Shown one piece after another: positions 1 through 64,000 of a stretch of 64,000 bases of DNA; position 1 is the first letter of the stretch; every line of letters begins with the position of its first letter. Origin of the DNA: Apostichopus japonicus (lineage: Eukaryota; Echinodermata; Holothuroidea; Aspidochirotida; Stichopodidae); contig NC_092573.1 in NCBI RefSeq assembly GCF_037975245.1, positions 19,166,265 through 19,230,264 on the forward strand, in the 5' to 3' direction. The position numbers and the translations under genes are program-made. Under the pieces are notes generated by a model, which did no database searches, was not told the origin of the DNA, and worked only from the letters and a program-made list of their open reading frames with translations.

Positions 1-3000
1 CACCTTTTGATATGATCACAATTTTATAGTATTTCCTTTTCTAAAATCCCTCAATGTTTTGTAGGAAATAAAAGTCCTGAAGAGAACAAAATAGACCAGT
101 GTTGTTATGGTTACTAAAAACTGTGGCACTTTCTCTTTGTACCATACATCTGGAGTCACAGTGTATGCTGGTGCATTTAACATTCATGACAAATGTTGAT
201 CTCAAAATCAAGATCATTCTGGTATCTGACAATTTCCTAAAGAATCTTGAATTCATTCATTTGCTCACTCACTAAGTCATATTTTTTTATTTTTTTGGGG
301 GGGGGGGGTGGGGTGAACAGAAACTTTACAGATTGATTACTGTTCCATTGATCGATTCAATGTCTTATTGCAAAATGATGAAATTATTGCGCACAAATTT
401 TTTAACATTTCCTTGCTAACATGCATGATTTTCATATTAACTTGACAAATGGTGATGATTATGTTACTCACGGCTAGCACATTCATAAAGCACATATATA
501 CATGTATAGCCAAAGAATGGGATTGTTTAGTAAATGTGTTATAAAAGAGAGAGAGAGTGAGTGCACTTTCAATTTTCAACTTTTTTCAAATCCCTATAAT
601 TAAACTTCTATAGAAAAAGTGTACCTAAGATTTAGTTATTTTATTTCAATGTCAACTTGAACTTAATAGATCCCAAAGCGGAGACTTCAAGTTCTGAGTC
701 TTAGCTACTGTAGTACCATCTATAAACTATAAATGTTCACGAATGACTTTAATTCATTTATTATTAATCAACTCTAATTATTAATTAACTATTTGTTCAT
801 GATCTCATCATGAACAAAGCTCTGCTTTGGTATGTTTTAAGTATAGATATCAGTACAAATCAACACATGTGTCTGAATTGGTTTGGTATAGGTTGGCTAA
901 TGGGTTCAGGAAAACTTGACAACTTGTCAGATTATAACCAAATTCTTGCTCAGAAAAAGAGCATTAATTAGCCAAAAATGAGACATAGTCCCCTTAGAGG
1001 CATGAGTGTCAAATTAGCAGCACGGAAGAGGGGTTTAAGGTGGAGGTCTTCAAGGTGAAACATGGGTTTTAGGTGAGAGGGGGGGGGTTTAAGGTGAGAG
1101 GGGGGTTAAGGTGAGAGGGGCTCATGGGAAGAGGGGTTTACTGGAAGAGTGCCCATTTGCTTATATGCAAAATGGTGGTGTCTTTTTAAGCTTTTCAAAG
1201 CTAATGAGTGTACCTTCATTTCCCATTAGAATCTTGAGTCCATATCAGGTGTTTCTTATTAAATACTTCAGGTTATACGAGCTGATACACACCTATTAAA
1301 CAAGGTAACTTACAGTGAGCAGGGGACAAGCAATTTGGAGCCTGCACTATTGGCTTAAATGTAGGTTTGTTCTTCTCTTGCTATAAATTTTTGTCCCATG
1401 TTTTTCTTTCCCTCTTTTTCCTCCTTTTTTTTTGTGTGTGTCTTTTTGGACCATGACTCACCCCTCTCTCTTCTCAACTATTTTTTTTTTCATTTTTTCT
1501 TCTTTTTTTTTTCATTTTTCATTTCATTACGAAACAAGATTACAGACCTTTGAGAAAACAAACAACTATGGAGTGTGCTATCTTTTTATAACCAATTCAA
1601 CATGAACCACGGCATATTAAATGAACTCCATTCCACACTTGACTTAATTTGGCACCCAGACACAATTCTTTTCATGTTAGTCTTAATCACATGCAATGAA
1701 CAAACCGTAACATGTTATCCTTTTATTTTTTTGGGGGGAGGGGCTTTTTTCTAGGTTATCTGAAACAAATGTTTACTAGTGCAGCTAACGGACCAACCAC
1801 TGTCATGTGAACCAGTCACTGTCGTGGGATTTTAGTAAAGAAATAGCGTTGCAAAAATTTATGACGATTGCACCAAAGTGACGCTTTAAAGCATCCATCT
1901 GTTGTAAACACTTGAATAAGAATGATTCGCTACCCTTTAACGCACAAGTACCAGTCTAGAGAAGCTATTAGCCACAACAGAGTCAACATCAACTCATGCC
2001 ATGGATGATTTAGCATTTGATAAAGAAAATGTAATTAAATGTAGATTAATTATTAAACAGCTTCTGTCAACCAATTACCAAATTCTTATATTATATGAAG
2101 CAAAAACACCCACAATTTCCACATGACCCTCCAAAGATTAAATATTTACATAGAAACATTTCTGTTTTTATCTTTATGAGCCTCCTCTTTATACGCCAGC
2201 AGTTATTCACCTATTTTTTTCTTTTTCGTTCAAACTTGTTTTTATCATTTTTCCGAGGGCATTTTTTCTTATGATAGTCTTGTGATCTCCATCAAAAATA
2301 TAATAAGTGAGTAAATTCTTATATATTGGTTCTGACAAATACAGAGAGAGGGGGGGGGGGAATATTCTGAAGGTCAGTCACAATTTGAAAACAGACAATT
2401 TTTTGGGTTTTTACGTATGAGTATTATGCAGTGTAGAGATCAAATTCTCCCTGCACTAATTAACGTATCTGGTCATTCGTTGATGACACACGTCATTCGA
2501 CTTGTTTTTCAATCACTTGTTTGTGCAGAACTGATTTGACAGGCATATAACAGAAGCCAGTTAAACAAATACTCAAATGCAGAGAGCTTACAACGTACAG
2601 TACATGTACGTATGGCACTCAGAGGACACCTGAAGTTTATAGCGAAATAAAAAAAGTAAAAACAGAAAAGATGGATTCATAAATTGGAAAAACATGAGGG
2701 GGGGGGGGAACAAATGACAAGCACATCATATATTATTTCATAAATATAGATTCAGTGTTGGTTCAATATCTTTTACAAATTTTGTGATTTTAATGATCAA
2801 AGCAGATATCTGAAGTTTCTATGATTAGCATGGAAATATTCCTAATAACCAAAGAGAGCTGTTGTAGTTGAACATGCAAATTAGAAAGAAAAAAAACAAA
2901 AACAAATGGAAACTTCTCAAAGCAGCATTGGCATCGATTTTGGTTCAAATTGCCAATCTATGCTTTTTCGATCTTGTAATTTCCATATGACAACAACAGG

Positions 3001-6000
3001 CAACGACATTCAGGCAGTTTACTGGCCAGTAGAAATTAAGAGCACTGATGTTTTTCTGCCGACCGTACAGAAAGTAATGACCTTGCTTTTTGTATTAATA
3101 ATTCAAGGAAAATGCAAGTGAGAATTTTATTTTAAGCCAGTAGATTTCTTTAAAAGCACTGTCATTTCTTAACAAATTGAGGCTTAAATTGTAAAATTCT
3201 AGGCCTGAACGACAGCATTCGTTCACTGGCTTGTAATTCGTTCGAATACTCAGGAGTCAAGACAGAGTTGCCAATGTTTCTTTTCCACGTACTACAATGA
3301 TACTGATATATGGAAAAGGGAAAGAACAATTTAAGAATATTTCACAGATTCACATATTTGTTGATTAATGCCCATATAATTTAAAATCATCTAGAAGGTT
3401 GTTTACAACCTTATTTTGAACATGTAATAATTGAAAGCTTTGGATAAAATTGAACAAAAACAAATTTGGTAATGTTACAGGCTACAAACACAGCCATCAT
3501 GATTGGCCTACAGTATGTGATACTAGAGACATTTAAAATTAATGAACAAATCTCTCTCCCTCCCCACCCACAAAAAACAGAAACGCTAGTACTGTTAGTC
3601 CTACGAGTAGCTGTTGGTGGGGGGGGAGGTTTGTTCACCACAAGCATGAAACATCTCTATCATACTCAGAATAATTTATCTGCACTTCCGTAGCAAAATG
3701 GGCTGCAAAAATTAGGAAATTGCTACACTAATGTCAATTTATACATCTCTTGTTGTTTGTTATTTTTATACGTAGGATCAGATCACTTCCAAGATTTTCT
3801 GGGAAGCGAAACTCCTGAACCTCCAAATTGATGTATATATACTTTGTACACCAAATTATTCCCCCGGGCTTGTTCATGCATGTACAGATGATGGTTGGGG
3901 AATGTTTCTACACTTAACAGAATTGGTACGTTAGCACCACCAGGGAAGAAATCTTGGGACTTTTGTAGTATGCATCTGTGGTTGTCCCACTCAAGCAGTA
4001 AACCTACATATTTGAATGGAAACTGTTCTGTTCATTTTGGCAAAGTAATATTTCCTAACGATATCAACTGCCAATGATTAATAAAGTGCTTAAAATTGCC
4101 TGGACTAACCCCATACTACCCACAAACTGTTGGATTCCTAGAAGTCTATGGTCAAAATCAATACTAATTGAGGGTCAAAAGCATTTCTTATTTGTTCTGT
4201 TGTACCTACCTTTTTACTACATATTTTGTGGTAATAAAAAAAAATCACAGGCATACATGTAACACAGTGCAACTCATCTGGTACCAACAATTTGTGCCAG
4301 ATGTTCCTAACACTTCTCACTATGTTGCACTTCACCCTTTTAGGTCAGTTTATGATTGTTTACAACAAAAAAAGAAAAAAAAGGCTTTTGGTTAGTTAGA
4401 CCAATGAGGAGGGAATTGTTGAATTTTCATTTGGTTTGGGCATTTCCAACAACTGACTCACACCTCAACCAGTTTACTTCACAATATAGATTGTCACTGT
4501 ACCAAGCTCATTAAGACACCATACAAATTTTTGTCAGCCAGCCAATGTTTTTATGTATTTTGCACATCAATCAGCCACAATAAGGTGAATCAGAGATTTT
4601 CCAAACAATTTTTAAATTTTCCCTCCTACCAGAAATGCAACTAAGCTACAGAAGTTAAGTTGATGGAGTTCTGAATAATTATTATGGAATTTCAGGGAAT
4701 AATTAGTATTCATATGTTGTATAGCTAGTTTGAAGTCTCTGTACAGTTTCTCTCTCATAACAACATACTATGGTTCCTATGGAAACAACTGTTACACTTA
4801 TTATACATATACCTGTATGAAATAATAATTGAACACACTATCTAACTGGGTAGGATATCCAGCCTAGCCTAACATAATTCAATCTTTGTACACAAATTTA
4901 ATGGATTTCACATTTGGACAACAACAAAATTAAGGACAAAAATTTTGTCATCTTAAGTGCAATGTGTTAGACTGGTACTATAAACTGAGTGCTTTATTTT
5001 TTACCGCAAAGTGGATATTTGTAGTTATTATTATAGCGACTCCCTGGTTGTACAGTTGTCCATTTCCTAAGAAGATCTCATCCACTTTCCTACTGGGATT
5101 AACTCAGACCTAGTGCTATACATGTACACAGTAAGAATCCAGTTCCTGATGGTATCAACTTTGCAATGATCTTTAAATCATAATATATCTATTTCATTAC
5201 TTACAGTGGTTGAGATTGCTGAGAATTACTAGAACAAGTCAGCATAGAATTTTTAGAGACATTTAGGTGATTGGAAATAAAAGTCTCTGATAGACCTTTT
5301 TCCACTTAAGTTTTAGCAATCAGATCTCAGTTTTCAGTGACAAAACTGTCAGCTTAAGTTGTATTTTTACCAAAATTGTAATATTTGTGAATTCTCCTTG
5401 AATCATAAAATAGTAACAGGTACTACATTAAGGTTCTGCATCCAAACAGAGCTCCTCTCCTAAGCAAAGAACTATTTCCATTTGTGTAGCAAGTTGACCA
5501 TTTAAATTGTTATGTTATAACAGATAAATTATTACCGGAGAATAGCACTGAAGCACCTGAAAGCCATGACACACTCTGCAATACTGCAGACCCTTAAATT
5601 ATGGTAAAGTCACACCATAATTACAGCACCAGTTCAGTTAATTATGGAAATAAACTACATCAATTTTTTTCTTTTTTTATTATATTTATATAAAAAAAAA
5701 TTTTTTTTTTTTTTTTTTTTTTAATTATTTTTTAATTTCTTCCTTCAATCAAAAAATAGTAATATGTACATTTTGGAGGTTCTGTCACTTCTCTGTACAG
5801 AACATAAATATGCTAGGAGTCTTCTCACTAAGTACATTTTTAGTACAGTTTTGCTATCTTTATTTTTGTAGCAGTTCATTAGATGGATAATGCTAATACC
5901 AGTCCCTACCAAAGCACATACTTCTGCTGTACAGCCATGACCCTCCACAAAAACCCAAGACCATTCATATGACCAGCTAGCCAGCAGCTCCCTGAAGTGA

Positions 6001-7211
6001 CACAGTCACACTATATAGCTGCTCCACCAGTCCAGTCATAATTTGTACTGTTGACCTTCCCCTAGACTGCTTGTACATGGATCTGATTCATAATGACTTG
6101 ATACAAGTACTAACAATGAATGGTTAGCTACATCTGCTGAATCAGACTTGCTCTCACTGAGAAACACAGCTGCATGTGGTGGCCTGGTTTCTGGTTGTGA
6201 ACGGCCAAAGAGCCACAATACTGACTCTTGAGTACAGTAAGTACGTAGTATGTACAGTAGTAATATTGTGAACACTGCCAACTCACTGGCAACCCACACT
6301 GTGATTAAGCCCTTTGGAGCAAAGTTCCAAAAGTTCTCCTTTCAGATGGAACGATAAGAATGGCGATGCACATCACACAGTCAGCATCTCCATGCTGATG
6401 ACCATTGAAGCCTTAGAAAACTTTTGACTGAATGAAATGAACGCACCCAAAGGATAAAGTTAACATCCATAACATACGACAGATGAGAATGTAATGAGAA
6501 AGATGCACATTACAGAACTTTATGGGCAGCTAAATTGCCAAACTTGTGTTTTTTCTTCGTTCTCTCTATCCCTATCTATATGTGCTACCCCAAAACTTAC
6601 GGTCAATTTGGGTATTTACCAACCATGACACCTATATAGTGAGCACTTGCAGTAGTTGATGCACTAGATTTCACAATTCCTCCATAATCAGAATATGTAT
6701 GGAAAGTCAAGTGTACAAGGAACAAGATTTCAGCAGGTGAAAAGACTTACACACGAATGCTCATGATGATAGGAAAAGGTAACAATCTCATATACAATCC
6801 GGATGGTAACAATTTTAAACCTTTTGACTGCAGTTTTATTGCATTTAAAATAAATAGCAAAGAACTTTGAAACAAAAAGATAGCAACCCAAGTATGGCAA
6901 GTAACCAACATTGTTATGAATTAGTGATGGGAATGAGTACCTGGGATACCAGGGGGACCAGCCAGGAAGAGCACAACCATGTCTAAGCTCACCCGAGAAA
7001 AGTTTGATCGACTACATTCGTTTACTTAAATATGTACACGTTACTGCACAGCCTATGTAATCTCTCTGCATTGCTTGTTGCACATGTTCAAAGCAAAAAC
7101 TGACCTTGGTACTCTTGGACAGCTCATACGTTGACCACCCGTGTCAGAATCCAGCGACATGTGATTGGTCCATAATTACATATAAATATATATATATATA
7201 AGTAAAATCAG
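1..7211. other. non-coding stretch, no gene supported
   Basis: I see no exon with conserved protein sequence and paired splice sites on either strand. The stretch is AT-rich, with poly-T/poly-A runs (for example 5668-5722) and isolated poly-G runs (296-309, 2347-2360, 2699-2708). It could be intron or 3' sequence of the gene whose first exon lies at 10169-10016 on the minus strand, but no later exon of that gene was recognised here. Confidence 0.5.
1024..1140. repeat. G-rich short tandem repeat
   Basis: Degenerate copies of a unit of about 17-21 bp follow one another; the core resembles AAGGTGAGAGGGGGGTT. G-runs of 4-9 recur at short spacing, so the plus strand could form G-quadruplexes. No coding function is apparent. 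Confidence 0.6.
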
Positions 7212-7340
7212 CATCCATATCGTACTTGGTTAGGGTATTCTGCATATAAAGCCGGAGGCCTGCGTTCGAATCCCAGTGGAGGCTGGAAGTTTTCACCGAT
7301 CTGGATTTTCCAACTCATTACCATTTCAAATATATATAAT
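7212..7340 (+). repeat. tRNA-derived SINE
   Basis: The head looks like a tRNA. An A-box-like TACTTGGTTAGGGT lies at 7223-7236 and a near-consensus B box GCGTTCGAATCCC at 7262-7274, at tRNA-like spacing. The sequence then runs into a non-tRNA body and ends near a short AT tract. The missing acceptor-stem pairing and the extra body argue for a SINE rather than a tRNA gene. Confidence 0.6.
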
Positions 7341-8311
7341 TTCCAAGAAAACTGAAAGTGTAAGACGTTTGCAACCCTTCTTTTTGTGTTTCCATATTTT
7401 AGGGAGTTTTATTTCATTTTTTTCTGCCCCCATATACTTTATTTTAGGGGGGAATGGAGGGGATAAAAGGGAAAATAGATTGCTAAAATTGCTACTTTAC
7501 TCAATTTTGTAGCAGATAATCTGAGATTCTTCTTAAAATTTATCAATTCACACCAAACAAATTTAGTTGACCAAACCACTGACATTGCTAATGCAGTATT
7601 AATTACATGAAAGCAAAACACAAGTTTCAAGGACCAACAGTTAATTTCTCATGAAACCTAGTGAGGTGTGTTGTAATTAACAGGACTGAAGAAAAAAAAA
7701 ACACCAAATTCTGCTTAAAACTTATTTTACTGAACTTTCCCACAGTCAAGCAGACATTCTCCATTTTCCCACGGTATGGTACAGGAGTATACTGTAACTT
7801 AATGTGTTTTTTTTTTTTTTTCAATGATCATTCCACTGTGTAATCAAACCAGATTCTTCTTTTGTTCCTAGCTGAAATGATCTTGTCAGGACTAAGTTTA
7901 AAAACTGCTTCTGATTGTTGAGTCAGGTAGTAAAAAAAGATGAGTATTAGCCTTCAAAAACCACACAGGAAGTATGCCAAATCACAGGTATGATTTAACT
8001 TTAAAATACTGTGGTTGTTACTGGAGACACAGACTGGATGTGGCAATTGATGAGCAAACAGGTGGAATAAACAAAGAGAGGTGTTAATTGCTCCAGCACT
8101 GCTCAACAAGGTCAGGTCCTTGTATACATGCCTCAGTAAGAAAGATGAGAGGCTCAGTCAGAGAAGAAAGACACTGGATTCTACCAAACATTGTATGTGC
8201 AAGCATGTGACCAAGAGAGCACATGCTTCTGCTTAGGAGTAGTGTTCCTAGATCTAACTGTAGCCATGTGTATATGTCTGGTACCATATGAGACAAGATA
8301 GCACTATGAAG

Positions 8312-8655
8312 CATAGGCGTAGGAGCCTAATTTGATTTGGGGGGGCTGTAATGACTTGCCCGAAAAATGTAACCAAACTTTTTCGCGCGCTCCGCACGTT
8401 CAATATGTTGATGTGCATATCATATAGGGATTTATCGGTTATTACATCACATGCCAATAACATACAATCATTTTCCGTGTTATTACCTTTCCATATTGGT
8501 TAGAATTATTGGGGAAGTTGTTACAACAATAATGATAATAATAATATAAGTTTAACCATTCAAAAACACATTGCAATTTATTTTTCTTTCAATAGGTGCC
8601 CGAAATAATTCTCAGCATATTGCCCAAATTTTCACAACAATTTCCTATGCTTATG
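8312..8655. mobile_element. hAT-like MITE, 344 bp, 8-bp target duplication
   Basis: The left end reads CATAGGCGTAGGAGCC and the reverse complement of the right end reads CATAAGCATAGGAAAT, forming imperfect terminal inverted repeats. The flanks are CTATGAAG (8304-8311) and CTATGTAG (8656-8663), a 7/8 match fitting an aged 8-bp hAT duplication. There is no transposase reading frame, so it is non-autonomous. A related truncated copy lies at 62138-62395. Confidence 0.7.
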
Positions 8656-8663
8656 CTATGTAG

Positions 8664-10015
8664 TTAGAACCTTGCAAGGTTCCTGACTAAGGGATGCAGA
8701 TATATACACACTCACTACTATACTTGTTGCTTAGACAGAGAATTAACACAGCAGGGGACAGCAGAAGAAAAGTCACTTGAAACCAGCTGTTCTTATTAAA
8801 ACATTTAAGTTTGATACTGAAGTAACTCAAACAAAGTTATTCAATTTTGAATTTGAAGTTTGAGGCGGTACTCACTCAGTCAGCAAAATAAATTACTAAA
8901 TTTACTGACTAGGCTGGACCTAAGATCAAGTGGACTTGATACAAATTCTGTTCAAACCCAAACAAACCAGATGGATTTAGCACTGTTATTTTTTTCTTTC
9001 TTTATGCACTGCTACATGGTAAAAACCACTGCTAATTGAATTCAAATTTCAAATTTATTTAGGGTAGTGCTGTAACATGAATGGCAGTGTCACTGCGGTA
9101 GAAAAAAATGTTACAATCGACGTCCTGGTCATTCAGTGAGTGACCGACTGGGCAAGATTTCATGGTCCATTTATGTGCCATGATACATCTAGGTAGGCAT
9201 AAATGGTTGAAGAACCGTGAGTAGAAGAATTATCATCAGCAGAACACGGTAAGCCGAGAAGAAATGAACTCAACTCAAAAGTCATGAATAGTGGAAATTC
9301 AAGCCTACGGTTGTGGCTAGACATGCAACAAGTTCACTCATAACATTTCTAAAATAACTTATAGATTACAAATAAGCTTTAAGAGGAATTCCCATTCAGG
9401 AACTCACATACCGATCTGCATCCATCCCTGGGGCACGACCAACCCCCTCTCCCACCACCCCCCTCACTTTCCATTTCTTGATTTGGATTCAGATACAGAT
9501 ATCTCAGTCTCATCCAAATGAATTGTATATATTCATGTGTCACTGATAATGACATTGAATTCAGTGGCATTCCTCAGATCTTGCCAAGAGTTTAAAGTAT
9601 GTATGGTGACTTGTGGAGGAAATGTTTCATGGATATTGTTAAAACACGTCCAGGTGATTAAATAAACGTCGCATAATTCATACACAAGACTGTAAGTTGA
9701 TATGTTACTTAAAATTGGCAGAATTACTAAATACAGTTAAAGGAAAACCTACAGGTACCTACTAAGGGCTTCTTCTTCTTTTTAAATTCCATCATGGGAA
9801 CTGTAGGTATATATGCATGCTTATCCATGGCACAACAGATGAAAGTGGATAAAATTTGTGGGGATTCTGGGTAAAGGTTTCAAACGAAACAATTTAGCTG
9901 CACATATCATCGCCAGTTATGTTATCCACTTTTACCAAACGTATTCTAGAGTAGGTACAATAAGTTAGTGATGTATAAACTCAGAGATGCATAGGGGACT
10001 GACTGCCATACTTAC
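8664..10015. other. non-coding stretch, no exon recognised
   Basis: If the signal-peptide exon just to the right is real, this is its first intron, since its donor GTAAG lies at 10015-10011 on the minus strand. I looked here for a following exon with a matching phase and conserved protein sequence and found none. Confidence 0.4.
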
Positions 10016-10169
10016 CATCGTCTCTGATGGAAAAGGTATTGGATCCTTCCGGCGGAGGAGCAATCGCAAACTCTGCTTCAGCATGAAGGCTAACCAGGAG
10101 AAGTGTCGTCAACAACAGACATGATGTTCTTAGAATTGTATAAGTACTGTATCCGTGATAATCCTCCAT
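10016..10169 (-). CDS. first exon of a secreted/membrane protein (possibly LAMP-like)
   Basis: From the ATG at 10169 the exon encodes 51 codons plus one base and ends at a consensus donor, GATG|GTAAGT. The N-terminus is a clear signal peptide: a short polar start, then a Leu-rich core around residues 16-28 (LLLTTLLLVSL), then a likely cleavage near AEA. The mature start reads EFAIAPPPEG then SNTFSIRDD. Lysosome-associated membrane proteins also have a signal peptide followed by a short 'xVRxN/D' segment just before an exon boundary and a Cys-containing luminal domain. That resemblance is only suggestive, and no downstream exon with the expected cysteines was found. The signal peptide plus donor are seen; the family name is inference. 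Confidence 0.45.
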
Positions 10170-12604
10170 TATTAATTACTTTACATCTAGTGGAGAGCTC
10201 TGAACTTCGAGAAAGTGCCCAAATGGCGAGTGTCGTTGAATAGAATGAGTTATGAGGAGACACTGCACGAGTATGTTACAGACTCGATTCAAATACCGCC
10301 GCAGGTCACATTATACTCTGACAGATGTGATGAATGGGCCAATGCCCATTTCCGTAGGATAACCCAATCTTAACTTCCGGACGCTCTGTCACAAATTCCA
10401 GTGAGAAAATGTCCTCTTGATCCTAACCAGTCCTGGTGTATTCTTTCCAAACCAGCATCCAAGCTAATAACCAGTGTTGAATCTGCAGTGCTCTTAGAAA
10501 CTAGCTGAAGGTCTTCAGAAAAGCATGAAAGCAAAAGAAAATAGGTTGACCAGTTAGAAGGATAAGAGATTTCAAAAAGCCAAGTAAGGATATCTACATG
10601 CAATAACTAATATGCAACACACATTAGAGTAACAGACAAAACCGCGCAAGAGAATATTTGTCTACTGAGTACCACACATCTATCATTGATTAATAATAAC
10701 GGCAATCAGTGACACCAAGCTAGTAGACTCATGGTATATTGTTCAAAGTTACATATGTCATCCAAAAACTATGGCAGAAATTGTTTGTAGAAGTTTGATT
10801 GCCTGTTTTTGTTTGCTCTCTCCATTCTAGCATTAACAATGAAATGCAAACATCAATGTATTTAAATCTGTATAAATATATTCAAAAGTCTGTTTTATGA
10901 TACTCGTTATTCTCTGACGGCAAAATGGAAGTAATACATCTGGCATACCTCTTCTCAAAGCTGATAATTAATTACCTGCTTGACAAATGTACAAGTTTAG
11001 GTAGACCCGTATATCTTATATCCTAAGCAATTGCCATTTTTACCCAAAATGTACCTTTACAGACTTTGTTAAAGTCCTGTTGGAAAACATTTACTTTTTG
11101 ACACCCATGTAGGAGAGGGTATTACAGATGACGAATGATCATAATAATTTCACCAAATTAATACCCTGCAAACCTTAACAACTTCAAAACTGATCAATAT
11201 TACTTGGATAGTGCCACTGTTGGTATTGGTTACACACACAGTACTAAGCTAGGTCTGAATTAATTCTCCTTTCCACAATTCTATTTTGCTGACGCTCAAA
11301 TGCCTGTAACCCATAACATTGTAAAGTAAGTTGATATACTGCAGTAGCCGAGGCTTGATCTATATGCCTAGGCCAAGAAAAGCACTTTTACCTACCAATA
11401 AATTGATACATGAATTGCTGTCTTCACACTCAAACTATACTAGGCTATATAACTTATCAATATCAGTGAGTTGGGTCACTACCTTGGTGATGCATGGTAA
11501 GCTACAGAGTATCATGCATGCCTAGTCCATAAACAAGGACATTATATACTAACTCCTTGCCTATCCTAGGTTTACTTTTCTTAACTTACGCATAACTTGG
11601 GCCTATGCTACGTTCTAGACTAGAGTAGTCCTAGCTGTTTGTCTTAACAACAAAATAAACTGCGGCGAAGAAGTCATCCATGGATTGTCAAATTCGACCT
11701 TTCACGATGCTTGTGTCACTTTTATACGATAAAATAGAAAATGTTACATGCTTAATCAACTTGTCATTGCCAAAAGCTCACTTCAGTAGAAATCCAACTT
11801 CGGCAAACGTGATTATCCTATGTACTTTGAACCGTTTGGTTCAACACAACAGCAGTTGTATGCAAAACTGATCAAGCTCGGTAACTTTCACTATGCTCTA
11901 TGGCTCTTACATTAGAGTGCGAACAAAGTTGTAAACAACATCTCGTCGTCGAACAATGACAAGGATAATCCGATCAAACTGTTTTCCCCACTCTCTTTCG
12001 ATGACAGTCTAAGTTGTTATGTCTAATCGTGAAGTCATCCCATGCTTTTAATTTACTCTTGGATATCACAAAATCGCGATCTTTAAGTAGATAAGACGAA
12101 AATACTTCCAGTACCTGACATGGAAACTGCCTCTCTCTCCTTGATCTTCTTGTATTTCTTACGTCAATGGCTGGAATGCATGGGGGTTGCATTGATGGAG
12201 CTCAGGATTGGAGTACACAGTGAATCGCAGAGGACTATGGAACGCCAAAAACACACAATGTATGATGATGAGAACCGCGTAAACATGTACAATAGTAGTA
12301 CAGCACATGGAGCAATGAACTCTATGACCGATCGACGACTACGCAGCGGTCAAAAATAGATGGCGTTTGTCAGAAAATGGAGATTTTAGTTTACATGGGT
12401 GCAGGAGAACTTTCTCGGTTTTCGATAGAAATGTCGACTTAAACTGTCATGTAGCATCCATCACTGCTAGAATTCTTCTCCTGAAGACCCCAGAGCCCAG
12501 CAGTTCCCTCCCCTCACGAGTTTTAATAGCTTCCCAAGCCATTGCTGAATTACAAAGAAAGACTCACAACGTGTTGCTAGTCATATTATATATTTCAGGT
12601 ATCA
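10170..12604. other. non-coding stretch, probable 5' flank or UTR of the signal-peptide exon
   Basis: Short reading frames occur on both strands (for example minus 10603-10370 and plus 12120-12359), but none has recognisable domains or paired splice sites. Relative to the minus-strand exon this is the upstream side, where a promoter would lie. I cannot point to a promoter element. Confidence 0.4.
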
Positions 12605-12612
12605 TGTAGACA

Positions 12613-14411
12613 CACTGGCGGATCCAAGGGGGGGGGGCCAAGGGGGGCCATGGCCCCCCCCAAAGGTGAGCCAAAAAGTGTTTCCGAACATCCGCTAAAT
12701 CCGATTGGAAATTTAAAAAATAGAGAGGAATAGCAGTGGTAGACTAGTCTAAACCTTTTCGTTTTCTCGTTTAAAATTAAATGCAGAGCTCCCAACTGCC
12801 CCGCAAATTCGCGGGAATTAGACCCGCATTCTAACACACCCAAACCCGCTGACCCGCACAAGCGTCCGAAAAAACCGCATTGTAATTGTCAAGTATACAT
12901 AAAAAAAATTGCATCAATTTTTGACTTAGCAACCATCATTTCTTTAGCATTTAGCATAATAGAGTATAAAACCTCCTTTACAGCATCATTTGAACCTCAA
13001 ATTAGCCTATATTTCTTTTCATTGGGGCGAGCAGCGAACATTTTCATGCCACGGGAAAGAATGAATTATCACCTACTATTCAATTTATTGAACAAAAAAA
13101 TGCATATTTCTCAGAAAATTTTGGGTGACAAAAGCCTTTCTAAGTGCCACCATTTTACATGTAGGCATCACCAGGATTCCAAAAAAAATCAAAAGGGGGA
13201 GGGGGACACCCCCTCCCCTTATACCCTTCCCCCAGGACGGCGATTCGTGGCATGGACCAGCATTTGCCTTCTCAAGAGTTGGGAGCTATGTAAATGTATG
13301 CATGGGCGGCGATCCTGGGGGGGGGGGGAAGGGGGGATATATCCCCCATGAAAATGGGTGGAGGGGATGTAATACACCATATCCCCCCCCCCCCCACCAA
13401 ATGCCAGGGATAAGAAATTGTTCATGCCTACATTTATGTATCATCGTGAATGTACGGCTCCTTTTTAGCTTCATTTCTCGCCTACCATAAACGCAGTGCG
13501 ATCTTTTCAAATAAACCGTCTTTATCTTTATCACGGTATTGATATAGTACATATATGCACCCTCATAGTATTCATATAGGCCCTATAGTAGGCCTACACA
13601 CGTACATGTTCCCTCGAACAGCTGAGAATCTCATGTTACCAGGGTAATGCGTAATACACGTTTCACCTGGATGCCCTAGCAATCGGTACCTAGGAATGTA
13701 ACTATGTGCAATTGTGTATTGCATGTGTATAGGCCTATAATAGCCTGCATGAGGCCATTTTCTTCATCGAATAATATAAAAGAGCTCTCGAACATTCTAA
13801 CGTAGCGCCTGAAACAAGATTGACAGGGGCAATTTTCCCAAAATAACACCCGAAATTCAAAAAAAAGTATTTTGGATCCTGATTATGAGATATTTCGGAC
13901 ATGATATCCCTATTTTAAAGTTGGGTATATGCCGCTTGGAAACCTTGGGAAGTGCCGTTTCCGGCCATCTAGAGGGTTTGTAAATCCCAAAATTTTCTTG
14001 TACGCTTCGCGCCAACTTAGATAGTCAACAAGGTCATATCCCCCCACTCGGAAGTACGAATCGCCGCCCATGAATGTATGAGCATGAGGATTTACAGTTT
14101 AACACAATTTTGCAGTTACAGGCTGGTTGTAAGAAATTTATAACCTATGAGAAATCAAATTTCTTGAGAAAAATGATCCCAACTTTGTTTTATAAATATT
14201 TTAGAAAATTACACCTGGGAAACATTTTTTTAGAAGTAAATTAACATCACCATTGTATACACTTTTGTCGCACCAAATTGCATCTGAGGGCATTCAGCAA
14301 TAGAAAATTTTTCAAAGGGGAAGGGGGGCACCCCTCCCCTTAAACCCCTCCCCCATATCACTCTAATGCCACTTTGGCCCCTCCCAAACAAAGGCCCTGG
14401 ATCCGCCAGTG
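12613..14411. mobile_element. hAT-like DNA transposon, 1.8 kb, perfect 8-bp target duplication
   Basis: The left terminus CACTGGCGGATCCA (12613) is matched by its inverted copy ending at 14411. Identical flanks TGTAGACA lie at 12605-12612 and 14412-14419. The 8-bp duplication and the CANTGGCGGATCCA-type terminus are hallmarks of the hAT superfamily. No intact transposase frame is visible, so the copy is non-autonomous or decayed. It is interrupted by a second element at 13301-14072. Poly-G and poly-C runs lie next to both ends. Confidence 0.85.
13301..14072. mobile_element. second hAT-like element nested inside the first
   Basis: The terminal inverted repeats are CATGGGCGGCGAT, 13 bp, at 13301 and inverted up to 14072. 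Perfect 8-bp flanking duplications AATGTATG lie at 13293-13300 and 14073-14080. It lies wholly inside the 12613-14411 element, so it inserted later. Its right subterminal part (about 13940-14030, with TACGCTTCGCGCCAAC and TTAGATAG) resembles the MITE at 41437-41835, so the two families are related. It has no coding capacity. Confidence 0.85.
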
Positions 14412-14419
14412 TGTAGACA

Positions 14420-17400
14420 AGGCTACCACGTGTGTCCATGTCAAAGTTGATAATAAACCGTAAAACCTATTTTTAAGGATGACTGTAGTTACAAAATTAA
14501 TTTTTGATATATTAAAGTCTGCTGTCAGTCCAGGTGTGTTTCTATAACACTTTGAATTTGGCAGAAATTACGCTTTAAATAGCTGAGGCTCAGCAACTAA
14601 AGTGACTGGACTATATAGTCTAATACACAGATCCTTGGCCATTTCCTCAAATGTAACACAAAACTCAATGAGAAAACACTTTTTATGGCTGTCAATAACA
14701 GCATAAAGTATGCTTCAAGTTTGTCGAGGTCATATGGTGTTGAATGTCACACAGGAGTGTTCTGTTGTTTACATGTTACTAGTTAAAAGAACAATTTTTG
14801 GGTTGATTTAATAGAATTTGTAACAAAATGGGTTGATATTAACATTAAGTTCTGCACTTAGGAGCTGACGTTACCATCAACTTAGCCTTAATGAAGCATT
14901 CCAAAGATTAAAATGTAAATATCTTCAGAACTGATCAGGCTATGAAAACATTACCAGCACTCACTTTTTTTCTGTGAATACGACATATCGAGACTATCAT
15001 TCTGCCTTAAGTCATCTTCAAACAAACTTTTTCGACGAATGAAGGATCGATCTCCTTTTCCTGCACGTTTCAATAAATGACTTTAAAATGACAAAAATCG
15101 TCCAATCATAATTTATTAATTTTCCTAGAAATTCTTCTTACGTTCATTTAAATACTTTGAATGTCCACAGAGGCGTAGAAAGGTAGTTCCGGTTGGGGTA
15201 AAGGGGGTGGGTAGGTTGAACTGGGAGTGTAGGTACGTTGCTTCGAAAGGGGGCTCAATAATGGGAGCCTGCATGAGGAGAAACCCCATGAACTTGGTGC
15301 AACAATGTATATAAGATATTTTTGTTATCTCGTAGCAATTTTCAAGCACACAGCAAATGTCAGACAGATTAGTTGCATTGAATTTTTTCTTCTTTTTGTA
15401 TTTATTAAAACAAATTATTGGAGGGAAGGGGGGGGGGGTGGAGTGGAGGTTGGATATCACCCTTGTTTTGGTTACAGAAAAATCATTTATATAAATACTT
15501 ATCACAAAGGAGGAAATATAACATAAAGCATAAATTTGCAAAACAATTAGTTACCGAACGCTCCATGTAACAAGAAAGAAAAGTGAGGGATAAATCCACA
15601 ATTTCGTCTGTAAAGTAGGTTACTTTGAACGGAGTCCTTCGTGATGTTTTTACCTATAACCTTTTCTGTATTGATGTAGCTAATTGACTACGTCAGTTGA
15701 AATCACCTTCGGTTTGTAGATAATTCAGGTGATGCTCCACGACATTTCCATGATGTTGAAGCAACCTTTATACTGATAAGAGAGAATATATATATATATA
15801 TATATGTATATAGAAAAAAGAAGTAGTTTTGTGGAAAGAGCAAAAACAGTCTAGACTATCATGGTTGTGAATATATGCATAAGGTATATTTCAACACTGT
15901 TTATATAATGATTGTTAATTCATGCTTATTTCTTGTATCATCAGAATAAGTTCCAAAACTCGGGGGTACTGTTGACAGCTTTAAAATTTAAGGGGTGAGG
16001 GAGAAGGGGTGGTAATACTGAAACAAATGAAGAAAAAAAACTCGTAGGGGAGAAACTATTTTAGTATAAGTGTCAGGTGTTATATATCGTCGGCCAGTTA
16101 ATATTGTGTACTAGATATTTTCTTATGAGTAAAGGGGAATAGCCAACCGTATACTCTCCCGCAATAAAGAAGTATAGACCGTCGAAGTTGCATCAATCCA
16201 TCTAATGTTTATATAGGTGTGACAAGACTTGCAGTGAAGCCGTATTCGTCCCGTATCATAATTTCTTGAACTCTTCCACACAGATAACAAACATTCTACA
16301 CGTAACCTACTGTGGGCATTTTGGAAATATAATATAGACCGGCGGTACTCGAAGTTTCTAGAGCCTTGTATTAATTATTCGTACTCTGTAACAAGAGGAA
16401 CTCACAACTTGTACTCGTAATCATTATTTTGTACTCATACTTGAAATATGGGTGGGACCTAATTTGCACATTCTGCATATAGTGATCGGGGCTAGAGTTT
16501 TTTCTTCTTCTCCTTATAAGGGTTAACTGATAACATTTCACCTGGTTTCATTTGATGTTATTACATTATTAGGGGACAGAAACAAATGTATGTATGGCGT
16601 CCTTGGAACTTGTACTTGAATTTGCATACACGTGGACTGTACTAAGTTATGTACGTTAAGTGATGAAAGGACTATAGCCTACATCTAGATCTCTTGCAGC
16701 TATGAACCGCCGAACAACGGTCATTAAACTCGGATTGCGCAACTGGTGACTCCGTACGACATTTCTCCATTTCCCACGCACAAATCGAAGAAACGCGAGT
16801 ATTTTTCAATAATACTTAAATTTCAACCCTCTTAATGTATTTTGGACAGATAAATCACTTTGACGTTTTAAAATTAGCCAATTTTGGTGAAACTCAGATA
16901 ATGTAAAACCAAGCAGTCAACTTGAAACCGACTAAAAGGGGGAGTCCGGTCACATTTTCCTCTATTTGTTTTTCCTCTATTTTTTCCCCCTTTTTCCTTT
17001 TATATTAGTCATTCTTCCTGTTAAGGTATTTTATGAATCCTCTTTATCAATTTTATATTTATACTGGACTGAATAAAATTTAAAAAAGAGTTAAAAACAG
17101 ACGATCCACCTACATAAAAAGTTTAAATATTTGAAAGGATTCGGGAAATACACTTGTAGGGTGAAAAACTGACGTATGCTGTACACGGTGTAACTCTATA
17201 TAGCTCGGTCGGAATACAGCAGAATATATCACTGGACTTTGATATAGATCTAATAGATCTTAGGATTCATGTATTGCATGCATAAATCCATTCTTTCAGG
17301 TTTCTACCTCGTGGTGCTCATTTTCAACGTTCATTCTCAACAACTTTCCTGTATACGTTTGCAACTGCATGCAGGAAACAGTTTCTTGCATCAAGACTGA

Positions 17401-18004
17401 AAACTTACCACTTTCTATCGAATAAAATCTGAAACTCTGTTCACAACATTTTCACAGCAGACATAAGCCAGTGTAAAAGGTCACATCTAATTTGCATAGG
17501 CCTATTTATGGTCTTAAACTGTGGGCATGTATACATGCAATGTAAATTTCTCGAAGGTTTCAATAAACTGGAGAGTCAAAATGAAATGCATTTGCCGCTT
17601 GCTCCCTGACTAAGTTTTTGTTTACATGTGATAGAATGGAGAAAAAACAAATTAACACGTGGTGTGGCGTTACACATAAAGGTAAAATATAATCTTTATG
17701 ATGAAAGAATATTGAAATGTTGTTATGGTTTTCCTGGTTATTGATCTAATAGACGGTTTATTAACTTACGGAACATGATCAAATTTCCATTAAAATAAAA
17801 AGTAAAGAAAAAAGGAGAACAAAAGCATACAACCAGTAAATATTTTGACATTCAAATTGTTTGGGGCTTGAGAGTGCTTGTCATTACTCGACTATATATG
17901 CTTATTTACAAAATATACCGTCGCAAGGTCGACTAATTTGATGGCGTGCAGGGGGAAGGCCGAGTGCGCCTATACCGGGTCCTAGTTTAAGGATCGGTAA
18001 AGCT
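14420..18004. other. non-coding stretch
   Basis: No conserved coding exon was recognised on either strand. A short (TA)n tract lies around 15786-15806 and poly-G runs near 15428-15440. The minus-strand open frame at 15541-15125 has low-complexity composition and no family resemblance. Confidence 0.5.
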
Positions 18005-19079
18005 CTACATTTTTCGCTGTAAGGCTATTCTGACCTCTGTCAAATCAATTGAATCATTTGGTTTCATTATGAAATAATGGAACACGTCATTCATATACGT
18101 TACCTATGCAATGTAACGTAAAGTCACGCTGATCCCAGAGGGAGAGGAGATTGGAGCATAATCATGGGTGACGTCATAATTCAACGAAAGAACGTCCATT
18201 ATCGAAACTTGCAATGCTACCTCTTGATTTTTATGTCACCATAGATACGTAGCAAATGTTTGTTAAAAATGATTTTGTGACGTAATCCTCTGGCAGCTAC
18301 AGTGATATACTTGGTATAGTTATAACCTTCAAACATGATGTCTCTATACGTGTTACGTTGCAGGTAATATAACAAGAAGTAATTTATATTTATTATGGCA
18401 ATGCATATTACGGTTTGTTGACAGTTTTGAAGAAAACGGTATAGAGAAACCATGACGAATACCTATGATAAAGATGACACACTTAATCATAATTATTATC
18501 ATATATATGATTATATTTTCGCTTTAAGGCTATTCTGACCTTTATCAAATAATTGTAATAATTTCTTTCATTATATGAAATGATGGAACACATCAGTCAT
18601 ACGTTACATATGGCATGTAACGTGCTGTCACTTATGCCACAGTCCGGAAGAAGTGTTCGAATTTACGGTCTAGTTCGGACAAGGAAATTTTGTTAAGGCA
18701 AATGGGAATTGCGATTCTCTCTGTTCTTGGCAGTAAATGTGAAATGCATTTTCTTGTCGGCGATATCTTCTACATTTACCCCCTGAACAGAATTCCTGTA
18801 TGTTACGTCAATAAAATATCGTATATATGTCGATAATGACGTGTTTTGAAGCGTCTGTGGTATAGTATGATGACAAACAGTTTTTTTACCAGTAACTAAT
18901 GCTCCTTTTAACATGGTCAGGTACCCTTACAGATTTCCATTACTAATTTAAAGCAACGGCTCACAGCGGATCCCGCGCCATGAAACCTTCGCGTAAGTTT
19001 TGTGTCTGACTTGGAAAAAAACTGTCAATTCCTCTATATACGTCAAAATACAGATGACGTGTTTCAGATGCGCAATATG

Positions 19080-19126
<47 letters not shown>

Positions 19127-19680
19127 CTCAAAAACGTCATTTTCGTTCGACTTTTCGAGTTCGAGTTACATGATACCATGCTGCCTATTTTACCCTCAGT
19201 TTTGTAGGTTCTCGCGAGAAGCACGTAGTCGAAATAATACTAATAATAAGGAGAATTATAATTTTAACTAAACCTTTTCCCTTGCTCCAAGTTGAAGTCA
19301 CGCTGATCGCAGAGGGAGAGGAGATTGGAGCATAATCATGGGTGACGTCATACTTCAACGAAAGAATGTCTATTTATCGAAACTTGCTACCTCTTGACTT
19401 TTATGTTACCATAGATACGTAGCAAATGTTTGTTAAAAATTATTTTGTGACGTGATCCTTTGGCAACTACAGTTATACTTGGTATAACTAAAAAATTACA
19501 AACATTATGTCTCCATTCGTGTTACGTTGCAGGTAATATAACAAGATGTTTGTATATATATTTATATTATGGCAATGCATATTACGGTTGTACGTTTTAC
19601 AGAAAACGGTATAGAGAAACCATGACGAATGCCTATGATAAAGATGAAACACTTTATAATAATTATTATTATATATAAAA
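18005..19680. repeat. duplicated block A-B-A'-spacer-B'
   Basis: Segment A (about 18012-18120, containing GTAAGGCTATTCTGACCT) recurs as A' at about 18520-18630. Segment B (about 18121-18510, starting AAGTCACGCTGATC) recurs as B' at about 19298-19680. The two B copies keep order and orientation over some 370 bp, with scattered substitutions and small indels. No reading frame is conserved between copies, so this is non-coding repeat or segmental duplication. Confidence 0.75.
19082..19123. repeat. (TA)n microsatellite
   Basis: About 20 uninterrupted TA units lie in the spacer between the two B copies of the duplicated block. Confidence 0.95.
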
Positions 19681-20600
19681 TTAACGACATATATAGAAGA
19701 GTATAGCTTACAGTCTTGAATCGCAAGCCCGCCCCCCCCCCATTTCCCCTCCCCTCCCCGTCTACAACTTTAGAACCCTTATAATATTAATCTAGTAACG
19801 CACCTCGCCGTATATTCACTGTGGCCAAGCCTCGCAGGAAGCGGGAAAATCCCCTTTCAGCAATGATCCGTTTTAACAGGCAAACAATTAAGCCTGGCAA
19901 TTTTTGTCCACTTTGAACAGATTCGGAACAGATTTTCAAGCTTCGGGCAACATTTCTAATCCAAGTCCTCCAGACCTGTTGTTTTCCTTATACACACCTC
20001 CCCCCCAACCCCCCTCCCCTAGATGCAGCTACTTAAATGCATGCAGCTTAATAAAGCCACGCACCGCAGTTACTTAGAGAACCTGGAATTTGAAGTTGTT
20101 TACGTCTTTGTCGTAAACATGTTCAGTGACAATTATCATGAGAGATTGTCTAACGTAAGAAACGAAGTGGACAAATTAAACGTCACTTATGAAAAAAAAA
20201 CTGTGGGCCTCTGTTTCATTTAAGGTTGAAAAGTTTGAAAAACCATGATGATTACATATTCTGCTACCTTATTCCCGACCCAAATCACATCAGGATCGAG
20301 AAAATAATAGTACGTATATACCATAAACTTTAACTATGAAGCTTTTCAGTGCGTTAAATCACTTGTAGCAATGTATTTTGCATGCATGGGATTTATTGTC
20401 GATATGAATAGTATATCTGGGTGATGCTATCTTGAGAATCGAATCAGGTATCACCCGCTTCGTGCAAAAGTCTACGAGACAGTCTGAGCTTGATCTATTA
20501 GCATCATACATTGAGTAATAGGCCTACTTGGAATTTGTTTGAAATCGTTGATTAAAAAGTTCAGAATAGCACCTTTTTGGTAACAACAAAAACAAAGAAA
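19681..20600. other. non-coding stretch
   Basis: No exon or recognisable repeat family was seen apart from C-rich runs near 19731-19760 and 20000-20020. Confidence 0.45.
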
Positions 20601-20620
20601 AGAAAGAAAGAAAGAATTTG

Positions 20621-21075
20621 GCCTCAAATGACCTTTGACCTCCAATGAGACCAATAGGATTCATGTATACAATATGGGGCATTCACATACTAGATGTGGG
20701 ATACAATCAAGTTAACCTTAATCTTGAGATATGCGTTTACAAAGTTTCCAGGCTTCAACTCTGATGACCTCAAAAGCCAAATATATTTTGGCATCCAATA
20801 AAATCAATAAATTTCATCTGAGTGTGGAACATCCATTGCCCATACTTCATATGAGACTGATCCAAGAATTCCATTCCCCTTATATTGCGCTAAATGATTT
20901 AGTATTTCCACCTCTGTTGACATCAAATGACCTTTGACCTCAGTATTTAAAGAACAGGCTTCTTTAACTAATTAGAGAGCATGCCCATACAAAGCTCTAG
21001 ATTGATGAAAGTCTCTCTCCTTGAGATAACGTATACATTTACAAGCAAGGGCAAGGACGATCACTATGGAATGCC
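20621..21075 (+). repeat. dimeric repeat carrying perfect DR1 motifs
   Basis: TGACCTTTGACCT occurs at 20629-20641 and again at 20928-20940, 299 bp apart. The sequence after each copy shares blocks in the same order (GGCAT or GCATGC, then CCTTNATCTTGAGATA-like and CGTTTACAA-like words), so this is an old tandem dimer. The motif is the reverse complement of AGGTCAAAGGTCA, the consensus direct-repeat-1 element bound by HNF4, RXR and COUP-TF receptors. Whether it works as a receptor site here is unknown; it may simply be part of a repeat family. Confidence 0.6.
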
Positions 21076-21489
21076 GAAAGGGCAATGTATTATGTTGTTT
21101 ACTTTGATGTTGTCTGCCGTTTTTATGACGTCAAAATACGTACACAAATTCAAAAGCAGTAGGTCTAAAGTTATGATGGAAGATCTTAGCCTGTAGATTT
21201 GATCCTTGCAATGCGTTAAAACTAACTAAGGCTATATATTATATACCTTACGTTAGGCTAGTCCGTACCTGTATCTTGACCACATATATCTCTTTTTCTT
21301 AGGTTTAAAGACTTTCGTAACTTATTCAACGATTTACAGAGATATCCAGCATCAAAGGAGACGTGAACTTCAAAGGAAACAACAACGTTAAAACAGACAG
21401 CATAGAATTAAACCACATAATAGATTACCCTTTCGGCGTTCCATACTGTGCACACTTACATGAGAGAGAAAAAACTGAAGACACAAACA

Positions 21490-22074
21490 CTCAGACCCGA
21501 TTACAATGCTTAAAGTGCTTGTCCAAAGCATTCTTAAACCCATTCACAATACTTACAAGTACAACTTTCTAAGGCAAACCGTTCCACTCATTCACAACCC
21601 TATTAGAAAAAAAGTTATGCCGAATATTAATCGTACTTTGTGACTTTTGGAGTTTAAGACAATGACCTCTGGTACAACTACTATTAGCAAACATGAAAAA
21701 GTCAGAGAAGGATAAATTGTCAAAACCATACACACTCTTGAAAACCTGAATCAAGTCACCACGTAACCTCCTAAGCTCCAGTGTGGTGAGATTCAATAGT
21801 TGTAACCGTCTATAATAAGGAACACTCTTTAAGGAACTAATCATCCTAGTAGCCCTCCTCTAGACCTTTTTGAGTACTTCCTTATCAAAATATGGGTTCC
21901 AAGCCTGCACAGCATACTCCAGATGAAGCCTAACCAACTGCTTATAAAGCCTAACTACTATATCCTCTTTCAGAAAACTGCAGTTCCTCTTGGTCATACC
22001 TAAAACCCTATTACCTCTTTTAGCAGCTTCAAGACAATGTTTAGAAGGTTGCAGAGATGAGTCATGGTGCAATC
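21490..22074 (-). mobile_element. CR1/L2-type LINE relic, 3' part of reverse-transcriptase ORF
   Basis: Two adjacent frames read like the C-terminal part of a non-LTR retrotransposon ORF2. The upstream frame (22072-21863) has RLYKQLVRLHLEYAVQAWNP. The downstream frame (21844-21569) has LELRRLRGDLIQVFK, SSCTRGHCLKL and FFSNRVVNEWNGLP. These match the 'LVRPHLEY..QAW', 'RRLRGDLIQVFK' and 'FF.NRVVNEWNSLP' blocks of CR1/L2-like elements. A frameshift lies between them and a stop follows GLP, so it is dead. It is 5'-truncated, as usual for LINEs. Confidence 0.85.
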
Positions 22075-22278
22075 AGCTTCACAGCATGAATGATGTATGT
22101 TAGGCTATACGTAATTCGATTATTATGAACATAGTCTACGAATTCTCAGCCCACGCAACACCAACCACCACTACTCCACTACCAGTCAACCGACCCCTGT
22201 TACCACCCCCCATACACAGTCACAAAATCATTTGATGGGACGGTATGGTTTATCCCGAGCGCTGCTTTACCGGTTTAT

Positions 22279-22516
22279 CCACCAACGAGACAGAAGACTT
22301 GAAAAAGTCCAAATATAACATAATCGGGCCACATGTAGCCTATGCTTGAAATATACTTTTCTATGTTTATAGAAATGAAGTTTCATTCGGATATGTACCA
22401 TTAAATTTAACCCAAAATGTGTAAGGAGTGCGCAAATCCTAGCCCATACCTCACACCTTTTATTTATAAGGAAAACAAGCAAACAAACAGAGGAATAAAA
22501 GATGAATAGCGTACCC
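22279..22516. repeat. interspersed repeat, copy 1 (second copy at 53938-54192)
   Basis: About 240 bp beginning CACCAACGAGACAG are nearly identical, in the same orientation, to 53938-54192. The copies differ by small indels and scattered substitutions. The minus-strand end contains GGGTACG, which at the other locus is the splice donor of a START-domain exon. No TIR or poly-A tail is obvious, so the class is unknown. Confidence 0.75.
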
Positions 22517-25500
22517 GCCTGGTATCTGAATACCATGAATAGCCCACTTCAATGAAGTACGAATGTTACGTATTCCTGACTATACGTGTCAAGTTTTTAT
22601 TTTGGAGAATGACTAGATTCCATCACGTCTCCTCCAATTATGGCAATACCAGAAAAGTTCAATTCCGTCGACATTTTCCGCTCTTTCTTAATGCTTTGGA
22701 AATCAATAACATTTTTGAGCTATTATTTTGAGCATTTCGTGTTCTAAGGTCGACTAAACGCTACAATCATGCTACCATACTCAGCGGGGTAGGTGTCGAT
22801 ATTCCCCCGTCAATCAATATTGAGAAAATCATCTCTCTACTCTTCATCGCTTGTAGCAGAGATGAACGAGAATAAAAAAAGAGAGAGAGAGACACATTAA
22901 AGGAATATATGGAACTTCCTTTTGCTTAAATGGTTAATTAATGTTCTCTCCTGAATGGACATAGATCAATAAACCACCTGTTACGAGTGAATATAACATG
23001 GGAGTAGAGAACTAACTGCTCCTAGAACAATTATGTGACGCCACCTCTTCTTTTTAAGATTCATTTTTCGTTAAGTTTATCTGAAATGAAAATATAATAT
23101 TTTTTTCTGAATAAAAGTATAAAGAACTAATGGGAATTGTATTATATTCATACATGATGAGGGGAAATCATGAATTTGTCCCCGTCCTCTCCTCTCTCTA
23201 CGCGAGTATTCCGTCTCTCCCACCCCAACCCCAACCCCACCATCCTCCTGTGAGACGCCCGTGTTATTCGCACAATCAGATGAGTAAGTAAACATTTGCC
23301 TATTTACATACTTTGTACATAGCAACGTAATATTGCATAATGAGATTGCGCGTAAATGATTTTACATATTTTTAGATATAGGGTTTACTCTTCGTCTATC
23401 ATTGGTCAGTACTACTGGTCAACAGGGATTGATGGATGATAAAAATAATAATAATAATAATAATAACAACAACAACAACAATAATAATAATAATTATAAT
23501 AATCTGAATTATTTGTCACTATCCCCTGAACATTCTGGAATATCGATATATTTGCATTTGTATTCATAAATGTTGTAACAATCTTGGTGTCCACAAGTTT
23601 TCATTCATGACATAAACTGAACAAGGCAGTTTTCTCTGACTTTTATCCCAACAAGTGACGCATCTCTTATCGTTCACCTTAGCAAACCCTTGAAAAACAA
23701 GCACACGATTAAAACTCGGTAAAACTGAAACAATAACAACAACAAAAACACAAACAAGACATCAAAGACGATATTCGAGTGAGTTCAGGTTAATGGTCTC
23801 TTTTCTTCTTTGGTTTGAATAGGCCAATATGTTTAATTCAATGTTGACAGACCATTCGAATACACAAATGTTATCAAACAGCTCCCTGGTTAAACCAAAT
23901 ATTATAAAATACTCAGTAACCAGGTCAACAAACTAGCTGCTTTAACATCTAGATGTCAATTTCAACCAACTAGTCACTGATTGATTAGAAACGACTAGAA
24001 ATCCCTGCCAATTCAATGTCCATCAGACTGATTGGTTAAGAAATGACTGAAAATGATCAAGGGGAAAAGAAATCAATCATAGCCCAAAAAAAAATGGCCT
24101 TTACGTCAATCAAGACTGACTTTTCCTTTTTCTTCACTGCAGTCTGTCAAAATGTTGGGCGTAAGAACCTTTTTAAAGAAAATTCAAAGCGACGTGATCT
24201 TTGGTAGTGGTATTCTCAATCAAAAAATCGTGACATGTGGGATGATATGTCAGGAGTTTTGTGACAAATATAGCAGACGTTGCCCCGATCTCCGTAACGC
24301 CCACATCTGTAATGGGATTGGTCTACTATGTGCATATACAAGAAAGCACGTATAACGTTCTCAAAAAAGTAGGATATTCACCCTACACGATATGACATCT
24401 TCATCAGATGTGCCCAGAGTGGTACATTTAAATAAGCTAGACATAACTGCCCATCTATACTGTGAAAGTTTTGCGCATCTGTATATGTCATTGGTATTAA
24501 TTCTTTTGCAAAAAAAAAAAGAAAGACCTTTTTCTGATTATTCAGCACGTGCTGTGGCACTAATGTAAAAAAGAAGAAGAAGAAGAAGAAAGGAGTCGAA
24601 TATCACTTCTGTTCTTAAAGGACGTAACTCATAAGTAACGAACGAAATATGCTAGAAATGCAAATACCAGTTGTCTCTGATATGCTACGTTCACATTTGA
24701 AAACGCGAGAGGGAAGGGGGGGGGGGGTGTCAGGACCTTTTTTTGCCTCGGAAGGTAAGAACGCGACCTCGGGGCGTTCACGTGTGAAAACGGATGGTGC
24801 ATCAAGGTCGAACGAGAGATGATAATGCCAGAGTGAATAGGTCACGATGATTTGCTTGTTGAATCAAATAGCTATTTATGCCCCACGACGCGCCCGAGAA
24901 CTCGGGTCGTGTGATCCTCGAGCGTTCACACTATCCTGATCACACACGCGCGAAAAGGAAAGCGCCAATGGTGGGGTTTGTACGGGAGCGAAGTCACACT
25001 ACACAGTCCGATCGCCTTTGCGGTATCGGATCCTCGCAACGATCTCATTGTTAGCCATGTTCAGAGGTGAACAGTTTACTGCTACTCTCGAAGCATTCTC
25101 ACTCCTTTGCTACTCTTCTGGTCTAATAAAACACTTGTCTGGGGTAATTTGGAGTCACGATGCACAAAGAAAGTACGTTTGAAAACTATCGGTATTACAA
25201 TTTAACAAAACAAAATTTACCTATAAAAACAACATTTGTAGCGAATGCGTTATCCGTGTTTGTAGTTGTCACACATGTCGTGTGAGGTGTTCTAGATAAC
25301 AGGAAGTACATACACATACAAAACTTGTTTGTATAATTCTCCAGAACATTTTGTCTACTTTGGCTTTCCAAGACCCCCTACAGCAATCGTATTTAGGACC
25401 CACGGAGTTAGTATTTACCTCAGTATCCAAAGTATCCATAAAGAGCATTTTCAACCAGCAATTCATAGTGTTTGTAAAGCAATGTCTCCCACCACGGGCA

Positions 25501-26034
25501 ACTTTAAAATAGCAGAAAATAGATTAATGATATAGTGTCGTACACAAGTCATGTTTAAAGATCATAAATGTATCCACTCTAACTTTTTATAGGTAGTCAG
25601 TATAGGACCCAAAATTTGAGCACGCTATAATTGCTAGCAGTTTTCAAAAAAGTAATTTCCAGGAGGTCTTTACCCTCCAAATTGTTCTCAGATATTTTTA
25701 AGGAACATTTAAGATGACTGAATGTCCCAGTGAGGACAATTTTCTCGAAGGTTGTAACAAAAACAGTTTAAGAATTTTGACCAAAGGTGAGTGACAAGAT
25801 AACGGAAGTGGAGTAGGAAAATATCAACGGTGTGTGTGAGGAGGGTGTGTGGGGAGGGGGCAGGGGCAGAAAACCAGTTGGCCTTGAGGTCCTATGCCTT
25901 TGCAATGCAATCAGGGGACAGTAATAAACTTGTTGGAATTTGAGTATGAGGGTCCGTCAATCAATTAGTACGGTTACCACATATTATCTGAATAAACGAT
26001 AATAAGTTTGTGTGGCCTGGGGGAGAGGTCTTAG
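22517..26034. other. non-coding stretch with microsatellite and GC-rich patch
   Basis: It contains an AAT/AAC trinucleotide repeat (about 23441-23503), a (GAA)n tract (about 24571-24590) and a CpG-rich patch at about 24870-25030. The plus frame at 24152-24355 follows an acceptor-like TTCACTGCAG and has five cysteines near its end, but no family resemblance. I do not call a gene. Confidence 0.4.
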
Positions 26035-26292
26035 TTGAGTGGTTCCCTTCCCCATTCTGACAAAAAAATAGAGGTGAACCGAAAATGGTACAAGTCAAAA
26101 ATGAAAATTTCAATTACGGATTCCAAAAGTCGAATGACTGTTACTACAAACAATTTGACCTTTCTGTGCTTAAATGGGAATGGCAGTTTAACCATCGAGT
26201 TTCACCGTCTTGAAAGTTCTTCCAATGTTTTGATAACAACACTGTTCGAACTACTTAACAATCCGAACTTACACGCGGACGCCATCGTATAG
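26035..26292 (+). CDS. unrecognised open frame, possible terminal exon
   Basis: An 85-codon frame starts directly after GTCTTAG, which could be a splice acceptor, and ends with TAG at 26290-26292. The product is soluble-looking and rich in Ser, Thr, Asn and Lys (for example KWYKSKMKISITDSKSR and SSSNVLITTLFELL), with mixed composition unlike the low-complexity frames around it. There is no ATG at its start, so if real it is the last exon of a spliced gene. No upstream partner exon was identified and I do not recognise the family. It may equally be chance. Confidence 0.2.
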   Translation: MSGSLPHSDKKIEVNRKWYKSKMKISITDSKSRMTVTTNNLTFLCLNGNGSLTIEFHRLESSSNVLITTLFELLNNPNLHADAIV

Positions 26293-27905
26293 GATAGAAC
26301 ACAGAGGGACATGTCAGGACGTAAAGTAACCATATTTATTGTCTTTTTGTTGTATATTTGGTGGGAATACTGTTAGACCTTTCAAAGTTGTTTGAGGAGA
26401 ATGAACATCTATCAGGCGAAACAAAGTGGCCCCAACCACACCCCTCCTAGCCCACCCCCTCACACCCACTCTGACAGCCGCAAATTGTACATATAAGCCT
26501 CGCATAAAGCAGACTGGAGGGGAAAAATTACTATTTTCTGATTGGAGACGTATAACGTTACTACCTGTATGCTAAGTCACATGATTGCACAATATTCTAC
26601 GTCATTACATTCTGATGCACATGATGGGAATGTTGCAAAGCATCGATGTCGAAAGATTACCCAAAACTTAATTTGCAATGAAATTTCGCAGGAATTTGTT
26701 TTTATCATGTAATACATAGCATGTAAAATTTAAAAAGAAAATTAAAAATTTTAATGAATTGTTCACCAGGGAAATGGTGGATACGGTGTGTTACCGAACG
26801 ACCTCAATGCAATCAAGTAAGGTTTGACTATTTCAGACATGTACTTTAAAAGCTCTCTGCAAATTTAGCCATCTAAAGTATAGTGTTGGTTATTATTATA
26901 TTCGTAATGGTATTAGCCGAGCACACAACCGTCATTTTCAGGGGGAGAAGGTAGTGGGGGGGGGGGGGTAGCTGATGGAGGTGAAGATGGATTTCGAGAC
27001 CCACTAGTACTTTTTGGAGGCCAACTGTACTCACTGGCCTGGGTAAGATTTCCAAACATAATGTGTCAACATGACCGTCTATATAATCAGTGTCATAGGG
27101 GATATTTCTGATATTTGCTGGGAAAGCAGGGGGAGACCATTCCCCGCCCCCCCCCCACGCTCCATATATGCCCTGGCTATTAGCAGAATTGAGACAAAAG
27201 TTTAACTGTTTTTGATGAAGTAACTTACACATTATGGGAAGTTGACTATCCCTGACTGTCCCCACACCCCTATGTTATGAAACTGATAATTTATGCGAAG
27301 GTTTATCCTACCGACATACCTCATTACTATGTAACTTAATGCTTTAGTTTTCATGTTCCTTTGATGAACTCACCACAACCCCCCCCCCCCCCCCCACTCA
27401 ACTTCTAAGGACGGTACCTCAGTTTTGAAAACAAATTTTACCTTCCCATGCCATTAATCCAGTACTCAACAATTCACAGCAATTAAATAACTTTGCTGCT
27501 TAAAACTTGATAGACGCAGCCGGACAGACAGAAACAATAGAGATATTTCCAGACACAGAGATTGAATGACTAATAGATGACATAACAAGCATATTGATAT
27601 ACATGTAGATTGATTCACTTTAGGATCATAAATATATTCAGACATACAGACAGCCAAGATCATAATTCAAGGGAACGCTACATAAATTTGTTTCGTAACA
27701 TTGCTTATTTTTTTTTTTTTTAGTTTCTCTCCTTTTCCGGAAATCTCAAAACCAGTCACGTTTATGAATCAACATAAAACAAAAAGAAGGTAACTAGCTC
27801 CTTTTGACTGTCATTTGAGAAATTTTTTTCAGAATATGATTAGTTACTTATTAAGAAATGACGCTAAATTTATTTATTAGATACCATAGCTGAACAGTGC
27901 AAAAT
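26293..27905. other. non-coding stretch
   Basis: No supported exon. Poly-G and poly-C runs occur near 26955-26968, 27147-27162 and 27379-27396. Confidence 0.45.
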
Positions 27906-27911
27906 TTTGTT

Positions 27912-28211
27912 GCGTGTAACAGTAACTGATCATGCTTCCCTAATAAGGGAGATTAAACAGCTAATTAAGAGCATTGTTTAAGATTCAAGAGTGTCATGTT
28001 ACCATGGAATCGTGTGTTACAGTAACTGATCATGCTTCCCTAATAAGGGAGATTAAACAGCTAATTAAGAGCATTGTTTAAGATTCAAGAGTGTCATGTT
28101 ACCATGGAATCGTGTGTTACAGTAACTGATCATGCTTCCCTAATAAGGGAGATTAAATAGCTAATTAAGAGCATTGCTGAAGATTCAAGAGTGGAGTGTT
28201 ACCATGGCAAC
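27912..28211. repeat. 3 x 100-bp tandem repeat
   Basis: The word AGTAACTGATCATGC starts at 27921, 28021 and 28121, an exact 100-bp period. Copies 1 and 2 are almost identical; copy 3 has a few substitutions. Each contains CCCTAATAAGGGAGATTA, with a short inverted repeat (CCCT/AGGG). No coding capacity. Confidence 0.9.
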
Positions 28212-29299
28212 TTATGGCACGGGATTATTATCAGTTATCTGTGTAGTGTGACAATGGAAATATGAAGATCAAACATTTTGAGATAATGATCACAAGTTTT
28301 AGGGAAAATAGAGTACCATGTGCCACAGGTAGTCAGGTACTATGATGAAAGAGCCAGAACTGTTACAGAAGCCACTTTATTTTGTCAGCATCCATCATTT
28401 AAAAAAAATGATCATGGCATTTCTCCTGCCCCGTATATTTTTTGGGCCTACTCTTCTTCTTTGGAAATCTTTTTATTTTGCTACAACAGATATTTCGAAC
28501 ATATCTTAAAATGGTGGTTTACCAAGATAGCTATCTCCAGTCCTCTTAACAGGGTCAATCAGTGCATACTCTTAACCTGATTGGGGGTTGGATGAAGGTA
28601 AGGGGAGGGGAGGGGGTGTGGGAGGGGGATGGGTTGGGGTGGAAAGTGAGCAATAAAAGTAGATGTCTGTATTTTTTACTAAGATTGCAGAATCCTGGTA
28701 AAGAGTTCATCACTTTACAGAACCAATGTAATAAACAACAAAAGCTCATGGCTTTATATCAAGTGCAGAGAGGTCCCATCCATTTGCTATCTACCAGGGG
28801 TATGATATCCAACACATACATTATCCTAAAAAAAAAAAACCTCCATGTGTGGTATGCAAGATCATTACATCAACAAAAAAAAAGAAGAAAAACTTCCTTT
28901 TTCCAATTTCCTATGTAAAAGGGTAACTGGTATTAACATAGTACATTACACAATGTTTCAAAGTTCAATTCTACATCTACAGCAAACATCCAAGACTGAA
29001 TAACCAACACTGTCTGTTTTGTGTAAATGTTGAGTAAAAATAACTTAGACACAGCTTTCAAATTCTCTGCTAAATGCAAGACATGACTTTCAATTTGAAT
29101 ATATTACAGAGCAGAAGTCAACTTCGGTCACAGGCACACCTTGGACTCTGTTTGCATTGACGTGCTGCTCGCCTACGCTTCAACTTAATTTTGCAATATA
29201 AATAATGCTTCTGGATAAAGAAGGTTCACTGGAGCTGTCTGTGGTCTGAATAGCTTGATTCTCCTTGGATTAACCTCTTTTCAAACTTCCCAAGGAGCA
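28212..29299. other. non-coding stretch downstream of NOL6
   Basis: No exon was recognised. A TTTATT at about 28377-28382 would be AATAAA on the minus strand, but it is about 1.3 kb past the NOL6 stop and I do not assign it as the poly(A) signal. Confidence 0.4.
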
Positions 29300-29657
29300 T
29301 TTCTATAGAGTAGACCATTTCCATAGCTTTAGACCGTTCCCATAGATTAGACCATTTCCATAGCTTAGACCATTTCCATAGCTTAGACCATTTCCATAGA
29401 TAAGACCATATCCATAGAGTAGACCATTTCTACAGATTAGACCATTTCAATAGATTAGACCAATTCCATAGATAAGACCATTTCCATAGATTTAGACCAT
29501 TTCCACAGAGTAGACCATATCCATACAATAGACCATTTCCACAGAATAGACCAATTCCATAGATTAGACCATTTCCACATATTAGACCATATCCATAGAT
29601 TAGACCATATCCATAGATTAGATCATTTCCATAGATTAGACCATTTCCATAGGTTAG
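29300..29657 (-). repeat. 18-bp minisatellite in the NOL6 3' UTR or flank
   Basis: About 20 copies of an 18-bp unit of the form CCATTTCCATAGATTAGA are seen, mostly in phase. The array begins about 75 bp past the NOL6 stop codon, so it is probably transcribed as 3' UTR. Because 18 is a multiple of three it produces a spurious frame repeating GNGLIY on the minus strand. Confidence 0.9.
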
Positions 29658-29731
29658 AAAGAAGCTGAAATTGCAGACAGCCACTTTGATACGCTTATAA
29701 TATTCCAGGTATTCCAATAAAATTTACTGTC

Positions 29732-29890
29732 TCATTTAATTTTCCAATTTTCGGGGAAGACTTCCACCGATGTTACAAGGCCTTCCCCGATGATCTGAAA
29801 GTCGGACAAAATGCCCTCCACGCCGGGCACTACTGTCGAGAGAGTGTTGAGTGATGATGCGTCTGGCACTGCAGCGATCATACTGCTGAC
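29732..29890 (-). CDS. NOL6: NOL6 coding exon 23 (terminal)
   Basis: Residues 1074-1125 and stop TGA at 29734-29732. VEGILSDFQIIGEGLVTSVE matches the family C-terminus 'VEAILEDFAVLGEGLVQTVE'. Acceptor TCTCAG|GT. Confidence 0.95.
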   Translation of the reverse strand, partial: VSSMIAAVPDASSLNTLSTVVPGVEGILSDFQIIGEGLVTSVEVFPENWKIK

Positions 29891-32800
29891 CTGAGAATTG
29901 ACCAAAGAAAGATAAAATATGTACAGAGGGGATATTTTATGAGAGTTTGAACAAATGACAGAAGAAAAGAAGAGGGAGATAAATGGGAAAGGATTGAGGT
30001 CAAAGGTTACAGAGGTCAAAGAAAAGAGGTCAAGTAAACAGGACTAAGGAGGGGCTTGAAGGAGGAAGGGTTAGAGGGAAGGGAAAGGATACAGATCAAA
30101 GTAACCAGGACTAGAGATGGGCTTGAAGGATGGCATTATTGGTAGCTATTTCTTAACATTGTTTTATAATTTTGACAATGTTAATTTATGTACCACTGAT
30201 AGAGGGCCTAATTTCGTTTATCTTTGAAAAAAGGCAGCAGAAGAAAGAACTGCCAGGTTATTAAAATAAAAGCTTCTAATTTGTATACAATTGCTTAAGG
30301 TTGGCTTCCTTGGTTAAAGTTAGATAAGGTTAAGGTTGCTTAAGGTTGACTCCCTCGATTAAGGTTGCTTAAGGTTGGCTTCCTTGGTTAAGGTTGCTTA
30401 AGGTTGGCTTAAATTGTTAAGGTTAGTTAAGGTTGCTTAAGGTTGGCTTCTTTGGTTAAGGTTGCTTAAGGTTGGCCTCCATTGTTAAGGTTGCTTAACA
30501 TTGGCTTCAATTGTTAAGGTTAAAGGTTGCTTAAGGTTGGCTTCCTTGGTTAAGGTTGTTTAAGGTTGGCTTACTTGGTTAAGCAGTTTGCAAACAGTTT
30601 CATACACCCTCCTTAAAAAAAAAAAAATTTTATACTTTTATTATAAATCAAAAGCATTAATTCCTACGATAATGCTTCTAAAGGAAACTGTTGAACAATG
30701 TTACTAGGAAATGTAACGGATGCAACAAAATATATTAGAGACAGGTGAAACATATACATTACAAGCAGATTTGTGTCACAAATATACAAGAAAAGGGTGC
30801 AGCAAATATAATACAAACAGATGTGCAACAAATACAAACAGATGGGTGTAATATGTATAAATATATATATATATATGACAAGAACAGGGTGCAGCAAATA
30901 TAATACAAACAGATGTGCAATAAATACAAACAGATGGGTGTAATATGTATAAATATATATATATATAAAATACAAGAAGAGGGTGCAGCAAATATAATAC
31001 AAACAGATGTGTAACAAATACAAACAGATGGGTGTAATATGTATAAATATATATATATATAATACAAGAACAGGGTGCAGCAAATATAATACAAACAGAT
31101 GTGCAATAAATACAAACAGATGGGTGTAATATGTATAAATATATATATATATAAAATACAAGAAGAGGGTGCAGCAAATATAATACAAACAGATGTGTAA
31201 CAAATACAAACAGATGGGTGTAATATGCATAAATATATATATATATATAATACAAGAACAGGGTGCAGCAAATATAATACAAACAGACGGGTGCAGCACC
31301 CATATATTACAAGCTGTTTCAAACATTATGACTCTAATCAACATTTAATTTAAAAACAAATTGATTCCAAATTAGGAAATTAATAAATGATATATTATTC
31401 TGCTCTAAAAATTTCATCGCCCAGCCACTTTTCCACACTATAACTGATCACATGTTCAAAGCAAATTGGACATATGAAAAAATTTCCTGACCTATTTCTT
31501 TCGTTTTTGGAAATGAAACTTGACTTATTCAGAGTAATGACTGAACAATGTTATGGGCTTTGAGTTTGGAATATAAAACAAAACTTGACCTAGCCAGCCT
31601 CATGGCTGTTTTAGGGTATTGTCATTTATTACAAAACAGGGTATTAAACATTGACCAAAATCAAATGAAAATTCAATCATTGCAAGAGCGGCTTTAATTG
31701 AAGTTTTGAATGGGCGGTTCACGAAAGATAACACAGGATGTCTAGAGTCCTCATTGGTATGTCTGCCCCGTTACTTACGAAACAAACCTGAACAGAGAGA
31801 AAAGGAACGTTGCCCTTACAAACTGTCCTTTACGATGACGACAGAAGTCAGTAATCAGCATAAAAGCAAATTCCTGCACTCTGGTAACATGCTCTCACAG
31901 AATCAGAAGAATCCTAACAAACTTTTCTTACCTTAGTTGGTTTTGACTCAAAAGCAGGCATCTTCCATTTAACGCCGACAACCGTTCCTCCAAACTGATC
32001 GTGAAAGAACATGGCGTGATCACCAAATGCATCCTGAAAATAAGAAACAATATTAGCACATTAATAATTTGTTTCATCGTTCGGAGATTACTCGATGAGA
32101 TGAAACATTTTCAGAGCGAGCAACAAGAGTTAACTCCCTCATATATCATCCCTCTCACAATGTGTTTTGCTTCTTTTCAGGTCAGAACCATGACTTTATT
32201 TGCCTTTAGTTATGCTTTGTCAGGTAAAATGCTGCTCTATTCAGGAAAAAGCAACATCAGTGGGTGGTTTCGGGGGATTATAAAAGAGCTCATCGTCGGC
32301 AAAGGAAATAATAATGAGGTTATCTTCATGACATCTAATTGGTCTGCCCTGAAGGTGATGAATTTGGAATATTCATTGGAAATATCACGCCTTCGCTTCT
32401 AGAAAAATCAGATCTTTTGAGAAATAACGTTTTTAAGTTATTACGGAAGGTGATGAATTTTGGAACGGTCATTTATTAGCATCACCCCATACACTTAAAA
32501 AATAAAAGAAAAGAAGACCTTCTTAAAGTTATCACCAGAACAGAATGCATTCTTTCAGCTAGTCTGATGTAGCCAACCAGTTTTCCTATGTATACACAAA
32601 AAGCAAACATGCATAATGGTTACTCTATGGAACACAGAAGAGATGCCCTGTGTATTTTCCCATTTGTCACAAGGGGAGGAGATAAGAGAGGGAACTGCCC
32701 AGTTTCTCAGCGTAGAGACTGAAACACATTAACCACCATATTGAAGCGATATATAATGATTTCTTGGACCCATCCTGTTTCACACGTGAATAATATTCAC

Positions 32801-35800
32801 GTCCCTTTCAAACAAAAAGGTTCATCGATTAGAAGGGAATATTTATATGAGTCATTTATTAATCCACACACTATGTACAGCCTACTAGAAAATGCTTAGT
32901 GAGAACTCACCCACCTCCCCCCCCCCCCGCCCTTCCTCCAACATTGATGAATCTATCAATTGTATGTCGATAAAAATTGTGGGTCAAAGGGCAGACGTGA
33001 ATGATTCTTTATTCCTACACTTCCCAGGACTCCAATTGACCCAATGCTACGACCCCCTGACAACCAACCAACCAACCACCCACCCACCCTGGCCTACCTG
33101 CTACACGGAAATGCTTCAAAACAAACCTTATAGGAGAATGCTCTTTGTAAAACAGGGAATATGTTTATTAATATTACCTTTAAATCATCCACGTACAACC
33201 TAACAGGATCAAGTCTATGATCACATCCGCTGCCTTTCTTATGAATATTACCTTTAAATCATCGACGTACAACCTAACAGGATCAAAGCCTATGATCTGG
33301 ATGACATCAGCTGCCTTTCTTATTAATATTACCTTTAAATCATCCACGTACAACCTAACAGGATCAAAGCCTATGATCTGGATGACATCAGCTGCCTTTC
33401 TTATTAATATTACCTTTAAATCATCGACGTACAACCTAACAGGATCAAAGTCTACGATCTGGATGACATCGGCTCCCTTTCTTATTAACATTACCTTTAA
33501 ATCATCGACGTACAACCTAACAGGATCAAAGCCTATGATCTGGATGACATCAGCTGCCTTTCTTATTAATATTACCTTTAAATCATCCACGTACAACCTA
33601 ACAGGATCAAAGCCTATGATCTGGATGACATCAGCTGCCTTTCTTATTAATATTACCTTTAAATCATCGACGTACAACCTAACAGGATCAAAGTCTATGA
33701 TCTGGATGATATCAGCTCCCTTTCTTATTAATATTACCTTTAAATCATCGACATACAACCTAACAGGATCAAAGTCTATGATCTGGATGACATCAGCTGC
33801 CTTTCCTGACACCGTCTCTCTCATCCTCAACGTGGCATCCTCCTTGGCATCCACCCCCTCTCGTCTTCTGGTGGCGACTTTCCGGTTGATGTGAATGACG
33901 GCGTCGTAACCCTCAATCGGAGGGCGAAAGATTTGCTGAGGATCGGAAATAAATATTTAAATGTCACACAACTGCAAGCAGACAGCGTCTGTCTGCTTCC
34001 TAGTGAATGGTTTATAATAATAATCATAATTCTCAGTTCTTATATAGCGCAACTTACAATAAAGTCTGTACTTAACCCTGGTCATTGGTAACTTGTCACA
34101 CCTACACACCAAAGTGTGCACAATTCAAACAATCTCTCCTTCGGCACCACAGTGCACCACAGCCACGTGTCCCCAGGGGGACTTCCCATAGGGTGCAGCC
34201 ACAAACCGGCGCGCGCAACTATATTTACAAGTCACCTCGCAAGTCCCCATTTATACACCTGGGTGAAAAGAGGCAATGGAGATAAAGTGCCTGGCCCAAG
34301 GACACAACGCAATGATCTGGCCAGGGCTCGAACCTGTAATCCTTAGATCACAAGTCCACTGCCTTAACCACTTGACCACAACGCCCTCCACATCATGATA
34401 GGTATGTATTAGGTAGGATCACAGAGTTGGACCATGTTATATGTGTAAGAAGAGTCCCCCCCCCCCAAATTCTCTCAGAAGACATCTATGTGTCGGCATA
34501 CATGAAAAGCTACGAGGATATCACAGTTGTAACAAATTTTTTTTGTGATTGATCATGTCCTCACAACTCGCTACGATACAGCTAGCAGTCAAAGGAACAT
34601 TTCACAACTGCTCGATTCGGCCTCCCATTTGGCTGAGACATTGAAGGAGCAGACACTTACCTTGACCACTTCTGGAGATAAGTCTTCCAAACATTGTCCT
34701 TCGAGACACTTTAGTGATTCTTGCGATAGGATTTGCAATCTACGTAGCACCTGACCAGGGAAGTAAAAGTTTTACATGGTTATTTTTAATCAACAAATTG
34801 TATTGCTAGAAGGATTTTCAATAACCTACTAAATTTTAACAGTTTATTGGTTAACCAATGTTAAAGCTATTAAGTATGGTAGCACCAATGTAAATATTAT
34901 TAACTAGAAAAAAAAAACTCAAGAACAGCAACTGTCAGGGAAATATGGGCTGGATAGCTTGTTTAGCAAAAGATATTTAACCTATGGTGTGACTGGTCTG
35001 AATTCCATTTCTAGACCATATTATTCCTTATTAATTATAAAAAGGAAAATAAATTCAAACTCTTCACTATACTGAGTAACATTTTTATCCTACTACCCAA
35101 ACACCTGAGATCAACAATCCGAAACCCTATTTTATTCAAGTCAAAAACCTTTCTTTTGCTCTTGTAATCAGCAAAACTGCAACCTGCAAAATGGAAATTT
35201 ACTTATAAGGCTTACACGGTCTTAACCAATTTGATTCTACTCGGCTATCACCAGTCTGTTGAATAATTCTAACAAGAACAAAATTGAAACATTAATATAG
35301 AATTTTTTTTTAAATTTCATTTCAGATGAACTTTTCCATGCTTTTTGAATAGGAAGGAAATAGGATACTTTGGGCAGTCAAATAAATTAGTTATTCTAGT
35401 ACTTTTTAGACAGGAATATTCAACATTTTACTCTGTTCTACTGATTTGCTACTCACCAGTTTGGTGGGTAGCGACTGCGTCCACAGAGAGTTCCTCTCCG
35501 TTGGAGTTACGATGCACATGTTTGGTAACAAGCTTCTGTTGTTGGAGAAATGTTGACGAATCTCTTCCAGATCAGACCCTTCAGAGAAGATCAAACAAAA
35601 GTGTTTTAAAATCTTGAACATTATCCCGGATAACAAAGAGGAATAGATGAACAAAATATCACCCGGTGGCCACACCAGAATTTCAATGAGACGTGGTGCC
35701 GATTACCAGAATGAAAAAAGTAGTGAAATGCCATTAGAGGAACATTCCAGTGGCAGAAAAAAGTGATGTTTGCTTAGCTATCAACTTTCTCTGTATTTAG

Positions 35801-38800
35801 ACTTTCGTCAAAAAGCAACTTGTTTGTAAGCATATTATCTTCCTCATTGAATACTTAAATTAAAAAGAAAAACAGAGACTTTCCAGCAAACTTGCCACAA
35901 TGACATTCCTAATACTGCTGTTGCTAGGTGCATTATTAAACAAAGTTACTACAAATTTCAAAAATTTGTTTCATCATAATTCAAAATGGATCATGCAGAA
36001 AAATATCCAGAAACTTTAGAAAAAATGACATTTAGCCATCTTCAGCTACTTCCTCATCCGTCATTCACAATTCATCTACTATTGGAAAATTTCTGACAGA
36101 TAAACTACCTTGAAGTTCTGAGTTGAGATTCACAATCAGAGGTTGATTTGCCCAATCAAAGGAACTTAACAGGTGAAGAAATCTCTGGAATCCAGAAATT
36201 AATGTCCTGATAAATGAAAAAAAATCTATATATAATATTCATCGCAGAGACTTTTTTATGTTATTCAACTACACATTGCTTATTTGGTTAATATTTAAGA
36301 TTAAAACATAGAGAGGTTAGAATCTCAAAAATCTCAAAAAGTGGAGTGTATAGCCTAGTGGTTAACGCCGGCGTCTCCCAGTCATGAGATCCCCGGTTCG
36401 ATTCCCCGCCGACAGCAATGTGTGTCGTCTGGCAAGGGTGTTGTTCAATAACAACTTCCCGACATGGACGTTAAATGGATGTGTGCCGAGAGATTGGCTT
36501 CGGTCAGCTTGCGAGTCTACAAGCCTCCATGGCTTCTTTCGCGAGTTCCTACTTGCGGGAAGATCACATATACATACATACATACATACATACATACATA
36601 CACCCATACATACATACATACATACATACATACATACATACATACATACATACATACATACATACATACATACATACATACATACATACATACATACATA
36701 CATACATACATACATACATAATTACAGGCAGAGATGTAACCATTCAATAAAGTACATCGCAGAATTTCTGAGACAAGACTAAACATTACTGCTTCGTAAT
36801 TTTATTTTCCCCACAGGGTTATACACTCACATTGACCCAAGATACAATATAATGTTCCTATATCCATATCAGATCCATTATAAGAAACAACTCCTCCCTT
36901 CCCTGCCCGCCTCCCATTCCCCACCCCCCCCCACACACAAAAAGCAGAAAATCTATGTGAAGACTTACTGATACTGACATCAGGTATTTGTTAATGTCAG
37001 ATCAACCTTTTCCATTTAAAATTTGCTTCACAGGTTTAAGAGTCCAGTAATATTTCAAAGATAGTCAAAGTATAAAATAGTATAGTATCTACCACTTACC
37101 AAGGAGGGGTGAAATAGTAACGTATCTACCACTTACCAAGGAGGGGTGAAATAGTAAGGTATCTACCACTTACAGAGGAGGGGTGAAATAGTAAGGTATG
37201 ATAGGTATCTACCACTTACCTAGGAGGGGTGAAATAGTAAGGTATCTACCACTTACAGAGGAGGGGTGAAATAATAAGGTATCTACCACTTACCGAGGAG
37301 GGGGGAAAAAGTAAGGTATCTACCACTTACCGAGGAGGGGTGAAATAGTAAGGTATCTACCACTTACCGAGGAGGGGTGAATGGAGCTGGATGAAGGTAC
37401 AGAGATGCTACCAGCAGTTCGACAGCTTCATCAGGGAAATGGTCAGACAATAGCTGAGATGCAACCCAGCGCTTGGCAAGACGAGCTGTCAGTCCAAAGC
37501 TCTTATGTTCCTGATAAACTCTGAAAGAGAAGAACAGTTGGCATTGAAAAAGTCATCCATTTTCCAATGAAATCTCAACACAAGCCATTACTACATATGA
37601 TCAGTGGTTTTTGAAGAAAGAGTTACAGATAGAATGAAACAAATAACAACAGTATTAAATGCAGGCTGAAATACTTCTGTCTAAATACATCACATATTTG
37701 CTGAGCATTTTCTAAGGTAAAATAATCCCCAAAAGAGACCATCCATTTGGAATGTGAATGCAATCTTCTGAGCATTTCCAAAGTAAACATAATAAACCAC
37801 ATTTCTAACTGGTCGACAGCAAAGGTGTACTGTGGTGGGGTCATAGTTAGTGTTACAGCTAGTGGCCTAGGCATAGCTGCTAGGACATTTAACTGTAGCA
37901 TGTGTTTGTTGCTACAGTATCACAACAGATCTCTAACACTATGACACAAATGTTTACTGCTTTAATACACTAAGCCTATCACATTTGCCTTTCCACTTAC
38001 AGATAAATCTAGGCCCTGCTTTACAAGCATGAAAGAAAATCTGGGCTGAAAATTTTTATTTGTCATCTATAATATATGCAAATTACCATTCGATTGCAAC
38101 ATTGTTGGCGAGATGAAAACTTCAATAAATTGGATATTTGTAACAGTGCACAAGATACAGAAAGGGGAACATACATGGACTCCAGTGTGGTAGCTTTGAT
38201 TTTTAGTACTTGAATGCAAACAGTTTTTTCAAAAATGACGTATATTTTTACCCGTATATGGAATTTGTAAATCTCGGCAGTGAAACCGTCCGCTTCTCAA
38301 GAACCACAGACGCTTCGTTTTCTTGGAGGACTAGATGGCCCAGATTAGACCGACTCTCCTTGAGCAGGCCAAGTTCCTTCACATGAGCCACTTCGATCCT
38401 GAAGGCAAAACCTCCCTGACGATAGATCAAATATAGTGGATTGTGCTTTTGTCATTCACTTGTCGAAGCAAGTTGTTTATCAAAAAATACACATTAAAGG
38501 GTGTGAAGACTTGCGCAAAAAGAAACGCCTAATGCCGGTAATTTGACCTAGTTTCGAATGAGGTGTAACAGAAGTGTTAAACACCACTGTCGATCCCAGA
38601 AAATACACACACAGCTTGCTACCGTCGGTAATAAGACACTAGTGTACAGTCAGTACATACAGCTGCGGTCAATACCCACAGCACAGTATACAAACGATAC
38701 AGCGATGGACATCTCAGGTCCAGCTAAAGATAACAAGGTTTCACGTTTCATTACTATCTGCATTTTGTAGCGACACTAACAAAACGACACTTGCAAGCAA

Positions 38801-41800
38801 CAGAAAGTTAACTTTTTCAGATGGCCGTACGCGGTTTGGGGCGAGTCTTCAATGCCTTTAAGGTAAACTGATTTGAAAAATAAGGAACTAAATAAGGGTT
38901 GGCTGTTTGTAATGTAACATGTTTTCCTATATTTACTACAAAGGATTTTCAAGTACTCAAAGCCACTTCGTACTTTGTCGAAACTCTTGATTGTTGCATT
39001 CAGAATAAGTTAACTGTAATGTAGGAAAGTTTGATGCCAAAACTGATTCATGCAGTGAATTGATACAGTGAATAACCCGGGTACATTTGAAATAGCAAAG
39101 TATAATAACATTAATTCTTAACTAAAAATAGCACATATCCTTTATGAAGATGTGACAACAAGACTCACCTGTAAAATATCCAAGTATTTCTCGGTAGGGA
39201 CGGAAGGTATCTTAAACTGTTTCTTTAAGAGTTCCGAGATCTTGATGTAAAATGCCGTTTTGATATTTTGAATGGCGTCTACACTGTCTGGCCATTTACC
39301 GCTGTCTTCTAAATGACACACAACTAGGATGTAAACAAGATGGAAAACAAAACAATGAACATAACATGCCAACATTTCAGAGAAAAGAGAAGATAATTCA
39401 GAAATTGTTCTGTACGGACATGAAGGTCAAAGGCATGACCAGTGATGTCCAAGACTGATTTGGCAGTGGAGGGGAGTGGGGAGGTTGGTGAAAGGAAGGA
39501 AGAGTGGCAGCAGGGAGACAGGAAGGAAATCTATTCGACACAGTTTCTTCCATTGCAAAAACAAGACTTTATGTGGCAATTTCCTGAAATTATATTTAGC
39601 AAACTCCTCACCTCTGCAGCATGGAATAAATTCTGAACATGGTCCTGTCACCAATGGTAGGATCATCCTTCTGTCCCGGTTGAATGTGCCTTTAGATCTG
39701 GAAGCTTTCATCGGGGGGAAGACCTGGCGAGAGAAATCGTAGACAGAGACAATTCAATGGATGGTTGTTATGGTTCCAGTTGGAAGCAAACATGTCATAT
39801 TCACATTATTAGATCATGTGACAATACCCAAAGCTTTTCCAAACATGTGCCACATTTTGAAGATAAAAGAGGATAAATACATATTTGTGGCAGACTGTGA
39901 TTACAAAAGACAGAGTTAATGAAAACTTAATGAAATCATCTGGATCTGCATGATCGTTATCGTTAGCACTAGAATGTTTGGGACGGCCTAAATTAAGTCT
40001 GACCAGTTTGTGACTGGAAAAGTGGAAAGGTGGAAATTATATAAACAATCATAGGAATACAATGTAAGAATTATAATAGCTATTATTATTGATCTTAATG
40101 AACACATTATTCTGGACAAAAAAAGGTAACAAATTTCCCTAGCTCAATGAAGGTTTTTTTAGTCTCATTTCTTCTACATTTTCCAGAACAGGGCACTCTT
40201 TAATTTTAAATTGATTGAATTCTTCAACAAATTTCCATAACAAAACTGGCATCTTTTGACATGAACATTGAACAATAGTATTTTACCTTTTATCAAAGGA
40301 GGGACCCTTTGGATTTACACAAAACTGGGTTGGGGGTGGGGGGGGGGCACATTCACAGCAGGGACAATGCAGTAAAGAAGGGTTTCAATTCAGGGGTCCA
40401 GTTCCTCATTTCTTGTGCGGGATTATCACCGCCAATTCCAAAATCCTGAAGGATGTATGAAATTACCATTCGGTCAGGAAAAAACCTTTAGGCTTGCCAA
40501 ACATACACTGACCGATGATGTCAGAAATACTGGTGTTTGTCCAATGGACTTACTTCTGTATGTCTAAACACTGGAGATATCCCTTGGACTGAGCTGATAC
40601 CCAGTGGAATGTCTTTGAGTTGGCGGAGGTATTTGCTCAATTCCTGATACGCCGCCATCACCTCCAAATGGTGCTCCTCCCCCGTTCCCAGGGACTGTTT
40701 GGGGTGCACACACTTCCCTGGTTTGAGAAGGTCGTCCAGTTGATCAACGAGAATAGTAACATGTTTGGAGAGCACCCCTACATGCCTAACATGGAATGAA
40801 AACAGGAAAGCAATCCTAAAATCCAAAAATGTAGTAACCAGCTAAAGATGGTACTGACTTTATGCTACTAAGGAGTAACATAAGAATCTGCAGAGCCTTA
40901 TTTACTCTGCATCAACATTAAAATAAAAAGTTTGCAAAGATAAATCAAATTGCTAAATAAATACAAATTTTTTATAACATTTATAAATGTAGAGTGCGCT
41001 CGGTAGTTTATAGCTAACAAAATAACAAAGACATGAAAATTAAGAATGCAAAATGTAAGCACTAAATTATTTGTCTGATCTGGAGAAAAACCCCAAATTT
41101 GATACTTTCTATTTTCCGGCACAATGCCAACAGTTTCAAGTTACCCATAATGCAGTTTCCTTAAAATATAAATAGAAAAGGAAGAAACATACTAATCTAT
41201 TGAATTTTTTCTTACTTCTCCAAAATGAACTTGATTACATGACCACACGTGAGCCTCTTTGAAGCGAGGTCGTCTCCTGGCCAGAGTACCGCTTCACAGA
41301 TTGAACCGTCATGGAATCTTCTCATTTCGCTCTTCTCGCCCCAGAAGGCCTTAAAATCAGCTGCCTGTAAGACAAATATTATTATAGACAGGTGGGTATC
41401 TGTCGGACAGGGATGCGATGGTTCTGTGGTTCTGAACAGTGGCGGAGCGTCCATACAGTCAGTGGGGGTGGGGGGGCGGATGCCCCCCTGACGGACTCAA
41501 ATGGACTGCTGGCGCCCTTTTCAGCTTTTTACCACTTTTTACTTATTCGCGATTATTGACTTTTTTATTGCGCTCTCAAATACCTATTGACATTTGTCAC
41601 ATTTTGTTGGTGTAATTTTCTGACAAAATGGCGATGACACCTATTTATTCTTCGTTTATCTGCAAATTAGTATGGCCCCGAAAGGGTCATTTCCGGCGAT
41701 CTAGGGAGTATCTTTACTCAAAAAATTTCTGTACGCTCCGCGCCAACCTGTGGTGGCGCTCCGCTTAGATAGCGTCAAAAGCACCCCTACACACCATTCT

Positions 41801-44800
41801 CGCGCCCCCGACCAATACCCCTAGCTTCACCACTGGTTCTGAATGCGTGTAACCGAAATATGTAGAATACCGGGTTTGTGCGGTAGAAAGGATCGGTGAA
41901 GTGGAATTATGCGTGACGGAAAAATAACAATTTAGTTAAGAGACAACAATGTTTGGCGTATTAACGATGCTCACCTCTGGAGAATCAGCATTTGGACCTT
42001 TCTCTAGGACATTAAATGAATATTCATCATCGAGCAGGAGGCCAAAGGTCAGACTTGTCAAGCTGGTGTAGTTCACGATTGTACCATATACAGGCCACTG
42101 TAAAAGATGTGTGAAAAAGAGGTAAAATAACAGAGTATGAGCTGATGATGTGGTAACGTCCAAAATACAACAGCATCTCTTAGCTGACGGAACGGGAGAT
42201 AAGAAAAAAGGAGAAAAGATATGGATTCATACAAGAAATATTTGATAAAAATATTTAACACTTCCATATATCACACTTCCATATATCCTTTTATATGGAT
42301 TCATACAAGAAATATTTGAATAAAAAATACTGAACACCTCCATATCCTTTGAGGAAATGAAAAGTGACAAGTGAACCTTGAATGGTAAATTTGTTCAGAC
42401 CCCGCCACCCCCCCCCCCACCGAATGAAAAGAAGAAAAAGAAAAAGAAAAAAAGTTTATTGTTATATAAGACAGAACATGAAATTCTATGTTTAAAACAT
42501 AGATTGTTACATCAGTTCCAACAGAACGCAAACTTCTTGTTACCGTGGGAACTTCCAGTGGTTTCATAGCGATGGTCCTTATTCTATTTCCAAGGGCTTT
42601 TTCCATCAAAGTGACAAAATGGTTCAAGATAGGAAACAGGGTGAGACCCTTTCTATCTATAAGAGCATCTTCCAACTTGAGTTTCTTGCAGTAGCTTTTG
42701 AACCAAGTGACATCTTTTATCCTGAGAAATATAAAATAACTTTGCTTTGGTATCATGAAAAGTACCTGACTTCTTTCTACCGGACATAATATTAACTGTC
42801 ACAGCAGGGGAAATAATAAATGCTATATTTTCCCATTTGTGACTATAGTGTTGTTCAAGGAAAACATAGATCGATTTGTGTACAGCAATACTAGTTTATT
42901 AGGCCATTTTTTTCTTCTTCTTTAGATGGCGCTACACCACAAAGTATATCTTGAGGAGGGTGCTTAACAATAATATCGAAACGTTACAGTGACTATCTCT
43001 GATGGCATTTTAATCCATATAACAGAAATGTGTGACTTTCAGTAGTAAGTGATTACAGAAAACAATTCTGAAATGGTAAAGAAATTTCAGAGCTAGGATG
43101 GAATTTAGGCTTATTTAGCCCTAAGAACTTTATGGCAAGTACAGAGTTGCTTTAATGCAATTGGTTGCATTGCCATGGTAATCCCACCTAGACCAGCCCA
43201 AACATGAGGGTGGCTTGGTGGCTTCTTGCATTGATGTCACCAGAGATATTTTACACCTGGAGAAACTTGGTTCCTTTGGTGGTATAAATGAATATCAACA
43301 GATTTTTCTTGGCTTTAAACAGTTTCAAGAAGATGCATGTAGGCTTTAAGCCTAATACAGAGTACCTAATAGGCAATTAATTGGAATGTAAGATTCGAGG
43401 CAGAATCTTTAGCTACCAGCTCATCAAATGCAGTAAATTCTTGAAAGTTTGCACTGATATTTATCCTAGCTATAAATAAGAGAGATGATTTGCTTTAAAG
43501 GGAAACACTCACTGAATGACTTGATCATACTTCCTACTGAAAGGCACCGAAGTCATACAAAGCAACTGGAAGCTATCCACAGAGGAATCACTAAGGTAAC
43601 CAAGGGTGCATGAAGCTTCAAACTTGACCTGTGCAAGGTAAAACAGCAAAAGACAAACATAGTTAAATTGACTAAAAAACATTGCAGGCTTCGAAAAAAG
43701 TAAGGATGGGTTTTAACAGATCACAGAGCAAACAGAAAGAGTCCAAATGACAAATCATATCAATAATTAATCAATTTATCCATTAATCAATCAATCAATT
43801 AATGTTACCTGTTCATAGGTATTTTTCTTCATCTCTGCGCATAAGTTGAGAAAACCAGTCTGATCGATAAAAACTACCTCATACGCTGAATGGAAATCGT
43901 CTATAGAGGGCAGTGTGCTAGAATCCACTCCTTCTGGATTCAGAGCGATGCCATGTTCTGTCCAGTCACTTTGAGCTATCGGGAGAACAAATGAAAATTA
44001 ACTGATGACATGATTATCGAAGGTGTCCAATAAGGTCGTCGCTTTCTATCTCAGGTTAATCTTAAAGAAGACCTAAAGCATGAGTTTATTGTGTACACTA
44101 ATGGGGATATTATAAGCAAGAGTTTTGTGTGTACACTACATGGGATATTACAAGCATGAGTTTAGTGTGTACACTAAATGGGGATATTATAGAGAGTAAC
44201 CAACCCTACACCATTTGTAGTTTCTCTCAAGTTATTCCAACCCTCAACCTCTCCCCTCCCCCCACACTACCCCCACCCACGGCTATCCCTAATCCACAAT
44301 GACACCTACGATTTCAGTAAAGTTAAGATTATTCTATCATGCCTGGACTTACCCAGATAATGCAGAGTACTCCTGACGATTTGCTGTGTTGTCATTCGTC
44401 GACTCAGTTTCTTCTCTTGCAGCAGGTAAGAAATGAGCATCGCTGCTAAGAAGGTGGAAAAACTGCCTGGACCCTGCAAGAATAGTCAAAAAAGATGTAT
44501 CGTTACTTCTCTACTACTATATATTTATTTTTCTCTACTATACTCCAGATGAGATATCATTTTCAGTGGTAATAACGTATCAAGCAAATTTACCCGTATT
44601 ATACATATTTTGCGATGCTAGGGAAATTTCTCCCTGCTTGGTTTGAGTCAAAATATTTACAAGTTGAAACTTTTGACACAATAGGGTAAGAGGGTGGCTT
44701 AGCTGGATGAAATGCAACCTAATTTCAATGCTCATGGCAGTGTTGTGCACAGGATTGCAATGCTAGGGGAAGGAGGGAACAACTAAATTTTCCCTGACTG

Positions 44801-47800
44801 ATTTAAGTAGGGGCATGGATCTTTATGGAGGACCATAGTCAGATCAAGGTTCTAACATAGTAAGGGGTGTGGCCCTGGGATCACTGAAGCAGACTCCTAT
44901 GTATGTGGTGGTGGGGGGGGGGAGGGTCGTTGGGTCCTCTCCAGAAGTAATAAAAACTTTATACTTCAAATGGTGCATTCCAATATATAGACATATTTAG
45001 ACTTTAAATGAGGTATAAATGCCAGGTTGTGCTAATAAATACTTTTGAAATGTCAAGATATCTCCCCACTGAACTTGATGGTGGTGCCCTACTCCTACCC
45101 CCATCTAGGGGACTGTAATACTGTATTACAATTCTGTAAAATTGGCAGCCAAGTAAGCTTAAAAGTTATTAAAGAACATTGGTGTCTTTCTTTTTATCTC
45201 AGGTTTTTGTTCTTTGATTTCATGGTGCCTCCACAAGACTTCCAAAAAGAACTGGGAAGTCTCCCTTTAGATTCTCTGTAAGTTTTTAAAAATATGTGGG
45301 ACATTTTCCTTCAAACGAATTAAGAATTAGTTAATTTTTCATTCTGTTGGTGTCGCTTAAGTTCCTTAGAATTGCACTGCATCTGAAATAACTGTTCATA
45401 TCAGTGATGTTCCCTTTTATGACAAATTAAATTTGCAGGAACTTGTTTTGGTTCAAACATTTGTAGACTTTTCTTCCACATCAAACACACTCTCCTCCAT
45501 CAGTGAACTAACCTTATCAAGTTCTCTCTGATGAAGCCAAACTCGCAACACCATCAGGCTTTGTTTGAAGCTGGGAAAGTCTCGACTCATTTCAAGAATA
45601 TGCTGCAGATGTTTCTCCATACACATGTCACAGAGGAGTGAAGCATTGTAATGAGGAGTGGTCGGAAATTTCTCTGAAAAGTAAAAGAGATGCTAAACAA
45701 TTATCAGTTTGAAGCAGTCGGTTGGTTAATGTATCATCGCCTGCCATTTAAACATGATAACACCAAATGTTTTACTGTGATGCTAGTTTGTTGTTGAAAT
45801 TCACGACAGGCGTTCGGTAACCTGAACCGCCATGCCTAGGCATACCCAACAGATGTGAATAATACCCTCGAAAATCACAAGATTTGAAGCAGCTTGTACG
45901 TATCATCTCTTCTCATTCTAATAAGAAAATGCAAGATGTATTACAACAGACCTCCCAACAAAATACAGGTATTTTTTAAAGGTTATAAATGAAGAAATAT
46001 GGGTTTTAATAGGCTTTAAACATGATAATAAAAGAATTTAAATGTCCAAAATGAAGTTAATTAGTAACTTACTCACCATCTATGCCGATTTCTGTGGACC
46101 TTATTTGAAAAACCTGACTTACATTAACTATTGTTTGTGAGTCTGTTTTGTATCACTGCATGAATCATGCTTGGAATTCACACCACATGTTCAGTGCAAT
46201 GTGACACAACCCCTTCCACTATGCCTACACATTGCAACAGAAGATATCATTGACATGTTAACAAAAAACATGGCAGTGGTGCTGTGTAACATCTCCTGCA
46301 ATGCACAGAGAATAACAAGCTGCTGCAATACATCTTGATATCACAAAATATGTTTCATATCATAAGACACACTACTTTGCCATGCCCGGGGGTCTACAAC
46401 GATTCCAAGTAGCATTTCTATAATCACTGGCCTTCTTAACAGTATCTGTTTGCTAATTGCCCTGTGTTTTATGTTTCTCTGTACGATACTATCAGGGAAA
46501 AGATTGAATTGAAATCACTTGAATAGATGTGCCTCATTCCATTACAACTTTCATACCTTGCAATGATGTCTTTGACTCTTTACTTACTTGCTTGCTGGAG
46601 TTCTTTTGTTCAAATATACCGGGTATATTCTTAGCTGTCTTGAAACTAAATTCAAATTCATCCTTTGGTTCTGTTGGAAAGCTCCCATCTACTAACGTAT
46701 TATCAAGACCAAAATTAAGATCCTTTACTGTCATGGATCTTGTCTCAAACTACTTGTGCATGTAATATTATCAAGTTGTTACAATATATTCCATAGGAAG
46801 TTTGAGAACCTTACATTACTATTTAACATTACGATTTAACGCTACAAGCATCCATTCTATAAAACTATCTACTCTAATGTTGTTCAAAATTCATCACTCA
46901 TTCAAAGGAGTTGTTTACATTTAAAATATCTCGCCCATTTACCTTCTTCGTCCTGACTGTTCTTGTACCACTGAGAGCGAATGTTGCTCATAATGGGTGC
47001 AAACCTCTCTAATCGGAAGGCAGTATCCCCTGGACACGGGAGGAGCTTAAACGTCACTCTCTTTAAAGATTTCCCTGCAAGAAAAAAAATTAAAGAAAAT
47101 ACCATACTCTATAGTATCATATTAATATCAACAGCAAAGTTCATTCCCCATGTAAATAATGATAACTCCCTCACCTATATCTTTCTTATCTTGTAATTAA
47201 AGCAAGCAAGATGGCAGAATTTGTTCATAAATGAACATTTTCAATCCATAGTGAAAGTACCTTTTAAGATGACAGACAGCATAGGTCTTAAGTGGTCCCC
47301 ATTGCTGAACGTGTAGGACATGTCTTCAACGATGTCATGACCATACAGATGTGATGCTATATATGCACTGTAGAGCGCCCTCTTGTGGTGATAGCGAAAA
47401 TTCAAGTAGTCCTTTGCATGAATGACAGTCTGTTGGCAAAACAGAAAGAAAGTGAGTTTCATGTATTTGCATTTTGTTTTGTATGGCAAACATTTTCTGT
47501 GAGAACAATATGTCTTACATTTCAAATGAAAACTCTCATAATGTGATGAGGAGTGTGATGAAAGGGAGGGGGGGGGGGGATAGGAAAGGAAAAATTGCCC
47601 TTTAGTAATTAAGTTCATTGAATTGTTGCTCTACTTGATACAAAAGAATTTTGCTTCCTAGAATGCATTGCTGATCTTGTCACTAATTCTCAGCATATAC
47701 ACACTTTCTAGTTAAATGCATTGACCTGCTTCAAAATATATGTTACTTTATTCATTTCATATTACACCAATAAATAATATTTTTTATTTTTTCATTAGAC

Positions 47801-49416
47801 AATGCTCATAATGGAGGTCATTATCAGACTTAAAATATCAAAATTGCTGCTTACAGATGGCATTTTCAAAATCACATCCACGTTAAGACCCGACTTGCTA
47901 CAAGTCTCCAATGGAAAGCTTCCGGCTATTTCTATTGAAGTTGGTTTCTGTAACTTGACGCCACCATTAATGCTAAATCCTTTCCACTTCCATGGTACTT
48001 TAATCCCATTGCTGATCCACGATGTATCACAAATCTACAAGAAAGAATTGATTTACAGAATTATTGTTACATTTGATGCTCGTAAATTGTTTGCAAGGAC
48101 GAATGACACACAGTACAGAAACAAAATGTTTAATTTATATTCTATAACGAATACAGCATTCCTTTTCTAGAGCCAAATTCATCAGCAGTTATACAACAGT
48201 AATAGATAGCTAGAGGATACACATTACCCTACCAGCTTTAACTCTTCATAGAGACACACTACTGTACAATTTGATAATCCTCGCATTTCTTTACCAATTT
48301 TTGTAGATATTTTTACACTGGAACTTTAGATAAACAGGTCTGAGCTTTAACAAATTTAACAGATTTAAATATCAGGTCATGTCAGCTCATAGACGTTGAA
48401 GGGTGACAAATGTTCCAGTCTCCATAATGGTATTAGCACTCATCTACCAGTTTTTTTTATATCTTGTTTCCTTGTTGGCTTGGAATAAATTCTTCAGGGA
48501 TATTAAATTGAATGTGCATTAAATAGGTTTGGGAAGAGAGGTTACTGGGATGCTATAGCGATATGTTTATCACATAATCTGAAACTTTTGTTCTAGATCT
48601 ACAGAGTATTTTGTAGATTTTAATATGGATCAGAACTTACATTGTCAACATCAATCTCTGGAAGAGAGAGTAAGATCTTCTTCAGTCTGCTGAGTGCATC
48701 TGCGATAACTTTCTTCTTTCCATCACTCAACTGCATTTCTTTAGTCATTTCTTCTGCCTGGTTAATGTAGGCAGAATAATAAAAAAACTTTTATTTATTG
48801 AGACAAGGAGGGTGGATGTGGGAGAGGAGTGGTGAGACTTGCCCCACCTCCCCACAGTAAGTTTTAGAAAATTAGAGAAATTGTAGTATTACATGGAGTT
48901 TTGTTTAATTTCTACAATTCTGTTGTTTTTAGAAATTATGATTCATCTCTAAATGTTCAATACTATCTATGCTTCAGTTGTTCACTCGCTCTTATAGAAT
49001 ACAGTTCAAGAAAATACCTGCTTACTTTTATGCTAGAGTTCTCTGATATTGTGTATCTTGACCCAAACTTATGTAATCACATACATATATTACAGAAATA
49101 ACGACTAGCAATTCACAAGTCAACCCACAGACATATCTGTATCTTTCATCTATGACTATTTAAAACTATTAACAAGGATCCCTCTTTGTACAAAAAGTAG
49201 CACTAGAAAATTCTGTCTGTAAGTCTGTAAGCTTACCTGCAACTTAAATAATGTTGACGTTTGCTGAACACTAATATTTGCAAGCATATGTAGTTCTTCA
49301 TTCGTTGGAGGTTTAAAGAGACCCCTCGATTCAACTTTCTGTCTCTTTGCCGGTCTTGAATCACCTGATTCATCATGTGACATGTCACCTTGTTCTTCTA
49401 TGTCTGCAAGGTCCAT
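29732..49416 (-). CDS. NOL6: nucleolar protein 6 (Nrap/Utp22 family), 23 coding exons
   Basis: The product is a core small-subunit processome protein. In yeast its orthologue Utp22 works with Rrp7 and casein kinase 2 in the UTP-C module during early pre-18S rRNA processing in the nucleolus; the fold is a tandem of catalytically dead nucleotidyltransferase/CCA-adding-like modules. I joined 49416-49237, 48757-48641, 48034-47855, 47429-47261, 47074-46943, 45673-45513, 44473-44353, 43975-43809, 43628-43513, 42721-42544, 42097-41975, 41364-41216, 40785-40554, 39723-39612, 39323-39169, 38415-38252, 37520-37368, 36206-36109, 35578-35457, 34750-34661, 33935-33738, 32033-31932 and 29890-29732. They total 3378 nt, or 1125 aa plus stop; human NOL6 is about 1146 aa. 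All introns are GT-AG and all phases close. Family landmarks run in order from FKPPTNEEL near the N-terminus to IIGEGLVTSVEV at the C-terminus. No frameshift or premature stop was found. A possible extra 171-nt exon lies at 46727-46557. Confidence 0.95.
30290..30595 (-). repeat. TTAAGG-type tandem repeat in the last NOL6 intron
   Basis: The words TTAAGGTTGCTTAAGGTTGG and GCTTCCTTGG alternate for about 300 bp in an irregular 15/30-bp period. It lies in the intron between coding exons 22 and 23. A poly-A run of about 12 follows at 30615-30627. Confidence 0.85.
30781..31303 (-). repeat. ~92-bp minisatellite with embedded (TA)n, last NOL6 intron
   Basis: The word GGGTGCAGCAAATATAATAC recurs near 30797, 30888, 30980, 31073, 31167 and 31259, six copies at about 92-bp spacing. 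Each copy has two CAAACAGATG words and a short (TA)n run. It stays open in several frames on the minus strand because the unit lacks stops, giving long artefactual frames rich in Tyr, Ile, Cys and His. Confidence 0.92.
31932..32033 (-). CDS. NOL6: NOL6 coding exon 22
   Basis: Residues 1040-1073: DAFGDHAMFFHDQFGGTVVG then VKWKMPAF (family 'EAFGDLALFFYDQHGGEVIGVLWKP'). Acceptor TTTCAG|GA, donor AAG|GTAAGA, phase 0. Confidence 0.95.
33176..33800 (-). repeat. 81-bp minisatellite made from the NOL6 exon 21 end and its donor
   Basis: The donor word (plus strand ACCTTTAAATCAT) starts at 33250, 33331, 33412, 33493, 33574, 33655 and 33736, an exact 81-bp period, plus a shortened copy at 33176. Each unit encodes a 27-residue block with FDPVRLYVDDLK followed by VILIRK and keeps the donor AAAG|GTAAT. 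Since 81 is 27 codons, the array is open in the NOL6 frame. Copies differ by a few substitutions (GFDP or DFDP; AAD or GAD). Confidence 0.95.
33738..33935 (-). CDS. NOL6: NOL6 coding exon 21; its 3' end is tandemly repeated
   Basis: Residues 974-1039. IFRPPIEGYDAVIHIN opens it (family 'VFRPPLDIYDVLIRL') and DFDPVRLYVDDLK closes it (family 'GYDPPQLYLTQLR'). Donor AAAG|GTAATA, phase 0. The last part of this exon plus its donor and intron start is repeated about eight times downstream with an 81-bp period. The first donor gives the join DDLK-DAFGDHAMFF expected from the family. Confidence 0.94.
34012..34389 (-). repeat. tRNA-derived SINE with an L2-like tail, in a NOL6 intron
   Basis: On the minus strand it starts near GGAGGGCGTTGTGG, has an A-box region GTGGTCAAGTGGTTAAGGCA and a B box GGTTCGAGCCC (plus 34324-34334) at tRNA spacing. 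It ends with TTGCGCTATATAAGAACTG and an ATT-rich tail (34012-34055). That tail resembles the 3' end of the L2 relic at 56385-56476. The SINE sits between coding exons 20 and 21, ending about 75 bp before the exon 21 acceptor. Confidence 0.85.
34661..34750 (-). CDS. NOL6: NOL6 coding exon 20
   Basis: Residues 944-973, a helical segment VLRRLQILSQESLKCLEG (family 'ILQQLVVLAAEALPMLE'). Acceptor GGTCAG|GT, donor AAG|GTAAGT, phase 0. Confidence 0.9.
35457..35578 (-). CDS. NOL6: NOL6 coding exon 19
   Basis: Residues 903-943: MCIVTPTERNSLWTQSLPT (family 'MVIVTPQDRKNSVWTQDGPS'). Acceptor TGAAG|GG, donor CTG|GTGAGT, phase 0. Confidence 0.95.
36109..36206 (-). CDS. NOL6: NOL6 coding exon 18
   Basis: Residues 870-903: FQRFLHLLSSFDWANQPLIV (family 'FLRFLFLVSTFDWKNNPLFV'). 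Donor CAAG|GTAGTT, phase 1. The flanking intron carries a SINE and a long (CATA)n tract. Confidence 0.94.
36345..36720 (+). repeat. tRNA-derived SINE ending in (CATA)n, in a NOL6 intron
   Basis: The head TAGCCTAGTGGTTAACGCCG (from 36351) and GGTTCGATTCC (36395-36405) form tRNA A and B boxes. A body of about 160 bp follows, and then an almost pure CATA tract from about 36565 to 36720. It lies in the intron between coding exons 17 and 18. The extended body rules out a plain tRNA gene. Confidence 0.85.
37091..37380 (-). repeat. 37-bp minisatellite made from the NOL6 exon 17 donor junction
   Basis: The donor word ACCACTTAC starts near 37091, 37128, 37165, 37211, 37248, 37285, 37322 and 37359. 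Spacing is 37 bp except for one enlarged interval. On the minus strand each unit reads CACCCCTCCTCG|GTAAGTGG then TAGATACCTTAC. The part before the bar is the end of exon 17 (coding FTPP). All eight copies keep GTAAGTGG. 37 is not a multiple of three. Confidence 0.95.
37368..37520 (-). CDS. NOL6: NOL6 coding exon 17; its donor is tandemly repeated
   Basis: Residues 819-870, with ARLAKRWVASQLL and LYLHPAPFTPP (family 'ARLAKRWVRAQLL' and 'LFLHPEPFTPP'). Donor TCG|GTAAGT, phase 2. The last bases of this exon and the start of its intron form the unit of a 37-bp minisatellite that follows at once. The first donor is chosen because it joins correctly to the next exon. Confidence 0.94.
38252..38415 (-). 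CDS. NOL6: NOL6 coding exon 16
   Basis: Residues 765-819: GGFAFRIEVAHVKELGLLKE (family 'GFVFRIRVAYQREPQILKE'). Donor TACGG|GTAAAA, phase 2. A TTAA-flanked MITE lies in the preceding intron, about 80 bp from the acceptor. Confidence 0.93.
38494..38861. mobile_element. TTAA-flanked MITE in a NOL6 intron, copy 1
   Basis: The left end TTAAAGGGTGTGAAGACT and the inverted right end TTAAAGGCATTGAAGACTCG form imperfect terminal repeats of about 20 bp flanked by TTAA. The interior (CTTGCTACCGTCGGTAATAA and neighbouring words) matches 53553-53927 in reverse complement. TTAA duplication is typical of piggyBac-type transposition, but the termini are not diagnostic of a named family. Confidence 0.8.
39169..39323 (-). 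CDS. NOL6: NOL6 coding exon 15
   Basis: Residues 713-764, with VVCHLEDSGKWPDSVDAIQN (family 'VVCHLEGSGQWPQDAEAVQ'). Acceptor ATCCTAG|TT, donor CAG|GTGAGT, phase 0. Confidence 0.95.
39612..39723 (-). CDS. NOL6: NOL6 coding exon 14
   Basis: Residues 676-713. VFPPMKASRSKGTF continues the 'TEVFPP' motif begun in the previous exon. Donor AGAG|GTGAGG, phase 1. Confidence 0.92.
40554..40785 (-). CDS. NOL6: NOL6 coding exon 13
   Basis: Residues 598-675, with AAYQELSKYLRQLKDIPLGI then SSVQGISPVFRHTE, matching family 'DLSRLLWGLEGLPLTVSAVQGAHPVLRYTEV'. It is the largest internal exon. Donor GAA|GTAAGT, phase 0. Confidence 0.95.
41216..41364 (-). CDS. NOL6: NOL6 coding exon 12
   Basis: Residues 549-598: AADFKAFWGEKSEMRRFHDG then SICEAVLW. 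This is the hallmark Nrap motif 'FRQFWGSRSELRRFQDGAIREAVVW', the remnant of the nucleotidyltransferase module. Donor GAGAA|GTAAGA, phase 2. Confidence 0.96.
41437..41835. mobile_element. hAT-like MITE, 399 bp, perfect 8-bp target duplication, NOL6 intron
   Basis: The left end is CAGTGGCGGAGCGTCC and the reverse complement of the right end is CAGTGGTGAAGCTAGG. Identical flanks GTTCTGAA lie at 41429-41436 and 41836-41843. It lies between coding exons 11 and 12. The subterminal words TGTACGCTCCGCGCCAAC and TTAGATAG are shared with the nested element at 13301-14072. Confidence 0.88.
41975..42097 (-). CDS. NOL6: NOL6 coding exon 11
   Basis: Residues 508-548, with LTFGLLLDDEYSFNVLEKGP (family 'LTLGLLLRPEGLTSVLELGP'). 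Donor GAG|GTGAGC, phase 0. A 399-bp MITE sits in the following intron. Confidence 0.93.
42219..42320. repeat. 75-bp direct duplication in a NOL6 intron
   Basis: The word ATGGATTCATACAAGAAATA occurs at about 42221 and again at about 42296. A related word with CTTCCATAT or CCTCCATAT follows each copy. It lies between coding exons 10 and 11. Confidence 0.7.
42544..42721 (-). CDS. NOL6: NOL6 coding exon 10
   Basis: Residues 448-507, containing FPILNHFVTLMEKALGNRI (family 'LGPLTTLLEQGLGARL'). Acceptor CTCAG|GA, donor ACG|GTAACA, phase 0. Confidence 0.92.
43513..43628 (-). CDS. NOL6: NOL6 coding exon 9
   Basis: Residues 410-448, with VDSFQLLCMTSVPFSRKYDQ (family 'DGFHLLLMTPKPMIRAFDH'). Donor TCA|GTGAGT, phase 2. 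Confidence 0.92.
43809..43975 (-). CDS. NOL6: NOL6 coding exon 8
   Basis: Residues 354-409, including FHSAYEVVFIDQTGFLNLCA (family 'FHQAFSVVFLDLSGHLNLCA'). Acceptor CGATAG|CT, donor CAG|GTAACA, phase 0. Confidence 0.94.
44079..44193. repeat. three ~38-bp tandem copies in a NOL6 intron
   Basis: Units begin near 44079, 44116 and 44155 with CA(T/A)GAGTTT and carry GTGTACACTA, a palindromic core, followed by TGGGATATTA. They lie between coding exons 7 and 8. Confidence 0.75.
44353..44473 (-). CDS. NOL6: NOL6 coding exon 7
   Basis: Residues 314-354, with GPGSFSTFLAAMLISYLLQ (family 'GFTGFLVSMLVVFLV'), a buried helix, then MTTQQIVRSTLHYL. Donor CTGG|GTAAGT, phase 1. Confidence 0.93.
45513..45673 (-). 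CDS. NOL6: NOL6 coding exon 6
   Basis: Residues 260-313. PTTPHYNASLLCDM starts the exon and SLMVLRVWLHQRELDK ends it, matching the near-invariant 'LLKVWLRQRELDK' of the family. Donor AAG|GTTAGT, phase 0. Confidence 0.94.
46557..46727 (-). CDS. candidate NOL6 cassette exon (not in the main model)
   Basis: This 171-nt segment lies in the intron between coding exons 5 and 6. It is fully open in the NOL6 frame, is symmetric in phase (1-1), and ends in a good donor (GCAAG|GTATGA). If included it would add 57 residues, Glu/Lys/Ser-rich with DEFEFSFKTAKNIPGIF, into the variable loop after SQDEE, without disturbing flanking domains. The acceptor (CATGACAG|TA) has a poor pyrimidine tract and nearby competing AGs. 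The opposite strand is also open here. Vertebrate NOL6 has no equivalent. It could be an alternative exon, a decayed insertion or chance. Confidence 0.35.
46943..47074 (-). CDS. NOL6: NOL6 coding exon 5
   Basis: Residues 216-260, including VTFKLLPCPGD and NIRSQWYKN (family 'VRLHPCPPPD' and 'NVRSAWYRG'). It ends in acidic SQDEE, where the family has a variable loop. Donor GAAG|GTAAAT, phase 1. The next intron contains a candidate cassette exon in the matching phase. Confidence 0.92.
47261..47429 (-). CDS. NOL6: NOL6 coding exon 4
   Basis: Residues 160-216, with DYLNFRYHHKRALYSAYIA (family 'LNQRYFRKRALYLAHLA') and YTFSNGDHLRPML (family 'SYTNGCHLKPSL'). Acceptor CAACAG|AC; donor AAAAG|GTACTT in phase 1. 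Confidence 0.93.
47855..48034 (-). CDS. NOL6: NOL6 coding exon 3
   Basis: Residues 100-159. It contains the start of the first nucleotidyltransferase-like domain (IEIAGSFPLETCSKSGLNVD, matching the family 'VVGSYLLGT..RPDINVD' strand-turn). Acceptor TTGTAG|AT, donor TCT|GTAAGC, phase 0. Confidence 0.92.
48641..48757 (-). CDS. NOL6: NOL6 coding exon 2
   Basis: Residues 61-99: a helical Lys/Glu-rich segment (AEEMTKEMQLSDGKKKVI), corresponding to the 'EELLKEVRLSEKKK' region of vertebrate NOL6. Acceptor CCAG|GC, donor AAT|GTAAGT, phase 0 at both ends. Confidence 0.9.
49237..49416 (-). CDS. NOL6: NOL6 coding exon 1
   Basis: Residues 1-60. The start is the first ATG after an acceptor at 49440 (CACATTAG|GTACCC), with an acidic N-terminus (MDLADIEEQG), a basic patch (RPAKRQKVE) that could be a nuclear localisation signal, and the conserved FKPPTNEEL. 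The donor is CAG|GTAAGC, phase 0. Confidence 0.9.
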
Positions 49417-49439
49417 TTTCTGGTGATGTTCTAGGGTAC
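49417..49439 (-). other. NOL6: NOL6 5' UTR portion of the first coding exon
   Basis: The 23 bases between the acceptor at 49441-49440 (CACATTAG) and the ATG. A pyrimidine-rich stretch precedes the acceptor. This supports starting at MDLADIEE rather than the longer open frame upstream, which begins with a Phe/Leu-rich run encoded by that pyrimidine tract. Confidence 0.6.
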
Positions 49440-50044
49440 CTAATGTGCCACAAATTGAAGGACATTGAATCAAATGTAAGAAAAATAAGAAAGCAAATAG
49501 CACAATATGTTTATGCTTATGGTTACAACATGCAACTTAGAATACTAAGAAGTCTTTAACCAAAGATCCTTTAAAGTGCTTACTCTTCTCACAACTGACA
49601 GATATTAAGGATCATATTTCTAACAAGTAATTAGCCTGCAAATGACAGCTGATGAGGCATCTATAAAGCACAGGTTTTTAACAATATCCCTCCATATCTA
49701 ATTAATCTAGATTAGCAGCCTACAGAACAACAAATGAGACAACTACTATTTCGACTGTCCCCTCAGGTGTCATCCAAACTATAAAAGTAACGCATATTGT
49801 GTTAGGCCTTTAGGCGAGGCTAAGGCCTATGGTTCAAGTTTACTGGCTAATGCCATTTACCATTCAGTGCAGTGCAGGGAAAACATTTACGCAGTGTGAT
49901 GTATAAATTTCGCAAAACCAGTCCATACGTTAACCCACACATCAATCGAAACCCATGGAAATGATCTTAAGGACCAATGATCATCTTTTCTAGCAAAAAA
50001 TCATTCCAGATGTGCTCATAAGATAATAAAACAACTATTCTTAC

Positions 50045-50110
50045 CTACCAAATCGCGGTACTGTCTTAATGACGTTCTCGTTGAAGCTAAAGCAACAGGC
50101 AGTTTACCAG
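50045..50110 (-). other. NOL6: probable NOL6 non-coding first exon
   Basis: A strong donor GGTAG|GTAAGAAT lies at 50045/50044 on the minus strand, facing the acceptor at 49440. The sequence just upstream has no long open frame. The transcription start is not determined; the upper limit given is approximate. Confidence 0.45.
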
Positions 50111-53100
50111 GCAGTCGTAAAATCGTTAGTGAGGTGAACCCATGTGTTTAGCTTTCACATTCTATGGAACGCCAAAATGCCCACATCTTCTTTCAAAATA
50201 CTGACTTTTTATTGAAATATTTAGCTCTGCTGCGGTTGACACCATAAAGGCCTTCGTTAAAATGAGGGACAGTTACCGATGGTACGACACATAAACCACA
50301 CTACATTGAATGTTCACACATGATAGACGTAATACAAATTTCTGATGTTAATTGATTTGTTTTTTATTAGTTTACTCTTTATTATATTCATTCATTTCAC
50401 CATTTTAAGACATCATATTAGTTTAAGCCTACACGAATTCCGGGTCGGCGATCGGTGTCATATCGTATATGGTAAATGTTAGGCGTAAGAAATAACGAAG
50501 TTGGAAAGTTCAAGCAACTCAGAACTATTAACCCATATCAATCGTCTTGAACCATACTTACAGCTACATCGGTACTCCATTGATACAATAGACCTGTCAG
50601 CAAGCAACCCATACCATTAAATCCGAGAGAAGTCATGGAAACATAATAATGGTAACGTCGGATTTGCATTTTGAGCAGTAAGCAAGAAAATCACTTTTAA
50701 AAGCTGTTAATTAATTTCAAGGCGTTGCATTTGTGCTAGTCAACCTGACAGAGTCGATGGATGATTGAGTCTTCCCCCTTCCCTATCAAATAAACAACTA
50801 AATAAATATTTGCATACGTAAATCAACAAGAGAAAAAGTCATATCCAAGTCAAAGAAAAGCAATCTATTATTGCATTTTTACAATCAATTTCACCCGAAC
50901 ATATAAAGGTATCGAAGTGGAAGAGCCAAAATCCTTATCAACCGTTTGAATTTGCTTCTTGTTTGGTAGAGAGATGATTGGGAGGGAGGGAGACGAGGGC
51001 CTAGAGAATATAATTTTATTAACATTTTATACTATTTACTATTTCATGAACTATAGCAATTTTGAAACCTCATATGGACATTTTCATATCGTTATTAGAT
51101 AAATATTTGGTTTACTGTACTATCTTTTGAACTGTGAAACCATGGGCGCTATCGTGTGATAAAATATGTAAAAATGTTAAGATATCTAAGCAGTGCATTC
51201 AACACTTAATTGTTAAAAGATTTTGAAAAATGGGGAAATTCTAAACAATGCCATGTATTGTCTCTTTTTATTTGGCAATATTGTAAATCCCACCCCCACT
51301 CCTCGTCTTCACTGTTTCGATGTGTTTGGTGCCATATTTGGTGTAAACTTGATTGAACAAACGAATCGAATCTTACAAAGCATATAATTATTATTTTTTA
51401 TGTTATAGTCAATTTCATCTTCAGCCATCAGGTCAAGAAGAGACAGATGATAACCCCACCCCTGCCAACCCTTCCCCCCAAAAAAAGAAATTAACAAAAT
51501 CAATATAATTACTAATGGTTGTGAAGTAGGTTAAGAAATGTATTTCACTTGCTCATAAAACGTACAGTATAAAATCTTATGCGCATCAGTTACAGATTTT
51601 AGCACACTAAAATCGTTAAATGTTTCCATAAGTACATTTCTGAAGGTTCAACTTTCAATATTCTGCACTGATCTTGAAGGATAAGGCCATTAATAATTCG
51701 TGATTGAAAATATTCCATGATACGCTACAAAAACAGTTGGAATAATTGAAACATAATCATTTATAACGTTTGTATAGAGTGCAAGTTTAGAAGGAATGGT
51801 AATGTTTCGGGAAGAATATATCATTTTTTTCTATCTATATAGTATCATTCAAGATATAACATTGACATGCCGCAAGTCACTAATAAAAGTGTAAATTTCA
51901 TTTGTATGACAATATCCTTTTTTTATGTGTAAACAGTCAAAACTGCTGAGTTGTCAAGGCTATTCACACCAAAAATCTTTAGGTTAGGAAAAAACTTGTC
52001 TGTATACAAATTGCAAAACGTGTGTATGAAAAACAATGTTGTAGATGTCCTACTTGAATATCTTTTGTTTTGTTCATTAATATTATTTACAGGTTCAAAG
52101 AAGTTTGTACGTATTGGAAAAACAATGGAAGAACAGCATCCCCTAAACACAGAGCTGTAATTACATTATCAACATTACACTTCATTAAGAAATAATTACT
52201 TTGAAATTATAGTCTGAAATACAAAATAGATATTGAAACACGACCAGCAGTGAATCTGATCTATTTTTCAATTATCACAAATATGTCAAATTTGCTAAAA
52301 TATTTAATTTAAAGTGACGTTCAGAACGGGTTAAAAATTTCAAAAGAAAAGAAAATAATTCGCATATGACGTCATTTTGATGATATGCATAACAATATGC
52401 AACAATATGCATAACAATGGTCAATGAGATACAAATGTATACATCATCGCTACACAGTACCGTAGTGACTTTGCTCATATGTTACAGTAATTTTATTTCA
52501 TTGATTATTACACCAAGGAAAGATGTCGTTACCGTGAACACAACAACACCGATGAACTTTGTATGGAATGTCTCTATTTGTGCTTTTTTTCAATACAAAC
52601 AAACTATGACAGAATTAAAATGTATTTAAATTAATTTACATGTAGTCATTAACTTGCTCCTAGAACATAGAAATTGACAACGAAGGTATTTTAAATATAC
52701 GAACAAATATAATTGGTCATTCGATCTTATTAGAACTGTTTGATGAGTTCTTCGCCCAATTAATTTGTTTACTTCTGCTAACACTTTTAATGTTTAAACG
52801 GCTCCTGCATTTATTTCTAAACTTTGACTTACCACGTCAGTACAACACTGCCTTTAAACTATTTTTTAAAATATTTTTAAGATACAGCATAAATAGAATC
52901 TTTGGGACCGTTAATAATATTGCTACTATTAAAATAGTTATTAAAATCTTTATAATATTCAAAACCAAAACTGCTTGAGATTATATCTACCACCCCCCCC
53001 CCACCCAAGACACACAAATCCATTTCCTAACCTTCCCATTTCATCCAAAATAAAGGAGATAATAATTTCAATTTTGTAAAAGAATCCATCATATAACTTT

Positions 53101-53239
53101 GTAAAATCACAATCTGTCCCATATCACTGATAGCATATACTATATTTCGTGTTTTCCAGTTGACCCATAATGTCTGCATTAGAATAGTGAACGGTGAACG
53201 TGATTGGCTGAGTTGAACGTTTGTGACAGACGCGAGATT
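50111..53239. other. intergenic region between NOL6 and the STARD gene
   Basis: AT-rich, no supported exon. It must hold the NOL6 promoter next to 50.1 kb and the STARD terminator near 53.2 kb. Neither a TATA box nor a poly(A) signal can be assigned with confidence. Short open frames here lack recognisable domains. Confidence 0.5.
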
Positions 53240-53375
53240 TCAAAGCGTCTTTAAATAATTCAATAGGGCTTCTACATCTGATTGCATAACGGACGGCAAG
53301 GCTTTCTCGACAAGACGTCTTGGTACTCTCCCGCCAATATCCGAATGATACATCACACTTATTCGAACTTGATTT
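53240..53375 (-). CDS. STARD4/5/6-like exon 5 (terminal)
   Basis: Residues 167-211 and stop TGA at 53242-53240: [20 protein letters not shown] then [10 protein letters not shown], the C-terminal START helix. A longer open frame overlaps in another phase, but only this phase joins to exon 4 and matches the family. Confidence 0.9.
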
Positions 53376-56300
53376 CTGCAAAAATAAAACAAAATGGATT
53401 CCTAGCAACATGATATTATACTCTCTTTCTATAATCACATTGTTAAAAGAGAGGCAAACCAACATCCTTAGTCTGTGTGATAGAGATATACAGTGATCAA
53501 TATTTCCCCTTAAACAGATTCTCTTATTTCATTTAAGAGATATAGTACAGACTTAAAGGCATTGAAGACTCGCCCCAAACCGCGTGCCGCCCTCTATCTC
53601 CCTCTGGTAAAAGTTAACTTTCCGTTGCTTGCAAGTGATTTTTTTCTTGTCGCTACAAAATGCAGACAGTAATGAAACGTGATACCTTGTTATCTTTTAT
53701 CTGGACCTGAGATGTCCATCGCTGCTATGTAGACTGTGTTGTGGGTATTGACCGTAGCTGCATGTATTGACTGTACACTAGTGTCTTATTACCGACGGTA
53801 GCAAGCTGTGTGTGTATTTTCTAGGATCGACGGTGGTGTCTTACACTTCTGTTACACCTCATTCGAAACTAGAATCAGATTACCGGCATCAGACGTTTCT
53901 TTGTGCGCGAGTCTTCACTCCCTTTAATGTTCACTTCACCAACGAGACAGGAGACTTGAAAAAGTCCAAATATAACATAATCGGGCCACATGTAGCCTAT
54001 GCTTGAATAGTTGAATTATACTTTTCTATGTTTATAGAAATGAAGTTTCATTCGGATATATACAATTAAATTTAACCCAAAATGTGACAAGGAGTGCGCA
54101 AATCCTAGCCCATACCTTACCCCTTTTACTTATAAGGAAAACAAGCAAACAAACAGAGGAATACAAATAAAATGAAAAAGAATACCGTACCCACTGATAA
54201 CTTCCCAGAGAGTTCCACATGGATGGTTATAACCTCTAACTAACTCGGATTTCTTTGGTATCTCTGGATATTCAACGCTTTTCCCCGAGGCAATGACACG
54301 GCTAAGTGATAATCTATCTAAGGTGAGCAGATCTATGAACTCTCTTCCTGCTATTAAGCCAGACATAGCCGGTTTTGTGACTGAAAGGAGTAACCATGAT
54401 TCCTGTGGAGCGAGACAAAACATTTATAGTGACTGGACTAGTTATTTAATATAACACAGAGGCCATTAGGTCAGGTCTTCAAAAGCATACAGGCAACGCA
54501 AAACTCTATAGGACAACATAATGCATTTATACGAACTTAAGATAACATGTTTTTGGATGAGTTATTAGAATATTTAAAGTAATGAATTATGATTAACAGA
54601 TAGACTTGCACTGTGGGAGCGACGTTAACATCAAATAAGCATTAAATGACCATTCTCAGAAACCTAAAATGTTTTATAGCTCAATAATTTTTAAACCGAT
54701 ATAAATACATAGAAATAGTTGTAGCAATAAATTGTTTTTGCTTTTATTTTTAATATGAGACATGAAGACTAAAAATCTTTCTTAAATTGCGTCAGAATAG
54801 GCTAGAGGTTACAAAACAAATGGTCACTTCTTCATTAATTCACTCACTGACAACCTTCATTGATGCAACGATAAGAGGTTGTCTTGGTGCGAGTTCCTTA
54901 AACTTGCCACATCAAATGGAGAAAGCTAGAGGGTTAGGCAGTGCCTTAGTGCCTTCTGGGAAGGGGCTGGAGGTCAACAACCAATCGACATACTTCAATA
55001 CAGAATCTTATGGTGGGGAGGTGACCACAATCAGATAGACGTTCGTCCCATTTGTTCATCCCACCTCCTCCCTTCCCACTGTCCACTTCATCCTAACAAA
55101 CGTGAAACCCCGATACACAATTGTTTGTTCGTTTTACAAGAAATGAAACTGTTGCCATGCATGCAAACGCCTGCGACAAAATACGAGACATGCTTGACAC
55201 ACTTTCAATTGTTGAAAGAAATTTTGTAAGAGCTGCTGTCAGAAATTATCAAATTATGGTAATGAAATATTGTCATGTTAATTTTTGTTGCTGGTGAACT
55301 GCATTTTGGTGAACGAACTTTTCAGGTTCATGAATGAACCTTGATCCCTTCACGTAACAACAGATAATTGTGAAAAGGAAATTTGTTGATAAATTACTTA
55401 ACATATGCCTAGATTAGCTTGACAATATACACATTGACCTTCTGATCGTCAAAAGAAGTTATCGAGTTTTATTTGCGATTGCTAAGATAGATTTTAGTGA
55501 TCGTTTATCTACAAGAAACAACACGTTTTTTTCTTGTCTTCCTCTGAAAGGAAGACTAATTGTATCTGTTAGTCTAATTAAAACAAAACCACAACATTTA
55601 AATACAAAGTAGGTGCGGCGTTCATCATACTTCACTATCTATTTCTTTCTGTACAAGGTCTACGCGTGATATCTCTGTACTGCTGAATACAGTCACTGTA
55701 CAATTGAGATTTTAGCATATAGATTGCACATAAATTGCCTCAGCTAAACATGATCGCAATAATGATACCAAACTTGATAAGATGGGGCTATGCGAACAGG
55801 TGTAAGCTCAATGACAAAGAGAATGATAAACCTAGAAGAAAGAATGATATATTTTGGTCTCTCTGCATCACCATAGAAACACCATCTAAAACTACACTCC
55901 CTTCTCTATATGTATGCTCTCTTCTCTCATTCGCAAGCTTCAGCTCGTTCAAAATTCTGCTGCTCGGCCCATCACTGGATCAAGACGATATAGCCACATC
56001 ACACCCATTCTCAAAGAACTTCATTGGCTGCCCATCGGAAAACGCATCATATTCAAACGTTTGCATTTTACAAATCGATCTCTTCATTGTACAGCCCAGA
56101 CTTACCTCAGTAATCTCATTTCCAGATATTATACTCCTTCTCACAACTTGCGTTCCGGCGATTCATATCAAATGCAACAACCTATGACAAAATCCCATTA
56201 TGGCTATAATTCCGTCTCTTCATCGGCGCCGAAATTCTGAAACTCACCACCCATTCATCTAAAACAGTCCCCATCAGTTGACTGTATTAAAAGACAACTT

Positions 56301-58506
56301 ATGACTTACCTTTTCAATTTACTTTTCGATAATTAAGTTGTTTGTTGTATATTTGTATGTATTTTTCCCATTCTTCTTCCTTGGTTTGTAAAGCGCCTAT
56401 AGAGCAGATTTTTTTTTTCTGGATCAGACGCTATATAAATTTAGTCATTATTTCTTATTAATATTCTTATTATTACTGTGTGTAATACAAAAGGTCACCT
56501 ATTTACTGCATGCACCAACTATGTTGCACACGTAACATGGCATCATCCCATACACACGACCTCCCATCGCATAGCATCACACAGATTTAATATCATTTAG
56601 CGCATTAAATCGCATCACAACACACAACAGCTTGCATATTTCATCCAATAAGCAGTGAGATCACGAGAAACTAACCCCGTCTTCTTTTAGTATCACCGAC
56701 CTCTCCAAGTTAGGGTCCCATTTCTCTCTGAATCCACGAGGCGCTGGATAAATGCTTTGGATGGACTTTTCAAGTCCAATATTCAGTTCAAAGACTACTT
56801 TATATCTGTGATAAATGGGAACGAAGAATAAGGATTATTGGACATAGGGGAAGTGTGGGGGGGGGGGGCTTTCTGCTTAACATGTTTACTCATGCGTTGA
56901 TTGGCCTATACCAGTTTATAGGCTTGGAACCGGTACGCCGCCAGACATCCAGGTGGCATGTGCTGAATGCGCTAATGAATTCACTGAATGAATGCGCGAG
57001 AGGCTCTGAGCTTCAGTGGTCATATGGCATGCTAGTTTACTCCTATCAGTCTATTAAACGCACCGCTTGTTTCACGGCCTCGATGCCGCCAGTTGGATCC
57101 CTATGCCCCAAATTCGCCCCTGAGTATATTTATTGATTAATTTTAAATTACCTTGGCAAATAATATGACTAGGAATTTAAAATAAAATTGAATCATTTTT
57201 CAAACTTGTTCCTAACTCTTGATATGCTTGTTTGAAGGCAACTAACAAACATTTCATTACCCAGAGAAACGAATCCTGACAGTGATGCGTGCATGATGTT
57301 ACCATGATATTCTTCACTAAGCCTTACTTTCTTAATTTAATTTTGTTATTTTATTTGTTTTTGGAATGTGGTATATGGCTGAACACATGTTTGGTATATA
57401 TATAAAGAAAATCATTTTCTTCTGTGGATAAATGATTTGAATATTATGATAAAAACAAAGACATTTTCAACCAATTTACCACGATGATAATAGTAACTGT
57501 CCTGCCAGATAGCCTACATCATACATAAATTGCCCCCCCCCCCCCTACGCCCCTAAAAAACCCCATAAAAATGATCAACTCTTCACAAAAAGAGGTGTTA
57601 TTATGAAGTGGGTTTGATATTCAAGCGCTAAACCACTCCGCCAAATTGTTTTTTGAAATAATCAGTTTTGTTTACCGGAACATGCCTTTAAGTTTAAAGG
57701 GACTGTACATTAACTCGAAACCTACAACACACATTCAACATTTATTGGACAGTCCTGGAATAACTGTGTTCACGGTTTTCATGATTTTGTGACAATTTTT
57801 TGTGTTCACAGATTATCACTGGATGTCTGTATCCTCAAGACATGCTTATTGTTTAGTTTCACTTTAGAAGTCCTTCAATACTGCATGAGTATTCTTCAAC
57901 CAAATTTTAAGTCCACTTTAGTTTAGGAGTGAGAGGAAATTGACAAAAAACGAAAACTTGACTACTAGATATGCGGGTATAATTATAATGAGAAATTTAG
58001 AGTAACTAACGTTTGGAAGACGGGATCGTCCGATTTCTGCAAATGAATCACAAACTACGACTACAATATTTTCTCAAAGACGGAGGACATGTCTCTTAAC
58101 ATAATCAAGCCTACTTCCCGATCTGTTCATGCTAGTGGCACAAGAGTTAAAAAGACTTTACAACTAGAAACTACTTGTTGATATGACAGAACAAATGTCA
58201 ACACTGAACCATGCACCTTGTAATTGTACTCTACTTACCCTGCAGGAATCCATACGGATCGTACACTGCACATGTGTGAATCTTAGCCATGCATATAGTC
58301 AATATTAGAACGATCGAACCAAATAGGTCTTGAATTTGTTTAGCGGGTACACACCCCATACAAGCTACTACAAGTCTGGCACATTAATCCTCCCTCCCTC
58401 CCCCCCCCCCCCCCGTGGAAAGCTGTGATATCTCAGTCACTGATGGGAGGAGTGTAAAACGGCAAACACTGGTTCCTCAAAATATATCAGTAATAAAGTT
58501 AGTATA

Positions 58507-58576
<70 letters not shown>

Positions 58577-58587
58577 TATACAGATAT

Positions 58588-58631
<44 letters not shown>

Positions 58632-61057
58632 GCAGAGAGAGGGACTTACATATGACCTGACATGGATGGAGACTTCCTGTAATACACGCTTCCATTTGCC
58701 TGTAAAGAAAGAAAAGAAAGGACAAATTTTGAATTTGAAACAGACGTTATGCAAGCACAACATATTTAACAATAATGTTGATCATGATTTATGGATTAAT
58801 CTACGGTCGAATGATAAATAAAAATGGAATAAATGCTCTGAATCTCCGTTATCTTTTTTGAAATTGGTACTTTACTACAAACATATTTGGTTAAAACAAG
58901 GTACTTTGTGGTAACATATAGGATGCTTTTCGCGCGGGCGTTCCTTATCTTTTATCGATGTTTGTTTTGTTCTTATGCATTGCCTTTTCGGTAATGATTT
59001 TGGTATCTACCGTCGATATGCGTGTTGTCCAGTTTTCAAGCCCACCCCCCCCCCCCACACCACTTTATCGAAAAATTGGATCGGCCGCTGGTTATGTTTA
59101 TTGACAATTAAACAAGGAGGCACAGGTAAGAGTAAATTAAGAGATATCTCTAAACTAAAGTTATACGACAATCGAGGTCTACTTAGCAGACTACAGCTAT
59201 ACAGGCGATGTTAATTATGTACAATACACATGCCTATATGCCCCCCCATTTCCACCGTCCCCATTGAACCCCATTCCCATTCCACAGACCCATATCGTCA
59301 GAATGACGGAAAAAATTAGAAATGACGAAAATCACCCATTGTATGTCCCATTCATTTTTTTTTAAATCCAGCAGACAGTACAGAAATCCGTATATCTTGC
59401 CGAAATTCAGAATTCAACTGTACAGGAATTCTTCCGTTTATCGTGCTGCGATATTCATCCAATCTGATCATTTAGAACCTTTAATATAATTTCAGTCATT
59501 GTGTATTCTATCGATGAGTTAACTTTTTAAGAATCTTACTTATTATTTGTACATATATACCGAAATTGTTTTATCACATTCTGCTTTCTTTTTTATATTT
59601 GATAGGTCTTTGAAATCCTTTTTATAAATATTTGCTATTAATTCTGGTTTTAATAAATGAAATTAAAAATCATACCGTTCCAACTTAGATCTACCCAACC
59701 TATATGATAATGGATTCAATATTGGTTACGTCACTGCATGACTATGGTGTCTCAGTTCAGATCATAAAACTGGTATAGAATTTTTCCGTGAAAAGTGCCG
59801 TCTTTTCCACTAAATTTAGTTCCAAATCCATCTGTAACAGGTCATGTCTAGAGTTACTGATGTTATCTTATTACACACAAGAAGTGACACTAAACATGAC
59901 TACACTGCTTCAATAAATTCAAGGATAGTAACAATACCAATGAATGAATCGGTCGATACCAATGTCCCAAATGGGGACTACTTCAAAGGAAATTATTCTA
60001 TTGGTTGACAATGCGAGGTCCGTCTATAATCCACATGTTTGGCTATGGACTTTAAGGGTTTGTTTACGAGTGTCCACACGCTACACTATATACAAACGAA
60101 ACAACAACATGCACTGACATACTTACGCTATGCTATATACAAAACAGGCAGTTCATCCTTATACTAGGAGGCATAGTAAACAACATATTACTCCTAATAC
60201 TCAGTTTGTGGTTGTAGTTTTATAGGGAATGGTTCAAAGACATTACTGAATATATATAGCAGGATATTAGTTGAAAGCAACTGAAATGTCGAATACTGTA
60301 TTTAGTGTTGATTTAGTCACTCACAATCCTCTGAAATAAATGATAGGCTATGGTAGTTTAGACCAACATATCACCGAATCATGATAATTCAATAACTGTT
60401 GAGATAGAAACTGAACTGTATTTTTAATAACTCTCTCATTGGAAGCACAGAGCCAAAAAGAATTTAGATATCGCGTAGTTTGAGGGGAATGACATCCACG
60501 CATAGGCTTATTTTTGCACCTTCAGCGATGATTTATTAAGGGGACCACGGTGGTTAAAAGAATGGGTCAGGCTTAGATTGGAGAAGCAAACGGATTTGTT
60601 TCCTCATTAATCTTGTTGTTCAGTCTACTAAACTATGGTGTCTTTTCTTATCATGTTTTTCAACCTGCAACGTATGTAGAAGACAGTGTGCAATGCACGA
60701 TGTACATGTATTGCCAAACCTGACATAAGACTGTCGCCTTGTTGGGTTCAAAACCTTCCTACAACCAAACACACCTGCTACAACTTTGGTTGTAGGACAT
60801 AGCCTATATAGGTATCAACCAATTTGAATTGATAATAGGCCTATGCAGTTTTAAGACTAATAAAGCAAACTTATACGTCCTCTATTCCTATGGATGTTGT
60901 GAATAATCGCAAGAACCATGTACACAAAAAACAAAACAAAAAAGCTTACCCATTCCTTGCACATTTTCCATTGATCATCGCTTTCCAAGAGTAATTCAGT
61001 CACAACGGATTTAGCATCTTGTATTTCTTTGGAGTATTTGGACCGTAATTCCGTCAT
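53240..61057 (-). CDS. START-domain lipid transfer protein, STARD4/5/6 group, 5 exons
   Basis: This is a single-domain cytosolic START protein; relatives STARD4 and STARD5 carry sterols or bile acids between membranes. I joined 61057-60950, 58699-58650, 56805-56676, 54402-54191 and 53375-53240, giving 636 nt or 211 aa plus stop. The family is 205-224 aa, so the protein is nothing but the START fold. All introns are GT-AG and all phases close. Landmarks in order: WKMCKEW near residue 30, FREKWDPN at 78-85 (family 'KWD'), AGREFIDLL at 114-122 (family 'SPRDFVDL'), VRGYNHPCG at 151-159 (family 'VRGFNHPCG') and [15 protein letters not shown] near 175-190 (family 'FHTDLSGYLPQNVV'). By eye it is closest to STARD5, but orthology within the 4/5/6 group is not settled. 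There is no signal peptide or membrane segment. Confidence 0.9.
53553..53927. mobile_element. TTAA-flanked MITE in the last STARD intron, copy 2
   Basis: It begins TTAAAGGCATTGAAGACTCG and ends GAGTCTTCACTCCCTTTAA. TTAA flanks both ends. Its interior is the reverse complement of the copy at 38494-38861. No coding frame. It ends about 10 bp before the repeat at 53938-54192. Confidence 0.8.
53938..54192. repeat. interspersed repeat, copy 2, spanning a splice donor
   Basis: Nearly identical to 22279-22516 from CACCAACGAGACAG to GTACCC. On the minus strand its beginning, GGGTACG(G/C)TATTC, contains the donor GT of STARD exon 4 (54190-54189). The remainder is intronic. Confidence 0.75.
54191..54402 (-). 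CDS. STARD4/5/6-like exon 4; donor lies in a repeat
   Basis: Residues 97-167, with [20 protein letters not shown] and [14 protein letters not shown]. Acceptor TCCACAG|GA, donor AGTGG|GTACGG, phase 2. The donor and the intron start coincide with the edge of an interspersed repeat whose other copy is at 22279-22516. Confidence 0.92.
54403..55913. other. STARD intron 3, left part
   Basis: AT-rich intronic sequence with no recognised repeat or exon. The plus-strand open frame 54787-55038 shows no family resemblance. Confidence 0.5.
55914..56476 (+). mobile_element. L2-type LINE relic, 3' end
   Basis: The plus-strand frame reads [20 protein letters not shown] then [22 protein letters not shown] and HNLRSGDSY. 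These are the family blocks 'LQ.IQN.AARLITG...HITPVLK.LHWLPI', 'YLSDLI.RY' and 'RNLRSS'. A W-to-stop change after APKF breaks it; [20 protein letters not shown] continues in frame. The 3' UTR has GTAAAGCGCCTATAGAGCAG and GACGCTATATAAATTTAG with a TTATT-rich tail, typical of L2. It lies in STARD intron 3 in antisense. Confidence 0.9.
56676..56805 (-). CDS. STARD4/5/6-like exon 3
   Basis: Residues 53-96: [20 protein letters not shown], then [15 protein letters not shown]. The KWD motif is conserved in the START family. Acceptor TCACAG|AT, donor GGG|GTTAGT, phase 0. Confidence 0.9.
57585..57655 (-). repeat. weak tRNA-like/SINE fragment
   Basis: On the minus strand TTTGGCGGAGTGGTTTAGCG resembles an A box and ATCAAACCC resembles a decayed B box. 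There is no acceptor-stem pairing. It is probably an old SINE fragment in STARD intron 2. Confidence 0.3.
58511..58628. repeat. compound (TA)n microsatellite beside STARD exon 2
   Basis: Two (TA)n tracts are separated by TACAGATATACAGATATACT-like sequence. The tract ends about 22 bp from the exon 2 donor at 58650/58649, inside intron 2. It is self-complementary and could fold into a long hairpin in the transcript. Confidence 0.92.
58650..58699 (-). CDS. STARD4/5/6-like exon 2
   Basis: A 50-nt exon for residues 37-53: [16 protein letters not shown], fitting 'GNGVSVSWRPSVEFPG' of STARD5. Acceptor TTTACAG|GC, donor CATAT|GTAAGT, phase 2. A long (TA)n tract starts about 22 bp beyond the donor. 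Confidence 0.85.
60950..61057 (-). CDS. STARD4/5/6-like exon 1
   Basis: Residues 1-36, from ATG at 61057; an amphipathic N-terminal helix ([16 protein letters not shown]) ending [10 protein letters not shown]. Donor ATGG|GTAAGC, phase 0. Confidence 0.85.
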
Positions 61058-61961
61058 GATTTATAAAAGCGTACAACTCTGTGCTTAATTCCATGCGCAA
61101 GTTGATCTACTATAACCAATACAACAAACCCAATCAGTAAATTATATTACGTAAGTTCTCGTTTCGTGTAAGATTAAAAGCAGGTTTCCTTTTTTATTTG
61201 TAGAGTCATAATTCTTTGGCAAAATCATTAACAAGAAGACAAACAAGAGTGGTGCTTAACGACAAAACTGCGCTACGTGGTGTCAGGGTCTAAATGTATT
61301 AATCATTAATTCTTATAAGGCAAAGTTGACTCCATGCATGCTGTGTATATATGGTATGCGTGTGTGTGTATATATACGAGTTTGTAACTATTGGCACTAT
61401 ACCAAGTGGTAAAGGATTAGTGAATACAGGCTTTACAATAGATTTAAAGATAACATACGTTAATGGAAAACAAACTTCAGACAAAGCGTACGTTAACCGT
61501 TTGTATGCTCAGACCTGAGGCAATCAACGTTGACATATAAGATACTGATTTATAAGTTCATGGTGACTGAGATACCAAATTAATTTATTATTTCGTTGTA
61601 GACCTTTAAATGCAATTATCTGTCCACAGCCGTATACTTACTTACTTTGTCATACTTAATTATAGTACATCTTAACCATATTGTTCATACCAATCCATTC
61701 GCGATGATGACATAATCCATGGAAGTTAATGAACGTCAGGCAACAAATAAATGCTTATCATACATATCAAACATTGATCGGAAATGAGTTGAAAGCTGCA
61801 GTTATGAGCGCTTAAATAGCTTATATCTTCAAACCGCCAACTGTCATAATGGCTGATGAAAGGAAAATACGAGTTCTTGAGTGGGTTAGGGAGGTCTTAC
61901 ATCTTCCTGATTTTTGATAAGAGATTCTGACCATTCCGAGAGGCAGGAAGCGGATTAGAGG
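61058..61961. other. upstream region of the STARD gene
   Basis: AT-rich with a short TATATA/TGTG tract at about 61340-61375. It is the expected promoter and 5' UTR side of the minus-strand gene. No promoter element can be named. Confidence 0.4.
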
Positions 61962-61969
61962 GTGGGGTA

Positions 61970-62717
61970 CAAGGGCGGCGGAACCGGGGGGGGGCACAGG
62001 GGGCACGTGCCCCCCCACTTTTCCTCAGATTAAAAATGTGCCCTTTTGCTACATAAAAATGTCTAAATAAAAAAAAGTTTACAAAGCGAAACCCACGTCG
62101 AATGAAATATTTCGGGAAGTTTTAAATGTTTACTACCACAGGCGTAGGAGCCCAATTTGATTTGGGGGGGGGGGGGGGGCTGTAACGACTTGCCCGAAAA
62201 ATATTGCCAAAATTTTTTTCATATCATATAGGCATGCGTTGGTTATTACATCGCATGCCAATAACATACAATCATTTGTCGTGTTATAACCCTTCCAAAT
62301 TGGTTATAATTATTGGCAAAGTCGTTACAATAATAATGATCGTAATAATATCAGTTTAACCATTGAAAAACACATAGAAAATTACTTTTCTTTCAGTATT
62401 TTGACATATTTCATTTGCTTTCATGCATGTATCGATCGCGTGTGCAGGGACTTGGACTTTATAATGATTTCACCTCATTTTGTCGTTTTCCTTGTTTCCC
62501 AATTTGCACATTAGATACTGCAGTGCTAGTATGCATTGTTTCCTTGAGGGGGAGGGGGGGGGTGGCGTTGATGGAGTGATGTGTATACGCAAATAAGATA
62601 ATACAATAAGAGTTATGAAGGGTACTAAATATCAGGCTGCATCAGTCCAATCGAATTTCTGCAAAGTGCCCTTCGACGTTGGTGCCCCCCAGATTAAAAG
62701 TGCTTCCGCCGCCCTTG
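61970..62717. mobile_element. hAT-like element, 748 bp, with a nested repeat
   Basis: The left end CAAGGGCGGCGGAACC and the inverted right end CAAGGGCGGCGGAAGC differ at one position. Flanks GTGGGGTA (61962-61969) and GTGGGGTG (62718-62725) match at 7 of 8 positions. Poly-G/poly-C runs lie next to both ends. It has no transposase frame and contains the truncated repeat at 62138-62395. Confidence 0.72.
62138..62395. mobile_element. truncated copy of the 8312-8655 MITE family
   Basis: CACAGGCGTAGGAGCCCAAT and the following poly-G, CTGTAACGACTTGCCCGAAA and AATAACATACAATCATTT words match the element at 8312-8655 in order and orientation. Similarity stops near TTTTCTTTCAGTA, so the right terminus is missing or replaced. 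Confidence 0.7.
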
Positions 62718-62725
62718 GTGGGGTG

Positions 62726-64000
62726 GGGGGGGGTGGCGGTAGAGGCACGGGTAGGAAAAGTGGGGGGGGGGCCCGGGGACAACATTAGAGGGGCACTTTC
62801 TCATTCCACAACCACCACTCGTTAGGTTATAAACCGATACACACCGGCCATATCACTTAAATATATATGTGTTAGTAGTATGCTATCAATACTATTATGG
62901 TGCACGTGAATAATTGAAATAAAATATTAAAATTAACAAAGGCTTAAGATATCCAAAAGACAGTTCTTCATCAAAGCGGCACATTTTATTTGCCAGTAGG
63001 GTACATTTGCTATTTTGGAAAAAAAAGCATGGAGGGGGGAACGTTCACCCAGTGCCCCCCTTCGGCTCCTACCCCCTGGGTAGAGGAGTATATGACAAAA
63101 AGAATGATCTAAATATGCCCGAGAATGCACCGTTGAGTTTATTTTCCCACATGCTTCAACGACCCTACTAGGGCCACCCCTTCCCTTCATAAAAATCATG
63201 GATCCGCCCCCATGAGAAAGGAAGGGAAGGGGATGAGGCTTAGAGAAATGAGGATGAATTTGTCTATGTAGTTTGGTGGATATTGAGTCCCCTGATTTTT
63301 TCTGGGAGGGGGAGGGGACTAAATCCCCAACCAGAAGAATATGTGGTTGCGACCCTGATGATGATGATGCTATTACGTATGGGCTTTCCAAAAATCCCAC
63401 GGCCGATATTCTGATCTTAGTCTTGTCCCATCCTATTGATGCTTTGCACTCTTCGAACCCCATCCAATTTTTTTAAAACTATGAATACGTCATAAAAAAA
63501 ATAAAAATAAAGTGTCACCACGTTTTGTTCCTCTCGATCTTGTTTATTAAGTTTCATAAACCACCACCATTTGTTTTCCTTTCAAAAGAAAGCCCGATAC
63601 ATAATAACAAAAGCCATATAAACAACAAACGAAAAGATGAACATGTGGTTGAAATTAATGAATATGCAATCCACAGACCCAGATAATTTATACCAGAAAT
63701 TCTGTAACAATTATTCCATGCATTGGTCTATATTCTCTAAGTAAGTTTGCGTAAATCATGACATGCATTGGACATACATACAACTAATTATATGATGCTA
63801 GTATCACTATATACTGTACTATCATATCATGTTTCAAAGCACTCGTACTGACAGTATGAACAGTTCTGAGCTTTTACCTCATAGAAACTGGATATTCATA
63901 CTGGTCGCACTGACTGCTTCCATGCATTTCTTGAAAGTACCAGTGGCCTATGTAAACCAATATGTCTCAACTGGGTGGTACTTTATTCACATCTTGTATC
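62726..64000. other. G/C-run-rich transposon debris, then non-coding
   Basis: 62726-63330 has many poly-G/poly-C runs and hAT-like terminal words (GGATCCGCCCCCATG near 63200; CGGCTCCTACCCCCTGGG near 63064) without a clear partner end. The 176-codon minus frame at 63463-62933 runs through this debris and is not called. From 63480 to 64000 nothing is recognised. Confidence 0.5.

Follow-up and report, generated by a model that had tools for sequence, protein, structure and literature searches.

Exon-donor minisatellites in NOL6 of Apostichopus japonicus: a probable mutational by-product tolerated by splicing

On the minus strand of the window (the whole 64,000-nucleotide stretch of DNA analysed here) lies NOL6, which represents the Nrap/Utp22 family in animals, and we show that one of its exon-intron junctions is repeated as an 81-bp exon-donor minisatellite with seven full-length copies plus a shorter eighth one (33177..33805, minus strand; hereafter array 1). 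Overall, this array looks like a recurrent mutational by-product tolerated by splicing, not a switch specific to NOL6. We consider it likely that array 1 is blind to reading frame and would be tolerated because the first donor is used.

The amplified NOL6 junction

Joined exon translations matched human NOL6 (7mq8_NH) with an E value of 2.9e-152, homology to NOL6 extended along the gene, and the Pfam domain Nrap_D6 was matched in both exons flanking array 1. NOL6 is single copy in the 671.6-Mb assembly, where all 18 protein matches fell in one locus and no retrocopy or paralogue showing the spliced junction was found. The exon that runs into the array (QIFRPPIEGYDAV...FDPVRLYVDDLK; 33738..33935, minus strand) has AG before 33935 and GT after 33738, and its last 63 nt constitute copy 1. 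It matched Nrap_D6 (2.1e-5) at profile positions 2-59, as well as human NOL6 residues 1000-1062 (E = 0.006). The next exon, placed by Nrap_D6 and its boundaries, is 102 nt long (31932..32033, minus strand), starts with DAFGDHAMFFHDQFGG (DAFGDHAMFF) and matched Nrap_D6 (6e-6) at profile positions 60-91; its acceptor at 32033/32034 reads TTTTCAG|GATGCATTT.

When donor 1 is joined to this acceptor without an insert, Nrap_D6 positions 59 and 60 meet with no gap, and by this homology the first copy is the true exon end. One match to human NOL6 also continues across the joined junction (query 659-868; the printed alignment is incomplete). Because the flanking exons match Nrap_D6 2-59 and 60-91 and the human match spans the junction, the no-insert join from donor 1 is, as far as homology can tell, the ancestral form. 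The original prediction was right about the gene, the exon-intron junction, its amplified donor, the DAFGDHAMFF exon next to it and the acceptor at 32033/32034, with coordinates correct to within one base.

TRF reported a period of 81, 7.2 copies, 95% matches, 0% indels and a score of 1069 at 33219-33805, and as a repeat array 1 is far beyond chance. On the minus strand it holds eight AAAG|GTAAT donors, all with identical words and the first at the exon end, whose first intron bases are 33737, 33656, 33575, 33494, 33413, 33332, 33251 and 33177. Donors 1-7 (33251..33737) keep an exact spacing of 81 bp and donor 8 follows donor 7 by 74 bp, so the evenly spaced seven and the shortened eighth that had been predicted are real. 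The same word occurs once more on the minus strand of the window, at 8486. A full unit consists of the 63-nt exon end followed by 13 bases from the start of the intron and by GAAAG, a motif that is also present just upstream of the repeated exon part. Repetition of the exon end was thus correctly foreseen, but its length is 63 nt (68 nt with GAAAG) and not the ~57 nt proposed. In a DNA search of the 671.6-Mb assembly, which skips very common words, the array-1 locus was the sole candidate.

Copies 1-7 show variation in nine of their 81 columns. Copy 3 is identical to copy 6, and copies 2-3-4 resemble 5-6-7, since copies three units apart show 1.7 differences versus 3.6 between neighbours, a result matched by 7% of orders; this suggests the duplication of a block of three. 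The only acceptor-like sequence in the unit is AATAAGAAAG|G, which, judged by eye, is without a pyrimidine tract. The array-1 donor is weak, scoring 7.5 on a position weight matrix (PWM) built from 16 other NOL6 donors that were entered by hand.

It had been predicted that the downstream donors would all splice in frame to the next exon. This holds for donors 2-7, which add 81 to 486 nt in frame and stop-free, but not for donor 8. Because copy 8 (33177..33233 up to its donor, minus strand) is 7 nt shorter, the extension from donor 8 is 560 nt long (mod 3 = 2) and out of frame, reading into a TAA that lies before the donor; there are thus six extra in-frame donors, not seven. Copies 1-7 differ by six replacement and three synonymous changes, which fits no protein constraint (P = 0.49), and the probability of meeting no stop across these nine changes is 0.77. 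The open frame of array 1 is therefore no evidence of coding, and being in frame is a one-in-three matter.

Two side observations concern translations across the array. Read-through of 33252-33932 (minus strand) matched Pfam PA14 (1.4e-7) at only 24 of 147 profile positions, all inside the repeats, probably a short VRLYVDD-like motif counted repeatedly. The opposite strand contains a 236-aa stop-free frame (33184-33894, plus strand), as expected because one open unit repeats.

Further arrays in NOL6 and across the assembly

A second donor array in NOL6, absent from the original prediction, has a 37-bp unit and eight GTAAGT donors (37075..37381, minus strand; array 2), located at 37367, 37330, 37293, 37256, 37219, 37173, 37136 and 37099, with one unit lengthened to 46 bp. 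It begins in the last 12 nt of an upstream NOL6 exon (VYQEHKSFGLTARLAKRW...LHPAPFTPP(R); codon-aligned part 37368..37519, minus strand) corresponding to human NOL6 residues 844-894. Any array-2 donor after the first leads to a TAA directly after the exon, and therefore donor 1 must still serve there if NOL6 protein is made, although one later donor outscores it on the PWM (11.3 vs 10.2).

We also looked for tandem triplets of splice-site words in the assembly. GGTAAGT triplets (three words with gaps of 15-45) gave 837 matches versus 1035 for the reversed word, GGTGAGT triplets 1232 versus 894, and acceptor-like TTTCAGG triplets 365 versus 195; an over-representation of donor words in tandem triplets was rejected, being inconsistent among words. 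On contigs C1 and C2 we counted, by eye, 15 GGTAAGT arrays and 14 arrays of the reversed word, three of the latter being simple TGAA/TGGA repeats.

Seventeen GGTAAGT arrays among the matches listed were examined individually. The first donor closes an exon-like frame, as judged by eye, in nine of them, and homology supports the exon in five of the 17, all within these nine. Ten peptides from ten of the 17 loci were submitted to Pfam. Matches were to TIL at L037 (1.1e-9, stopping 11 residues before the donor), Glyco_transf_21 at L045 (6.5e-11), a tyrosine phosphatase at L049 (1.7e-10; PDB 2.1e-10) and, below the Pfam cut-off, TLDc at L053 (3.4e-4; PDB mEAK-7, 2e-8), while the kinase at L043 reached only 0.25 in Pfam and 4.4e-4 with STK33 in PDB. 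The PDB match reaches the last residue before the donor in L043, L049 and L053. Pfam returned no match for the five other donor-side peptides (L039, L042, L046, L047 and L050), L050 had no PDB match either, and four of the nine exon-like arrays have no homology support. As a separate observation, L038, L040 and L041 on C1 share the 18-bp unit GTAAGTATATGGACAATG and represent a dispersed satellite family in which GTAAGT is present by coincidence.

Read-through stops within 33 nt in all five homology-supported GGTAAGT arrays. Three of the other four exon-like arrays stop as well (after 9, 18 and 39 nt), and the fourth, L050 (33 bp), stays open and preserves the frame. Altogether, two of 11 junction arrays (seven supported by homology and four by eye, both NOL6 arrays included) are in frame and open, compared with 22% of duplications simulated over NOL6 donors, a simulation that placed one of the 16 donors wrongly and left one out. 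Against a 25% background of true donors, which derives from one to two of eight non-array GGTAAGT words in the window (that at 44352 an exon by eye only) together with general gene numbers, 5/17 is unremarkable (P = 0.43) and 9/17 represents an excess (P = 0.012) if all nine by-eye arrays are real; in that case arrays may prefer donors. Extrapolating from four homology-supported arrays on 54.2 of 671.6 Mb gives, roughly, about 50 such arrays when a single donor word and a single range of spacings are considered.

On the acceptor side, we took the first 20 TTTCAGG arrays among the matches listed and submitted one downstream peptide from each of ten of these 20 loci to Pfam, where one of the ten matched (RAB3A-like_C, 6.7e-15; PDB support 5.8e-4). 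Specifically, at L057 (C1:17063200-17067700) the last TTTCAG of a 34-50 bp array leads into an exon matching a Rabin8-like C-terminal domain. L058 appeared exon-like by eye and its peptide had no match. Based on the L057 homology, acceptor-junction arrays exist, and the ratios of 5/17 for donors and 1/20 for acceptors cannot fairly be set side by side, because a donor word is more often a true site and the screening differed.

Origin of the arrays and use of their donors

The sequence shows tandem duplication of a short segment that crosses the exon end and takes in the first 13 bases of the intron, after which array 1 probably grew by whole units, perhaps once by a three-unit block. The same accident took place independently at a second NOL6 exon and in other genes of the genome, where homology establishes five such exons. 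Splicing would use the first, exon-proximal donor, in which case the frame of the unit would be irrelevant, because the later copies would be intronic passengers. In this genome, minisatellites probably arise largely irrespective of splice sites and survive wherever the first donor still functions. The unit of array 1 is, by coincidence, open and divisible by three, which would make leaky use of donors 2-7 less harmful than elsewhere, and such leaky use need have no function.

Some observations count against use of the first donor. In classical in vitro work, identical tandem donors favour the intron-proximal copy; moreover, the array-1 donor is weak, and a later donor of array 2 scores above the first. 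A further counterpoint to the later copies being passengers is that two arrays on donors of one gene are somewhat unlikely by random placement (about 0.02-0.03, a rough estimate using 18 donors, several of whose positions are off by 1-2 bases and of which only the number entered). In-frame longer NOL6 isoforms are possible but unsupported. It is rather unlikely, in our judgement, that exon-donor minisatellites form a genome-wide class within which array 1 belongs to a minority whose leaky donors 2-7 yield longer NOL6 isoforms graded by copy number.

The original prediction went further in proposing that copy number modulates protein length. If donors 2-7 were used appreciably, Nrap domain 6 would gain an insert of 27 to 162 residues, with copy number setting the length. 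The frame is indeed open, the 81-bp spacing is exact through donor 7, all eight donor words are identical, and each donor restores the same residues beside the next exon. There is also a precedent in the human IFI6 (6-16) minisatellite, two downstream units of which were reported as donors (Turri 1995, as summarised in PMC4526556). In both cases a minisatellite supplies several splice donors, but use of downstream donors is documented for IFI6 and hypothetical for NOL6. We nonetheless find such a switch unlikely, and the proposal unsupported, as the insert would fall within a conserved domain, the array-1 copies show no coding constraint, open in-frame units are no more frequent than expected at random (2/11 vs 22%), and array 2 and the five other arrays, which hit a stop on read-through, cannot act in this way.

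By analogy with human ABCA7, array length could instead alter recognition of the next exon with no switching among donors, which we regard as improbable. The 25-bp-unit VNTR in ABCA7 intron 18 includes the exon 18 donor (PMC5954066); retention of one unit accounts for 2 +/- 1% of isoforms, and skipping of the next exon (exon 19, in frame) rises with VNTR length. As in NOL6, the array begins at the donor of the exon and each of its units could serve as a donor, and the next NOL6 exon (102 nt) is in frame like the skipped ABCA7 exon; as with array 2, retention of one unit would shift the frame. However, the ABCA7 unit starts at GT, whereas NOL6 units include exon sequence, and the ABCA7 alleles are C-rich and span hundreds to thousands of bp. 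Skipping in NOL6 would, furthermore, cost 34 residues of Nrap_D6, and next-exon skipping, measured in ABCA7 (PMC5954066), is hypothetical in NOL6. Finally, that array 1 is an assembly artefact is highly improbable given that its copies differ at nine positions, copy 8 carries its own deletion, and degenerate arrays of like design are found at other assembly loci.

Relation to known repeats and wider relevance

Minisatellites that carry donors, tandem repeats at gene boundaries, and intron gain through tandem duplication have all been described. In human segmental duplications, exon-intron boundaries can carry tandem repeats that affect splicing (PMC2812944); these resemble the NOL6 arrays in being boundary repeats able to change splicing, but they vary between recent paralogues and are reported to form new introns, while NOL6 is single copy. 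Intron gain by tandem duplication (PMC4974935) likewise involves tandem duplication across an exon-intron boundary, whereas in NOL6 an existing donor is multiplied and no new intron is implied. Earthworm metallothionein repeats are unrelated, since they lie within the first intron. Among the papers listed by our literature search, which covered few subscription papers, none dealt with exon-donor minisatellites as a genome-wide set in any invertebrate.

In human genes, donor-bearing minisatellites have been described singly; here they occur at several unrelated exons, two of them in NOL6. Such a genome provides natural tests of how the spliceosome chooses among many near-identical donors, and most such arrays must resolve to the first donor, or else the protein is lost. 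For gene prediction, the arrays call for caution, as a NOL6 model could be extended by as many as 162 false residues through the open 81-bp array.

An Rfam scan of the window gave no match. By eye, a SINE-like sequence (GTTGTGTCCTTGGGCCAGGCACTTTATC...) lies at 34100-34400, within the intron that immediately precedes the exon at 33738..33935, and open frames at 21569-22072 (minus strand) resemble a fragment of a reverse-transcriptase-type element.
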